From contig NZ_LT907988.1 in assembly GCF_900089455.2 (NCBI RefSeq), positions 3,100,001 through 3,164,000 of the forward strand: a stretch of DNA of 64,000 bases, in the 5' to 3' direction. The notes below the pieces were generated by a model, which made no database searches, had not been told where the DNA came from, and saw only the letters and a list, made by a program, of their open reading frames with translations. Below are positions 1-64,000 of this stretch, piece by piece. How positions within the stretch are numbered: the first letter of the stretch is position 1; each line of letters begins with the position of its first letter. The DNA comes from Orrella dioscoreae. GTDB lineage: Bacteria > Pseudomonadota > Gammaproteobacteria > Burkholderiales > Burkholderiaceae_B. A program made the translations under genes and the position numbers.

Positions 1-144
1 GACATCTCGGTGGAAACCATTGAAGGCGTGACGACGCTGACGGGCGACGTCGACACCACCGCGCACAAGGACCTCGCCGGCCGCGTGGTTGGCGGCGTCG
101 ACGGCGTGCGCCAGGTCAACAACGACCTCAAGGTGAAGAAGTAA
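1..144 (+). CDS. BON-domain protein, C-terminal end (partial)
   Basis: The window opens inside a reading frame of 47 codons ending in TAA at 142-144. The visible peptide has the pattern of a BON domain: a short strand with V-x-G-x-V-T-L-T-G, a helix, then G-V-x-x-V-x-N-D-L at the C-terminus. BON proteins are usually periplasmic or lipid-binding (OsmY-like). The N-terminus, including any signal peptide or lipobox, lies outside the window, so localisation cannot be judged. A GC-rich palindromic repeat begins three bases after the stop, and a clear intrinsic terminator follows at 331-357. Confidence 0.8.
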   Translation, partial: DISVETIEGVTTLTGDVDTTAHKDLAGRVVGGVDGVRQVNNDLKVKK

Positions 145-146
145 AT

Positions 147-220
147 CCCCCCCCCGAGGCGCTTCGCGCCTCCCCCCCAGGGGGGCGACGCTGGCGGACC
201 GGCGGAGCCGGCTCCGCGGC
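147..220 (+). repeat. GC-rich palindromic intergenic repeat, copy A
   Basis: Three nested stems follow the BON gene stop: GAGGCGC/GCGCCTC (156-162 with 166-172), a C-run paired with a G-run around 173-185, and CCGGC/GCCGG (199-203 with 207-211). Near-identical elements lie after lpdA, sdhB and mdh, always in the gene's sense orientation. It looks like a REP-type or 3'-end element; the function is not known to me. Confidence 0.75.
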
Positions 221-330
221 GTCCCTGATCTGGGGAGATCGCTGCAAATTGAGGGTGGGGTTTTGAATTTGGAGCGGGCTTCGGGCCTGCGGGGCTGGAA
301 GAGACGCCAGCGTCGTTTGCTCCAGATACG

Positions 331-357
331 GGCCGAGGCGTTTGCCTCGGCCTTTTT
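331..357 (+). terminator. Intrinsic terminator of the BON gene
   Basis: A perfect 9-bp stem GGCCGAGGC/GCCTCGGCC with a GTTT loop is followed by five T on the plus strand. It sits between the BON gene and the convergent phzF-like gene, so the hairpin could serve both strands, but only the plus strand has the T-run. Confidence 0.85.
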
Positions 358-361
358 CGTG

Positions 362-1249
362 TCAGGGCTGCAGGCTGATGGTGCCGCGGCCCAGGGTCAT
401 GACGCGGCCGCCGACGCGGATGGTCTGGTCGCGCTTGACCTCGAGTTGCAGGAGACAGGGCCGGCCGATGGAGGCGCCCTGCTCCACCTTGACGTGCGTG
501 GGCAGTTCGCGGCCCGTGGCAATGAGCCAGCCGCCCAGATTGGCGCAGGCGGAGCCCGTGCCCGGGTCTTCGTCGACGCCGCTGCCGGGCTTGGCCATGA
601 AATAGCGCGCCAGCGCACGCTGGCCGAAACGCGTCGGCCCGGCGGATTCCACCGGGGCGAAGACATAGGCGTTGCGCCGGCCGGCCGCGCTGACCGGCCA
701 GCGCGCCATCTGCGAGGGATCGGGCTGCACACGGCGCACGATGTCAGGCGTCTTGACCGGCACCAGCAACTGCTCGGAACCCGTGTTGACCCACAGCGGC
801 TCGTCCAGCAGATCGTCCACCGACAAGCCCAGCATGGCCGCGATATCGGCCTTGCCCGCCAGCGGGCGCGCCGTGCGCGGCCCCCCTTGCGGCATGGGGG
901 CGGTGAATACCCAATCGTCCTGGCGCGCCTCCAGCGCGACCATGCCGGCCCGCATTTCCAGCTTGATCGTGTCGCCGCAAGCCAGCAGATCCCGCAACAC
1001 ATGGGCCGTGCCCAAGGCAGGATGTCCTGCGAAAGGCAATTCGGTCATGGGCGTGAAAATGCGTACGCGCGCCGTCGCATCCCCCGTGGGCGGCAGGATG
1101 AAAGCCGTCTCGGACAGGTTGAACTGCACGGCCAGCGCCTGCATGTTCTCGTCGGTGAGCCCCCGGGCATCTTCGAAGACGCACAGCGGATTGCCGCCAA
1201 ACGCCGTCTGGCCGAAGACATTGACCAGCGAGAAGGCGTAATCAGCCAA
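362..1249 (-). CDS. PhzF-family isomerase-like protein
   Basis: The 295-residue product matches the PhzF/YddE family in length and layout. The N-terminus has the family's F-G-G-N-P-L-x-V segment, followed by Q-F-N-L-S-E-T-A-F with the conserved acidic residue (Glu) of the active site near residue 47. A second family segment, G-S-A-C-A-N-L-G-G, lies in the C-terminal half. PhzF itself isomerises DHHA in phenazine synthesis; most relatives have unknown substrates and no phenazine genes are present here, so only the family is assigned. The frame opens with TTG (1247-1249) overlapping the mrpG stop by 8 bp, which suggests translational coupling to the Mrp operon. Confidence 0.85.
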   Translation of the reverse strand: MADYAFSLVNVFGQTAFGGNPLCVFEDARGLTDENMQALAVQFNLSETAFILPPTGDATARVRIFTPMTELPFAGHPALGTAHVLRDLLACGDTIKLEMRAGMVALEARQDDWVFTAPMPQGGPRTARPLAGKADIAAMLGLSVDDLLDEPLWVNTGSEQLLVPVKTPDIVRRVQPDPSQMARWPVSAAGRRNAYVFAPVESAGPTRFGQRALARYFMAKPGSGVDEDPGTGSACANLGGWLIATGRELPTHVKVEQGASIGRPCLLQLEVKRDQTIRVGGRVMTLGRGTISLQP

Positions 1250-1652
1250 TGCGTTCCCCGGGCTCCTCGGCCTTGTCGCCGGTGGCCGAGTCGTCGTAGC
1301 CCGTGCGGTGCGCCGCGGGCGACTTGGCTTCCAGGCGTTCTTCGCGGCCCGAGCGATACAGCCCCACCTTGATGAGCATCATGGCGCTCAGTGGCGCGGT
1401 CATCACGACGAAGATGGTGATGAGCACCTCGTGGATCACGGGACGGCCCGACAGGCCGGTGAAGTACAGCATGGAAGCGATCAGCACGCAGCCGCAACCC
1501 AGGGTGGCGCCCAGCGTGGGCGCATGGATGCGCTGATAGAAGTTGGACAGCCGGAGAAGGCCGAAGGAACCGATGAGCGCAAGAATGCCGCCCAGCACGA
1601 GCAGGATGGCCGCGGGGATCGCGAACCAGAGGCTGACGGTTTCCGCATTCAT
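1242..1652 (-). CDS. mrpG: Mrp cation/H+ antiporter subunit G
   Basis: This 136-residue protein has three hydrophobic segments (about 7-30, 44-66, 72-94) and the MrpG/PhaG core G-S-F-G-L-L-R-L-x-x-F-Y-x-R-x-H-A-P-T. A hydrophilic charged tail of about 40 residues follows. It is a small membrane subunit of the multi-subunit Na+(K+)/H+ antiporter in the inner membrane. Its ATG overlaps the mrpF stop as ATGA, so it is the last subunit of a tightly coupled operon. I chose the ATG at 1650-1652 because the longer upstream frame overlaps mrpF out of frame and has no family similarity. Confidence 0.92.
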   Translation of the reverse strand: MNAETVSLWFAIPAAILLVLGGILALIGSFGLLRLSNFYQRIHAPTLGATLGCGCVLIASMLYFTGLSGRPVIHEVLITIFVVMTAPLSAMMLIKVGLYRSGREERLEAKSPAAHRTGYDDSATGDKAEEPGERIG

Positions 1653-1930
1653 GGCTCGATCACCTCGCCGCGCAGCAGGAACTTGGCCATGGCCACGGAG
1701 CCCACGAAACCGAAAAGCGCGATCAGGAGCGCGATTTCGAAATACACGGCCGTGCCGGCACGGATGCCCTGCGTCACCAGCAGCAGCATGCCGTTGACGT
1801 AGAAGTTGTCCAGCGCCAGCACGCGGTCCTGCGCCGTCGGGCCGCGCTGCATGCGGATCGTGGCGAAAGTCATCGCCAGCAGGAAGCACAGGCTGGCGAA
1901 ATTGGCCGCCCAGGGAAGAATCTCGTTCAT
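1649..1930 (-). CDS. mrpF: Mrp cation/H+ antiporter subunit F
   Basis: The 93-residue product has three transmembrane stretches and the MrpF signature G-P-T-x-x-D-R-V-x-A-L-D near residue 40, with the conserved Asp in a short loop. MrpF is a small hydrophobic subunit required for assembly of the Mrp complex. The ATG at 1928-1930 overlaps the mrpE stop by 4 bp, and the gene overlaps mrpG by 4 bp at the other end. A longer open frame upstream exists but lies inside mrpE in another phase. Confidence 0.92.
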   Translation of the reverse strand: MNEILPWAANFASLCFLLAMTFATIRMQRGPTAQDRVLALDNFYVNGMLLLVTQGIRAGTAVYFEIALLIALFGFVGSVAMAKFLLRGEVIEP

Positions 1931-2418
1931 TCGTATATCTCCATCAGCGGACGCTCGTAGCGCGTCTTGACCAGCTCGATCCACTTGGCCTCGTCATCGA
2001 GGCTGAGCACGTGCAGCAGCAGCTCGCAGCGATCCTTGCTCAGGCCCGCGAAGACGGTGCCGGGAATCGAGGTGACGATGGCGGCCAGCACCGCCAGCGC
2101 GTGCGGGTCGGCCAGGTCCAGGGGCACGCGGATGAATCCGGAGCGCTCGCGGCGCTCCTTGGCCCCCAGGATCACGACGGCGACATCGAAATTCGAGCGG
2201 CAGATGTCCACCAGGATGTGCGCCAGCAGCGTGAAGAGCGCCGGCACCACGCGGGCCGAGGCCTTGACCGGGCGCAGGCTGTCGGCGGCCACCGGCCCGA
2301 ACCACGCCAGGAACAGGCCCATGGCGATCTGGCCTGCCGACAAGGACTGGTTCATCAGCAGCCACAACACCAGCAGGAAGCCCGACAGGGGCAACGAAGG
2401 GAACCACCTTTTCATCAT
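1927..2418 (-). CDS. mrpE: Mrp cation/H+ antiporter subunit E
   Basis: A 163-residue protein with two to three N-terminal membrane helices (about 8-45 and 56-75) and a cytoplasmic domain containing the MrpE motif S-I-P-G-T-V near residue 114. MrpE is needed for full antiport activity in characterised complexes. The start is an ATG-ATG doublet; the first overlaps the mrpD stop in the common ATGA arrangement, which fits the spacing of the whole operon, so 2418 is preferred. Confidence 0.92.
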   Translation of the reverse strand: MMKRWFPSLPLSGFLLVLWLLMNQSLSAGQIAMGLFLAWFGPVAADSLRPVKASARVVPALFTLLAHILVDICRSNFDVAVVILGAKERRERSGFIRVPLDLADPHALAVLAAIVTSIPGTVFAGLSKDRCELLLHVLSLDDEAKWIELVKTRYERPLMEIYE

Positions 2419-4040
2419 TGCGCCTCCATGTGGGTGGCGGGTGCCGCGGGCAGCACCGCCTCGATGTAGTCGCGCGGCGCGTGCAGGGCCTGCGCCGTGG
2501 CGTCCATGTAGCGCAACGCAGGGTCGGCCCACAACGTCAGCGCGACGCACAGTGCAAGCAAGGCGAAGACCGGCGCGGCATCGAGCAGGCGCAGGCGCAG
2601 CACGTTGCGCTCGACCGACCAGAAGGTGCGGATGCCCGAACGCGCCAGCGCGATCACGCCGGCCAGGCCGGACAGCAGGATGGTGGCCAGCATCAGCCAG
2701 CCTGCCAGCGGCACGTGCGCCGACCCTGCCATGTCCGGATCCTCCAGCGACGCGGCCAGCAGGGCGAACTTGGCGATGAAGCCCGACAGCGGCGGCAAGC
2801 CCGTGATAAGCAAGGCGCACATGACGAAGCCCGCGCCCAGCACGGCCATGACGGCCGGCAACGCCACGCCCACGACCTCGTCGGGCGCATCCGGATCGAC
2901 CGGATCATCCAGGCCGAAGGCTTCCAGGCTGATGGCCAGCATGTCCGCGCCGAAGGGCCGGTTGCGCTCGATGAGCTCGATCAGCAGGAAGAAGGCCGAC
3001 ACTGCAAGCGAGGAGCTGACGAGGTAGTACAGGGCCGGCCCCAGGGCGTCCGTGCTGGACAGGCCGATGGCGGCCAGCAAGGTCCCGGACGACACCAGGA
3101 TGCTGTAGGCCGCCTGGCGCCGCAGTTCCTGCGACGCCAGCAGGCCGGCAGCCCCCAGCGCCAGCGTGACGAGGCCGCCGTAGAACAGCCAGTCGCTGGC
3201 CAGCACCCTCCCCGCCTCGCCCGAGGCCGACAGTACCGCCGTCATGCGCAGGATCGAGTAGATGCCGACCTTGGTCATGAGCGCGAACAGCGCGGCCACC
3301 GGCGGCGTGGCCGCGGAATAGGCGCCCACGAGCCAGAAGTTCAGGGGCCAGGCCGCGGCCTTGATCAGGAAGGCGCAACCCAGCACGGCGGCGCCGGCAT
3401 TGAAGAGCGCACGCTCCTCGCCGATCACGTCGGGCAGGCGCTGCGCCAGGTCGGCCATGTTGAGCGTGCCGACCGCGCCATAGATGAGGCTCACGCCCAC
3501 CAGGAACAGGAAGGAACCCACCAGGTTCACGGCGATATAGTGCAGCCCGGCGCGCACGCGTCCGACACCCGAGCCATGCAGCAGCAGGCCGTAGGAGGCT
3601 GCCAGCAGGATCTCGAAGAACACGAACAGGTTGAACAGGTCGCCCGTGAGGAACGCGCCGTTCAGCCCCATGAGCTGGAACTGCAGCAGCGGCTGGAAAT
3701 GCACGCCGACCTTTTCCCAGCGCGAGATCGAGGCCACCAGCGTCGCGATGCCCACGGCAGCGGTCAGCAGCAGCATCAGCACGGCCAGGCGGTCCACCAC
3801 CAGCACGATGCCGAAAGGCGGCGGCCAGTTGGCGGGACGATAGGTGAGCAGGCGCGTGCCCCCCTCGGCGTCGACCGAGAAGAACAGCGCCACCGCGACG
3901 ACGGCCAGCAGGACCGCCGACACGAGACCGATGGCGATGCGTGTGTTGCGGTGGCTGTCGCTGAGCAACAGCATGGCCGACCCTGCCAGCATGGGCAGGA
4001 CGATGGGAAGAATGGGGAGATGCGTCAACCAGTCGCTCAC
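2415..4040 (-). CDS. mrpD: Mrp cation/H+ antiporter subunit D
   Basis: The 541-residue, roughly 14-helix protein belongs to the proton-translocating family shared with NuoL/M/N of complex I. The two membrane residues expected for this family are visible: Glu143 in F-F-E-I-L-L-A-A-S-Y and Lys227 in F-L-I-K-A-A-A-W-P-L-N-F-W-L. In the Mrp complex MrpD, with MrpA, forms the likely proton path. The start ATG overlaps the mrpC stop by 4 bp, and the stop overlaps mrpE. Length is near the usual for the family, slightly long at the loop around residues 375-395, which is rich in Asp and Pro. Confidence 0.95.
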   Translation of the reverse strand: MSDWLTHLPILPIVLPMLAGSAMLLLSDSHRNTRIAIGLVSAVLLAVVAVALFFSVDAEGGTRLLTYRPANWPPPFGIVLVVDRLAVLMLLLTAAVGIATLVASISRWEKVGVHFQPLLQFQLMGLNGAFLTGDLFNLFVFFEILLAASYGLLLHGSGVGRVRAGLHYIAVNLVGSFLFLVGVSLIYGAVGTLNMADLAQRLPDVIGEERALFNAGAAVLGCAFLIKAAAWPLNFWLVGAYSAATPPVAALFALMTKVGIYSILRMTAVLSASGEAGRVLASDWLFYGGLVTLALGAAGLLASQELRRQAAYSILVSSGTLLAAIGLSSTDALGPALYYLVSSSLAVSAFFLLIELIERNRPFGADMLAISLEAFGLDDPVDPDAPDEVVGVALPAVMAVLGAGFVMCALLITGLPPLSGFIAKFALLAASLEDPDMAGSAHVPLAGWLMLATILLSGLAGVIALARSGIRTFWSVERNVLRLRLLDAAPVFALLALCVALTLWADPALRYMDATAQALHAPRDYIEAVLPAAPATHMEAQ

Positions 4041-4381
4041 GAGTCGGACTCCTTCCCATCGACGTGGTCAGTGCCCGTCAGGCCGCGAGAGGCCAGCAGG
4101 ACCACCAGGAAGAGCGCGGTCATGGCGAAGCCGATGACGATGGCGGTCAGCACCAGCGCCTGCGGCAGCGGATCGGCATAGTTCAGCAGATCGCTCGGCA
4201 GGTCGGGATCGATGACCGGCGCGCGGTCGACCTGCAGGCGGCCCATGCTGAAGATGAAGAGGTTGACCGCATACGACACCAGCGAAAGCCCCATGATGAA
4301 CTGGAAGGTGCGTGGGCGCAGCAGCAGCCACACGCCGGAACCGGCGAGCACGCCGATGGCCAGGGACAGGACGATTTCCAT
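4037..4381 (-). CDS. mrpC: Mrp cation/H+ antiporter subunit C
   Basis: A 114-residue NuoK-like protein with three predicted helices (about 4-20, 28-48, 74-99) and the family segment G-L-S-L-V-S-Y-A-V-N-L. MrpC is the homologue of NuoK in the membrane arm of the antiporter. The ATG shares one base with the TGA of mrpA (TGATG), so the two are co-translated. The alternative longer frame starting at 4678 lies within mrpA in a different phase and is rejected. Confidence 0.93.
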   Translation of the reverse strand: MEIVLSLAIGVLAGSGVWLLLRPRTFQFIMGLSLVSYAVNLFIFSMGRLQVDRAPVIDPDLPSDLLNYADPLPQALVLTAIVIGFAMTALFLVVLLASRGLTGTDHVDGKESDS

Positions 4382-7278
4382 CAGTGCTTCTCCTCGGCCT
4401 GTGCCTTGTTGGCGCGATGCAGGCTGCGCGCGGATTGGTGGGCCAGCGCCACCAGCACGAGCACCGTGGCGCCCACCACCAGCATGTAGACGCCGATGTC
4501 GAAGAAGAGCGCGGTACCGATGTAGATCTCGCCCAGCAGCGGGACGTAGGTCTTCCAGGACATGCCATCCAGGAATGGCAGGCCGAACAGCCAGGACCAG
4601 GCGCCCGTCAGGGCGGCGATGAGGATGCCCAGGCCGACCCAGTGCTGCGGGTGCAGGCGCGAGCGCGATTCCACCCACGACGTGCCGCCCACCATGTATT
4701 GCAGGATGACGGCCATGGCCATGACCAGTCCGCCGACGAAGCCGCCGCCGGGCTGGTTGTGTCCGCGCAGCAGCAGGAAGATGGAGACCAGCGCGGCCAC
4801 CGGCAGCAGCAGGCGGATGAGCACGGCCGGGACCATCAGGTAGCCCTCGGGCAGGTCGCCCGCCGGGCGGCCCGAGGCATTGCCGTAGGCTTCCGGATCC
4901 TGCTGCTGTTCCGGCAGGTCCATGCTTTCCGGTGCGGGCCGGAAGCGGCGCAGCAGCGCGTAGACGGACAGCGCCACGATGCCCAGCACGGCGATTTCAC
5001 CCAGCGTATCGAAACCGCGGAAATCCACCAGGATGACGTTGACCACGTTGGTCCCGCCCCCTTCGGGCAGCGCCTTTTCCAGGAAGAACGGCGAAATGCT
5101 GTCGGCCCTGGGGCGCGTCATCATCGCGTAGGCGATCCAGCTCAGGCCGGCGCCCGCGCCCACCGCCAACGCAAGGTCGCGCCCGCGGCGCAGGCGCGCC
5201 GACAAGGCGGTCTCCGCCGACGGCAGACGCTTGGGCAGCCAGCGCAGGCCCAACAGGATGAGCACCATGGTGACCACCTCGACGCCCAGCTGCGTGAGCG
5301 CGAGGTCAGGGGCGGAAAGCCAGGCGAAGGTCAGGCAGGTGACCAGGCCCGCGCCCCCCATCAGGATGAGCGCGGCCAGGCGGTGATACTTGGCCTGGTA
5401 GGCCGTGGCGATGGCGCAGGCGCCCCCCAGCAGCCACAACAGGGCAAACAGCGGATCCATGGGCGTGGACAGGCCCGACGGGCCGCTGGCGCCTTGCGCC
5501 CACAGGGCGATCAGCCCCGCGGCGAGCGAGACGCCCAGGATCCACAGCATCTGCACCTGCAGGCGCTCGGACGTGAGCCGCCGCGTGACCCTCTCGGCGA
5601 AAGTGGTCAGGCCCTCCTGGACGCGCTCGAAGCTGCGCTTGCCGTCGAAGCGATAGATGAGCGGCGTGCCGTCGATCTCGCCCATGCGCAGATTGCGTTG
5701 CAGGGCGATGTAGCCGGCGATGCCGCCCGCCAGGGCCAGCACGCTCATGATGAGCGGCAGGTTCAGGCCGTGCCAGACGGCCAGGCTGTATTGGGGCAGG
5801 TTCGCGCCCAGCACCGAGCGCGCCGCCGAGTCGAGGATGCCGCCCACGGTGATGGCGGGCAGGATGCCGACCACCAGGCAGGCCAGCACCAGGAACTCCA
5901 CCGGCAGGCGCATGAGGCGCGGCGCTTCGTGAGGCTCGCGCGGCAGGTCGGTGGCCGTCGGGCCGAAGAAGACCTGGTGGATGAAGCGCAGCGAATAGAT
6001 CACGCTGAAGGCGGCCGCGATGGTGGCTGCCACCGGCAGGCCGACCTGCACCCAGGTGGCGCCTTCGATGTAGACCGTCTCGGCGAAGAACATCTCCTTG
6101 GACAGGAACCCGTTGAGCAGCGGTACGCCCGCCATCGACGCGCTGGCCACCATGGCCAGCGTGGCGGTGATGGGCATGACCTTGTACAGGCCGCTGAGGC
6201 GCCGGATGTCGCGCGTGCCGGTCTCGTGGTCGATGATGCCGGCCGCCATGAACAGCGACGCCTTGAAGATGGCGTGGTTCATGATGTGGAAGATGGCGGC
6301 GACGGTGGCCAAGGGGCTGTTCAGGCCCAGCAGCAGGGTGATGAGGCCCAGGTGGCTGATGGTGGAGTACGCCAGCACGCCCTTCAGGTCTTGCTGGAAC
6401 ATGGCGGCATAGGCGCCCAGCACCAGCGTGCACAGCCCTGCCCCGCCGATCAGCCAGAACCACAGGTCGGTGCCACCCAGCGCGGGCGACAGGCGCACCA
6501 GCAGGAACACGCCGGCCTTCACCATGGTGGCCGAGTGCAGGTAGGACGACACCGGCGTGGGTGCGGCCATGGCGTGCGGCAGCCAGAAATGGAAGGGGAA
6601 TTGCGCGCTCTTGGTGAGCGCACCCAGCGCCACCAGCACCAGCGCGACGGCGTAGCCAGGGTGCGCGCGGATCACGTCGCCCGAGGCCAGCACGCGGTCC
6701 AGGTCATAGCTGCCGACGATGTGGCCGATGAGCAGGACGCCTGCCAGCAGGCACAGGCCGCCGGCGCCGGTGACCGTCAGCGCCATGCGCGCGCCCTGGC
6801 GGGCGTCCACGCGATGGTGCCAGTAGGCGATGAGCATGAACGACGCCAGGCTCGTCAGTTCCCAGAAGAGCGCCAGCTGGATCAGGTTGCCCGACAGCAC
6901 CACGCCCATCATCGAGCCCATGAAGGCGAGGAAGAACGAGAAGAAGCGCGGCACCGGATCCTGCGGCGACATGTAGTAGCGCGCGTAGATCACCACCAGG
7001 GCGCCGATGCCGGTGATCAGCATCGAGAACATCCACGCGAAACCGTCCAGGCGCAGCGAGAACGTGAGTCCCAGCGCGGGGACCCACGGCAGCGACAGGG
7101 CAAGCACCTGCCCGTTGGACACCTGGGGATAGAGAAGGATGAGTTGCACGACCCCGGACACGGCGATGAGACCCGCCAGCCAGGCTTCGGCATTGCGCGC
7201 GCTGGGCTTGAGCACCGCGGCACAGAGACTGCCCGCGAAGGGCAGGACAAGGATCAGTAGCAGGGACCAGGCTGTCAT
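4381..7278 (-). CDS. mrpA: Mrp antiporter large subunit, fused MrpA-MrpB type
   Basis: The 965-residue protein combines a NuoL-like MrpA part (to about residue 780) with an MrpB-like C-terminal part (about 820-965, with R-G-H-N-x-P-G-G-G-F-V-G-G), the arrangement of group-2 operons such as rhizobial PhaAB. The conserved membrane charges are present: Glu140 in [11 protein letters not shown] and Lys223 in [14 protein letters not shown]. It should exchange Na+ or K+ for H+ at the inner membrane and help with pH and salt tolerance. It is the first gene of mrpABCDEFG. The ATG at 7276-7278 is preceded by GGAGGG six bases upstream, and by a leader of almost 600 bp without genes. Confidence 0.95.
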
Positions 7279-7865
7279 GCCGTCCCTCCATCAATACGCT
7301 GGAAAACCTGCGGGGCGGCTTCCCGGGCCGGCGTGCCGGCGTGGGGAAGTCGCCCGAAATGGCAGGTGGGCGGAATGGCGCTCCATCGCACCCGCAGGTG
7401 CGAGGAACGGCGTCGAGGCGCTGCGACTCGGCTGATCACTATTCTCCCTGGACACTGGCAACGGCCCCGCGAGGACCCGCCGCATGCGTCATCATGTGTT
7501 TTTGACTGGACATCTGCCCCCTTTTGCCACCAAAAGACAAAGCAAATCCCGCGATCCCGAATGGCGGGTTCGCAAGGGAAGAACTGTTATGTTTTGGATG
7601 GTCTGCGGAGGTCGAACAGACGCTGTGATCGCCCTGGAACGACCCGATAACGTCTGTCTATTACCCTACTTTACCAGACGATTTGCCGGAATCCGCACGC
7701 TGCAGTGCAGCATCGCGCAGAAATTTGCATTTGGGGGAAACCCAGGGTTGTGCCGGGCACGACCCGGGCCCCTGTCCGAAGGGCAACTGACAGGAAAACG
7801 AGAGGTGGGCAGCGCGCCGGGCATGGCCCGGCGCGCGCGGCGCATCGCCGACCGCGCTTGCCCGG
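7279..7865. other. Long non-coding interval: mrp operon leader and phaR 3' region
   Basis: No open frame here has family similarity. On the minus strand the part next to mrpA (7280-7450) is GC-rich and can fold: CGCACC/GGTGCG around 7388-7403 and a larger GC-rich structure at 7318-7350. Farther out, 7530-7545 holds CTTTTG/CAAAAG with a 4-base loop. The section 7560-7720 is less GC-rich and is the likeliest place for the mrp promoter, but I see no strong -35/-10 pair. The phaR end carries a long hairpin annotated separately. Confidence 0.5.
7812..7836 (-). terminator. Perfect hairpin downstream of phaR
   Basis: An 11-bp perfect stem GCGCGCCGGGC/GCCCGGCGCGC with an ATG loop lies about 30 bp beyond the phaR stop. 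There is no T-run on the minus strand, so it may act as a 3'-stabilising structure or as a weak terminator. Confidence 0.55.
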
Positions 7866-8429
7866 TTACTTGCTCCGGCCGCCGCCCTGCCCGGGCGGGA
7901 ACGGGAAGTTGGAGAACATGCTGCGGGTCTGGTCCTGCATCTGGTCCTGCATCTGCACGAAGAGGTTCTTGCTCTGCTCGATGTAGCTGTTCATCATGTT
8001 CTGCATCATCGGCGTCTGCGTGTTCATGAACTGGGTCCACGCCTCCGGGCCGAACTGGTTGCCGTAGAGGCCCTTGGACTGTTCGGTGACGCGCTCCTGG
8101 ATCTCCATGAAGGCCTGCAGGTTCTTTTCAAGATAGGAACCCATGATGCCCTGCATGGCATGGCCATAGAACCGGATGATCTGGGCCAGCATGGTGGAGG
8201 AGAACATCGGCAGGCCGCCGCTCTCTTCCTCCAGGATGATCTGCAGCAGGATGCTGCGCGTCAGGTCCTCGGACGTCTTGGCGTCCACCACCTTGAAGAC
8301 CTCGTTGTCCAGCACCAGCAGCTTGACGTCCGCCAAGGTGATGTAGGTGCTGGTCTGCGTGTCATACAGCCGGCGATTGGGATATTTTTTTATCAGGCGC
8401 GTGCCGTCGCCAGCTTGGCTTTGTGTCAT
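7866..8429 (-). CDS. phaR: Polyhydroxyalkanoate synthesis repressor PhaR
   Basis: The 187-residue product begins with the PHA accumulation regulator DNA-binding domain (about 10-70), with the typical R-L-I-K-K-Y-P-N-R-R-L-Y-D-T stretch, followed by the PHB accumulation domain. The C-terminal part is rich in Gln and Met (Q-M-Q-D-Q-M-Q-D-Q). PhaR proteins repress phasin and their own genes and are released when PHA is available. The gene is last in phaC-phaB-phaR, 13 bp after phaB. Start ATG at 8427-8429 has GGAGGGG just upstream; the longer open frame to 8609 runs into phaB and is not used. Confidence 0.95.
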   Translation of the reverse strand: MTQSQAGDGTRLIKKYPNRRLYDTQTSTYITLADVKLLVLDNEVFKVVDAKTSEDLTRSILLQIILEEESGGLPMFSSTMLAQIIRFYGHAMQGIMGSYLEKNLQAFMEIQERVTEQSKGLYGNQFGPEAWTQFMNTQTPMMQNMMNSYIEQSKNLFVQMQDQMQDQTRSMFSNFPFPPGQGGGRSK

Positions 8430-8442
8430 GGTTTCCCCTCCG

Positions 8443-9180
8443 TCATCCCATGTGCAGGCCGCCGTTGAGCGAGAAATCCGCCCCCGTGGCGAAGCCCGCG
8501 TCGTCAGAGGCAAGCCAGGCCACCATGGAGGCGATTTCCTCCGGGGTGCCCAGCCGCTTGACCGGTATCGTGTTGACGATCTTCTCCAGCACGTCGGGAC
8601 GGATCGCACGCACCATGTCGGTGCCGATATAGCCCGGCGAGACGGTGTTGACCGTCACTCCCTTGCTCGCGACCTCTTGCGCCAGCGCCATGGTGAAGCC
8701 ATGGATGCCGGCCTTGGCCGTCGAATAGTTGGTCTGCCCGAACTGGCCCTTCTGGCCGTTGACCGAGCTGATGTTGATGATGCGTCCCCATTGGCGGTCG
8801 ACCATGCCGTCGATGACCTGCTTGGTGACGTTGAACAGCGAATTCAGGTTGGTGTCCATGACGACGCGCCAGTCGTCCAGCGTCATCTTGCGGAACACGC
8901 CGTCGCGGGTGATGCCGGCGTTGTTGACCAGCACGTCGATCTCGCCGTGCTCGCGACGGATCTTCTCGAAGGCTTCCTTGGTGGAGTCCCAGTCGGACAC
9001 ATTGCCCACCGAGGCATGGAACTCGTAGCCCAGCGCCGACTGCTCGTCGAGCCATTGCTTGAAGTTGCGGCTGGGGCCGCAACCCGCGACCACCCGATGA
9101 CCTTCCTTGGCCAGCCGCTGGCAGATCGTGGTGCCGATCCCGCCCATGCCGCCGGTTACATATGCCAGTTTGCCACTCAT
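8443..9180 (-). CDS. phaB: Acetoacetyl-CoA reductase
   Basis: A 245-residue short-chain dehydrogenase with the cofactor motif T-G-G-M-G-G-I-G at 9-16, N-N-A-G at 86-89, and the catalytic set Ser138/139, Tyr152 and Lys156 (Y-S-T-A-K). Family knowledge: it reduces acetoacetyl-CoA to (R)-3-hydroxybutyryl-CoA with NADPH, feeding PhaC. The match in length and the genomic position between phaC and phaR make this assignment firm. The ATG at 9178-9180 is preceded by AGGAGA. No phaA (ketothiolase) is present in this window. Confidence 0.95.
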   Translation of the reverse strand: MSGKLAYVTGGMGGIGTTICQRLAKEGHRVVAGCGPSRNFKQWLDEQSALGYEFHASVGNVSDWDSTKEAFEKIRREHGEIDVLVNNAGITRDGVFRKMTLDDWRVVMDTNLNSLFNVTKQVIDGMVDRQWGRIINISSVNGQKGQFGQTNYSTAKAGIHGFTMALAQEVASKGVTVNTVSPGYIGTDMVRAIRPDVLEKIVNTIPVKRLGTPEEIASMVAWLASDDAGFATGADFSLNGGLHMG

Positions 9181-9274
9181 ACGTCCGTCTCCTGTTGTCG
9201 GTTCGCTGTCCGTCCCGCCGGCAGGCGGCCCGGACCATCAACCCGTCTTGCACCCGCGTGACACGGCGCCATGA

Positions 9275-10957
9275 TCATACGGCGCGCACACGCACATAAC
9301 GGCCGGGCGCCGGTTCGATCACCGGATAGCGCGCATTGCCCAGCCGTGCTTTTTTCTTGACCTTGGGGCCCGCGTGCCCCGACAGCCAGTCGGCCCAATC
9401 CGGCCACCAGCTGCCCGCATGTTCCTGCGCGCCGGCCAGCCAGGCGTGGGGGTCGCCGGGCAGGCGCGCGTCGCTGTCACGCGCCCAATAGCTGCGCTTG
9501 TTCTTGGCCGGCGGGTTGATGACGCCGGCGACGTGCCCCGCGGCGCCCAGCACGAAGCGGGCCTGGCCGCGCAGCAGCGCCGTGGTGGCATAGGCCGAGA
9601 TCCAGGGCACGATGTGGTCCTCGCGGGACCCGAACAGATAGGCCGGCATGTCGAGCTGCGTCAGGTCCAGCGGCACGCCGCAGGTCTTCACGCGGCCAGG
9701 CACCTTCAGGTTGTTTTCCAGGTAGGTGTTGCGGAAGTACCAGGCGAAGAACGGGCCCGGCAGGTTGGTGCTGTCCGCATTCCAGTACAGCAGGTCGAAG
9801 GGCGGCGGCGTCTCGCCCTTCAGGTAGTTGCCGACCACGTAGTTCCAGACCAGCTCGTTGGGACGCAGGAAGGCGAAGGTGTTGGCCAGCTCCAGGGCCG
9901 ACATCAGGCCGCCCGCGCCCAGTTGCTGGTCGCGCAGCGCGGCATGGTTCTCGTCCACGAAGACATCCAGGATGCCGGTTTCGCGGAAATCGAGCATGGT
10001 GGTGAGCAAGGTCAGCGAAGCCGAGGGCTGTTCGCCCCGCGCGGCGGCCAGCGCCAGCGCGGCGCCCAGCATGGTGCCGCCCACGCAGAAGCCCAGGGTG
10101 TTGATCTGGTCCTGGGCCGAGATGTCGCGCACGACCGCGATGGCCTGCAGGACGCCGCGCTCGATGTAGTCGTCCCAGGTGGCCTGGTCGATGCCGTCGG
10201 TGTCCGAAGCCAGAGGATTGCGCCACGAGACCAGGAAGACGGTGTGGCCGGCCTCGACCGCATGCCGCACGAAGGAGTTCTCGGGCTGCAGGTCGAGGAT
10301 ATAGAACTTGTTGATGCAAGGCGGCACGATCAGCAGCGGGCGCGCATGCACGGTGGACGTGGCGGGCGTGTACTGGATGAGCTGCAGCAGGTCGTTCTCG
10401 TAGACCACGCCGCCAGGCGTGACGGCGACGTTCACCCCCACCTCGAAACGCGTCTCGTCGGATTGCTGGATGCGCCCGCGCTTCAGGTCGCGCATCAGGT
10501 TGTCGATGCCGTTGCGCAGGACCTCGCCGCTGGACTCGACGAGCTTCTGCTGGGCGTCGGGATTGAAGGCCAGGAAGTTGGAAGGCGCCATGGCGTCGAC
10601 CCACTGCATGACCGAGAAACGCAGCCGCTCGCGCAGCGGCTCGGTGGCATCGACCGCGTCGACCATGCGCGACAGGGCGCGCGCCGACAGCAGATACAGG
10701 TGGGCCATCAGCAGGTGTTGCGGGCTGCCGGCCCAGGCGGCGGAGCCGAAGCGGCGGTCGGACAGCGGCGTCAGCTCGCCCTTGCCCGCGGCATCGACCA
10801 CGCGGCGCCATTCCTGGGAGAAGTCTGCCTGGATGCCCGAGAGCGCATCGGGGGCGACGCTGACCGGCAAGGGCCAGGCGGGAGGATTCTGGGCTTTCAC
10901 AACGACACCTTGCGACACCTTGTTATGCGCACGCGCGAGAACCGGACGATGGTGCAT
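9275..10957 (-). CDS. phaC: Class I polyhydroxyalkanoate synthase
   Basis: The 560-residue protein has the N-terminal PhaC domain (about 70-240) and an alpha/beta hydrolase fold. The lipase-like box reads G-F-C-V-G-G with the catalytic Cys291; Asp447 in E-D-H-I-V-P-W and His475 in G-A-A-G-H-V-A-G complete the triad. It polymerises (R)-3-hydroxyacyl-CoA into granules; class I is inferred from the size and from the absence of phaE. The start is uncertain: ATG at 10957 gives the longest product, but a TTGACC at 10977-10972 could be a -35 box that would place the transcript start at or past this ATG. In-frame GTG codons about 14-20 codons downstream (for example before K-A-Q-N-P-P) are alternatives. 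Confidence 0.95.
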   Translation of the reverse strand: MHHRPVLARAHNKVSQGVVVKAQNPPAWPLPVSVAPDALSGIQADFSQEWRRVVDAAGKGELTPLSDRRFGSAAWAGSPQHLLMAHLYLLSARALSRMVDAVDATEPLRERLRFSVMQWVDAMAPSNFLAFNPDAQQKLVESSGEVLRNGIDNLMRDLKRGRIQQSDETRFEVGVNVAVTPGGVVYENDLLQLIQYTPATSTVHARPLLIVPPCINKFYILDLQPENSFVRHAVEAGHTVFLVSWRNPLASDTDGIDQATWDDYIERGVLQAIAVVRDISAQDQINTLGFCVGGTMLGAALALAAARGEQPSASLTLLTTMLDFRETGILDVFVDENHAALRDQQLGAGGLMSALELANTFAFLRPNELVWNYVVGNYLKGETPPPFDLLYWNADSTNLPGPFFAWYFRNTYLENNLKVPGRVKTCGVPLDLTQLDMPAYLFGSREDHIVPWISAYATTALLRGQARFVLGAAGHVAGVINPPAKNKRSYWARDSDARLPGDPHAWLAGAQEHAGSWWPDWADWLSGHAGPKVKKKARLGNARYPVIEPAPGRYVRVRAV

Positions 10958-11079
10958 GGCGCAATGCCAGGGGTCAACTGGCGAGACGCTCCGCGTTTGT
11001 CATGCGTCATGCGATCGTGACGAAAAGATGGTGCATTGCGACGATACCCCTGTCAATCCGCCGGGTTCAGGGCTTACCC

Positions 11080-11862
11080 TCAGGCCTGCGGCGCCAGCCA
11101 GGCGAAGACCGCCTGGCGGCCCGTCACGCCCTGGTCGCGGCGATGCGAGAAGAAGGTCTCCGGTTCGCTGGCCGTGCAACGGCCGCTGACCACGATCTCC
11201 TCGACACCCGCGCGCGCCAGGCGGCGTTGCGCCAGGGCGAACAGGTCGGCCCACCACTTGCTGGCATCCGTGTCGTGGGGAAAGAAGGCCAGCCCGGCTT
11301 CTGGGTCGGACGCGACGAATGCCTCGCGCACCTCCTCGCCGACCTCGAAGGCCGTGGGGCCGATACCGGGCCCCACCCAGGCGCGCCAGCCCCGCGCATC
11401 GGGCGCGCGCTCGCGCAAGGCGGCCAGCGTGGCTTCCAGCACGCCTCCCGCCAGGCCGCGCCAACCGGCATGGGCCACGCCCAGCACGCGCGACCGCGTA
11501 TCGGTGATCACGACGGGCAGGCAGTCGGCCGCCATCGCGGCCAGCACCCGGCCAGGCCGCGCCGTGACGCTGGCGTCGGCCTCGTTGGAATCGATGGGCG
11601 CATCGGCATCCAGCACGCGCGTGCCATGCACCTGCGCCAGCCAGAGCGGATCGTCCGGCAGTGCCAGGCGCAGACGGCGACGGTTCTCGTGCACGACCTG
11701 CGCATCGTCTCCCGCCTTCAGGCCCAGGTTCAGGCTCGCGTAGGGGCCGGTGCCCACGCCGCCCGCGCGGGTGGTACAGAAACTGCGGACGCCCGGCCAG
11801 GCCGGTCCTTCGATGACCGCCAGCGCGGCCAAGGCTTCCGCCTGCTCGTTCACGGCTGCCAT
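11080..11862 (-). CDS. pgeF: PgeF-like laccase-domain protein (YfiH family)
   Basis: The 260-residue product is a full-length member of the multicopper-oxidase-like YfiH/PgeF family. The three metal ligands expected are visible: His79 (Q-V-H-G), Cys114 (A-D-C-L-P-V) and His131 (H-A-G-W-R-G). Family members were described as polyphenol oxidases and, in E. coli, as a muropeptide editing enzyme that removes L-Ser misincorporated in peptidoglycan precursors. It overlaps the end of rluD by 13 bp, an arrangement common in proteobacteria. The ATG at 11860-11862 has GAGGGAGA upstream, so the longer open frame to 12087 inside rluD is not used. Confidence 0.92.
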   Translation of the reverse strand: MAAVNEQAEALAALAVIEGPAWPGVRSFCTTRAGGVGTGPYASLNLGLKAGDDAQVVHENRRRLRLALPDDPLWLAQVHGTRVLDADAPIDSNEADASVTARPGRVLAAMAADCLPVVITDTRSRVLGVAHAGWRGLAGGVLEATLAALRERAPDARGWRAWVGPGIGPTAFEVGEEVREAFVASDPEAGLAFFPHDTDASKWWADLFALAQRRLARAGVEEIVVSGRCTASEPETFFSHRRDQGVTGRQAVFAWLAPQA

Positions 11863-12806
11863 GTGATCGTCTCCCTCACGTGTTGCATGTCTGGCGGCGG
11901 ATCCGCCTCGAACGCGCATTCGCCCGCGCCGCCCGGATCGTCGAAGCGCAGCGCGCGCGCATGCAGCATCTGCCTTGCCGCGTCGGCCAGCAGCTTGCCG
12001 CCATAGAGCGTGTCGGCCAGCAGCGGGTGTCCCAGGCTGGCCAGGTGCACGCGGATCTGGTGGGTACGGCCGGTTTCCAGGCGACACTCGACTTCGGACA
12101 CCCGGGCGCCGTCGGCATCGCCGATGCGCAGGCGGGTGTAGTGCGTGACGGCGGGCTTGGCGGCGACGGGACGCTCCACGCTCATGCGCACGGGCACCTT
12201 GGCGTCGCGACCGATGGCACGGTCGACCGTGCCATCGCCCGCCCAGCCATGGGCCAGGGCCAGATAGCGCCGGCCCATCGTGCGCGCCTGCAGTTGGCGC
12301 ACCAGGTGCGTCTGGGCGCGCTCATGGCGCGCCACCACCAGCAGGCCCGAGGTGTCCTTGTCCAGCCGGTGCACGATGCCCGCCCGGGCAACCTGAGCCA
12401 GTTCGGGATAGCGGTGCAGCAGGCCGTTGAGCAGCGTGCCATGCCAGTTGCCCGCGCCGGGATGCGTCACCAGGCCCGCGGGCTTGTTCACCACGATCCA
12501 GTCGGGGCTGTCTGCCAGCACGTCGAACGCGACCGGCTCGGGCGCGAAGGCGGCCTCTTCCGGGGCCGACTGCGCCCAGACGGTCAGGACGCTGCCCGGT
12601 CCGACAGGCTGGCGCACCTTGCCCGGTTTGCCGTCGACCAGCACGTGGCCGCCCTCGATCCAGCCCTGCAGGCGATTGCGGGAATGCGCCGGCAGCAGGC
12701 CGGCGAGGATCTTGTCTAGGCGGTCTGCCCTGGTGCCGGCAGGCACGCTGAACACCTGCGGTTCGTCGTCGGAACCCGTGGTGTCAGGGTCGGCTAGGTG
12801 GTGCAT
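11850..12806 (-). CDS. rluD: 23S rRNA pseudouridine synthase RluD
   Basis: A 318-residue protein with an S4 RNA-binding domain (about 25-85) and an RluA-type catalytic domain. The catalytic Asp149 lies in H-R-L-D-K-D-T-S-G-L-L. RluD makes pseudouridines in helix 69 of 23S rRNA. The gene diverges from bamD, with the pgeF start overlapping its 3' end; this rluD-pgeF pair next to bamD on the opposite strand is a conserved context. ATG at 12804-12806 is close to a shared AT-rich promoter core (12818-12825), leaving a very short 5' leader. Confidence 0.95.
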   Translation of the reverse strand: MHHLADPDTTGSDDEPQVFSVPAGTRADRLDKILAGLLPAHSRNRLQGWIEGGHVLVDGKPGKVRQPVGPGSVLTVWAQSAPEEAAFAPEPVAFDVLADSPDWIVVNKPAGLVTHPGAGNWHGTLLNGLLHRYPELAQVARAGIVHRLDKDTSGLLVVARHERAQTHLVRQLQARTMGRRYLALAHGWAGDGTVDRAIGRDAKVPVRMSVERPVAAKPAVTHYTRLRIGDADGARVSEVECRLETGRTHQIRVHLASLGHPLLADTLYGGKLLADAARQMLHARALRFDDPGGAGECAFEADPPPDMQHVRETITWQP

Positions 12807-12817
12807 GGAGACAACTC

Positions 12818-12825
12818 ATATAATT
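12818..12825. promoter_or_regulatory. Overlapping divergent -10 elements of rluD and bamD
   Basis: TATAAT on the plus strand (12819-12824) suits bamD (ATG at 12868). The reverse strand reads TTATAT over 12823-12818 and suits rluD, whose start codon is only about 12 bp away. No good -35 was found for either direction, so this is a tentative core-promoter call. Confidence 0.45.
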
Positions 12826-12867
12826 CAGCCTGGCATGCTAACACCTAGGACCAAGGAACCCCCGCCA

Positions 12868-13713
12868 ATGCGCCAGCCCTTTGCTACCGTCCCGTTCGCC
12901 CTTGCTGGCGGATCGGCCCTGCGCGTGCTGCTCGTCATGCTGCTCAGCCTGATGCTGGCTGCCTGCGGCACCAAGAACGCCGAGTACGACGAAACGGCCA
13001 ACTGGACGGCCGAGCGCCTGTACCAGGATGCCAAGGCCGAAATCGCCTCCGGCAACTGGAACCAGGCCCGCACCCGCCTGACCGCCGTCGAGGCCCGCTA
13101 TCCGTTCGGCGTCTACGCCCAGCAGGCGCTGGTCGATCTCGCCTACGTCAACTGGCGTGACAACGAGCCCGAACAGGCCCTGGCCACCATCGCCCGTTTC
13201 CAGCAGCAATATCCCAACCATCCTGGCACGGACTACATCCTGTACCTGAAAGGTCTGGTCAGCTTCACGCCGCCCAGCGCCTTCATGGCCGGCATCACCC
13301 GCCAGGACTCGGCCGAGCGCGACCCCAAGGGCCTGCGCCAGTCGTATGAAGCCTTCGAGGAACTGCTCAAGCGCTTCCCCGACAGCAAGTACGCGCCTGA
13401 CGCCAAGGAACGCCTGACCTGGCTGGTGAACACCATCGCCATGAACGAGGTGCACGTCGCGCGCTACTACTACCAGCGCGATGCCTACGTCGCCGCGGCC
13501 AACCGCGCCCAGACCGTCATCACCGACTTCGAAGGCGCCCCTGCCGCCGAGGAAGCCCTGTACCTGCTGGTCATGTCCTACGACAAGCTCGGCATGACGG
13601 ACCTGCGCGACGATGCGCGCCGCGTGCTCGAGGCCAACTACCCGAACAGCAAGTTCGTCGCCAATGGCTACGCCGCGCCTCCGGCGTGGTGGAATCCCTT
13701 CGGCATCTTCTGA
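12868..13713 (+). CDS. bamD: Outer membrane protein assembly factor BamD
   Basis: The 281-residue product has a lipoprotein signal peptide (hydrophobic 18-30) ending in a lipobox L-A-A-C with Cys33. TPR-like repeats typical of BamD (YfiO) follow, including N-W-x-x-A-R-x-x-L-x-A-V-E-A-R-Y-P-F-G and the recurrent R-F-P-x-S-x-Y segment. BamD is the essential lipoprotein partner of BamA in outer-membrane protein insertion, on the periplasmic face of the outer membrane. The ATG at 12868-12870 gives a proper signal peptide; the longer open frame from 12427 runs through rluD on the opposite strand. A bidirectional terminator follows. Confidence 0.96.
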   Translation: MRQPFATVPFALAGGSALRVLLVMLLSLMLAACGTKNAEYDETANWTAERLYQDAKAEIASGNWNQARTRLTAVEARYPFGVYAQQALVDLAYVNWRDNEPEQALATIARFQQQYPNHPGTDYILYLKGLVSFTPPSAFMAGITRQDSAERDPKGLRQSYEAFEELLKRFPDSKYAPDAKERLTWLVNTIAMNEVHVARYYYQRDAYVAAANRAQTVITDFEGAPAAEEALYLLVMSYDKLGMTDLRDDARRVLEANYPNSKFVANGYAAPPAWWNPFGIF

Positions 13714-13753
13714 TGTCCCGCCCAGCCGTCGCGTAAGGGCGGTTTCAGCAAAG

Positions 13754-13780
13754 AAAACCCGGCCTTGCGCCGGGTTTTTC
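13754..13780. terminator. Bidirectional terminator between bamD and the GntR gene
   Basis: AAAACCCGGC/GCCGGGTTTT stem (13754-13763 with 13769-13778) with a CTTGC loop and T-runs on both strands. It lies between two convergent genes. Confidence 0.9.
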
Positions 13781-13802
13781 CTTGGCCGCGACAGGCGAGT
13801 CG

Positions 13803-14513
13803 TCAGCGGCGCGCGCCCGATGCCGCCTGCGGCTGCATGCGGCTGATCACCTTCAGCGCGACCGACGCGGTGATTTCCATGTGGCGCACGCAGGCCCGCC
13901 AGGCGGCCTCCTCGTCGTTCGCCTCGATGGCGGCCACGATGGCCAGCATCTCCTGGTGCGACTGGTGGATGCGCCCGGGGCTCTTGATGGACGTCGCGCG
14001 CAGGCGTGAAATCCGCCCGTGCATGAGCCGCAGCGTCTCGGCCAGGGTGGCATTGCCACAGCCCGCCAGCAGGCGGTCGTAGAACAGGTTGATCGCGGCC
14101 AGTTGGCCGGGCACGTCCGCCGCCTCGATGCGCGCGCGCAGGAGGTCCATGGCTTCGCGCAGCGCCGCGCGCTCGGCGGCGCTCGCCAGCACGATGAAGT
14201 TCCTGGCCGCCAGGCCTTCCAGCACGCCGCGCACCTGGTAGATGTTGGCCGCTTCCTCGGCGGTCAGCGTCGCCACCACCGAGCCCCGGTTGGGCGTGCT
14301 GTAGACGAATCCCTCCATCTCCAGCTGCAGGATCGCCTCCCGCACCAGCGGACGGCTGGCCTGGGTCAGGGCACAGATTTCGCGTTCGATGAGGCGCGTG
14401 CCCGGCAGCAGCGTGCCGGACAGCATGGCCTGGCGCAATTGCTCGGCCACCTGCGTGCGCTTCGAAGGCGCGGCGGGCGTGGCGGTGTCCGGTGTGAGGA
14501 GTTCGGGCGGCAT
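13803..14513 (-). CDS. GntR-family regulator, FCD (FadR) subfamily
   Basis: A 236-residue protein with an N-terminal winged helix (about 20-85; L-R-Q-A-M-L-S-G-x-L-x-P-G-x-x-L-x-E-R-E then S-R-x-x-V-R-E-A-I) and an all-helical FCD ligand domain (about 95-225) with conserved His residues at its end. FCD regulators typically respond to small organic acids. It diverges from an aldolase-like gene and a Bug binding protein, with a perfect FadR-type palindrome between them, so it probably controls both that operon and itself. Ligand unknown. Confidence 0.9.
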   Translation of the reverse strand: MPPELLTPDTATPAAPSKRTQVAEQLRQAMLSGTLLPGTRLIEREICALTQASRPLVREAILQLEMEGFVYSTPNRGSVVATLTAEEAANIYQVRGVLEGLAARNFIVLASAAERAALREAMDLLRARIEAADVPGQLAAINLFYDRLLAGCGNATLAETLRLMHGRISRLRATSIKSPGRIHQSHQEMLAIVAAIEANDEEAAWRACVRHMEITASVALKVISRMQPQAASGARR

Positions 14514-14577
14514 GGAACGCGTATCGGGTTCGGCGAGGTCGCGCCACTATACCGTCGTAGCCGCCTCCGGGTAAACG

Positions 14578-14611
14578 TTGATAGGCTATTCATCAATAAT
14601 TGTCAGACAAT
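14578..14611. promoter_or_regulatory. FadR-type operator and candidate gntR promoter
   Basis: ATTGTCAGACAAT at 14599-14611 is a perfect 6-1-6 palindrome and fits the published FadR-subfamily pattern (GT and AC cores flanked by T/A). On the minus strand CTGACA (14606-14601) and TATCAA (14583-14578) are 17 bp apart and form a plausible promoter for the regulator gene, so the operator would cover its -35 region. A further ATTGTC half-site lies at about 14621-14626. Confidence 0.65.
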
Positions 14612-14650
14612 ATTTTCCACATTGTCTCACTCAAGATGGAACGCCGCTTC

Positions 14651-15313
14651 ATGTCCAACCTCCTGTCCGACCCCGCCTGGGCCACGCTCGCCACCGCAGA
14701 AATCTCCGATGCCCTGGACTTCCTCCGCCTGCCCGGCTGCGCACTGGGCGTGCATCGCGTGGCCGGCCCCGCCGCCATCGTCGGTCCCGCCTACACCGTG
14801 CGCTTCGCGCCCGTGGACCCCGACCGCAAAGGCACCGTGGGCGACTACATCGACGAGGTGCCCGAGGGCGCCGTCATCGTGCTGGACAACGCCGGCCTGC
14901 CCGACTGCACCGTCTGGGGCGGCATCCTGAGCCGCCTGGCCCGCCACAAGCGCATCGCCGGCACCGTGATCCACGGCGTCTGCCGCGACATCGCCGAGGC
15001 CGAGGCCTGCGGCTATCCGCTCTACAGCCGCGGCCACACCATGCGCACCGGCAAGGACCGCGTCCAGGTCGAGGCCGTGCAGGTGCCGGTCAGCCTGGGC
15101 CACGTCCGCGTCTGCCCCGGCGACCTGATCACCGCGGATGCCGATGGCGTCGTGGTGGTGCCCCAGGCCCGTGCGGGCGACGTGCTGCGCAAGGCGTTGG
15201 CGACCCAGGCCGCCGAGGCGCGCATCCTGGCCGACGTGCTGGCCGGCAGCACCATCGCCGACGCGCGCCGCCGCCACGGCTATCACACGCTTCAGCGCGG
15301 CGACGACGCCTGA
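14651..15313 (+). CDS. RraA-like / HMG (CHA) aldolase family protein
   Basis: The 220-residue product has the RraA/HMG-aldolase fold signature: an N-terminal T-A-E-I-S-D-A-L helix, a central W-G-G-I-L segment, and the R-D pair in G-V-C-R-D that binds substrate and metal in 4-hydroxy-4-methyl-2-oxoglutarate aldolases. Its operon partner is a Bug-type binding protein and the divergent gene is an FCD GntR regulator, so catabolism of a carboxylic acid (aldolase or decarboxylase step) is more likely than RNase E inhibition. Start choice: ATG 14651 has GGA about ten bases upstream; ATG 14636 and TTG 14600 are in frame, but the last lies in the operator. Confidence 0.8.
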   Translation: MSNLLSDPAWATLATAEISDALDFLRLPGCALGVHRVAGPAAIVGPAYTVRFAPVDPDRKGTVGDYIDEVPEGAVIVLDNAGLPDCTVWGGILSRLARHKRIAGTVIHGVCRDIAEAEACGYPLYSRGHTMRTGKDRVQVEAVQVPVSLGHVRVCPGDLITADADGVVVVPQARAGDVLRKALATQAAEARILADVLAGSTIADARRRHGYHTLQRGDDA

Positions 15314-15347
15314 CGCCATTTCACCCACAACAACGAGGAGACATCCC

Positions 15348-16334
15348 ATGCAGCCCTTCCAACCCGCGACCCGCCTCGCCGCGTTCGTCCTGGCCGCCAC
15401 CTTCGGCGCGCCCGCCGTCGCGCTGGCCGCCGAGCCCTACCCCTGCGCCAACCTGCGCCTCGTCTCGCCGTATCCGCCCGGCGGCACCACCGACATCCTG
15501 GCCCGCCTGATCTCGCCCTCCATGCAACAGACGCTGGGCGTGCCCGTGATCGTCGACAACAAGGCCGGCGCCAGCAGCAACATCGGCACCGAGTTCGTCG
15601 CCCGCGCGCAGGCCGACGGCTGCACGCTGCTCCTGGGCAACAACACGGGCGTGGTGATCAACCGCAACCTCTATGCCTTGCGCATCGACCCGGTGAAGGA
15701 CCTGCGTCCCGTCGCCTACGTCGCGGCGATGCCTCTGGTGCTGTATGTGAATCCCAAGGTGCCGGCCGGCGACGTGCGCGAGCTGCTCGACCTCGTGAAG
15801 CGCAAGCCCGGCACCTACAACTTCGCCTCGGGCGGCAGCGGCAGCCCGCAGCACCTGGCCGGCGAACTGCTGAAGCTGCAGGGCAATGTGGAAATGCTGC
15901 ACATCCCCTACAAGGGACAAGGTCCGGCCATGACCGACGTGATCGCCGGCCAGGTGCAGATCGCCTTCGAGACCACCGCCGCCCTGCTGCCCCAGGCCCA
16001 GGCCGGACGCGTGAAGCCGCTGGCCACGACCGGCAGCACGCGCGCGGATGCCTTCCCCGAACTTCCCACCCTGATGGAAGCGGGTTTCAAGGACTTCGAG
16101 GTGACCAACTGGTATGGCGTCTTCGCGCCGGCAGGCCTGCCGGATGCGCTCACCACGCGCCTGAACGCGGCGATCAACACCGCGCTGGCTTCGCCGCAGG
16201 TGTCGGCCAAGCTGGCCGAGCTGGGATCCGCCAAGGTGGCGGGCGGCAGCGCGCAGGATTTCGCCGGCTTCGTGCAGGCGGAAGTGCCGCGTTGGGAAGA
16301 CGTGGTGAAGCGCTCCAACGCCAAGGTCGACTGA
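15348..16334 (+). CDS. Bug-family (TctC) periplasmic solute-binding protein
   Basis: The 328-residue product has a signal peptide (about 1-27, ending A-L-A-A) and the Bug family core P-Y-P-P-G-G-T-T-D at the start of the mature chain, with V-D-N-K-x-G-A-S-S-N-I-G-T following. Bug proteins bind small carboxylates and are very abundant in Bordetella-like bacteria, often without linked TctAB membrane genes, as here. ATG at 15348-15350 has GAGGAG seven to eight bases upstream. It likely serves sensing or uptake of the substrate or precursor of the neighbouring aldolase-like enzyme; the ligand cannot be read from the sequence. Confidence 0.9.
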   Translation: MQPFQPATRLAAFVLAATFGAPAVALAAEPYPCANLRLVSPYPPGGTTDILARLISPSMQQTLGVPVIVDNKAGASSNIGTEFVARAQADGCTLLLGNNTGVVINRNLYALRIDPVKDLRPVAYVAAMPLVLYVNPKVPAGDVRELLDLVKRKPGTYNFASGGSGSPQHLAGELLKLQGNVEMLHIPYKGQGPAMTDVIAGQVQIAFETTAALLPQAQAGRVKPLATTGSTRADAFPELPTLMEAGFKDFEVTNWYGVFAPAGLPDALTTRLNAAINTALASPQVSAKLAELGSAKVAGGSAQDFAGFVQAEVPRWEDVVKRSNAKVD

Positions 16335-16361
16335 GACCCCTGGCGCACGCCGCGGGGCCGG

Positions 16362-18575
16362 CTAGGAGGTTTCCTCGGTCCCGTCGGCCTTGCCCTGGCG
16401 CTGGTAGAAGGCCAGGGCCTCTTCCATGTCGCGGGTGCGCGAGAACGGCGGCAGGCCGCGCCACAGCCGCTTGCCGTAGGGCTTGTCGACCAGACGCGTG
16501 TCACCCACCAGCAGCACGCCCCAGTCCCGCTCGGTACGGATCAGGCGCCCTGCCCCCTGCTTCAAGGCGATGGCCGCCTCGGGCAGCTGGTATTCGGCAA
16601 AAGGATTGCCGCCCCTCGCCTTGCAGGCGCGCAGCCGCGCCTCGATGACCGGGTCGTCCGGCGGCGCGAAGGGCAGCTTGTCGATGGCCACCAGCGTCAG
16701 GGCGTCGCCCGGGATGTCGATCCCTTCCCAGAAGCTTGCGCTGCCGACCAGCACGGGGTGCAGCAGCGTGCGAAAACGCTCCAGCAGCTCGCGCCGCGGC
16801 GCCTGCCCCTGGCGCAGCAAGGGCCAGTTCCAGCCACGTTCCTCGAATGCCTTGCCCAGCAGCTCGGCCACCCGCTCCACCGCACGCAAGGTCGTGCAGA
16901 GCACCAGCGCACCGCCCGGACTGGCTTCCAGCAAGGGCAGCAAGGTCTGCACGAAACGCTCGGTGAATTGCGGCGACTGCGGCAGCGGCAAGTCACGCGG
17001 CACGAACAGCAGGCCCTGGCTGACGTAGTCGAAGGGCGACTCCCAACGCGCGATCTGCGCGTCGCGCAGCCCCAGTTGGGAGGTGAAATGCGAAAAATCC
17101 CCATGCACCGACAGGGTGGCCGAGGTCATGATCCAGGCCTGCCCCGCCGGCCGCAGCCGCGAGAAGGCTTCCGCCACGGACAGCGGCGCCGCATGCAGGC
17201 GCACGTGGTGCATGCCCATTTCCACCCAGCGCACCGCCTGCGTATCGGCGGGCAAGGCCAGCGGCACCTGGGCCGCGGCCTCGGCCAGGCGCTCGGCGGC
17301 CGAGGGACGCGCGGGCGCATCGTCTTGCACATCCAGCGCCGCGGCGGGTGTCACCTTGCCGGACACGACCTCCGCCACCAGGTCTTCCCAGGCGGGCGGC
17401 GGTCCGGCCACGACAGCCGTGGCCAGGGGCGCAGGCGCCAGCACCTGCGAGGCGCGCGGCGCCTGCACCGGAGGCTCGCCCGCCTTGCGCGCCCAGCGCT
17501 GCACCCGCAAGGCCAGCTGCGCGGCAACCCTGGAGGCCGCCATCAGGTCGGGATGGCTCTCGGCCACGCCGGCCAGCGCTTCCTCCAGATGGAAAAGCGC
17601 CGTCTTCAGCCCGTCCACGGCCGCGTCGAAATCCGGCAGGTCCAGGTTGGCCAGCGACTCGAAGGTGGCCTTGCGGCCCGGCACCTTCTCGAGCGGCGCA
17701 CAGGCCAGCCGCAACGCACGCGCGGCGGTTTCCAGCTTGCCCGCCACCTCTCCCCAGTTGCAGCGCTCGCGGGCATGGGCCAGGCCCGCGGCCTGGGCGT
17801 CGCGCGACAGGTCCAGCAGCTGGTGGGTGGACACGCTGGTGCCCAGGAAGCGCGTGGCGGTGTCGGGCAACTGGTGCGCTTCGTCGAAGATCACCGTGTC
17901 CGCCTGCGGCAGCAGGTCCGTCACGCCCTCTTCGCGCAGCATCAGGTCGGCCAGGAAGAGCGCGTGGTTCACCACCACGACGTCGGCCTCCTGCGCCTGG
18001 CGGCGCGCCTTCAGCACGAAGCAGTCACGCACCCGGGGACACTCCTGGCCCAGGCAATTCTCGCGGGTGGAGGTCACGCGCTGCCAGATTTCCGCCTCTT
18101 CTGGCACTTCCGAGAGATCGGCGCGATCGCCGGTGCGCGACTGGCTGGCGAAAACCTGGATGCGCCGGTACTGGCCGATCTCGGCGCGCGAGCGCAATCC
18201 GCCCTCTTCGCCCTCCAGGCGCTCCAGGTGGTAGTGGCAGACGTAATTGGCCCGGCCTTTCAGCAACGCGGCCGTGACCGGAATGGCCAGCGCGTCACGC
18301 AGGCGCGGCAGGTCGCGCAGGAACAGCTGGTCCTGCAAGGTGCGGGTGCCGGTGGAAACCAGCACCTTGCCGCCGCGCAGAAAGGCCGGCACCAGGTAAG
18401 CCCAGGTCTTGCCGGTGCCCGTGCCGGCCTCGGCCACCAGCGTGGCCCGGCGGGAAATGGTGTCGGAGATGGCCTCGGCCAGTTCGACCTGGGACGCGCG
18501 CACGCGGTAGCTCGCCGAGGTGGCGGCCAACGGGCCATCCAGGGCGAAAAGACCGGCGATTTCGGTGTCGGGCAT
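16362..18575 (-). CDS. DinG/YoaA-family ATP-dependent DNA helicase
   Basis: A 737-residue superfamily 2 helicase of the XPD-like group. Walker A is A-G-T-G-T-G-K-T at about 50-57 and the DEAH box F-D-E-A-H near residue 230. Four cysteines suited to a 4Fe-4S cluster lie between these motifs (one in N-Y-V-C-H-Y, three in E-N-C-L-G-Q-E-C-P-R-V-R-D-C). The C-terminal motif Q-G-x-G-R-L-I-R is present. These enzymes unwind damaged or R-loop-containing DNA 5' to 3'. The gene converges on the Bug gene and diverges from tex. I do not choose between DinG and YoaA. Confidence 0.92.
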   Translation of the reverse strand: MPDTEIAGLFALDGPLAATSASYRVRASQVELAEAISDTISRRATLVAEAGTGTGKTWAYLVPAFLRGGKVLVSTGTRTLQDQLFLRDLPRLRDALAIPVTAALLKGRANYVCHYHLERLEGEEGGLRSRAEIGQYRRIQVFASQSRTGDRADLSEVPEEAEIWQRVTSTRENCLGQECPRVRDCFVLKARRQAQEADVVVVNHALFLADLMLREEGVTDLLPQADTVIFDEAHQLPDTATRFLGTSVSTHQLLDLSRDAQAAGLAHARERCNWGEVAGKLETAARALRLACAPLEKVPGRKATFESLANLDLPDFDAAVDGLKTALFHLEEALAGVAESHPDLMAASRVAAQLALRVQRWARKAGEPPVQAPRASQVLAPAPLATAVVAGPPPAWEDLVAEVVSGKVTPAAALDVQDDAPARPSAAERLAEAAAQVPLALPADTQAVRWVEMGMHHVRLHAAPLSVAEAFSRLRPAGQAWIMTSATLSVHGDFSHFTSQLGLRDAQIARWESPFDYVSQGLLFVPRDLPLPQSPQFTERFVQTLLPLLEASPGGALVLCTTLRAVERVAELLGKAFEERGWNWPLLRQGQAPRRELLERFRTLLHPVLVGSASFWEGIDIPGDALTLVAIDKLPFAPPDDPVIEARLRACKARGGNPFAEYQLPEAAIALKQGAGRLIRTERDWGVLLVGDTRLVDKPYGKRLWRGLPPFSRTRDMEEALAFYQRQGKADGTEETS

Positions 18576-18754
18576 CGGGTTAGGGACAAGGGCGAGGCAT
18601 CGAGGAGGCCGATGATACTGCCTCGACGCTCGCCCCGCCGGGATGGCAGGCGCTTTTTGCCGCCGGACCCTTGCGTCCTCCCCGGCCGCGCCAGCGCTGC
18701 AGCATGCTGTGGCAAAATCCTGCGCTTGTTTTTCCTTTTTTCCGGGTTTGCCTG

Positions 18755-21130
<2,376 letters not shown>

Positions 21131-21160
21131 GCCGCGGCGATCCTCCCGATCGCCATCGAT

Positions 21161-21197
21161 GGCGCCGCGCGGCACGTCGCGCGGCGCCGTTTTCATT
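21161..21197 (+). terminator. Terminator of tex
   Basis: A 10-bp stem GGCGCCGCGC/GCGCGGCGCC (21161-21170 with 21179-21188) with an 8-base loop is followed by GTTTTCATTT. It lies between tex and a convergent gene. Confidence 0.75.
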
Positions 21198-22043
21198 TCA
21201 CGCCAGCAGATCGGGTTGAGACGCCGCCAGTTGCGCATACACCGGCTGGAAATGCAGCCAGCCGATGTATTCGCTGCCCACGTGCTCGCGGCTGTAGCGG
21301 GAGCGATCCGGCGGCACCAGCGTCGGCGCATGCCCGCTGGCATCCAGGATCAACTGCTGCCTGCAGCAGCGCTCCAGGGCGATGAACCAGAAGGCCGCGG
21401 CATCGATGCTGTGGCGGCTGACGGTCAGCAGGCCATGGTTCTGGTGGATGGCGGCCTTCACGCCACGGAAGTGTTCGCAAATGGACTGCCCCGCCTTTTC
21501 CTCGACCGCCACCGCGCCCGCCTCGGCACGGATCACCACGTGGTCCTCGAAGAACGCCGCGGCATCCTGCGAAATGGGTGCCAGCGGCCGGCCCAGCGCG
21601 GCATAGGCCGTGCCATAGACCGTGTGCGCATGGCACATGGCCACGATGTCGGGGTGCGCCTCGTGCACGGCCGCGTGCAGCACGAACCCTGCCCGGTTCA
21701 CCGCATGCTCCCCTTCCACCACCGTGCCCTGGTGGTCCACCAGGATGAGGTTGGACACGCACACCTGTGAAAAATGGACCGCCATGGGATTGGTCCAGTA
21801 GAAATGTGGATGCTCGGGATCGCGCACGGTCAGGTGGCCCGCGAAGCCGTAGTCCAGCCCGTGCTGGGCGAAGGCCCGACAGGCGCCCGCCAGCCGCTGC
21901 TTCAGGTGCCTGCGGGCTGCCTGGGCATCGTCGAAATCAGGAACGTGGGGAAAGATGCGCCCAGCCTGCTCGGGCTGGTAGATGGATTCCCGTCCGCCCA
22001 GATCGAGCGCCGGCGAGTCCGCCGCTTGGGTTCTTGCGTGCAT
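21198..22043 (-). CDS. Class II aldolase/adducin-domain protein
   Basis: The 281-residue product has the class II aldolase fold: G-F-A-G-H-L-T-V-R near residue 65, the zinc pair H-A-H-T-V-Y-G (about 138-144) and a third histidine in H-Q-N-H-G-L-L. Close families include fuculose-phosphate aldolase, ribulose-phosphate epimerases and many unnamed members; none is assigned. It is about 40 residues longer than FucA at the N-terminus. The ATG at 22041-22043 has AGGAGA upstream; the open frame continues to 22178 but crosses an intergenic repeat. It stands alone, converging on tex. Confidence 0.85.
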   Translation of the reverse strand: MHARTQAADSPALDLGGRESIYQPEQAGRIFPHVPDFDDAQAARRHLKQRLAGACRAFAQHGLDYGFAGHLTVRDPEHPHFYWTNPMAVHFSQVCVSNLILVDHQGTVVEGEHAVNRAGFVLHAAVHEAHPDIVAMCHAHTVYGTAYAALGRPLAPISQDAAAFFEDHVVIRAEAGAVAVEEKAGQSICEHFRGVKAAIHQNHGLLTVSRHSIDAAAFWFIALERCCRQQLILDASGHAPTLVPPDRSRYSREHVGSEYIGWLHFQPVYAQLAASQPDLLA

Positions 22044-22067
22044 GGCCTGTCTCCTTGGTGGGTTTTG

Positions 22068-22140
22068 CCGCCGGGCCGCTCCCAAGGTAAAACGCTGCCC
22101 CCTTGGGGGGCAGCAAGCCGAAGGCGCAGCGTGGGGGCAT
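22068..22140 (-). repeat. GC-rich palindromic intergenic element, second type
   Basis: The core is CTGCCCCC/GGGGGGCAG around 22095-22113, flanked by a smaller dyad GCTGCGCC...GGCTTGC and by AAAACGCTGC on the other side. It differs from the four-copy family found elsewhere in this window. It lies between the aldolase-like gene and the trpS 3' end. I recall similar sequences as common in Bordetella/Achromobacter intergenic DNA, but could not check. Confidence 0.5.
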
Positions 22141-22194
22141 TTTTCGGGTGCCGCACCCAACCACCATAAGCCATGCACGGACTGCCAACAACAC

Positions 22195-22217
22195 CCCGTC
22201 CCCGGTTAAAGGACGGG
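22195..22217 (-). terminator. Hairpin downstream of trpS
   Basis: CCCGTCC/GGACGGG stem with an extended, imperfect outer part, 24 bp past the trpS stop. There is no strong T-run on the minus strand (TGTTGTTGG follows), so termination is likely but not certain. Confidence 0.55.
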
Positions 22218-22240
22218 ATGGGGTTGGCAGGAAAACCCGC

Positions 22241-23608
22241 TCATTCCGCCGCGGACAACGCCGCCAGTGCCTCGGCTGCGCGTGCCAGGAGCGCATCACG
22301 CGCCACCGCATCGGGCTGTGCCGGGCCGTGGCCGATGACCGTGCCGTCCAGCCGCAACACGAAGCTTGCGTCGCCCTCCGCCGCCCACTCGGGCGCCTGC
22401 GCGGCATCCTGCAGGCGCTTCTGCACCTGGCCCGCCTCCTTGGGGTTGGCATAGGCCACCGAATTCAGCAATTCCGTGCCGTCCGCCGCCAGCAGGCGGA
22501 AACGGAACTGGCCGTCCTCGTCGCGGAAACTGACGAAGCGCGCGGTCTTGGCGTTCTTCTTCGCGCCCGCGGCACTGGCGGACACGGCGCTGCTGCGCAG
22601 GCTGCGCAAGCCCACCGCGTCACGCAGCTCGGCCATCATGGGCTGCGCGATGCGGCGTGCGCGGGCAGCCCCCGCCTGCAGGATTTCCTCCAGGCGATCG
22701 GGACGCGCGATCAGTTCGTCGTAGCGCGCGCGCATGGGCGCCAGGTCGCGCTCGAGCCGGTCGCACAGGGCCTGCTTGGCCTCGCCCCAGCCCAGGCCGC
22801 CTTCGAGCGCGGCGCGGAAGGCCTTCGTTTCGTCCGGCGTGGCGAAGGCCTTGTACAGCGAGTAAAGATGCGAGCCTTCGGCATCCTTGGCTTCGCCGGG
22901 CTGGCGCGAATCGGTCACGATGCGCATCACCGCCGCCTTCAGGGCCTTGGCGCCGCCCTCGAACAGCGGGATGGTGTTGTTGTAGCTCTTGGACATCTTG
23001 CGTCCATCCAGGCCCGGCAGCGTGGCCACGTCCTCCTCCACGACCGCCTCGGGCAACACGAAGAACTCGCGGCCCTGGCCGTACAGGTGGTTGAAGCGCT
23101 GGGCGATGTCGCGCGCCATTTCCAGGTGCTGCACCTGGTCGCGCCCCACGGGCACGCGGTGCGCGTTGAACATCAGGATGTCGGCGGCCATCAGCACCGG
23201 ATAGGAAAACAGCCCCATGGTCACGCCGTCGTCCGGCTCCACGCCCTTGGCTTCGTTCTGGTCGAGCGAGGCCTTGTAGGCGTGCGCGCGGTTCATCAGG
23301 CCCTTGCCCGTGACGCAGGTCAGCAGCCAGGACAGCTCGGGAATCTCCGGAATGTCGGACTGGCGATAGAAGGTCACCCGTTCCGGGTCCAGGCCCGCGG
23401 CCAGCCACGTCACGGCCAGCTCCAGGCGCGACCGCGCGATGCGCGCGGGGTCGTCGCACTTGATCAGCGCGTGATAGTCGGCCAGGAAGAAGAAGGCATC
23501 GACGCCTGGCTGCGTGCTGGCCGCCACGGCGGGGCGGATCGCGCCGGCATAGTTGCCCAGGTGGGGGGTGCCGGTGGTGGTAATGCCAGTAAGGACGCGG
23601 GTTTGCAT
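22241..23608 (-). CDS. trpS: Tryptophanyl-tRNA synthetase with C-terminal extension
   Basis: Residues 1-335 are a standard class I TrpRS: the HIGH-type motif T-P-H-L-G-N-Y at 14-20 and K-M-S-K-S at 204-208. The protein continues to 455 residues, about 120 longer than a typical bacterial TrpRS. After an Ala/Ser/Lys-rich linker (335-356), residues 357-402 read F-V-S-F-R-D[18 protein letters not shown], which resembles the YegP/DUF1508 fold; a second, weaker strand pattern follows to the end. The ATG at 23606-23608 begins M-Q-T-R-V-L-T-G. It charges tRNA-Trp; the role of the extension is unknown. Confidence 0.95.
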
Positions 23609-23723
23609 GGACAGGCTGCGCGCGGGCGCGAGTAGGAAAACACGACGCAGCAGTGTAACGCGAGGGACTGCGCGGCAAAGCGCCTGCGCCTGGGCGCGGC
23701 GCATCGCACACCGGACCTGGGTG

Positions 23724-24056
23724 TCAGGCGTTCAACAAGGCCAGCAGCAGCGCCAACGCCAGGCTGGCCGCGCCCAGCTTCGCCGCCAGCCGTGGCGCGT
23801 AGGGCATCAGGCCGATCAGCGCGAGACCCGCCACGGTCAGGATGCCAAACCAGGTCGTCAGCCCCTCGGACCCGCCATCGGCCCGCACCATCGCCCACAG
23901 GGCCAGCGCCAGCGCCACCCAGCCAGTCCCGCGCAAGCCCCAGGCACGCAGGTGTCCGGGCTCGCCGCCGAAGGCAGCTTCGTGATGACGCGCCATGCCC
24001 AGGCTCATGGCCGTGAAGCCGCCGAAGACAAGCAGGCTGGCGATCGCGGTCATCAT
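23724..24056 (-). CDS. DUF3325 small membrane protein
   Basis: A 110-residue protein with three to four hydrophobic segments (about 4-20, 44-60, 70-86, 94-108). The sequence and its position after a DUF3649 gene and a PepSY-membrane gene match the DUF3325 family, which accompanies siderophore systems (compare the Pseudomonas fpvGHJK genes for iron release from pyoverdine). The start is an ATG-ATG doublet overlapping the upstream stop by 3-4 bp, so it is the third gene of a coupled operon. Confidence 0.8.
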
Positions 24057-25672
24057 GGGCGTCCCTCCTGCGCCGTGGCCAGCGCCGTGGCCGCAAGCCC
24101 GGCCTTGGGCACGGGCGCGGCGGCCGGGCGGCCCGTGCGCCCGGCCAGCCAGGCCAGGAACACGCCCGAGGCCAGCGCCGTCAGGTCGAAGCCCGCCATG
24201 ACCCAGTCGCCTGCCGGCAACGATACCCCCAGGTGGCGATCCGAGGTCAGGGCATTGAGCAAGGGCACGCCACCCAGCAGGATCGCCCCCAGCCACAGCT
24301 GCTCCCGCCAGGCGCGGCGCGGTCGCAGATACGCGTGCACGAGCGCCACGCCCCACACGCCCAGGAACACGCGCCCCTCCCACAGGCCATGCTGCGGCAG
24401 GTCCACCGGCAGCAGCCGGTTGGCCCAGAAGAACGCTCCCACCGCCGCGCACAGGCCGGCAATGCTGGCCACGTTCAGGCCTTCCACCAGCTTCAGCGAG
24501 AACGGCGTCACGGCAGCCTTGGCGTGCTTCTGGCGGCGTTTCTTCACCCACAGCACCAGGCCCGTTCCCACCATCGCCGTGCCGGCCAGGCTCACCAGGA
24601 AGTACACCCAGCGCAGGAAAGGCTCGGCGAACAGTCCCAGGTGCAGGCCGATCAGCACGCCCAGGGTCTGGGCGGCGGGGCCGGACTGGCCCATCTCCTT
24701 CGCCAGGCGTCCGGTGCCGCCCTCGAAGACCAGCGCGGGCGTGGCGCGGCCATAGGCGATGCGGTCGCCCATGTGCCGGGAAACATACACGGTGGCATCC
24801 GCGGATGCCGGTCCGTTCACGGCGATGCGGCCGACCTGTCCATCCGGCCAGTGCGCGCGCGCCTGGGCCAGCATCGGCCCCAGGGGCGCCAAGACGCCTG
24901 GTTGGCCCGTGCTGCGCGGCGCGGCAACCCCCGCGCCGGGATACGCCTCTTCGGTATAGGCGCGCGTGTCGTTGCCGTAGGCGGCATCGATGCCGGCCGG
25001 CATGACCATCGCCACGAAGATCACCACGCCACTCAAGGTGATCATGAAATGGAAGGGCAAGCCCAGCACCGACAGCGCGTTGTGCCCGTCCATCCATGCC
25101 CGCTGCCCGCCCTTGGCGGGGCGGAAGGTGAAGAAGTCGGTGAATATCTTCTTGTGCGTGATGACGCCGCTGATGATCGCCACCAACATGAACATGCCCG
25201 CGATGCAGGCCAGCCAGCGGCCCCAGGGACGAGGCAGCTCCAGCTCGAAATGGAAGCGATAGAAGAAATCGCCGCCGCGCGTCTCGCGCGCCTGCAAGGT
25301 TTCGCCCGTCAGCGGGTCCAGCAGCAGGCGCTGGAAACCGCGGCGGACAGGCCCGCCCCCCTCGCCCGCCTGCTGCGAGGTCCAGACGACCTGCAGCGTC
25401 GGCTGGCGCACGTCCGGCAAGGTGATGGTCCAGCGCGATGCCTCGGCGCCACGCTCGCGCAGCACCCGCTCGGCGGTGGCCAGGGCCTGTTCGGGCGTGG
25501 CGGCGTTCGCCCGCAGTTCGGGCTGCATCCAGCGCGTGATCTCGGGCTTGAAGAAGGCCAGCGTGCCTGTCAGGAACATCGCGAACAGGATCCAGCCCAA
25601 CAGCAGGCCTGTCCAGGTGTGCAGCCAGGACATCGACTGCCGCAGTCCCTCCGGATTGTCGTCCGGCCTCAT
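24053..25672 (-). CDS. PepSY-domain transmembrane protein (PiuB-like, iron-linked)
   Basis: A 539-residue inner-membrane protein with an N-terminal helix beginning L-H-T-W-T-G-L-L-L-G-W, a PepSY periplasmic region, H-F-M-I-T-L-S-G in a second helical block, and further helices in the C-terminal half. Conserved His residues at the helix ends (H-x-W-x-G, H-K-K, H-N, H-F) could bind haem or metal. Family members act in iron acquisition, probably as reductases releasing iron from siderophores; that is family knowledge plus the upstream Fur box. ATG at 25670-25672 overlaps the preceding gene by 4 bp. Confidence 0.85.
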   Translation of the reverse strand: MRPDDNPEGLRQSMSWLHTWTGLLLGWILFAMFLTGTLAFFKPEITRWMQPELRANAATPEQALATAERVLRERGAEASRWTITLPDVRQPTLQVVWTSQQAGEGGGPVRRGFQRLLLDPLTGETLQARETRGGDFFYRFHFELELPRPWGRWLACIAGMFMLVAIISGVITHKKIFTDFFTFRPAKGGQRAWMDGHNALSVLGLPFHFMITLSGVVIFVAMVMPAGIDAAYGNDTRAYTEEAYPGAGVAAPRSTGQPGVLAPLGPMLAQARAHWPDGQVGRIAVNGPASADATVYVSRHMGDRIAYGRATPALVFEGGTGRLAKEMGQSGPAAQTLGVLIGLHLGLFAEPFLRWVYFLVSLAGTAMVGTGLVLWVKKRRQKHAKAAVTPFSLKLVEGLNVASIAGLCAAVGAFFWANRLLPVDLPQHGLWEGRVFLGVWGVALVHAYLRPRRAWREQLWLGAILLGGVPLLNALTSDRHLGVSLPAGDWVMAGFDLTALASGVFLAWLAGRTGRPAAAPVPKAGLAATALATAQEGRP

Positions 25673-25989
25673 GCCGTGCCTCGCAACACCAGGTAGGCCA
25701 GGTAGCACACGGCGGTTCCAACGAACATGCCCACCCAGGCACGCCCGGCGCTGCGCGTGGCGAACACCCAGATGATCGCGGCCGCGTAGAACAGGAAGAT
25801 GAGCAGATTGGCCGTGAACACGGCCTCGATGCGGGCGAGCGGCAGGCCGACGGCCAGCGCCGCGGCGGCGGCCGACGCGAAGGCGTAGCCGCCCAGCACG
25901 GCGGCAGCGGTGCGCGATGCCACGGCCCAGCGATAGCGGGCCGGCAGGCGGGATTTGGACACGGCGGACGTAGCGGCGGCAGGTTTCAC
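25669..25989 (-). CDS. DUF3649 small membrane protein, first gene of iron-linked operon
   Basis: The 106-residue product has three hydrophobic segments (about 33-53, 56-75, 82-103) and an N-terminal basic stretch with S-K-S-R-L-P-A-R-Y-R-W-A-V-A-S-R-T, as in DUF3649 proteins. The frame opens with GTG at 25987-25989. It precedes the PepSY and DUF3325 genes with 4-bp overlaps and is preceded by a promoter overlapped by a Fur box, so iron-repressed expression is likely. Confidence 0.78.
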   Translation of the reverse strand: MKPAAATSAVSKSRLPARYRWAVASRTAAAVLGGYAFASAAAAALAVGLPLARIEAVFTANLLIFLFYAAAIIWVFATRSAGRAWVGMFVGTAVCYLAYLVLRGTA

Positions 25990-26018
25990 GGCAAATGCGC
26001 GAAGACGAAACGAGCCGA

Positions 26019-26048
26019 ATGTTAATTGATAACCAATTTCATTACCAA
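26019..26048 (-). promoter_or_regulatory. Fur box overlapping the promoter of the DUF3649 operon
   Basis: GATAACCAATTTCATTACC at 26028-26046 matches the 19-bp Fur consensus at 13 of 19 positions by my count. On the minus strand TTGGTA (26048-26043) and TAACAT (26024-26019) are 18 bp apart and form a candidate promoter, with the Fur box over the -35 and the spacer. This fits iron repression of the downstream operon. Confidence 0.7.
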
Positions 26049-26104
26049 ATCAGGCTGCCCGGCGTGCGCCCTGCCCTGCCGCGCGGACGGAAATCCGCCC
26101 CGTG

Positions 26105-27199
26105 CTACAGCGTCGCCGCGTCGCGCCGATCGGACTCGAGGTACTCGCGCGACTGCATTTCCAGGATGCGCGAGACGGTCCGGTGGAACTCGTTGGCCAG
26201 CGTCCCTTCGGTGTAGATCTCCTCGGGCGGGCACTCGGCCGACATGATGAGCTTCACGCGATGGTCGTAGAACACGTCGATCAGCCACGTGAAACGGCGC
26301 GCCTCGGAGGCCTGGCGCGGCCCCATGCGCGGCACGCCCGACAGGATCACGCCATGGAAGCGGCTGGCCAGCTCAAGATAATCGTTCTGCGAACGCGGCC
26401 CGCCGCAGAGCGTCGCGAAATCGAACCACACCACGCTGCCCGAGAGTTTCAGCGCCTTGATCTCGCGATGCTCGATATGCAGCACGGCCGGCGTCTGTGG
26501 CGGCGTGTCGGCCAGGCGGTCGAACGCCTCGTTCAACGCCTGGTCGGCCGCATCGTCGAGCGGATGGTGATAGCTCTGCACCTGCTCCAGCGAACGGCGG
26601 CGGTAGTCCGTGCCGGCATCCACGTTCAGCACGTCCATGCGCTCCTGGATCAGCTTGATGGCGGGCACGATGCGGTCACGGTGCAGGCCATCGGGATACA
26701 GCGTGGAAGGTTCGTAGTTCGACGTCATCACGAAGGACGTGCCGTACTCGAACAGCTTCAGCAGCAGGCGGTACAGGATCATCGCGTCCGCGACGTCCGA
26801 GACGTGGAATTCGTCGAAACAGATCAGCCGGTAGCGCTTGGCGATGCGGCGCGCCACCTCGTCCAGCGGGTCCGACATGCCCTTGACCTCGTCGAGCTCG
26901 CGGTGCACGCCGCGCATGAACTCGTGGAAGTGCAGCCGCGCCTTGCGCTTGACCGGCACCGTCGAATAGAACGAGTCCATCAGGAAGCTCTTGCCCCGCC
27001 CGACCCCGCCCCACATATAGACGCCACGCGGCACGTCGGGACGCTTGAGCAGGCGCTTGAGCGCGCTGGAACGCATGGCCTTGAACGCCACCCAGTCATC
27101 GAAATAGCGCTGCAGGCGCTCGATGGCGGTGCGCTGCGCGGTGTCGGGCTTGTAGCCGCGTTCAGCCAGCGCGGATTCGTAGTATTCAAGGACGTTCAT
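26105..27199 (-). CDS. zapE: Cell division ATPase ZapE (AFG1 family)
   Basis: A 364-residue AFG1-like P-loop ATPase. Walker A is G-G-V-G-R-G-K-S at 64-71 and Walker B L-I-C-F-D-E-F-H follows near residue 125, with R-F-T-W-L-I-D toward the C-terminus. ZapE destabilises FtsZ polymers in E. coli under low oxygen. The protein has normal length and starts at ATG 27199, about 30 bp after the lpdA terminator. In this genome it follows the 2-oxoglutarate dehydrogenase genes but is separated from them by a strong terminator. Confidence 0.92.
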   Translation of the reverse strand: MNVLEYYESALAERGYKPDTAQRTAIERLQRYFDDWVAFKAMRSSALKRLLKRPDVPRGVYMWGGVGRGKSFLMDSFYSTVPVKRKARLHFHEFMRGVHRELDEVKGMSDPLDEVARRIAKRYRLICFDEFHVSDVADAMILYRLLLKLFEYGTSFVMTSNYEPSTLYPDGLHRDRIVPAIKLIQERMDVLNVDAGTDYRRRSLEQVQSYHHPLDDAADQALNEAFDRLADTPPQTPAVLHIEHREIKALKLSGSVVWFDFATLCGGPRSQNDYLELASRFHGVILSGVPRMGPRQASEARRFTWLIDVFYDHRVKLIMSAECPPEEIYTEGTLANEFHRTVSRILEMQSREYLESDRRDAATL

Positions 27200-27229
27200 G
27201 CGTCTACGCCATATCTCGGAAAACCGAGA

Positions 27230-27258
27230 AAAAAAACACCGGGCGCGAAGCCCGGTGT
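27230..27258 (-). terminator. Intrinsic terminator of the odhA-odhB-lpdA operon
   Basis: ACACCGGGC/GCCCGGTGT stem with a five-base loop, followed on the minus strand by eight T-rich bases (the A-run at 27230-27236 on the plus strand). It lies between lpdA and zapE. Confidence 0.9.
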
Positions 27259-27269
27259 CTGTAGGCCGG

Positions 27270-27343
27270 GCACCGCGGCGCCGGCTCTGCCGGTCCGCTG
27301 GTGCGCCCCCTTTGAGGGGGAGGCGCCTCAGCGCCTCGGGGAT
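27270..27343 (-). repeat. GC-rich palindromic intergenic repeat, copy B
   Basis: Reverse-strand copy of the element seen at 147-220: CCGGC/GCCGG at 27281-27293, a C/G run stem and AGGCGC/GCGCCT at 27321-27336. It starts about ten bases after the lpdA stop and precedes the intrinsic terminator. Confidence 0.75.
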
Positions 27344-27353
27344 GGGATCACGA

Positions 27354-28781
27354 TCAGAAGTTCAGGGCACGCTTGTCCACGGCCAGCGCGGCTTCCTTCA
27401 CGGCTTCCGACAGCGTCGGGTGCGCGTGGCAGATGCGGGCGATGTCTTCGGCGGCGCCGCGGAATTCCATGATGGTCACGGCTTCCGAGATCAGCTCCGA
27501 GGCCATCGGGCCCACGATGTGCACGCCCAGGACTTCGTCGGTCTTGGCATCGGCCAGGATCTTCACGAAGCCGGTCGTGTCGCCCAGCGCACGGGCGCGG
27601 CCGTTGGCCAGGAAGGGGAAGCTGCCAGCCTTGTATTCGCGGCCGTCCTTCTTCAGCTGCTGCTCGGTCTGGCCCACCCAGGCGATCTCGGGCGAGGTGT
27701 AGATGACCCACGGCACGGTGGCGAAGTTGACGTGACCGTGCTGGCCGGCGATACGCTCGGCGACGGCAACGCCCTCTTCCTCGGCCTTGTGGGCCAGCAT
27801 CGGGCCGCGCACGACGTCACCCACGGCCCACACGTTGGCCAGGCTGGTCTTGCAATCGTCGTCGACGACGATGAAGCCACGCTCGTCGAGCTTCAGGCCC
27901 ACGGCGTCGGCGTTCAGGCCGCCGGTGTAGGGCACGCGGCCGATCGAGACGATCAGCTTGTCCACCACCAGCTTCTGCTCGGCGCCGGCGGCGTCGGTGT
28001 ACGGCACGGTGACCTGCTTGGCGGTCGCCTTGATCTCGCCGATCTTCACGCCCAGCTGGATATCCAGGCCTTGCTTCGTGAAGGCCTTCAGCGCTTCCTT
28101 GGCGACCTGCTGGTCGGCGGCGGCCAGGAATTCGGGCATGGATTCCAGGACGGTGACTTCGGCGCCCAGGCGGCGCCACACGCTGCCCATTTCCAGGCCG
28201 ATCACGCCGGCACCGATCACGCCCAGCTTCTTCGGCACGGCGCCGATGCTCAGCGCGCCGTCGTTCGACAGCACCTGCTTCTCGTCGAAAGGCAGGCCGG
28301 GCAGTTCACGCGCCGACGAACCGGTGGCGATGACCACGTGCTTGGCAACCAGGTCTTCCTCGGCGGTGCCGGTGACCTTGATCGACCAGCCGCCTTCGGT
28401 CTGGCCCACGAACGAGCCCTTGCCGTGGAAGAAGGTGACCTTGTTCTTCTTGAACAGGTACAGGATGCCGTCGTTGTTCTGCTTGACCACCGAGTTCTTG
28501 CGGCCGATCAGCGTGTCGAGCTTCAGGCTCACGCCCTTGACTTCGATGCCGTGCTCGGCGAAGTGGTGGTTGGCCTGCTCGTAGTGCTCGGACGACTGCA
28601 GCAGTGCCTTGGAGGGGATGCAACCCACGTTGGTGCAGGTGCCGCCGGGAGCGGGGCCGCCTTGGCCGTTCTGCCAGGCGTCGATGCACGCCACGGACAT
28701 GCCGAGTTGGGCAGCGCGAATGGCGGCGATGTAGCCGCCGGGGCCGGCGCCGATCACGACGAGGTCGAATTGCTTGGACAT
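27354..28781 (-). CDS. lpdA: Dihydrolipoyl dehydrogenase (E3)
   Basis: The 475-residue flavoprotein has the N-terminal FAD motif G-A-G-P-G-G-Y at 11-17, the redox disulfide in [12 protein letters not shown] (Cys49 and Cys54), an NAD motif G-A-G-V-I-G-L-E, and the C-terminal H-A-H-P-T-L-S-E catalytic pair. It reoxidises lipoamide of the E2 subunit. It follows odhA and odhB on the same strand, with 156 bp between odhB and its ATG (28779-28781). A longer N-terminus from 28814 is open but lacks support. Confidence 0.96.
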
Positions 28782-28937
28782 GGATGTTCTCTCAGGTGAG
28801 GGGTCGGGCGCCACGACGGGGCCGCGTACCGGACGAGAAGAGTGAAGGATGAGGGCTCAACCGCGCCGGGCCGGCGGGCGGCCTGGCGGGATGAATGCCG
28901 CACCCTGACAGGATCAGGGCGCGGCATGACGCGGTGC

Positions 28938-30161
28938 TTACAGGTCCAGCAGCAGGCGCTGCGGATCTTCCAGGGCTTCCTTCATGGCGACCAAGCCCAG
29001 GACGGCTTCGCGGCCGTCGATGATGCGGTGGTCGTAGGAGAGCGCCAGGTAGTTGATCGGACGGATCACGATCTGGCCGTTCTCCACCACGGGGCGTTCC
29101 TTGGTGGCGTGCACGCCCAGGATGGCCGATTGCGGCGGGTTGATGATGGGGGTGGACAGCATCGAGCCAAAGACACCGCCGTTCGAGATCGAGAACGTGC
29201 CGCCGGTCAGTTCTTCCAGACCCAGCTTGCCATCGGCAGCACGCTTGCCGAAGTCGGCGATCTGCTTTTCGATGTCGGCGATCGACAGTTGGTCGGCGTT
29301 GCGCAGGATCGGCACCACCAGGCCACGCGGGCTGCCGACAGCGATACCGATGTCGAAGTAGCCGTGGTAGATGATGTCCTTGCCGTCGACCGAGGCGTTG
29401 ATCAGGGGGTACTTCTTCAGGGCGGCAACAGCAGCCTTCACGAAGAAGGACATGAAGCCCAGCTTCACGCCGTGATCCTTCTCGAACTTTTCCTTGTACT
29501 TGTTGCGCAGGTTGATGACAGCCTGCATGTTGACCTCGTTGAAGGTCGTCAGGATGGCGTTTTCCTGTTGCGATTGCAGCAGGCGCTCGGCCACGCGGGC
29601 ACGCAGGCGGCTCATGGCCACGCGCTGCTCGGGACGGCCGTCCAGCGATTGCGTCGGGGCCGGGATGGCGGCAGCGGCCTTGGCGGCGGGCTTCGAGCCG
29701 TCGGCAGCCAGGGCGTCGCCCTTGGTGATGCGGCCACCGCGGCCGGAGCCTTCGATGCCTTCAGCGGACACGCCCTTGTCGGCGAGGATCTTGGCGGCAG
29801 CGGGCGAGGCCACGGCCGACGACGAGGACGACTTGGCGGCGGGCGCGGCGGCGGCGGCCTGCTCGGCAGCCTTGGGGGCTTCGGCGGCGGGGGCGGCAGC
29901 CGGCGCGGCGGCAGCCTTGGCGGCGGTGTCGATGCGGGCGATGATTTCGTCCGAGGTCACGGTGCTGCCGTCACCCTTGACGATTTCGGCCAGCACGCCA
30001 GCCTTGGGCGCGGGCACTTCGAGCACGACCTTGTCGGTCTCGATTTCGATCAGGATTTCGTCGGCCTCGACAGCGGCGCCGGGTTGTTTCTTCCAGGTCA
30101 GCAGCGTCGCCTCGGCGATCGATTCGGACAGCTGGGGAACGAGTACGTCAATAAGAGCCAT
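28938..30161 (-). CDS. odhB: 2-oxoglutarate dehydrogenase E2, dihydrolipoyl succinyltransferase
   Basis: A 407-residue E2 protein with one lipoyl domain (1-75; lipoylated Lys44 in E-T-D-K-V), an Ala/Pro-rich linker, the E1/E3-binding domain (about 115-150) and the catalytic domain with H-R-I-I-D-G near the C-terminus. The single lipoyl domain and the odhA neighbour identify the succinyl rather than acetyl transferase. It transfers the succinyl group to CoA. Middle gene of odhA-odhB-lpdA; ATG at 30159-30161, 48 bp after odhA. Confidence 0.96.
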
Positions 30162-30209
30162 GATGATCTGTTTCCGTTGAGTGTGATGTCTGTTCGGGTG
30201 CCGGGCGGC

Positions 30210-33077
30210 TTACTTGGTCACCGAGTACTGCTTGTACTTGCCGAAAGCCTGCTCGATCAGCGCCTTCTGCTGTTCCTGGTGCTTGGCCAGGTAGCCGACG
30301 GCGGGCGACGCCGAGGCCTGGCGGCCGGCATAGCCGAGCTTCTGGCCGTTGTTCACGTACTCGACCAGGTGATGCTGGACGTAGTACCACGGGCCCTGGT
30401 TCTGCGGCTCGTCCTGCACCCAGACCACGTCGGTGGCCTTCGGATACTTGGCGAGTTCGGCTTCGAAAGTCTTGTGCGCGAAGGGATACAGCTGCTCGAC
30501 ACGGATGATGGCCACGTCCTTGGCTTCACGTTCGCGGCGGGCGTTGACCAGGTCGTAGTAGACCTTGCCCGAGCACACCAGCACGCGCTTGACGGCTTCG
30601 GCCTTGATGGAATCATCCACCTCGCCGATGACCGGACGGAAGCTGCCGCCAGCCAGATCCGACAGGGGCGAACCCGCGTCCTTGTTACGCAGCAGCGACT
30701 TCGGCGTCATGATGATCAGCGGCTTGCGCAGCGGGCGGATCATCTGGCGGCGCAGCAGGTGGAATATCTGCGAAGCCGAGGTCGGCTGCACCACCTGGAT
30801 GTTGTTGTCGGCGCCCAGTTGCAGGAAGCGCTCCATGCGAGCCGACGAGTGCTCGGGGCCCTGGCCCTCGTAGCCGTGCGGCAGCATCATGGTCAGGCCC
30901 GACTGGCGGCCCCACTTGGCTTCGCCCGACACGATGAACTGGTCGATCACGACCTGCGCACCGTTCACGAAGTCGCCGAACTGCGCTTCCCAGATGGTCA
31001 GCGTGTTGGGCTCGGCCGAGGAGTAGCCGTATTCGAAGCCCAGCACGGCCTCTTCCGACAGCACCGAGTCGATGACGACGAAAGGCGCCTGCGCGTCGGA
31101 GACGTTCTGCAGCGGAATGTAGGTGCCGTCGTTCCAGCGTTCGCGGTTCTGGTCGTGCAGCACGGCGTGGCGGTGCGTGAACGTGCCGCGGCCCGAATCC
31201 TGGCCGGTGATGCGGATCGGGTAGCCCGAGGCAACCAGCGTGGCGAAGGCCAGGTGTTCACCCATGCCCCAGTCCAGGTTCACGTCGCCGCGCGCCATGG
31301 CGCGGCGGTCGTTCAGCAGCTTGGCGACCAGCGGATGCACCGTGAAGCCTTCCGGCACCGTGGTGATGCGCTCGCCGATGCGCTTCAATTCGGCCAGCGG
31401 CACGGCGGTGTCGGCCTGGTCGGTCCACTTGGCGCCCAGGAAGGGCGACCAGTCGATGGCGTACTTGCTCTTGTAGTCGGTCAGCACCGGTTCGATGGTG
31501 CGCTGGCCGTCTTCCATCAGTTGGCGGTAGTCCTTCACCAACTGCTCGGCATCGCCTTCGGCCAGCACGCCCTGGGCGACCAGGCGGTCGGCATAGACCT
31601 TGCGGGTGCCGGGATGATGGCCGATGCGCTTGTACATCAGCGGCTGGGTCAGCGAGGGGGTGTCCTGCTCGTTGTGGCCCAGCTTGCGGAAGCAGACGAT
31701 GTCCACGACCACGTCATGATGGAACTGCTGGCGGTAGTCCAGGGCCAGGCGGATGGCGAACACGACCGCTTCGGGATCGTCGCCGTTCACGTGCAGGACC
31801 GGCGCCTCGATCATCTTCACGACGTCGGTGCAATACAGCGTCGAACGCGAGTCGCGGGGGTCGGACGTGGTGAAACCGATCTGGTTGTTGATGACCAGGT
31901 GGATCGTGCCGCCCGTGCCGTAACCGCGCGTCTGGGCGAGGTTCAGCGTTTCCATGACCACGCCCTGGCCGGCGAAGGCCGCGTCACCGTGCACCAGCAC
32001 CGGCAGCACCTGGCTGCCCTGCGCGTCGGCGCGGCGTTCCTGGCGGGCGCGAACGCTGCCCTCGACGACGGGGTTGACGATTTCCAGGTGGGACGGGTTG
32101 AAGGCCAGCGACAGGTGCACGGGGCCGCCGCGCGCCGACAGGTCGCTCGAGAAACCGTTGTGGTACTTCACGTCGCCGTCGGACAGGCCTTGCGTGTGCT
32201 TGCCTTCGAACTCGGCGAACAGGTCGCCGGGCATCTTGCCCATGATGTTCACGAGCATGTTCAGGCGGCCGCGGTGGGCCATGCCGACCACGATTTCCTG
32301 CACGCCGTTTTCGCTGGCGTGGTTGATCAGTTCGTCCATCGCGGCGATGAAGCTTTCACCGCCCTCGAGCGAGAAACGCTTCTGGCCGACGTACTTGGTG
32401 TGCAGGAAGCGTTCCAGGCCTTCGGACTCGGTCAGCTGCTGCAGGATGTGGCGCTTCTGCTCGGGCGTGACGGCCGGGGCCGACAGCGTCGTTTCCAGGC
32501 GCTCCTGCAGCCAGCGCTTCACGGCCGGGTCGGAGACGTGCATGAATTCGGCGCCGATCGAACGGCAGTACGTATCGCGCAGCGACTTCAGGATGTCGCG
32601 CAGCGTCATCGACGTCGCGGTCGTGAAATACGTGTTGGTGGCGGCGTAGACCTGGTCCAGGTCGGCTTCCGTCAGGCCGTAGAAGGCGGGATCGAGCTCG
32701 GGGATCGGCGGACGGTCCTGGCGCTTGAGCGGATCGAGGTCGGCCCAGCGCGAACCCAGCGAACGGTAGGCGGCGATGAGGGACTGGACGACGATCTGCT
32801 TGCTGGCGACCGTCAGGTCGGGCTCGGCGACGCGCTGCACGAAGGCATTGGCGCGGGCGCGCTGCGCAAACGATTCGACGATCGGCGCGTGAGCCTGGTC
32901 GCGGGTGGACTCCTGGCCGTCGACGGCAGGCTGATGCTGGAGCTGGTCGAAATAATCGCGCCAGTTGTCCGGAACGGACCCTGGATTGTCGAGGTAAGCC
33001 TCGTAGAGTTCTTCTACGTAGGGCGCATTACCGCCGAACAAATACGATGTGGACGAACTTTCTTTTTCCGATGACAT
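30210..33077 (-). CDS. odhA: 2-oxoglutarate dehydrogenase E1 component
   Basis: The 955-residue product is full length for E1o. It has the N-terminal helix region (Y-V-E-E-L-Y-E-A-Y-L-D-N-P), the thiamine-diphosphate domain with G-M-A-H-R-G-R-L-N and G-D-A-A-F-A-G-Q-G, and the transketolase C domain. It decarboxylates 2-oxoglutarate and succinylates the E2 lipoyl group in the TCA cycle. I chose ATG 33075-33077 (M-S-S-E-K), with AGGTGA upstream; a GTG four codons earlier is also open. A candidate -10 TATACT (33209-33204) would leave a leader of about 120 nt. Confidence 0.96.
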   Translation of the reverse strand: MSSEKESSSTSYLFGGNAPYVEELYEAYLDNPGSVPDNWRDYFDQLQHQPAVDGQESTRDQAHAPIVESFAQRARANAFVQRVAEPDLTVASKQIVVQSLIAAYRSLGSRWADLDPLKRQDRPPIPELDPAFYGLTEADLDQVYAATNTYFTTATSMTLRDILKSLRDTYCRSIGAEFMHVSDPAVKRWLQERLETTLSAPAVTPEQKRHILQQLTESEGLERFLHTKYVGQKRFSLEGGESFIAAMDELINHASENGVQEIVVGMAHRGRLNMLVNIMGKMPGDLFAEFEGKHTQGLSDGDVKYHNGFSSDLSARGGPVHLSLAFNPSHLEIVNPVVEGSVRARQERRADAQGSQVLPVLVHGDAAFAGQGVVMETLNLAQTRGYGTGGTIHLVINNQIGFTTSDPRDSRSTLYCTDVVKMIEAPVLHVNGDDPEAVVFAIRLALDYRQQFHHDVVVDIVCFRKLGHNEQDTPSLTQPLMYKRIGHHPGTRKVYADRLVAQGVLAEGDAEQLVKDYRQLMEDGQRTIEPVLTDYKSKYAIDWSPFLGAKWTDQADTAVPLAELKRIGERITTVPEGFTVHPLVAKLLNDRRAMARGDVNLDWGMGEHLAFATLVASGYPIRITGQDSGRGTFTHRHAVLHDQNRERWNDGTYIPLQNVSDAQAPFVVIDSVLSEEAVLGFEYGYSSAEPNTLTIWEAQFGDFVNGAQVVIDQFIVSGEAKWGRQSGLTMMLPHGYEGQGPEHSSARMERFLQLGADNNIQVVQPTSASQIFHLLRRQMIRPLRKPLIIMTPKSLLRNKDAGSPLSDLAGGSFRPVIGEVDDSIKAEAVKRVLVCSGKVYYDLVNARREREAKDVAIIRVEQLYPFAHKTFEAELAKYPKATDVVWVQDEPQNQGPWYYVQHHLVEYVNNGQKLGYAGRQASASPAVGYLAKHQEQQKALIEQAFGKYKQYSVTK

Positions 33078-33503
33078 GAGACGCTTCACCTATCCGGGTG
33101 CTTCACCCGATGCAGTGCAGGAAAACCTTCCGCGACACGGTCCAACCGTTAAGCGGATAGCGGGGCAGAAGGCGGTTTACAAGCCTTGAAAGCCTATCCG
33201 CGCAGTATACCCCCAACCCAGGGGGCTTGCCCTGCTTCCTTGCGCTGGCGCAAGCAATTCCGGGCCTTTCCGGGCAATGGCCCACTTCCGCCACGTTATT
33301 TTCGTTGTACCGCCGCATCGCTGCTCAGGCAAGCCTGGCGCGACGCACATTAACAAGGACAAGCCATATTGCTGCCCTGCAGCACAAACAAGCACGAACT
33401 TCAAATTCTTTTCTGTTCAAATAAGCGGCTTCGCTGTGCGCGGGCAATCCTGCCTTGGCGCGAAGCACCGATTTTCGCAACGACACGAGCCTGACCAAGC
33501 CTC
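33078..33503. other. Divergent intergenic region odhA / maeB
   Basis: This 426-bp stretch separates two divergent genes. Next to odhA it contains CGGGTG/CACCCG (33095-33100 with 33104-33109), a small stem in the odhA leader, and TATACT on the minus strand at 33209-33204 as a possible odhA -10. The maeB side (33340-33420) is relatively AT-rich and should hold its promoter, but no convincing -35/-10 pair was found. The tripartite TATA-centred element seen at mdh, acnA and acnB is absent. Confidence 0.5.
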
Positions 33504-35795
<2,292 letters not shown>

Positions 35796-35848
35796 TCCGG
35801 ACGGCGCGCGGACACGGTGGACACACCGCGTCCGCCGCAGGCATGACG

Positions 35849-35876
35849 ACGGCTCTCTTCGGAGAGCCGTTTTTCA
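35849..35876 (+). terminator. Intrinsic terminator of maeB
   Basis: ACGGCTCTC/GAGAGCCGT perfect 9-bp stem capped by a TTCG tetraloop and followed by TTTTT. Confidence 0.92.
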
Positions 35877-35967
35877 TTGCGAGGCCGCAAGGACAGATGC
35901 CGCCAGGCTTTGGTACAAAGACCGCAACACCCCAAGCCCCCCTGCCCCCCTTCGTCGGAGCCCCGCC

Positions 35968-36420
35968 ATGCTGCAAGACGCCCTCTATGCCTGGCTGCAC
36001 TACCTGGCCATCTTCTTTCTCATCGTCATCCTGACCGCGCAGGCGGTGCTGCTGCGCCCGGGCCTGGGCGAAGAGATCGTGCGCCGGCTGGCCATCTACG
36101 ACCGGCTCTACCTGCTGAGTGCCGTGATGGTGCTGGCCACGGGCATGCTGCGCCTGTCGCTGGGCGCCAAGGGCATGGCCTTCTATGCCTCGAACCCCTG
36201 GTTCCACGCCAAGATGACGCTCTTCGTCCTCACCGGCCTCTGTTCGATCATTCCCACGCTGGCCTTCCTGCGCTGGCGCAAGCAGTCGCGCACCGTGCCC
36301 GCCTACATGCCGCCCAACGAGGAGATCGCACGCGCCCGCCGCTGGGTGATGATCGAGGTGCACATGCTGGTGCTGCTGCCGCTGTGCGCCGTGCTGATGG
36401 CGCGTGGCGTGGGCATGTAG
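35968..36420 (+). CDS. DUF2214 family four-helix membrane protein
   Basis: The 150-residue product has four hydrophobic helices (about 7-28, 45-65, 80-102, 127-147), a histidine in the first (W-L-H-Y-L-A) and P-W-F-H-A-K in the loop before the third, as in DUF2214 membrane proteins. The function of the family is not known. It is a single-gene unit: terminators flank it on both sides (35849-35876 and 36443-36471). Confidence 0.75.
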   Translation: MLQDALYAWLHYLAIFFLIVILTAQAVLLRPGLGEEIVRRLAIYDRLYLLSAVMVLATGMLRLSLGAKGMAFYASNPWFHAKMTLFVLTGLCSIIPTLAFLRWRKQSRTVPAYMPPNEEIARARRWVMIEVHMLVLLPLCAVLMARGVGM

Positions 36421-36442
36421 ATGCCTCTGTGCTGCGCCCATG

Positions 36443-36471
36443 AAAAAGCCCCGCCGTGGCGGGGCTTTTTT
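36443..36471. terminator. Bidirectional terminator between DUF2214 gene and gltA
   Basis: AAAAAGCCCCG/CGGGGCTTTTTT with a short CCGTGG apex; A-run and T-run flank the stem so both strands are served. Confidence 0.9.
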
Positions 36472-36510
36472 GCTGGCGCGCCACCAGAGCGCGCCACGCG
36501 ACGGCCAGGC

Positions 36511-37812
<1,302 letters not shown>

Positions 37813-37833
37813 GGAAATTCCTTCTAGAAAAAA

Positions 37834-38094
37834 TCAGATCTCGCGCAAACGACGAAGAATGTCGCGCACGGCAGGCGTGTCCAAGGCGCCTTCAGGCTCG
37901 GTCCGGCCCAGCAGCAGGTCGAGGAGGTCGTTGTCGCCCTCTTCGAACAGCTGCGTGAGCGCGGCCACGTCTTCGCCGGACAGCGTCGTTTCGTGCGCGT
38001 CCAGGAAGCGCGTGATGATCAGGTCATTCTCGAGCAGCCCCCGGCGGGCGCGCCAGCGCAAGCGCGTGCGATCCAGTTCCGAAAGTTGCGTCAT
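37834..38094 (-). CDS. sdhE: Succinate dehydrogenase flavinylation factor SdhE
   Basis: The 86-residue protein contains R-R-G-L-L-E-N-D at about 19-26, a variant of the family's R-G-M-x-E motif needed for FAD attachment to SdhA, and the C-terminal leucine-rich helix with D-L-L-D-L-L-L. SdhE (YgfY) assists covalent flavinylation. It lies between sdhB and gltA. ATG at 38092-38094; an upstream in-frame start at 38115 would add seven residues. A palindromic repeat separates it from sdhB. Confidence 0.9.
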   Translation of the reverse strand: MTQLSELDRTRLRWRARRGLLENDLIITRFLDAHETTLSGEDVAALTQLFEEGDNDLLDLLLGRTEPEGALDTPAVRDILRRLREI

Positions 38095-38149
38095 GGCAGA
38101 TCCTTGCTCAAGCACAGCCCAAAAATACAGGGTAATGGCACCACCCAGG

Positions 38150-38222
38150 GCACGGCGGAGCCGGCTTTGCCGGTCCGCCAGTGCCGCCCCCTTGAGGGGG
38201 AAGCGCGAAGCGCCTCTGGCGT
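38150..38222 (-). repeat. GC-rich palindromic intergenic repeat, copy D
   Basis: Same element as at 147-220, on the minus strand: CCGGC/GCCGG at 38161-38173, a C/G run stem, and AGCGCgaaGCGCT-like dyad near 38202-38214. It begins about eight bases after the sdhB stop, inside the sdh-gltA operon, so here it is not a full terminator unless sdhE-gltA has its own promoter. Confidence 0.72.
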
Positions 38223-38229
38223 GGCGCTT

Positions 38230-38946
38230 TTAGACGGCACGCCGCACCATCAATTCCTTGATCTTGCCGATTGCCTTCGTGGGGTTCAGGCCCTTGGGAC
38301 AGACGTCGACGCAGTTCATGATGGTGTGGCAGCGGAACAGGCGGTACGGGTCCTCGAGGTTGTCGAGGCGGGCGCCGGTGGCCTGGTCGCGGCTGTCGGC
38401 GATGAAACGGTAGGCTTGCAGCAGGCCGGCCGGGCCGACGAACTTGTCCGGGTTCCACCAGAACGACGGGCAGGACGTGGAGCAGCAGGCGCACAGGATG
38501 CACTCGTAGAGGCCGTCGAGCTCTTCGCGCGCCTCGGGCGTCTGCAGGCGTTCCTTTTCGGGCGGCGGCGTATCGTTGATCAGGTACGGCTTGATCGAGT
38601 GGTACTGGTTGAAGAAGTGCGTCATGTCCACGATCAGGTCGCGGATGACCGGCAGGCCGGGCAGCGGACGCAGGACGATGGGTTCCTTCAGCTCGCGCAG
38701 GTTAGTGGTACAGGCAAGCCCGTTCTTCCCGTTGATGTTCATGGCGTCCGACCCGCACACGCCTTCGCGGCAGGAACGGCGGATGGCCAGGCTGTCGTCC
38801 ACGTCGTTCTTGATGCGGACCAGCGCGTCCAGCAGCATCTTGTCGGTGGGCTGAAGCTCCACGTCCAGTTTCTGCATGTAGGGACGCTCGTCCTTGTCCG
38901 GGTCGTAGCGGTAGATCTCGAACTTCACGATTCGTTTGGTGCTCAT
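38230..38946 (-). CDS. sdhB: Succinate dehydrogenase iron-sulfur subunit
   Basis: The 238-residue product has the 2Fe-2S ligands in [10 protein letters not shown] and the two C-terminal cluster motifs C-I-L-C-A-C-C and [12 protein letters not shown]. It passes electrons from SdhA to quinone in complex II on the inner membrane. ATG at 38944-38946, 13 bp after sdhA, with AGGA upstream. Confidence 0.97.
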
Positions 38947-38959
38947 TGCAGCATCCTGC

Positions 38960-40738
38960 TCAGAAAGTCCGCGCCTTGGGCGGGAAGGTATCGACGGTAA
39001 GCGGCTTCATCTGGACCGGCTTGTAATCCAGGCGGCTGCCCTCGGAGTACCAGAGGGTGTGCTTGAGCCAGTTCTCGTCGTCGCGGTTGGGATGATCGTC
39101 CAGGGCGTGGGCGCCACGGCTTTCGGTGCGCTTGGACGCCGACAGGATCGTGGCGCGGGCCACTTCGGTCATGTTGGCCAGTTCCAGCGCTTCGATGCGG
39201 GCGGTGTTGAAGACCTTGGACTTGTCCTTGAAGGCCACGTGCTGGGCCTGCTGGGCGAGTTCCTCGATCTGGCCCACGCCCTCTTCCAGCAGGTTGATCG
39301 TGCGGAACACGCCGCAGTGACGCTGCATGGAGGTGCGGATGGCATTGCCGACATCCTGCACTTTCTCGGTGCCCTTGCTGTCTTCCAGCTTGGCGACGCG
39401 GCCGATGGAGAAGTCGAGCGACTCGGCGGGCACGGCTTCGTGCGCGCGCTGCTTTTCCAGGTGCAGGTTGACGATGTGGTTGCCGGCAGCGCGGCCGAAC
39501 ACCACCAGGTCGAGCAGCGAGTTCGTGCCCAGGCGGTTGGCGCCGTGCACCGACACCGCGGCGCATTCGCCGATGGCGTACAGGCCCTTGACGACGTTGT
39601 TCTGGCCGTTCTTCCAGTCCACGACCTGGCCGTGGTAATTCGCCGGGATGCCGCCCATCTGATAGTGGATGGTGGGCACGACCGGGATCGGTTCCTTGAT
39701 CGGGTCGACGTTGCCGAACTTGATCGCGATTTCGCGGATCGAGGGCAGGCGCTTCTGGATCGTTTCGGCGCCCAGGTGGTCGAGCTTCAGGACCACGTAG
39801 CTGCCGTCCGGACCGCAGCCGCGGCCTTCCTTGATTTCCTGGTCCATCGAGCGCGACACGAAGTCACGCGGGGCCAGGTCCTTCAGCGTGGGCGCATAGC
39901 GCTCCATGAAGCGTTCGCCATCCTTGTTCAGCAGGATGCCGCCTTCGCCACGCACGCCTTCGGTGATCAGCACGCCCGCGCCGGCCACGCCGGTGGGGTG
40001 GAACTGCCAGAACTCCATGTCCTGCAGCGCCAGGCCGGCACGCGCGGCCATGCCCAGGCCGTCGCCGGTGTTGATGAAGGCGTTGGTGGACGCGGCCCAG
40101 ATACGGCCGGCGCCGCCGGTGGCCAGCACCGTGGTCTTGGCTTCGAGGACGTAGATTTCACCGGTTTCCATTTCCAGGGCGGTCACGCCCAGGACGTCAC
40201 CCGCTTCATTGCGCAGCAGGTCCAGCGCCATCCATTCGACGAAGAACTGGGTGCGGGCGGCAACGTTGCGCTGGTACAGCGTGTGCAGCAGTGCGTGGCC
40301 GGTACGGTCGGCCGCGGCACAGGCGCGCTGGACGGGCTTCTCGCCGAAGTTGGCGGTGTGGCCGCCGAACGGGCGCTGATAGATGGTGCCGTTGGCATTG
40401 CGGTCGAACGGCATGCCGAAGTGCTCGAGCTCGTAGACCGCGTTGGGGGCTTCGCGACACATGAACTCGATGGCGTCCTGGTCACCCAGCCAGTCCGAAC
40501 CCTTGACTGTGTCGTACATGTGCCAGTACCAGCTGTCTTCGCTCATGTTGCCGAGCGAGGCGCCGATGCCGCCCTGGGCAGCCACGGTGTGCGAACGGGT
40601 GGGGAAGACCTTGGAGAGCACCGCCACCGACAGGCCGGCCTGGGCCAGTTGCAGGGAGCAGCGCATGCCGGCGCCACCGGCACCGACCACGACCACGTCG
40701 AATTGGCGACGCGGCAAAGATTTCTTGACAGCGACCAC
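38960..40738 (-). CDS. sdhA: Succinate dehydrogenase flavoprotein subunit
   Basis: A 592-residue FAD-binding subunit with the N-terminal G-A-G-G-A-G-M-R dinucleotide motif, the FAD-linked His in [10 protein letters not shown] (about 49-58) and [13 protein letters not shown]. It oxidises succinate to fumarate. It starts with GTG at 40736-40738, three bases after sdhD, in the sdhCDAB order typical of proteobacteria. Confidence 0.97.
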
Positions 40739-40741
40739 GGC

Positions 40742-41125
40742 TTAGAGCCTCCAGATGATTTGCGCGAAATACACGGTCGAACCGACCAGCCACAGAATCG
40801 TCAGCACCTGCAGCAGCAGGCGCACGCCGACGTTCCTGACGTAGTCCATCCAGATGTCGCGCACGCCGATCCAGGCATGCCAGGCCAGCGAGATGAATGC
40901 CAGCGTGGCCAGGATCTGGCCGACGGGCAGCATGAAAACCGTGAACGAGAAGAGGCCCTTCCAGCTTTCATAGGTGAAGCCGGGCATGGCCAGCACGCCG
41001 ACCAGCAGGACCAGGGTGTAGACGGCCAGGATGACCGCGGTGATGCGCTGGACGATGAAGTCCTTCAGGCCGTAGCGCGCGCCGACCACCAGTCGGGTCG
41101 GGCCGTAATTCTTGGTCGTCGACAT
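40742..41125 (-). CDS. sdhD: Succinate dehydrogenase membrane anchor subunit D
   Basis: The 127-residue protein has three transmembrane helices (about 27-47, 60-83, 100-122) and the haem/quinone-site pattern H-A-W-I-G-V-R-D-I-W-M-D-Y. It anchors SdhAB and helps bind ubiquinone. Its ATG immediately follows the sdhC TAA (TAAATG), so the two are coupled. Confidence 0.95.
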   Translation of the reverse strand: MSTTKNYGPTRLVVGARYGLKDFIVQRITAVILAVYTLVLLVGVLAMPGFTYESWKGLFSFTVFMLPVGQILATLAFISLAWHAWIGVRDIWMDYVRNVGVRLLLQVLTILWLVGSTVYFAQIIWRL

Positions 41126-41539
41126 TTACCAGACTCCGAACAGTTTGAGGGCGAAGACGAAAGTCAGGGCCAGGCTGCAGCCCAGCACGATACCGGCGCT
41201 TTTCTGGGCCGACTCCTTGTTCACGCCGATGTGCAGGTCGAGAACCAGGTAGCGGATGCCGGCACAGAAGTGATGGAGGTAGCCCCAGATCAAGGCCAGT
41301 GCGATCAGCTTGACGATCGGATTGCCGAAAACGTTGGACAATGCGGCGAAGCCGGCCTCGGAAGAAACGCTCATGGCGAACAGAGGCAGGATCACCAGCG
41401 GCAGACAGAGGAACAGGAGCGCGCCGCTGACGCGGTGCAGGATCGACACCTTGCCGGCAAGCGGCAGGCGGTAATTCATAAGCTGCAGAACGCTGATGTT
41501 GCGAAACTGCGGACGCGGCTTGGCGGCTGAGTCTGACAT
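41126..41539 (-). CDS. sdhC: Succinate dehydrogenase cytochrome b556 subunit
   Basis: The 137-residue product has three helices and the SdhC signature S-I-L-H-R-V-S-G (about 33-40) and H-H-F-C-A-G-I-R-Y-L-V-L-D with the haem-ligating histidine. The first gene of sdhCDAB-sdhE-gltA. The ATG at 41537-41539 has GAGG upstream; a TTG start six codons earlier is possible but unlikely. Confidence 0.95.
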   Translation of the reverse strand: MSDSAAKPRPQFRNISVLQLMNYRLPLAGKVSILHRVSGALLFLCLPLVILPLFAMSVSSEAGFAALSNVFGNPIVKLIALALIWGYLHHFCAGIRYLVLDLHIGVNKESAQKSAGIVLGCSLALTFVFALKLFGVW

Positions 41540-41589
41540 GGAACGGCCTCGATTCAAGGAACTAAAAAATTCAAACGGGCAAACACTCT

Positions 41590-41618
41590 ATTTTCACCGA
41601 TGTGGCAAACAGGTTCAA
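41590..41618 (-). promoter_or_regulatory. Candidate promoter of the sdh operon
   Basis: On the minus strand TTGAAC (41618-41613) and GAAAAT (41595-41590) are separated by 17 bp. The region is AT-richer than its surroundings and carries an inverted CAGGTT/AACCTG pair just upstream. No copy of the mdh/acn tripartite element is present here. Confidence 0.4.
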
Positions 41619-41656
41619 ATCGTCACAAAAAAACCTGTCGATTCAAACCTCTACTA

Positions 41657-42439
41657 TCACGTGAGCCGATTCCGGTAGTGGTATCGCTCGGTCAGGTACT
41701 GACCCCGGCGCCACTCCACCGGCCGGTCGCCGTAGGTGTAGGACACCCGCTCGACCTGCAGCAGGGGCGCGCCTGGCGCGGCGCCCAGCAGCTCGGCCGT
41801 CTCGGGACTGGCCGCGACGGCGCGCAACTTCTCGTCCGCGCGGACCATGTTGATGCCGAATTCGCTTTCGAAGAAGCCGTACAGCGGCCCCCGGTAGCCC
41901 GCCAGCGACTCCGCCGTCAGGCCCTTGAACAGGTTGCCCGGCAGCCAGATGTCGTCGATGACGGTGGGCACGCCCCCGAAGGACAGCACCCGCCGGATAC
42001 AGACGACCGCATCGCCCGAGCGCAACTCCAGCGCCCGCGACACGTCGGCCGGCGCGCGCAGGCGGCGGCAGTCGACGATGCGGCTTTCGGCGCGTTCGCC
42101 CTCGCCGTCGTCATCGGGCGCCAGGCGCAGGAAGCGGTAACGGGTGCGCGGTTCGTGGTGGGTGGCGACGAAGGTGCCCTTGCCCTGGCGGCGCAGCAGC
42201 AGGTGCTCGGCCGCCAGTTCGTCGATGGCCTTGCGCACGGTGCCCTGGCTGACCTGGAAACGGGCAGCCAGATCGAACTCGCTGGGGATCGACTCGCCGG
42301 CCTTCCATTCGCCGCGCTCCAGGCTTTCGACGATCAGCGACTTGATCTGCCGATAGAGCGGGCTGAACGCCGCGGCCGCAGCCGGCGGCCTGCCGGGGCT
42401 GCGCGCGGGAATTTCCTGCTCGGGCCGGGTTTCGCTCAT
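41657..42439 (-). CDS. GntR-family regulator, HutC/UTRA subfamily (probable TCA-cycle regulator)
   Basis: The 260-residue product has a GntR winged helix (about 27-95; L-Y-R-Q-I-K-S-L-I, then S-E-F-D-L-A-A-R-F-Q-V-S-Q-G-T-V-R-K-A-I-D-E-L) and a UTRA ligand domain (about 110-250). Such regulators bind small metabolites and usually repress. It lies between the sdh operon and mdh, and the sole strong dyad in its divergent region with mdh is repeated in front of acnB and acnA. I infer that it controls these TCA genes and perhaps itself. The effector cannot be read from sequence; a TCA intermediate is plausible. An Ala/Pro-rich tail of about 25 residues precedes the DNA-binding domain. Confidence 0.88.
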   Translation of the reverse strand: MSETRPEQEIPARSPGRPPAAAAAFSPLYRQIKSLIVESLERGEWKAGESIPSEFDLAARFQVSQGTVRKAIDELAAEHLLLRRQGKGTFVATHHEPRTRYRFLRLAPDDDGEGERAESRIVDCRRLRAPADVSRALELRSGDAVVCIRRVLSFGGVPTVIDDIWLPGNLFKGLTAESLAGYRGPLYGFFESEFGINMVRADEKLRAVAASPETAELLGAAPGAPLLQVERVSYTYGDRPVEWRRGQYLTERYHYRNRLT

Positions 42440-42758
42440 GGGAAGGATGGTCGCGGGATGGACCGCGGCGACGGGAATTGCGGATTATTGATATCCCGCC
42501 ATTGTCGCACATCACGGCATCCTTGGCAGATGCTCTTTTGTCTTATATAAGACATAAGACATTTGACTGCATGTCCGCTCCGCACTACCATCGCAGCACC
42601 GTTGGAGAGGGCCCCGCAGAGGCGGAGAGCACGCCGGCGGCAGGGAATACCGGCGCGACGGCGCCAGCCAGAACACGGGTTTGCGAGCCCGGCTAAATCG
42701 GTACACTGGCGGGTGGGATCACTGACCTCACTGCCATTTTCATCACGGAGATCGTTTC
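42440..42758. other. Divergent intergenic region gntR / mdh
   Basis: The 319-bp region contains the tripartite operator and mdh promoter (42523-42560). A 200-nt mdh leader follows, GC-rich and able to fold (for example CGCCGG/CCGGCG around 42628-42655). A second possible -10, TACACT at 42702-42707, lies closer to mdh. No open frame with family similarity is present. The leader does not match any riboswitch I can recognise. Confidence 0.5.
42523..42560 (+). promoter_or_regulatory. mdh promoter with tripartite TCA operator, site 1
   Basis: TTGGCA (42523-42528), a 17-bp spacer and TATAAG (42546-42551) form a good promoter. The -10 lies inside a perfect 14-bp palindrome GTCTTATATAAGAC (42540-42553), directly followed by a third half-site ATAAGAC (42554-42560). 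The unit order is inverted half-site, half-site, half-site at 7-bp spacing, identical to the sites before acnB and acnA. Confidence 0.8.
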
Positions 42759-43748
42759 ATGTCCAAGCCTGCCATGCGCGTTGCCGTCACCGGCGCCGCC
42801 GGCCAAATCGGTTACGCCCTCTTGTTCCGCATCGCCTCGGGCGAAATGCTGGGCAAGGATCAGCCCGTCATCCTGCAACTGCTCGAAATCCCCGACGAGA
42901 AGGCCCAGAAGGCGCTCAAGGGCGTGATCATGGAGCTGGACGACTGCGCCTTCCCGCTGCTGCAGGAAGTGACCGCCCACAGCGACCCCCGCACCGCCTT
43001 CAAGGATGCCGACGTGGCCCTGCTGGTCGGCGCCCGCCCCCGCGGCCCCGGCATGGAGCGCAAGGACCTGCTGAGCGTCAACGCCCAGATCTTCACGGCC
43101 CAAGGCAAGGCACTGAATGAAGTCGCCAGCCGCGACGTCAAGGTCCTGGTCGTCGGCAACCCCGCCAACACCAACGCCTACATCGCCCAGCAGTCGGCGC
43201 CCGACCTGCCCGCCAAGAACTTCACCGCCATGCTGCGCCTGGACCACAACCGTGCCCTGTCGCAACTGGCCGCCAAGGCCAACATCGCCGTGGCCGACAT
43301 CGAGAAACTGGTCGTGTGGGGCAACCACTCGCCCACGATGTACCCCGACTTCCGCTTCGCGACCGTCAAGGGCAAGAGCCTGAAGGACCTGGTCAACGAC
43401 GACCAGTGGAACCGCGACACCTTCATCCCCACCGTGGGCAAGCGCGGCGCCGCCATCATCGAGGCCCGTGGCCTGTCGTCGGCCGCCTCGGCCGCCAACG
43501 CCGCCATCGACCACGTGCGTGACTGGGTGCTGGGCAGCAACGGCAAGTGGGTCACCATGGGTGTTCCCTCGGACGGCTCCTACGGCATCCCCGAAGGCAT
43601 CATCTACGGCGTGCCCGTCACGACCGAGAACGGCGAGTACAAGCGTGTCGAAGGCCTGGAAATCGACGCCTTCTCGCGCGAGCGCCTGGACTTCACGCTG
43701 AAGGAGCTCCTCGAAGAGCGCGACGGCGTCAAGGATTTGTTGAAGTAA
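42759..43748 (+). CDS. mdh: Malate dehydrogenase
   Basis: The 329-residue product matches the cytosolic-type malate dehydrogenase of betaproteobacteria. It has the NAD motif G-A-A-G-Q-I-G-Y near residue 12, substrate residues in [19 protein letters not shown] and the catalytic H in W-G-N-H-S-P-T. It oxidises malate to oxaloacetate. ATG 42759 has GGAG upstream. The 14-bp palindrome in its promoter suggests control by the adjacent GntR protein. Confidence 0.97.
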
Positions 43749-43830
43749 CCCCCCCGAGGCGCTTGCGCGCCTCCCCCCCAGGGGGGCGGTGCTGGTGGAC
43801 CGGCAAAGCCGGCTCCACTGCACCCCGGCT
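43749..43830 (+). repeat. GC-rich palindromic intergenic repeat, copy C
   Basis: Begins on the base after the mdh stop. Stems: GAGGCGC/GCGCCTC-like dyad near 43757-43773, C/G run stem, and CCGGC/GCCGG at 43801-43813. Same orientation relative to mdh as the copies behind the BON gene, lpdA and sdhB. Confidence 0.75.
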
Positions 43831-43945
43831 AGCCGAGCCTGTGGTTGCGGGCGCGGCAATTGGGAAGAATTTGGTCACTGCCCTCGTGAAAGGTGCAGCA
43901 CAGGGTAGGCAGTCAATAAAGAACACCAACACCTGGAGACCCGCC

Positions 43946-44836
43946 ATGTCACGACCCGACTCCCCCGGCGCCCTGTTCCGCGCCGCCCTGGCCGCCGAGC
44001 AGCCGCTGCAGATCATCGGCGCCATCAATGCCAACCATGCCCTGCTGGCGAAACGCGCGGGCTTCCGGGCCATCTACCTGTCGGGTGGCGGCGTGGCCGC
44101 CGGGTCGCTGGGCCTGCCCGACCTCGGCATCAACACCCTCGATGACGTCCTGACCGACGTGCGCCGCATCACCGACGTATGCGACCTGCCGCTGCTGGTG
44201 GACATCGACACCGGCTTCGGCCCCTCGGCCTTCAACATCGGCCGCACGGTGAAAAGCCTGATCAAGTTCGGCGCGGCGGCCTGCCACATCGAGGACCAGG
44301 TCGGCGCCAAGCGCTGCGGCCATCGCCCGGGCAAGGAAATCGTCACCACGCAGGAAATGGCCGACCGCGTGCGCGCCGCCGTGGATGCCCGCACCGACTC
44401 GGACTTCTTCGTGATCGCGCGCACCGACGCGATCGCCGTGCAAGGCGTGGACGCCGCCATCGAACGCGCCCTGGCGTGTGTGGAGGCAGGCGCCGACGCG
44501 ATCTTCGCCGAAGCCGCCTATGACCTGCCCACCTATCAGCGCTTCACCAGTGCCGTGAACGTGCCGGTGCTGGCCAACATCACCGAGTTCGGCAAGACAC
44601 CGCTTTTCACGGTGGACGAACTGCGCGGCGTGGGCGTGGGCATGGTGCTGTATCCCCTGTCGGCCTTCCGCGCCATGAACAAGGCCGCGGAAATGGTCTA
44701 CCAGAGCGTGCGCCGCGACGGCCACCAGAAGAACGTCGTCGACCTCATGCAGACACGCGACGAGCTGTACGACCGTATCGGCTATCACGACTTCGAAAGC
44801 AAGCTCGACGCGCTGTTCGCGCAGAGCAAGGCCTGA
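43946..44836 (+). CDS. prpB: 2-methylisocitrate lyase
   Basis: The 296-residue protein belongs to the isocitrate lyase/PEP mutase superfamily and carries the diagnostic K-R-C-G-H-R-P-G-K of methylisocitrate lyases, together with D-I-D-T-G-F-G and E-D-Q. It splits 2-methylisocitrate to pyruvate and succinate, the last step of the 2-methylcitrate route for propionate. ATG 43946 has CTGGAG upstream. It is the first of prpB-prpC-prpD; no prpR is adjacent. Confidence 0.95.
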
Positions 44837-44907
44837 CGTCAGCCATTGACGCGCAGGCCCGCGGATTTCCCGGATAACCCCAGAAGGAAAACAGGAGCAC
44901 TGAGACA

Positions 44908-46119
44908 ATGAGCACCACCCGCGCCAAGAAGACCCCCGACGCCGCTGCCCCGGCACCCGCCGCCGCGCCCGCCGAAGACAAGCCGGGCTTCAAGCCCAAG
45001 AAATCCGTCGCCCTGTCGGGCGTGGTCGCCGGCAACACCGCGCTCTGCACGGTCGGCCGCAGCGGCAACGACCTGCACTACCGCGGCTACGACATCCTGG
45101 ACGTGGCGGAGACCTCGGAGTTCGAGGAAATCGCCCACCTGCTGGTGCACGGCAAGCTGCCCACCCGCGCCGAACTGAAGGCCTACAAGGAAAAGCTGCG
45201 CGCGCTGCGCGGCCTGCCCGCCGCCCTGCAGACCGCGCTGGAAGCCCTGCCCGCCTCGTCGCACCCGATGGACGTGATGCGCACCGCCGTGTCGGTGCTG
45301 GGCTGCGTGCTGCCCGAGAAGGACGACCACAACACGCCGGGCGCGCGCGACATCGCCGACCGCCTGATGGCCAACCTGGGCTCGGCGCTGCTGTACTGGT
45401 ACCACTACAGCCACAACGGCCACGTCATCGACGTGCAGACCGATGACGACAGCATCGGCGGCCACTTCCTGCACCTGCTGCACGACAGGAAGCCCAGCGA
45501 CGAATGGGTCAAGGCCATGCACACCTCGCTGGTGCTGTACGCCGAGCACGAATTCAACGCCTCTACCTTCACCTGCCGCGTGATCGCGGGCACGGGCTCG
45601 GACATGTACTCGGCCATCGCCGGCGGCATCGGCGCGCTGCGCGGCCCCAAGCATGGCGGTGCCAACGAGGTCGCCTTCGAAGTGCAGAAACGCTACGACA
45701 CCGCCGACGAAGCCGAGGCCGACATCCGCCGCCGCGTCGAGAACAAAGAGGTCGTGATCGGCTTCGGCCATCCGGTCTACACCGTCTCGGACCCCCGCAA
45801 CAAGGTCATCAAGGAAGTCGCCCGCAAGCTGTCGAAGACGGCGGGCAACACCAAGATGTTCAATATTGCCGAGCGCCTGGAAACGGTCATGTGGGACGCC
45901 AAGAAGATGTTCCCCAACCTGGACTGGTTCTCGGCCGTGTCGTACCACATGATGGGCGTGCCCACCGCGATGTTCACCCCGCTCTTCGTGATCGCGCGCA
46001 CCGCCGGCTGGTCCGCCCACATCATCGAGCAGCGCGTCGACAACAAGATCATCCGCCCCACCGCCAACTACACCGGGCCGGAAAACCTGAAGTTCGTGCC
46101 CATCGACAAGCGTAAGTGA
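44908..46119 (+). CDS. prpC: 2-methylcitrate synthase
   Basis: A 403-residue citrate-synthase fold protein, shorter than GltA and without its N-terminal domain. Active-site histidines lie in [10 protein letters not shown] and G-F-G-H-P-V-Y. The N-terminus has an Ala/Pro-rich tail of about 30 residues. It condenses propionyl-CoA with oxaloacetate. The location between prpB and prpD separates it from the true citrate synthase gltA at 36511. AGGAG lies upstream of the ATG. Confidence 0.95.
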
Positions 46120-46226
46120 TGTCCCCCGTGGCCGGCGCCCTGCCGGCCGCAAGCCGCCTTGCCGCGCCCCGCGGCAGGGACGGCGCCGGGCGTGCCGCCA
46201 CGCCCGCCAGACCGCAGGAGCCCTCC

Positions 46227-47681
46227 ATGTCTCACGCCGTCTCCGCCGCCCGCCCCGCCCCCGATGCCGTCATGGTCGACATTGCCGACTATGTCCTCGA
46301 CACCGGCACCCTCCGCAGCCCGCCGGCCTATGCCACCGCGCGCCACTGCCTGATCGACACCCTGGGCTGCGGCCTGGAAGCCCTGGAATACCCCGCCTGC
46401 ACCAAGCTGCTGGGCCCTGTCGTGCCCGGCACGATCGTGCCTCACGGCGCACGGGTGCCCGGCACCTCGTTCCAGCTCGATCCGGTGCAGGCCGCCTTCA
46501 ACATCGGCGCGATGATCCGCTGGCTGGACTTCAACGACACCTGGCTGGCCGCGGAATGGGGCCACCCCTCCGACAACCTGGGCGGCATCCTGGCCACCGC
46601 CGACTGGCTCTCGCGCCAGGCCGTGGCCGCGGGCAGGCCCCCGCTCACGATGCGTGACGTGCTGACCGCCATGATCCAGGCACACGAGATCCAGGGATGC
46701 CTGGCGCTGGAGAACTCCTTCAACCAGGTCGGCCTCGATCACGTGGTGCTGGTGAAGGTGGCATCCACCGCGGTCGTGGCGCGCCTGCTGGGACTGTCCC
46801 GCGAGGAAATCATCGCGGCGGTGTCCCTGGCCTGGGTCGACGGCCAGAGCCTGCGCACCTATCGCCACGCCCCCAACGCCGGCAGCCGCAAGAGCTGGGC
46901 GGCCGGCGACGCGACCAGCCGCGCCGTGCGCCTGGCGCTGATGGCGCGCACGGGCGAAATGGGCTACCCCTCGGCGCTCTCCGCCCCCACCTGGGGCTTC
47001 TACGACGTCTCGTTCAAGGGCAAGCCGTTCACCTTCCAGCGGTCTTACGGCAGCTACGTGATGGAGAACGTGCTGTTCAAGATTTCCTATCCCGCCGAGT
47101 TCCACGCCCAGACCGCCGTGGAGTGCGCGATGGCGCTGCATGCCCAACTGCACGCAGCGGGCCGGCGCGCCGAGGACATTGCCAGCATCACGCTGCGCAC
47201 CCATGCCGCGTGCCTGCGCATCATCGACAAGACCGGCCCGCTGGCCAACCCTGCCGACCGCGACCACTGCGTGCAGTACATGGTGGCCGTGCCGCTGCTG
47301 TTCGGCCGGCTGACGGCGGCGGACTACGAGGACGACGTGGCTGCCGACCCGCGCATCGACGCCCTGCGCGAGAAGATCACCTGCGTGGAAGACCCGGCCT
47401 ATACGCGGGATTATCACGACCCGGACAAGCGTTCCATCGCCAACGCGCTGACCGTCACGCTCCAGGACGGTACGGTGCTGGAGGAAGTGGCCTGCGACTA
47501 TCCCATCGGCCACAAGCGCCGGCGCGAGGAAGGCATTCCGCTGCTGGAAGAGAAATTCCGCCGCAACCTGGCGCGGCGCTTCCCGCCCCGGCAGCAGCAA
47601 CGCATCCTGGCGGCATCGCTGGAGCAGGCGGGGCTGGAAGCCATGGCGGTGCAGGAATACGTGGATCTGTACGTGATCTGA
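46227..47681 (+). CDS. prpD: 2-methylcitrate dehydratase
   Basis: The 484-residue product is a full MmgE/PrpD-family dehydratase, with W-L-D-F-N-D-T and G-H-P-S-D-N-L-G-G in the N-terminal half. It dehydrates 2-methylcitrate to 2-methylaconitate without an iron-sulfur cluster; an aconitase (acnB or acnA nearby) could complete the rehydration. ATG 46227 has CAGGAG upstream; the longer frame from 46116 overlaps prpC and is not used. Confidence 0.95.
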
Positions 47682-47806
47682 GGCGGTTCCATCCTGCGCT
47701 GCCCCCGTGGAAACCCTGGGGCTTTCGGGTCGCGCCCGGGCCGGGAGTTTTGTAGCATGGCGGTTTTGCTGCGGCGCCCGTCCCGCGCGCCTACTTTCCT
47801 CGCATC

Positions 47807-48205
47807 ATGTCGGCTTACCTGTTTCCCCTTCTTCCCTTCGCGTTCAGCCTGTTCGTGGCCTGCGCCAGCGTCTTCCTGATCTCGGGCGCCTACCTGCTGT
47901 TCTTCAAGATCGACCGCGTCAACGCGGTGATGAAGCACCCCTACCTGGCGCACCAGCCCTTCCGGCGTTATCCCAAGGCGCTGCAATTCGGCATGCTGCT
48001 GGATTACTTCTTCCGCCTGTCCTTCCCGCACACGCAGTTCTCGCTGATCGGCCATGCCAACCGGCAACTGGCGCACATCGACCCCAAGACCGTGCCCACC
48101 GACGTGAAATGGCCCCTGATCGGCATGTGGGGCGGCTGCTGGGTCGGACTGGTGGCCATGGCCTGCGTCTGGGTGCTGTTGTTCATGGGCGCTGGCGCAC
48201 GCTGA
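47807..48205 (+). CDS. Hypothetical membrane protein
   Basis: I do not recognise this 132-residue protein. It has an N-terminal hydrophobic stretch (about 3-33) and a C-terminal one (about 100-128), with a basic, aromatic-rich middle containing H-P-Y-L-A-H-Q-P-F-R-R-Y-P. A two-helix inner-membrane topology is likely. Codon use resembles its neighbours. It starts with ATG 47807 and lies between prpD and a small acetyltransferase gene. Confidence 0.65.
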   Translation: MSAYLFPLLPFAFSLFVACASVFLISGAYLLFFKIDRVNAVMKHPYLAHQPFRRYPKALQFGMLLDYFFRLSFPHTQFSLIGHANRQLAHIDPKTVPTDVKWPLIGMWGGCWVGLVAMACVWVLLFMGAGAR

Positions 48206-48292
48206 GCGCCGCCACTGGCGCGCGTCGGCTTGCCTGCTAGGTGCCGGGTGGGCTAAGTTGAAAACCTCCGACGACGAATCCAGAGGTTTTCC

Positions 48293-48583
48293 ATGAGTGG
48301 CATCACCGCGCAAGACGTCCAGCACAGCCCCGCGCAATCGCGCTTCGACGTGACCGTCGACGGCCAGTTGTGCGTGCTGGAATACCTGCTGCAGGACAAG
48401 GTCATGACCATCACCCATACGGGCGTGCCTGACGCCGTGGGCGGCCGCGGCATCGCCGGCGCCCTCACGCGCAAGGCGCTGGACACGGCACGCGCGCAAG
48501 GCTGGAAGGTGCGCCCGGCCTGCAGCTACGCCGCGGCGTATTTCCAGCGCCATGGCGAAGACAGGGACCTGCTGGCGAGTTGA
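48293..48583 (+). CDS. Small GNAT-like N-acetyltransferase (YjdJ family)
   Basis: A 96-residue protein of the minimal Gcn5-related type. The acetyl-CoA loop is G-G-R-G-I-A-G-A-L at about 49-57, preceded by H-T-G-V-P, and the C-terminus has the family's R-P-A-C-S-Y-A-A-A-Y-F. The substrate is not known for this family. ATG 48293; a monocistronic unit as far as visible. Confidence 0.85.
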   Translation: MSGITAQDVQHSPAQSRFDVTVDGQLCVLEYLLQDKVMTITHTGVPDAVGGRGIAGALTRKALDTARAQGWKVRPACSYAAAYFQRHGEDRDLLAS

Positions 48584-48614
48584 GGACTGGCGGGCCGCCG
48601 GCCCGCCGGACAGG

Positions 48615-49376
48615 TCAGCGAACCAGCGTCGCCAGGCCGGGCACCAGCAGGCTCAGGCCAGACAGCACCAGCAGCACGCAGACCAGCCTGCGGATGGCCT
48701 CGACCGAACGGCCCATGCCGTAGCGGCGCACCAGCCACGTCACCCCCACCACCACCGGCAGCGCCTCCAGGCTGAGCGCCATGATGCCCCAGGTAAGCTC
48801 GCCCGTGCCTGCCACCATCACCAAGCGGAAGAAGGCATTGCAGGCCAGCGCAATCACCAGGAAATTGCGCACGGTGGGCAGGGGCAAGGGCTGCCGGTAC
48901 AGCAGGTAGACCAGCGGTGGCCCCGACGCCGAGAAAAGCCCGCTCAGCACCCCGGAGACCAGCCCGGCCGACGCGAAGGCGCCCGGGCCGGACACCGTCT
49001 TGCGCATGGCGCCGCCATGCACGAGGATGAAGGCGCAGACGATGATGGTCAGGCCCAGGAGAATCCGCAGCAGCACGTTCATGCTGCCGCTCAGGGTGTG
49101 CAGCAGCCACAGGCCGCCGGTCACGCCCACCAGGCTGCTGCCCAGCACGGGCATCAGGCGTTTCCAGTCCAGGTCGGGCCAGCGCCAGCCGAAGACGGTC
49201 AGGAAATTGGCCAGGGTCATCATGCTGATGACGATGGCGACATCCTGCATGGGCGCGATGTCCAGCAGGCTGGTCAGGCTCAGCAGCAACAGGCCGAAGG
49301 CGAATCCGGAAAGGGTCTGGGCGCCGGCCGCCAATGCCACGCAGAGCAGGAAGAAGACGTGTTCCAGCAGGGTCAT
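48615..49376 (-). CDS. TauE/SafE-family membrane permease
   Basis: The 253-residue product has seven to eight hydrophobic helices and the two-half layout of the TauE/SafE (DUF81) family, including G-F-A-F-G-L at the start and S-A-S-G-P-P-L-V-Y near the middle. These proteins export or import small sulfur-containing or organic anions. ATG at 49374-49376 gives M-T-L-L-E-H; no good Shine-Dalgarno is seen, and an ATG at 49439 would add 21 residues. It diverges from the YchJ-like gene; an AT-rich promoter region lies at 49425-49470. Confidence 0.82.
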   Translation of the reverse strand: MTLLEHVFFLLCVALAAGAQTLSGFAFGLLLLSLTSLLDIAPMQDVAIVISMMTLANFLTVFGWRWPDLDWKRLMPVLGSSLVGVTGGLWLLHTLSGSMNVLLRILLGLTIIVCAFILVHGGAMRKTVSGPGAFASAGLVSGVLSGLFSASGPPLVYLLYRQPLPLPTVRNFLVIALACNAFFRLVMVAGTGELTWGIMALSLEALPVVVGVTWLVRRYGMGRSVEAIRRLVCVLLVLSGLSLLVPGLATLVR

Positions 49377-49533
49377 GCGCGGCGCAACGAAGGGGGCACT
49401 GGACGGGGCACAGCAGCGGGCACGGCGTATATATTCCATATTGGTATAAGCAAATTATTTTAAATCATAACGATCCAGGCCAGGCCGGCAGCGACTCCGG
49501 ACTTACCCTGAGCGTTTTTCTTCGACACCTGCC

Positions 49534-49923
49534 ATGCCCGCCTCCCCTCCCTGTCCCTGCGCCTCCGGCCACTCCTATGCCGCCTGCTGCCAACGCTGGC
49601 ACGAAGGCCCGCGGCGCCTGCTGGCGCCCGATGCCGCCAGCCTCATGCGCTCGCGCTACAGCGCCTTCGTGCTGGACCGCCTGGACTACCTGCTCGAGAC
49701 CTGGCATCCCGACACCCGGCCCAGCGGACTCGAACCGAACCCGCCCGGCCTGAAATGGCTGGGCCTGGACGTGCGCGGCCATGCGCAGCAGGACGCGGAC
49801 CACGCCACGGTGGAGTTCGTTGCCCGCAGCCGCCTGCAAGGCCGCGCCTCGCGCCTGCACGAGACCAGCCGCTTCGTGCGCCAGGACGGCCGCTGGTTCT
49901 ATGTGGACGGCGACATCGCCTGA
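49534..49923 (+). CDS. YchJ-family protein with SEC-C zinc motif
   Basis: A 129-residue UPF0225/YchJ-type protein. The N-terminal C-P-C-A-S-G-x-S-Y-x-x-C-C motif binds zinc in SEC-C proteins, followed by S-L-M-R-S-R-Y-S-A-F and an NTF2-like body ending W-F-Y-V-D-G-D. The cellular role is unknown. ATG 49534; it precedes acnB by 138 bp and has its own unit, since the acnB operator lies between. Confidence 0.85.
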   Translation: MPASPPCPCASGHSYAACCQRWHEGPRRLLAPDAASLMRSRYSAFVLDRLDYLLETWHPDTRPSGLEPNPPGLKWLGLDVRGHAQQDADHATVEFVARSRLQGRASRLHETSRFVRQDGRWFYVDGDIA

Positions 49924-49962
49924 CGCCGCAGGGGGGGGCGGGAACCCGGCTGGTTCCCATAT

Positions 49963-49983
49963 GTCTTATATAAGATACAAGAC
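49963..49983 (+). promoter_or_regulatory. Tripartite TCA operator, site 2 (acnB)
   Basis: GTCTTAT (49963-49969), ATAAGAT (49970-49976) and ACAAGAC (49977-49983) repeat the pattern in front of mdh. TATAAG (49969-49974) is a likely -10; no clear -35 is visible. The acnB start codon lies 79 bp downstream of the site. Confidence 0.78.
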
Positions 49984-50061
49984 CATTGCCCACCCTTTGG
50001 GATGGTTCTACAATTCCGTCCCATACCCCTTTTCCAACCCGACTAAGCAGGCCTGTCATCC

Positions 50062-52653
50062 ATGCTGGAAACCTACCGTCAACACGTCGCCGAGCGCGCC
50101 GCCCTGGGCATCCCGCCGCTGCCGCTGTCCGCCAAGCAGACCGCCGAACTGATCGAACTGATCAAGAACCCGCCCGAAGGCGAGGCGCAGAATCTGGTGG
50201 ACCTGCTGACCCATCGCGTGCCTGCCGGCGTGGACGATGCCGCCAAGGTCAAGGCCTCCTACCTGGCCGCCGTGGCCCTGGGCAGCGAATCGTGTGCGCT
50301 GCTCAGCCGTGCCAAGGCAACTGAACTGCTGGGCACGATGCTGGGCGGCTACAACATCGGACCCCTGGTCCAATTGCTGGACGACGCCGACGTCGGCGCC
50401 ATCGCCGCCGACGCGCTGAAGAAGACGCTGCTGATGTTCGACGCCTTCCACGACGTGAAGGAAAAGGCCGACGCCGGCAACGCCAACGCCAAGGCCGTGC
50501 TGCAAAGCTGGGCCGATGCCGAGTGGTTCACCAGCCGTCCCGAAGTGCCTGAAAGCCTGACGATCACCGTCTTCAAGGTGCCCGGCGAAACCAACACCGA
50601 CGACCTGTCGCCCGCCCCCGACGCCACCACGCGTCCCGACATCCCCATGCACGCCCTGGCGATGCTGAAGAACAAGCGCGACGGCGCCGTGTTCCAGCCC
50701 GAGGAAGATGGCAAGCGCGGCCCGGTCGAGTTCATCACCAGCCTGAAGGAAAAGGGCCACCTGGTCGCCTACGTCGGCGACGTGGTCGGCACCGGTTCCT
50801 CGCGCAAGTCGGCCACCAACTCGGTGCTGTGGTTCACCGGCGAAGACATCCCCTTCGTGCCGAACAAGCGTTTCGGCGGCGTGTGCCTGGGCAGCAAGAT
50901 TGCCCCGATCTTCTACAACACCATGGAAGACGCGGGCGCCCTGCCGATCGAGCTGGACGTCTCCAGCATGGAGATGGGCGACGTGGTCGAGCTGCGCCCT
51001 TATGACGGCAAGGCCCTCAAGGACGGCCAGGTCATCGCCGAATTCGAAGTGAAGTCGGACGTGCTGTTCGACGAAGTGCGCGCCGGCGGCCGCATTCCGC
51101 TGATCATCGGCCGTGGCCTGACCGCCAAGGCCCGCGAAGCCCTGGGCCTTGCGCCCTCGACGCTGTTCCGCCTGCCCAAGAACCCGGTCGACACCGGCCG
51201 CGGCTACACCCTGGCCCAGAAGATGGTCGGCCGCGCCTGCGGCCTGCCGGAAGGCCAGGGCATCCGCCCCGACACCTATTGCGAACCGCGCATGACCTCG
51301 GTGGGCAGCCAGGACACCACCGGCCCCATGACCCGCGACGAGCTGAAGGACCTGGCCTGCCTGGGCTTCTCGGCCGACCTGGTGATGCAGTCGTTCTGCC
51401 ACACCGCCGCCTATCCCAAGCCCGTGGACGTCAAGACGCACCACACGCTGCCCGAGTTCATCAGCACCCGCGGCGGCGTCTCGCTGCGTCCGGGCGACGG
51501 CGTCATCCACTCCTGGCTGAACCGCATGTTGCTGCCCGACACCGTCGGCACCGGCGGCGATTCGCACACGCGTTTCCCCATCGGCATCTCCTTCCCCGCC
51601 GGCTCGGGCCTGGTGGCCTTCGCCGCCGCCACGGGCGTCATGCCGCTGGACATGCCGGAATCGGTGCTGGTGCGCTTCAAGGGCAAGCTGCAGCCCGGCG
51701 TCACGCTGCGCGACCTGGTCAACGCCATTCCGCTGTACGCCATCAAGCAAGGCCTGCTGACCGTGGCCAAGCAAGGCAAGAAGAACATCTTCTCGGGCCG
51801 CATCCTGGAAATCGAAGGCCTGCCGGACCTGAAGGTGGAACAAGCCTTCGAACTGTCGGACGCCTCGGCTGAACGGTCGGCCGCCGGCTGCTCGGTGCGC
51901 CTGAACAAGGAACCGATCATCGAGTACATCAACAGCAACATCGTGATGTTGAAGTGGATGATCGCCAACGGCTATGAAGACGAGCGCACGCTGGGCCGCC
52001 GCATCAAGGCCATGGAAGCCTGGCTGGCCAACCCGCAGCTGCTGGAACCCGATGCCGACGCCGAATACGCCGCCATCATCGAGATCGACCTGGCCGACGT
52101 GCACGAGCCCATCGTGGCCTGCCCGAACGACCCCGACGACGTGAAGACGCTGTCGGACGTGGCCGGCGCCAAGATCGACGAAGTGTTCATCGGCAGCTGC
52201 ATGACCAACATCGGCCACTTCCGCGCAGCCTCCAAGCTGCTGGAAGGCAAGCGCGACATCCCGGTCAAGCTCTGGGTGGCCCCGCCCACCAAGATGGACG
52301 CCACGCAGCTCACCGAGGAAGGCCACTACGGCGTCTTCGGCACGGCCGGCGCGCGCACCGAAATGCCGGGCTGCTCGCTGTGCATGGGCAACCAGGCCCA
52401 GGTCCGCGAAGGCGCCACGGTCATGTCGACCAGCACCCGCAACTTCCCGAACCGCCTGGGCAAGAACACCAACGTCTACCTGGGCTCGGCCGAACTGGCC
52501 GCCATCTGCTCGAAGCTGGGCCGCATCCCGACCAAGGACGAGTACATGGCCGACATGGGCGTCATCAACAAGAGCGGCGACCAGATCTACCAGTACCTGA
52601 ACTTCGACAAGATCCCCGACTACAAGGACGTGGCCGACGTAATCGAGGTCTGA
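50062..52653 (+). CDS. acnB: Aconitate hydratase B
   Basis: The 863-residue protein has AcnB order: N-terminal HEAT-like domain (1-160), swivel domain ([11 protein letters not shown] near 250), then the catalytic domains with cluster cysteines in G-S-C-M-T-N-I-G and P-G-C-S-L-C-M-G-N. It isomerises citrate and isocitrate, and in E. coli AcnB also hydrates 2-methylaconitate, which would serve the adjacent prp pathway. The ATG at 50062 has a weak Shine-Dalgarno; the promoter has the tripartite element. Confidence 0.97.
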
Positions 52654-52706
52654 TATAGAGAGGCGGCCGCAAGTTTGCAGCCGTCTCCCTGGCTCAAGAA
52701 AGACAT

Positions 52707-52744
52707 ACGCCCCAAGGCCGGACACGGCTTGGGGCGTTTTTTTG
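52707..52744 (+). terminator. Intrinsic terminator of acnB
   Basis: ACGCCCCAAG/CTTGGGGCGT stem, extended inward by CCG/CGG, followed by TTTTTTT. Confidence 0.92.
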
Positions 52745-52796
52745 TTTGGATGACGAAATGCACCGACGTCATGCAATTCGATCCACTCGAGTTTTT

Positions 52797-52837
52797 TTCG
52801 AATAATTCGAATAATTCGAATATTTCGATGATATAGT
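52797..52837 (+). promoter_or_regulatory. Tandem 9-bp repeats and extended -10 of the toxin-antitoxin module
   Basis: Four tandem 9-bp units begin TTCGA: TTCGAATAA (52797 and 52806), TTCGAATAT (52815) and TTCGATGAT (52824). They end in TGATATAGT, an extended -10 (52829-52837), about ten bases before the antitoxin ATG. This layout fits an iteron-like operator for autoregulation. AT content is far above that of the flanks. Confidence 0.65.
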
Positions 52838-52846
52838 TTCTGCATC

Positions 52847-53377
52847 ATGCCCAAGACCATCCAGACTCCTCGTGCCAACCTGACCAAGTCCAAGTCCCCG
52901 AAAACAGCGGTCCTCCCCCCTGTTGCGGACAGACCCGCGCCGAAGACTGCGTCGGTGACCGCGCTACACGGCGGTGCCCTGCATGTCTCCGTCGAGGTCG
53001 CTCCCTTGCTGGATATCGTGCGCAAACACGTGCGCACACTGACCCAAGCCAAGGAACGAGCCATCCGAGAGGAGTTCGTCCAGATTTTCCAGTTGGCACT
53101 GCCTGCACAAGCAAGGACATCAGACCAAGCGATGTCGCAAAACACCTCCGACCCTGTGCTTACCAGCCAAGAAGCGGCGGATCTGGTAGGGGTGTCTCGC
53201 CCGTATATGGTCGCGCGTATCGATGCGGGCGACGTGGCATTGCATCGATGGGTTGGCAATCAACGGAGAGTGCTGACATCCTCCGTCCTCGCATGGCAAC
53301 AAAAAGAGCAGGCAGGCAAGCAGCGCGCAATGCAAAAGTTGGGCGCGCTACTCGACGACGAAATATTCTCCAGTTGA
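52847..53377 (+). CDS. Antitoxin with excisionase-like HTH (predicted)
   Basis: The 176-residue product has a disordered Lys/Pro-rich N-terminus (1-40), a middle helical part (about 47-90), and a C-terminal excisionase/MerR-like HTH at about 104-150: L-T-S-Q-E-A-A-D-L-V-G-V-S-R-P-Y then R-R-V-L-T-S-S-V-L-A-W. This domain is common in antitoxins paired with PIN toxins. The next gene, 8 bp on, encodes a PIN protein. The base composition is less GC-rich than its neighbours, consistent with transfer. No Shine-Dalgarno precedes the ATG, and the -10 position suggests a leaderless or nearly leaderless mRNA. Confidence 0.72.
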   Translation: MPKTIQTPRANLTKSKSPKTAVLPPVADRPAPKTASVTALHGGALHVSVEVAPLLDIVRKHVRTLTQAKERAIREEFVQIFQLALPAQARTSDQAMSQNTSDPVLTSQEAADLVGVSRPYMVARIDAGDVALHRWVGNQRRVLTSSVLAWQQKEQAGKQRAMQKLGALLDDEIFSS

Positions 53378-53385
53378 ACCGCTGA

Positions 53386-53946
53386 ATGCCGATACCCGTC
53401 ATCGCAGATGCCGATACGCTTTTTGGAGGGACCACCCGAGGTTTTCTCATTTATCTGGACTACCAAAAGCTGATCCATCTGCACTGGAGCCCGCTCATCC
53501 TTGAAGAAATGAGCCGCGCCTTGGTCACAACGGGACGCAAGATCGACCAAGCGGCCGCACAGCTCAATGAGACACTGATGCGCCAGTCGCTGCCCACTGC
53601 CGAAGTCTCTACCCCGGACGTTCAGGCGCAATTCCAAGCCGTGGCCTTCGGCATGCGGTCGATGAAGGACACTCACGTTGCGGCTTGCGCATATGCCATC
53701 CTGGCGAATCCGTACTATCCAGGCACACAGGTAGTCAGCCTGGTGACCAAGAACGTCAAGGATTTTGGCGTACAGAAGCTTGTCACTATCGGCATCGCAA
53801 TCCAAAGGCCGGATGCGTTTCTACTGGCACCCTTCCAGCAGCAACCAAGTGCAGTGGGAGCGGCATTCAGCGCATTTCGCCAATCATTGCGCTCAAATCC
53901 CACTGCGCCAGCGCTATTGCAAAAGCTGGCCGCAGATGGGCAGTAG
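53386..53946 (+). CDS. PIN-domain protein, predicted ribonuclease toxin
   Basis: A 186-residue PIN-like protein. Candidate acidic residues are Asp8/Asp10 (I-A-D-A-D-T-L), Glu40/Glu41, Asp95 (M-K-D-T-H-V-A-A-C-A) and Asp126 (T-K-N-V-K-D-F-G), in the expected order for a PIN nuclease. Linked to the HTH gene upstream with 8 bp between, likely co-transcribed. It resembles the branch of PIN proteins whose antitoxin carries an excisionase-like HTH. No upstream Shine-Dalgarno; coupling to the antitoxin stop is possible. Codon use is AT-richer than surrounding genes. Confidence 0.72.
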   Translation: MPIPVIADADTLFGGTTRGFLIYLDYQKLIHLHWSPLILEEMSRALVTTGRKIDQAAAQLNETLMRQSLPTAEVSTPDVQAQFQAVAFGMRSMKDTHVAACAYAILANPYYPGTQVVSLVTKNVKDFGVQKLVTIGIAIQRPDAFLLAPFQQQPSAVGAAFSAFRQSLRSNPTAPALLQKLAADGQ

Positions 53947-54066
53947 CGGGTAGCCGCTGCCATGCTCGCAGCTTGGCAGCAAGGCACACTGGCACTCTGA
54001 TCATCATCGTGCTTGCGAGCACAGACACGACGGCATCACCACAGATGCAGGTAGCGGGTCTCCCCG

Positions 54067-54939
54067 CTACGTCATCCCCAGCAACACCACCCCCACCACC
54101 AGCACCGCGCACCCCGCGATCCGCCAGACACCGGCGGCTTCCTTCAGCAGCACCATGCCCAGCACGGCGCCCACCATCATGGACATCTCGCGCGCGGGCG
54201 CCACGAGGCTGAGCGGCGCGCCGTCGCTCAGGGCCTGCAGCACCAGGATGTAGGACAGGGGCGAGAGCGCGCCGACGGCCAGCGCCAGGCCCCAGTGCCC
54301 GCGCATGGCGGTCCAGGCGGACTGTCGGCGGCGCAGCACATAGGGCGTCAGCATGCAGGTGCGCAGCGAGTTGGAGAACCAGTCCAGCACGATGGGCGAC
54401 ACCAGCAGCACCTTGACGCCATAGGCATCCACGACGGTGTAGCAGGCGATGAGCGCGCCCGTATAGGCGCCCCAGCGCACCCCCACCCAGGCATCGGGCT
54501 GGCGAAAACGCGCCCAGCGGCCTTGCGTGGCGATGCAGAAGATGCCGATGACCACGCACAGCATGCCCATGACCGCCGTCGTGTGCGGCGGCTCGGCCAG
54601 CAGCACGAACGCCCCGATCGAGGACAGCAGCGGGCCGGTGCCACGCGCCACCGGATAGACGACGGAAAGATCGGCCACCTGGTAGCCGCGCTGCAGGCAC
54701 AGGCTGTAGGCCAGGTGGATGGCGGCGCTGGCCACCAGCACGAGCACCGCCGGCAGGCTCCAGACCATGCCGCCGCGCCACACGTCCCAGAGCGCCAGCG
54801 GCAGGTAGATCACCGTGGCGCACAGCGCATAGGCGAATACGAAGGACGGCCCGGCCGACGCCGCCCGCTTGGCAAGCAGATTCCAGGTCGCATGGATGCA
54901 GGCGGCCAGCACGACCAACAACAAGGCGGACAACGACAT
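54067..54939 (-). CDS. EamA/DMT-family transporter
   Basis: The 290-residue product has ten hydrophobic helices in two homologous halves, as in drug/metabolite transporters, with P-V-A-R-G-T-G-P-L-L at the end of the first half and A-P-A-R-E-M-S-M-M-V-G in the second. Substrate unknown. ATG at 54937-54939. It ends about 120 bp after the PIN gene in convergent orientation, without an obvious hairpin. Confidence 0.85.
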   Translation of the reverse strand: MSLSALLLVVLAACIHATWNLLAKRAASAGPSFVFAYALCATVIYLPLALWDVWRGGMVWSLPAVLVLVASAAIHLAYSLCLQRGYQVADLSVVYPVARGTGPLLSSIGAFVLLAEPPHTTAVMGMLCVVIGIFCIATQGRWARFRQPDAWVGVRWGAYTGALIACYTVVDAYGVKVLLVSPIVLDWFSNSLRTCMLTPYVLRRRQSAWTAMRGHWGLALAVGALSPLSYILVLQALSDGAPLSLVAPAREMSMMVGAVLGMVLLKEAAGVWRIAGCAVLVVGVVLLGMT

Positions 54940-55095
54940 GAGGAAGCAGGGTCAGGAAAGGCCGGATGCAATGCGCTTGCGGCTGCATGTCATAGTAACG
55001 TCATCGTTGATACGGCCTGTGAGACTGGCGCCAGCCAGCCGCCTGTCAGCCCGCGCTCGCTACACTGGCAGCTTGCCCTGCCCGCCCCCGTCATC

Positions 55096-55986
55096 ATGCC
55101 CCCACTTCATCTGCTGCTCGCCCTGTCCGTGGTGCTCATCTGGGGCACCAACTTCGTGGTGATCAAGTGGGGCCTGGTCGACTTCCCGCCCTTCCTGCTT
55201 TCCACGCTGCGGTTCCTGCTGTCGGCCCTGCCCTGGGTGTTCTTCATCCGGCGGCCGGCCGTGCCGTGGACGACGCTGGCGGGCTTCGGCACGCTGCTGG
55301 GCGCCGGGCAGTTCGGCCTGCTGTACTGGGCCATGCAAAGCGACATCACGCCCGGACTGGCCTCGCTGGTGGTCCAGTCGCAGGTGTTCTTCACCATCCT
55401 GATGGCCATGGCGCTGGCAGGCGAACGTCCTGCGCGCCCTCAGATCGTGGCGCTGGCGCTGGCCGTGGCAGGCCTCGCCCTGGTGGGCTGGCGCAGCGTG
55501 ACGGACGCGGGCGCGGCGGTCACGCTGGTCGGCCTGGGACTGGTGCTGTCCGCGGCCTTCTGCTGGGCCTGCGCCAACACCGTCGTGCGGCGCGCCGGAC
55601 GCGTCAACATGGTGTCCTTCACGGTCTGGAGCAGCCTTTACGCGGTGGCGCCGCTCAGCCTCATCACCGTCGTCGCGGAAGGCCCCACGGCCATCGGCGC
55701 GGCGCTGAGCCACGCCAGCCTGGGCGGCTGGGCCTCCGTGCTGTGGCAGGCCGTCGGCAACACGATCTATGGCTTCGGCGCCTGGAACTGGCTGCTGTCT
55801 CGCCACCCCGCCGCCACGGTCACGCCCATGGCCCTGCTGGTGCCGGTGTTCGGCATGCTGTCCTCGGCCTTGTTGCTGGATGAATCCTTGCCCGCCTGGA
55901 AGCTGTCGGCTGCAGGCCTGGTCATCGGCGGGCTGGCGCTGAACATCTACGCCAGCCGGCTGCGCGCGTCCCTGCCCCGCCCCTGA
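55096..55986 (+). CDS. EamA/DMT-family transporter
   Basis: A second, distinct 296-residue EamA protein with ten helices. It begins L-L-L-A-L-S-V-V-L-I-W-G-T-N-F-V-V-I-K-W-G-L, the usual EamA start, and ends in a basic tail. It is similar to amino-acid or metabolite exporters (YdcZ/RhaT-like superfamily); the substrate is not clear. ATG 55096; it diverges from the other EamA gene and precedes the acnA operator by 45 bp. Confidence 0.87.
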   Translation: MPPLHLLLALSVVLIWGTNFVVIKWGLVDFPPFLLSTLRFLLSALPWVFFIRRPAVPWTTLAGFGTLLGAGQFGLLYWAMQSDITPGLASLVVQSQVFFTILMAMALAGERPARPQIVALALAVAGLALVGWRSVTDAGAAVTLVGLGLVLSAAFCWACANTVVRRAGRVNMVSFTVWSSLYAVAPLSLITVVAEGPTAIGAALSHASLGGWASVLWQAVGNTIYGFGAWNWLLSRHPAATVTPMALLVPVFGMLSSALLLDESLPAWKLSAAGLVIGGLALNIYASRLRASLPRP

Positions 55987-56030
55987 AAACCGCCCGCTGA
56001 AGCAGCGGGGCGGGTGGGTAAATTTGGTAA

Positions 56031-56051
56031 CTCTTATATAAGACACAAGAG
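56031..56051 (+). promoter_or_regulatory. Tripartite TCA operator, site 3 (acnA)
   Basis: CTCTTAT (56031-56037), ATAAGAC (56038-56044) and ACAAGAG (56045-56051). The outermost arms extend the dyad to AACTCTT/AAGAGTT. TATAAG at 56037-56042 is a likely -10. The acnA ATG is 92 bp downstream. Confidence 0.78.
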
Positions 56052-56142
56052 TTCAAATCACCCTGTCCCTCACTTACAATCAAAGGCGACGAACACGCCG
56101 CGCCTCGCGGCGGAACCGAAGGTCAACCCCACGGAGTCCATC

Positions 56143-58851
<2,709 letters not shown>

Positions 58852-58891
58852 ACCCAGCAATTCCGCGGGTCCGGCAGGATACGCGGCAGGA

Positions 58892-58919
58892 AAAACCGGG
58901 CCTCGCGCCCGGTTTTTTC
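58892..58919 (+). terminator. Intrinsic terminator of acnA
   Basis: ACCGGGC/GCCCGGT stem (58895-58901 with 58907-58913) with a five-base loop, extended by A/T pairs and followed by TTTTTT. Confidence 0.9.
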
Positions 58920-59091
58920 TTGCCTGGTCGCCATGTTTTCTTAAGCTCTTACACAATTTATTTCGAGTTTGAACGGCTTCCTTTCGTCCTCCTGAAACCG
59001 AATGCTGCTAACTTTCTCCGCGTGCCGCGATTGAAGCCCGCGGCCGCACCATCGCTCATCGAACAACGCAAAACCTTCAGCGAGAACCATC

Positions 59092-60183
59092 GTGAACTTT
59101 CCCGACCCCAGCCAGCAGCCGGAGGCCTCGTCCTTCCCGGCCGGCAATGCCTTCAGCCCCTCCGCCCCTGCCGTCCAGCCCGATGCGCCGCGCTCGGCGC
59201 CGATGCGCTTTCATGGCGACGCCGGCACATACTTCGGCATCTGGATCGTGAACCTGCTGCTCACCATCGTCACCCTGGGCATCTATTCCGCCTGGGCCAA
59301 GGTCCGCAAGCACCGCTGGTTCTACGGCAACACGGAAGTCGATGGCCACGTCTTCGAATACCACGCCACCGGCATGCAGATCTTCAAGGGCCGCCTGATG
59401 GCGCTGGGCGTCATCATCGCGACGGCAGTCGCCGGCGTGATCCACCCCTTCATCCAACTGGTCGTGCTGCTGGGCCTCCTGGTGGCGGTGCCCTGGCTGA
59501 TGAACTCGGCCATGCGCTTCCGCGCCCGCGTCACCAGCTGGCGCAACGTGCGCTTCGACTTCCAGGGCAGCTACGGCAAGGCCGCGCTGGTCTTCCTGGT
59601 GATGCCCTTCGTCGGCATGCTGACGCTGGGCCTGCTGATGCCGATGGCCACGCGCATGGCCGTGCGCTACACCGTCAACGGCCACTCGTGGGGCGGCGCC
59701 CGCTTCAACGTCAACCCCTCGCTGGGCCAGTTCTACCGCGCGGCAGGCATCGCGCTGCTGCCCGCGCTGGCCATCGGCGCCGTGCTGCTGCTGTTGGGCA
59801 CGGTGGTCCAGATGTCCATCTGGCACTTCCTCATCATGGGCGTCTACCTGGGCTTCCTGGTGGGCACGGCCTATTACGCCGGCCACGTCCTGAAGCTGTG
59901 CGTCAACGACCTGAGCATCGAGGGCGGCCACACGCTGCGCACCGATCTCTCGCCGTGGCGCCACCTGTGGATCGTCGTGTCGGGCCTCTTCGCCACGGCG
60001 TTCTCGCTGGGCCTGCTGTATCCGTGGGCACTGGTGCGCCGCCACCGCTACGTGACGCAAAGCATCACGCTGCATGCCGCGCCTGGCCTGGATGCCTTCG
60101 TTTCCTCGCACCAGGATCGCCCGGGCAGCTTCGCCAGCGAATACGGCGAGATGGAAGGCCTCAGCGGCCTGGCGCCGCTGTAA
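59092..60183 (+). CDS. DUF898 (YjgN-family) membrane protein
   Basis: The 363-residue protein has a 35-residue Pro/Ser-rich start, then DUF898 features: F-H-G-D-A-G-T-Y-F-x-I-W-I-V-N-L-L-L, G-I-Y-S-A-W-A-K-V-R-K-H-R-W-F-Y-G-N-T and about six helices. A second W-A-L-V-R-R-H-R-Y-V lies near the C-terminus, where the domain partly repeats. Function unknown. It starts at GTG 59092 with GAGAA upstream, and is followed 22 bp later by an M48 peptidase gene; this pairing recurs in proteobacteria. Confidence 0.88.
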   Translation: MNFPDPSQQPEASSFPAGNAFSPSAPAVQPDAPRSAPMRFHGDAGTYFGIWIVNLLLTIVTLGIYSAWAKVRKHRWFYGNTEVDGHVFEYHATGMQIFKGRLMALGVIIATAVAGVIHPFIQLVVLLGLLVAVPWLMNSAMRFRARVTSWRNVRFDFQGSYGKAALVFLVMPFVGMLTLGLLMPMATRMAVRYTVNGHSWGGARFNVNPSLGQFYRAAGIALLPALAIGAVLLLLGTVVQMSIWHFLIMGVYLGFLVGTAYYAGHVLKLCVNDLSIEGGHTLRTDLSPWRHLWIVVSGLFATAFSLGLLYPWALVRRHRYVTQSITLHAAPGLDAFVSSHQDRPGSFASEYGEMEGLSGLAPL

Positions 60184-60205
60184 ACCAGGACGTGCTGCTG
60201 TCGAC

Positions 60206-61267
60206 ATGAGCACTGACACGCTGGACGGCACGCACAGCGTGCTGACGGTCGCGGGGCGGCTCTTCGCCCCGCGCGCCGCGGCCCACCAGCCGGCAAGGCT
60301 GACGCTGCATCCCGATGGCCGGCTGTGGCTGCAGCATGGCGACGAATCCCGCCTCGTGGCGCCCGGCACCCTGACCTGGCCCGCGCGGCTCGACGGCCCT
60401 TCGCAGCGCATCACGCTGGAAGACGGCAGCGTCTTCGAGACCCGGGACCAGTCGCAGGCAGACACGCTGCGCCGCCGGTTGCAAGGCTCGCGCGGCGCCT
60501 ACGTCCATGGCTGGGAACGCATGCGGCCGCGCCTCATCGGCTTTGTCGTCGTGGCGCTGCTGCTGTGTTTCGGAATGATCCGCTGGGGCGTGCCTTTCGC
60601 GGCCGACCGCGTCGCGCTGCTGGTCCCGCACTCGGTGGAAGCCTTCATCGGCCAGGGCGTGATGCACTCGCTGGACACCTTCATGTCGCCCAGCAAAGCC
60701 ACGCCCGAGCAAAAAGAGACCTTGCAGGCGATCGTCGACGAGCTGGGCCGCAGCCGAGGCGACTCCGACGCCATCCCCCTCAAACTGGCGCTGCGGGACG
60801 GCGGCCGGCTGGGCGCCAATGCGCTGGCCCTGCCCGGCGGCACCATCGTCGTGACGGACCAGTTGCTGAAGCTGGCCGGCTCGCCGCAGGAACTGGACGG
60901 CGTCATCGCCCATGAAATCGGGCACATCGACGCGCGTCATGGCATGCGCCGGCTGTCGCGCGCCCTGGGCCTGGCGGCGGCCGTCATGCTGATCAGCGGA
61001 GACGCCAGCGAGTTCCTGAACCAGGCCATTGTCACTGGCACCAGCCTGCTCGACATGTCGTATTCGCGGGATTTCGAACGGGATGCCGATGCGCGTGCCG
61101 TCGCCTTGCTGCAGGCCGCGGGTCGCGATCCCCACGCCTTGGCCAGGATGCTGCGCAAGCTGGAAGACGGCCGCGATCGCGGCGACACGCCCGGCTGGCT
61201 ATCCACGCATCCGCCGACGCCCGAACGCGTGGAAGCGCTGCAGGCGCAGATCAACGGTTCACGCTGA
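60206..61267 (+). CDS. M48-family membrane metalloprotease
   Basis: A 353-residue protein with one membrane helix (about 109-127) and an M48 peptidase domain. The zinc site is H-E-I-G-H at 236-240 (His236, His240), with Glu291 in S-R-D-F-E-R-D-A-D as third ligand. The N-terminal 100 residues form a soluble domain with a beta-rich pattern. It is the second gene of the DUF898 unit and probably works in envelope quality control; this last point is inference. ATG 60206; the longer frame from 60074 overlaps the upstream gene. Confidence 0.88.
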   Translation: MSTDTLDGTHSVLTVAGRLFAPRAAAHQPARLTLHPDGRLWLQHGDESRLVAPGTLTWPARLDGPSQRITLEDGSVFETRDQSQADTLRRRLQGSRGAYVHGWERMRPRLIGFVVVALLLCFGMIRWGVPFAADRVALLVPHSVEAFIGQGVMHSLDTFMSPSKATPEQKETLQAIVDELGRSRGDSDAIPLKLALRDGGRLGANALALPGGTIVVTDQLLKLAGSPQELDGVIAHEIGHIDARHGMRRLSRALGLAAAVMLISGDASEFLNQAIVTGTSLLDMSYSRDFERDADARAVALLQAAGRDPHALARMLRKLEDGRDRGDTPGWLSTHPPTPERVEALQAQINGSR

Positions 61268-61297
61268 GCGGACGGCGAGCGCGCCGCGCCGTCCGGC

Positions 61298-62068
61298 TCA
61301 CCCGAACTGATAGGCGTCCATCGCAAGGGCGCCGTAGCTCACCTCGTCATTGAGCCGCAACGCGGGCAGGCCGCCGGCGCCCAGCGCCACGTACAAAGGC
61401 ATGAGGTGATCGTCATGCGGATGTGCCTGCATCGCGCCAGGCGCCTCGCGCTGCCAGTCCATCAACGTCTCGAGGTTGCCCTCGGCCAGATGGCGGGCGT
61501 ACCAGTCCTGGAAGGGACCCACATAGGGCAAGGGCGCAGAACCCGGCGGCTGGACGTGGCGCAGGTTGTGCGTCAGCGAGCCCGAGCCGATGATCAGCAC
61601 GCCCTCGTCGCGCAAGGGCGCCAGCAGCCGGCCCAGCGCATACTGGCCGCGGGCATCGAGCCGGGCGTCCAGCGCCAGTTGCACGACGGGGATGTCCGCC
61701 TGCGGATAGAGATAGCGCAGGGGCACCCATGCACCGTGATCCAGCGGACGGGCCGGATCGTCCTGCACGGGCAGGTCCGACTCGGCCAGCAGGCGGCGGA
61801 TCCGTGCCGCCAGCTCGGGCGAGCCGGGCGCGCCGTACTCAAGGGTATAGAGCTCGGGCGGAAAGCCGCCGAAATCATGCCAGGCTTCCTGCTGGCCCCG
61901 GGTGGACACGGCCAGGCCCGCGCCGCGCCAATGCGGCGACACGACGAGAATGGCGCGCGGCCTCTCTGGCAGGGTCTGCACCCAGGCCGCCAGGGCCGCG
62001 CCGGTACGGCCCGGCTCGACCGCCAGCATGGGCGAACCGTGGGAAACGAAGAGAACGGGGAAACGCAT
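61298..62068 (-). CDS. LigB/DODA-type extradiol dioxygenase family protein
   Basis: The 256-residue product is a full-length YgiD/4,5-DOPA-dioxygenase-like protein. Metal ligands are visible as His10 (V-S-H-G-S-P), H-W in S-P-H-W-R, D-H-G-A-W-V-P-L and the H-N-L-R-H and H-P-H-D-D-H segments. Zinc or iron members open catechol rings; the physiological substrate is unknown here. I chose ATG 62066-62068 (M-R-F-P-V-L), which has GGAG at a good distance; another ATG at 62080 adds four residues. Confidence 0.88.
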   Translation of the reverse strand: MRFPVLFVSHGSPMLAVEPGRTGAALAAWVQTLPERPRAILVVSPHWRGAGLAVSTRGQQEAWHDFGGFPPELYTLEYGAPGSPELAARIRRLLAESDLPVQDDPARPLDHGAWVPLRYLYPQADIPVVQLALDARLDARGQYALGRLLAPLRDEGVLIIGSGSLTHNLRHVQPPGSAPLPYVGPFQDWYARHLAEGNLETLMDWQREAPGAMQAHPHDDHLMPLYVALGAGGLPALRLNDEVSYGALAMDAYQFG

Positions 62069-62318
62069 GGCGGACTCCATATCGGATAGCGGCGGGCTTG
62101 GCGCATGGCGCCGGACTCGCCCTGATGAAGAGATTGTCCGAGTTTTCCTTATCGCAATAAACCGGGCAGCTTTGTTTTGTCTATTTCATTTTTCAGCACA
62201 ATGAACCGACGGCGGCGGCGCACCGCTCCTGCGCGGGCGCCCGCCTGCGTTTGGCGTCATCCCCCGGGTCGGAGCGGTAAACTAGCAAGTTCAGCTTCCT
62301 TTTCCTGGTTTACCGACA

Positions 62319-63527
62319 ATGGCCCGCACCCGCAGATCTTCCCCCTCCCGCTTGAATCGCGACGCCAGCCGCCTGGTCGCGCTCGCGACGGCGCTGGACG
62401 AGTCGGGCAGCCGGGTCGAGGACCGCTATTGGGAAGCGGAACTCGGCCGCCTGCTGGCCAAGCTGCTGCGCGCCAGCAATGACGCCACGCTGGAAGCCGC
62501 GCTGGACCACCTGTCGCACCATCATGCCGGCGGCTACGAAGTCCTGATCGAACAGGCCGAGACCGCTTCGGAGTCGCTGGTGCTGGAGAAAGACGGCCAG
62601 CGCCATGACGTCCTGCTGCTGGTGGCGCCGGTGGTGGCCTGGACCCGCTACAGCATTGCCAACGGTCCCATCCCGCAGGCGGCGCAGGACACCCTGCGCG
62701 CGCAGCTGCATGGCCACGTGCTGGCCGAAGGCGCGCAACTGGCCTTGCTGCCCACCCTGGTCAGCCTGGACCAGATGCCTCGCACCTTCTCCGACACCTG
62801 GCAATGGCTGCATCGCCTGGGCAGCCAGGCGCTTGGCCTGGAAGCCCCCCGCCCGACGCTGCAACCCGGCCCCGGCGCGGATGCGCCGCCCATGCTGGCG
62901 GACACGCGTTACGTGGTCGCGGGCGTCGTGGTGCCCGAGGGCGCCCCCCTCTTCCGTTGGCAGGAAGCCAGCGGCGGCAGCCGCGCCGATGCACTGGCGC
63001 AATGGATTGCCCAGGCCCAGCCCACGCTGGCGGGCCTCCTGCCCGGCTGCGGCGTGGAATGCCTGCTGCCGGATGCTTATTACGTCAGCAATCGCGACGC
63101 CGACCGGCGCGTGCGCCCGCTGGCGCTGAAGGCCGCCGTGGCCTGGCTCGAGGGCGCCGCCGGACTCGCGCCCGACCAGCTGCGCGCCGTCATCGGCGGC
63201 TGCGGCGAAACCCGCGTGGACGAATACCGCATCAGCTTCACCCCGCGCAACCGCAACGACGTGATCTACGGTTGCGTCTGGCCCGTCTATGGCCGCGAGG
63301 AAGAGCCCTTGCCCGAGGACGCCGAACCCACCGGCCCCGATGCCATCGAGGAAATCGCCGCGCTGCTGAAGGAGCAAGGCGTGGCCGACATCCGCCGCCT
63401 GCCGGGCATCCTGCCGCCTGACTACTGCGAGGATTGCGGCACGCCCTACTTCCCCAATCCCCTGGGCGAAATGACGCACCCAGAGCTGCCCGAGGACGCG
63501 AACACGGCGCCCGCGCATTTCCACTGA
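62319..63527 (+). CDS. DUF2863 family protein
   Basis: A 402-residue soluble protein of a family restricted, as far as I know, to betaproteobacteria. The N-terminus is basic (R-T-R-R-S-S-P-S-R). The C-terminal region carries C-E-D-C-G-T-P-Y-F-P-N-P-L-G-E, a possible metal-binding pair. No catalytic domain is recognised. ATG 62319. It lies 12 bp before earP, so a shared transcript is likely. Confidence 0.8.
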   Translation: MARTRRSSPSRLNRDASRLVALATALDESGSRVEDRYWEAELGRLLAKLLRASNDATLEAALDHLSHHHAGGYEVLIEQAETASESLVLEKDGQRHDVLLLVAPVVAWTRYSIANGPIPQAAQDTLRAQLHGHVLAEGAQLALLPTLVSLDQMPRTFSDTWQWLHRLGSQALGLEAPRPTLQPGPGADAPPMLADTRYVVAGVVVPEGAPLFRWQEASGGSRADALAQWIAQAQPTLAGLLPGCGVECLLPDAYYVSNRDADRRVRPLALKAAVAWLEGAAGLAPDQLRAVIGGCGETRVDEYRISFTPRNRNDVIYGCVWPVYGREEEPLPEDAEPTGPDAIEEIAALLKEQGVADIRRLPGILPPDYCEDCGTPYFPNPLGEMTHPELPEDANTAPAHFH

Positions 63528-63539
63528 CGTCGCGTCCGC

Positions 63540-64000
63540 ATGCGCACCGATCTGTTCTGCCGGGTCGTCGACAACTACGGCGACATCGGCGTGTGCTGGC
63601 GCCTGGCCCGCCGCCTGGCGCAAGGCCACGGCTGGCCCTTGCGCTTGTGGGTCGACGACCTCGCCTCGTTCGCCCGCCTGGAACCCGCTGTCGACCTCCA
63701 CGCCGCGCGACAGGTCGTGCAGGGCGTGGAGGTCATCCATTGGTCGCAGCCCGCTCCCGACCTGGAGCCGGGCGAGGTCGCCATCGAGGCCTTCGCCTGT
63801 GATCCGCCCGCGGCCTATGTCGCCCGCATGGCCGCCGAGCCGACGCAACGGACGACCTGGATCAACCTCGAGTATCTCAGCGCCGAGGACTGGGTCGGCG
63901 CTTGCCACGGCCTGCCCTCTCCCCAGTCCAACGGCCTGAAGAAAGCCTTCTTCTTCCCCGGCTTCACCCCCGAGACCGGCGGCTTGCTGCGCGAACCCGA
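63540..64000 (+). CDS. earP: EF-P arginine rhamnosyltransferase EarP (partial, 5' part)
   Basis: The visible 153 residues match EarP: C-R-V-V-D-N-Y-G-D-I-G-V-C-W-R-L-A-R at the N-terminus with Asp11 and Asp15, which correspond to the catalytic Asp residues of characterised EarP, and W-I-N-L-E-Y-L-S-A-E-D-W. EarP transfers rhamnose from dTDP-rhamnose to an arginine of elongation factor P, rescuing ribosomes at polyproline. The efp gene usually follows; it would lie beyond the window. The frame is open at the edge. Confidence 0.93.
   Translation, partial: MRTDLFCRVVDNYGDIGVCWRLARRLAQGHGWPLRLWVDDLASFARLEPAVDLHAARQVVQGVEVIHWSQPAPDLEPGEVAIEAFACDPPAAYVARMAAEPTQRTTWINLEYLSAEDWVGACHGLPSPQSNGLKKAFFFPGFTPETGGLLREP

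Follow-up and report, generated by a model that had tools for sequence, protein, structure and literature searches.

A gapless array of 9-bp direct repeats as the candidate operator of a divergent MerR-PIN-type operon

In the 64-kb stretch of Orrella dioscoreae DNA analysed here (the window), four 9-bp direct repeats lie immediately before an operon that encodes an antitoxin-like protein with a winged helix-turn-helix (HTH) domain and a PIN-fold protein, and repeats of the same kind, spacing and direction accompany the antitoxin genes of most of its relatives. We consider it probable that this array is an autoregulatory operator, on which the antitoxin forms a head-to-tail coat over an extended -10 promoter. 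The two genes of the operon fall among the MerR-PIN systems, which Makarova, Wolf and Koonin predicted in 2009 to be type II toxin-antitoxin systems. These combine a PIN protein with a neighbouring MerR-like HTH protein that is truncated and has a small N-terminal part, and they are enriched on plasmids; more usually, PIN toxins are partnered by RHH, AbrB or Phd proteins (PMC2701414). A paper from 2023 still calls for tests of MerR-PIN function (PMC10669575). Our literature search, limited to open-licence papers, found neither a tested member nor a description of a MerR-PIN operator, and the sections of the 2009 paper used here give none (PMC2701414).

Results

The array reads TTCGAATAA TTCGAATAA TTCGAATAT TTCGATGAT from 52797 to 52832, without gaps and with period-9 identity at 24 of 27 positions, much as the initial annotation had described it. 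It is the top 27-position match for periods 7 to 12 across the whole window, and has a TRF score of 57; in two simulations of local composition, each with 100,000 first-order Markov sequences, no sequence equalled it. The register common to the relatives (Table 1) begins one base before these first-described units. The units had been thought to drift progressively toward the promoter; instead, the first three are nearly alike and the single diverged unit is the last. The overlap of that last unit with the -10 box was correctly seen, base 52832 being common to TATAGT and unit 4 as first delimited, and the TG of the extended element lying inside the unit. Elsewhere in the window, two weak unit-like matches stand 9 bp apart at 62173-62194 (scores 9.55 and 9.48).

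Table 1. Features of the operon and its upstream region (positions within the window).
Feature	Position	Strand	Basis
Intrinsic-terminator-like hairpin with T7, end of the gene taken to be acnB	52707..52743	+	Fold of -26.2 kcal/mol, z -4.92
Candidate operator, four 9-bp direct repeats TTTCGAATA/ATTCGAATA/ATTCGAATA/TTTCGATGA	52796..52831	+	Register common to relatives
Likely extended -10, TG-A-TATAGT	52829..52837	+	By eye from the sequence; TATAGT at 52832-52837
Antitoxin-like protein, 176 aa; variable N-terminal part and C-terminal excisionase/MerR-like winged HTH	52847..53377	+	Pfam HTH_17 8.4e-9; NCBIfam excise 1e-7
Winged-HTH domain with long last helix, residues 101-176; expected repeat binder	53147..53374	+	Predicted model, fold matches
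PIN-fold toxin-like protein, 186 aa	53386..53946	+	NCBIfam RSP_2648_fam_PIN 3.6e-17, 62.9 bits, under the cut-off of 170

The likely -10 element predicts a transcript start at about 52844-52846, and hence an mRNA that is leaderless or nearly so. By eye, a -10-like hexamer lies 6 to 9 bp upstream of the ATG in the window and, at a distance of 6 to 7 bp, in six of its seven subfamily relatives (L003, L004, L181-L183 and L185, the exception being L180), so that the mRNAs of these relatives may also be leaderless. Unlike the window subfamily, many relatives show AGGAG in their leaders, again by eye. In many of the relatives' alignments, the last unit merges into a TATAAT-like -10, as it does in the window. 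Between 52600 and 54100, a simple consensus scan found no sigma70-type -35/-10 hexamer pair, and no RNA element matched Rfam at the gathering score. The gene upstream, recognised from its sequence, is presumably acnB. The terminator-like hairpin at its end was found by folding and is not in the plus-strand output of a simple scan; because this hairpin and its T7 lie between the two, the promoter of the operon is separated from acnB. The G+C content of the operon is 57.8%, against 66% for the preceding gene and 67% for the window, and the operon is single-copy in its genome, which together suggest that it was acquired.

A few relatives carry other tandem tracts, with units of 6 to 8 bp, between the operator and the antitoxin start (L075, L078, L082 and L171). 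The CACTGAG tract of L075 has 11.9 perfect copies, the tracts of L078 and L082 have 6.8 and 4.2 copies, and in the leader of L171 the unit AAACCG is repeated imperfectly, in about 24 copies. These are possibly hypervariable leaders.

Relatives were gathered through protein similarity only. A search of genome contigs with the window antitoxin alone gave 58 candidate stretches and no confirmed relative; a search with alignment A1 did bring relatives. Of 133 loci with an antitoxin match, 127 remained after six were dropped (L001 and L163, which are the window again; L158, with no upstream DNA; L143 and L164, with an internal stop; and L069, with 28 bp upstream), and 111 after removal of near-identical upstream sequences. 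This set draws on the best 80 of 474 relatives and on 30 antitoxin places that became loci. In the genomes searched, the window's genus is represented by its own genome alone, and comparison loci were taken from the same family and order.

In the 250-bp upstream regions of these 111 antitoxin genes, T[TG]CG pairs 9 bp apart occur 197 times, as against 10 times in 207 control stretches from the same loci. Distances of 7, 16, 18, 25 and 27 are likewise raised; on the opposite strand of the upstream regions, distance 9 occurs 14 times and distance 18 ten times. A motif obtained by EM from a TTTCG seed, with 108 loci as training set and the window and its two nearest loci left out, came to T[AG]TT[TG]CG[AT][AT]TA, with TTTCGNWTA as the unit. 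This held-out motif ranks the window's four units 2, 3, 1 and 7 among 127,976 window positions. The initial annotation had named the lack of the repeats in other copies of the module as a refutation, and this check turned out in its support: an exact 9-bp gap between units is found upstream of the antitoxin in 107 of the 111 non-redundant relatives (all except L005, L085, L115 and L165), compared with 0 or 1 of 111 in 20 shuffled sets. At least two units are scored in 108 of the 111, at least three in 88 and at least four in 71. All the motif-based counts for these relatives, that of the exact gaps included, are partly circular, since 108 of the 111 loci had served to train the motif; the T[TG]CG spacing count and the held-out sets described below are not. 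Beyond Proteobacteria, arrays are scored in Cyanobacteria (L087, L103 and L128), Planctomycetes (L099, L101 and L129) and Chlamydiae (L106).

The commonest architectures are 9-7-9 (27 of 111) and 9-9-9 (23, the window included), and just one 9-bp pair is found in 19. Architecture follows the antitoxin tree: the split between "only 9" and "9-x-9" arrays takes 4 changes, versus 18 to 30 in 200 label shuffles, on a quick tree of 70 labelled leaves with long branches, the window's among them.

At nine loci (L090, L097, L099, L114, L134, L137, L145, L156 and L166), no PIN gene was found within 1 kb (L099 retains only part of that distance), and all nine keep at least two units. The array therefore goes with the antitoxin, which makes the antitoxin its likely binder. 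Short PIN pieces only are found at L059, L076, L081, L149, L154 and L115, where the array likewise persists. Loci of both kinds would be either decayed modules or orphan antitoxins.

The array also appears in sets held out from the motif. Twelve plasmid modules, taken from 12 of 53 plasmid records, were fetched via the toxin protein; their sources are Rhodococcus (two), E. coli, Enterobacter, Pantoea, Vibrio, Sinorhizobium, Methylobacterium, Methylocystis, Deinococcus (two) and Hymenobacter, which span Actinomycetota, Deinococcota, Bacteroidota, and Alpha- and Gammaproteobacteria. Nine of the twelve have at least two units 9 bp apart, with L170, L172 and L173 falling under the threshold; by eye, L170 shows no units, and L172 (Methylocystis) and L173 (Deinococcus gobiensis) show TTTCACTTA-like pairs in which CA replaces CG. 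When 151 genomes of the window's own bacterial family were searched at the DNA level, nine loci emerged besides that of the window. Those with an antitoxin-like protein, found through the DNA of the gene, have the array in five cases out of five, and the three without an antitoxin match have no 9-bp unit pair above 8 bits. L184, an antitoxin-PIN pair with an array, was left out of the tests because it had been found through the array itself. A DNA search of plasmids with the whole module gave no match.

A search with NF046100 brought up mostly PIN genes that have no HTH partner, and these served as a negative control: of 33 such genes with no partner detected, none has the array. No unit pair lies at the three other HTH_17 genes of the genome. 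Going in the other direction, from array to module, is less dependable. A strict three-unit pattern, which also misses the window's own array, had an antitoxin downstream at two of its three matches in 300 genomes and at 6 of 43 loci in viral contigs; at 29 of the remaining 37 viral-contig loci the array lies over a stop-to-stop frame longer than 90 codons. In viral contigs, the array pattern alone is thus a poor predictor of the module. One viral contig (IMGVR_UViG_2648501770_000001; L227) has six consecutive full 9-bp units before an antitoxin gene.

The AlphaFold2 model of the antitoxin is confident over residues 101-170 (pLDDT block means of 94 to 98). The 100 residues before the HTH are mostly of low confidence, with one helix at 52-83, and align poorly to the main MerR-PIN family, from whose N-terminal region that of the subfamily differs. 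The MerR-PIN family is characterised by the lack of Wing 2 and of a long dimerisation helix. In the window protein no further domain follows the HTH; in the model the last helix spans 144-175, well beyond the BldC-equivalent end, and could dimerise the antitoxin. The top Foldseek match of the HTH is the BldC-DNA complex 6ama (E 0.016, probability 1.00, 1.7 Å over 49 columns), followed by Xis 4j2n and RdfS 8dgl, every E-value being at or above 0.001. In VIA-align, the best chain was 6hn7 (Z 8.7), and BldC (Z 7.0) was level with many MerR-type domains, some of which bind palindromes as dimers. Sequence searches of the PDB with the antitoxin and with alignment A1 gave only unrelated chains up to an E of 1, so that the link to BldC rests on the predicted fold. 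The sole PADLOC match of the antitoxin was a weak one to mad1 (E 0.0011), and in PHROGs it matched the excisionase and regulator family phrog_66 (E 0.00025). Three residues where the recognition helix starts, S117, R118 and P119, do not vary among 46 aligned antitoxins, and because of this we infer that R118 is the likeliest reader of the CpG.

The PIN gene starts after a gap of 8 bp. The model of its product (AlphaFold2 mean pLDDT 87.4) matches the PIN proteins PAE2754 (E 6.5e-4) and VapC4 in Foldseek, and four acidic residues, D8, E41, D95 and D126, are invariant across 25 aligned sequences. Pfam PIN_3 matches 22 of 23 aligned toxins, and the window protein is without a Pfam PIN match. Its MerR-like HTH, by Pfam and by fold, and the adjacent PIN-fold protein are what the window pair shares with the MerR-PIN systems; it differs from them as a divergent subfamily, with a toxin that shares 23-30% identity with 22 main-family toxins (66% with the two nearest to it) and with another antitoxin N-terminal region. 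VapBC modules likewise have a PIN-domain toxin, here by predicted fold, but the window antitoxin is a winged-HTH protein encoded beside direct repeats rather than an RHH, AbrB or Phd protein. A second PIN protein in the genome (G000:C1:1316415-1316948; L056) is closer to NF046100 (147 bits), and its locus has no antitoxin match and no array. On the E. coli plasmid pRHB39-C22_3 (L168), a MerR-PIN module is followed after about 0.6 kb by a pair annotated as VapB antitoxin and PIN protein, so that two PIN systems stand in tandem.

Discussion

How might the repeats be read? BldC binds 9-bp direct repeats head to tail, one protomer per repeat; four protomers bind a 36-mer that contains four of them (PMC5859096). 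The BldC repeats and those of the window are both 9-bp direct repeats, AT-rich and then with a CG core (whiI opt CAATTCGGACAATTCGGACA, window AATTCGAATAATTCGAAT; PMC5859096), and both proteins have a MerR/excisionase-type winged HTH. With residue equivalences taken from an ungapped offset of 93 in VIA-align, Glu16, Val23, Gly44, Arg47 and Arg48 of BldC are kept as E109, V116, G137, R140 and R141, and Leu43, in the head-tail core, becomes Val136, which is hydrophobic. Arg22, Lys26, Arg30, Trp31 and His46, in contrast, are replaced by Gly115, Pro119, Ala123, Arg124 and Gln139; Arg30 and Lys26 read bases in BldC, Arg30 at a C-G pair, where the window has Ala123 and the aligned relatives mostly K or Q, with some G, S and E. 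BldC is also a 68-residue developmental regulator, whereas the window antitoxin has a 100-residue N-terminal part and is encoded in a PIN operon. Because the fold and some residues match but these five differ, we suggest from the model only that the antitoxin works like BldC with base-reading residues of its own; we do not claim that it belongs to the BldC family. A related fold is shared by Xis (Pukovnik, 4j2n) and RdfS (8dgl), which differ in being recombination factors. Head-to-tail oligomers have been described for RdfS and lambda Xis, and for RdfS the sections of that work used here report that its authors found no consensus motif (PMC11963761).

By analogy with what has been measured for BldC, a step of 9 bp agrees better with head-to-tail binding of winged HTHs than with a dimer on each unit. 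We propose that the C-terminal winged HTH would bind every 9-bp unit in one orientation, with the recognition helix at the invariant CpG and the wing in the AT-rich minor groove. Head-to-tail contact between neighbouring protomers would then make binding of the four units cooperative. Such a coat would cover about -49 to -14 and, because the extended -10 promoter overlaps the array, would block RNA polymerase there; expression of the antitoxin-PIN operon, with its presumed toxin, would thereby be kept low.

A uniform 9-bp filament, however, leaves unexplained the 39 of 111 relatives with 9-7-9, 9-8-9 or 9-6-9 arrays, which suggest that pairs are the basic unit in much of the family. Because of these arrays and of the possible dimerising helix, the strongest rival is that the antitoxin binds the 9-bp units in pairs, as a dimer held together by its N-terminal region, its long last helix or the PIN toxin; the 9-9-9 array of the window would then be two abutting pairs, with no filament. 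It fits this alternative that the smallest common unit is the pair, with only two units in 19 of 111 and two pairs separated by a 6- to 8-bp step in those 39, and that helices 52-83 and 144-175 of the model could dimerise. It fits less well that the exact 9-9-9 arrangement occurs in 23 of 111, that a few arrays are longer (for example, the six full units of L227), and that all seven subfamily relatives have by eye three units, an odd number, although for most of these relatives the motif scan counts just two. A symmetric dimer would also need flexible linkers to reach two sites facing the same direction. Weighing these points, we regard pair binding as possible but rather unlikely, and continue to favor the head-to-tail coat.

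The initial annotation proposed that each unit can itself be a dyad; a homodimer would then bind each one. There is a precedent in RptR, whose operator of three 9-bp repeats with a TAGCTA palindrome is bound cooperatively by dimers (PMC12255303). The resemblance extends to tandem 9-bp repeats in a promoter and to repression that acts cooperatively on an island carrying a toxin-antitoxin system, whereas RptR acts as a homodimer on a 6-bp palindrome and is a tri-helical HTH-like protein, set apart here by its description (PMC12255303). In the window, TTCGAA is present in units 1 to 3, but unit 4 has TTCGAT instead. Across the family, a palindrome of the RptR type within each unit is not conserved: only 64 of 381 units have TTCGAA, and in 61 of 108 arrays no unit has it; the TTTCGTTTA-type unit, unlike the TTTCGAATA-type, is non-palindromic. 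Complementarity about the CpG, for three pairs, is 0.318, 0.304 and 0.100, versus 0.344, 0.303 and 0.096 under independent columns, and the orientation of the units is strongly one-way (396 sense versus 33 antisense). On these orientation and symmetry counts we reject a dyad in each unit as very improbable. With TTCGAA rare and symmetry not in excess, the palindrome in the window is best seen as a by-product of TTTCGAATA being one of the allowed units. What survives of the initial proposal is an operator read by several antitoxin molecules: given its recurrence in the relatives, the array is very probably the operator of the toxin-antitoxin operon, even though its units are not dyads.

That the repeats are a product of chance or slippage in AT-rich promoter DNA, with no operator role, is scarcely credible: short tandem tracts do arise by slippage, unrelated ones lie in some relatives' leaders, and 29 of 37 antitoxin-less viral-contig loci have an array over a long frame, but unit, spacing, orientation and place are constant in 107 of 111 relatives, and both the 33 PIN genes without an HTH and the held-out tests speak against it.

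This study supplies the missing cis-element for a toxin-antitoxin family that is widespread and has been a prediction since 2009. Arrays have now been found in Proteobacteria, Cyanobacteria, Planctomycetes, Chlamydiae, Actinomycetota, Deinococcota and Bacteroidota, and the reading proposed here ties the MerR-PIN family to the way in which BldC, Xis and RdfS read DNA. With the motif it is also easier to locate start codons, decayed modules and antitoxins that stand as orphans. The common description of antitoxins is of dimers that bind palindromes; if our reading is correct, an antitoxin that reads its operator head to tail would be a different way of setting toxin-antitoxin expression, and the effects of unit number and phase become directly testable. 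One can envision, more tentatively and with somewhat less than even confidence, that the whole family represses itself through head-to-tail antitoxin polymers on 9-bp repeats, with the number and phase of the units setting the switch and the PIN protein capping or breaking the filament. If so, conditional cooperativity would operate via a filament rather than via palindrome-bound dimers, and the phase of the repeats, 9-9-9 or 9-7-9, would be part of how the switch is set.
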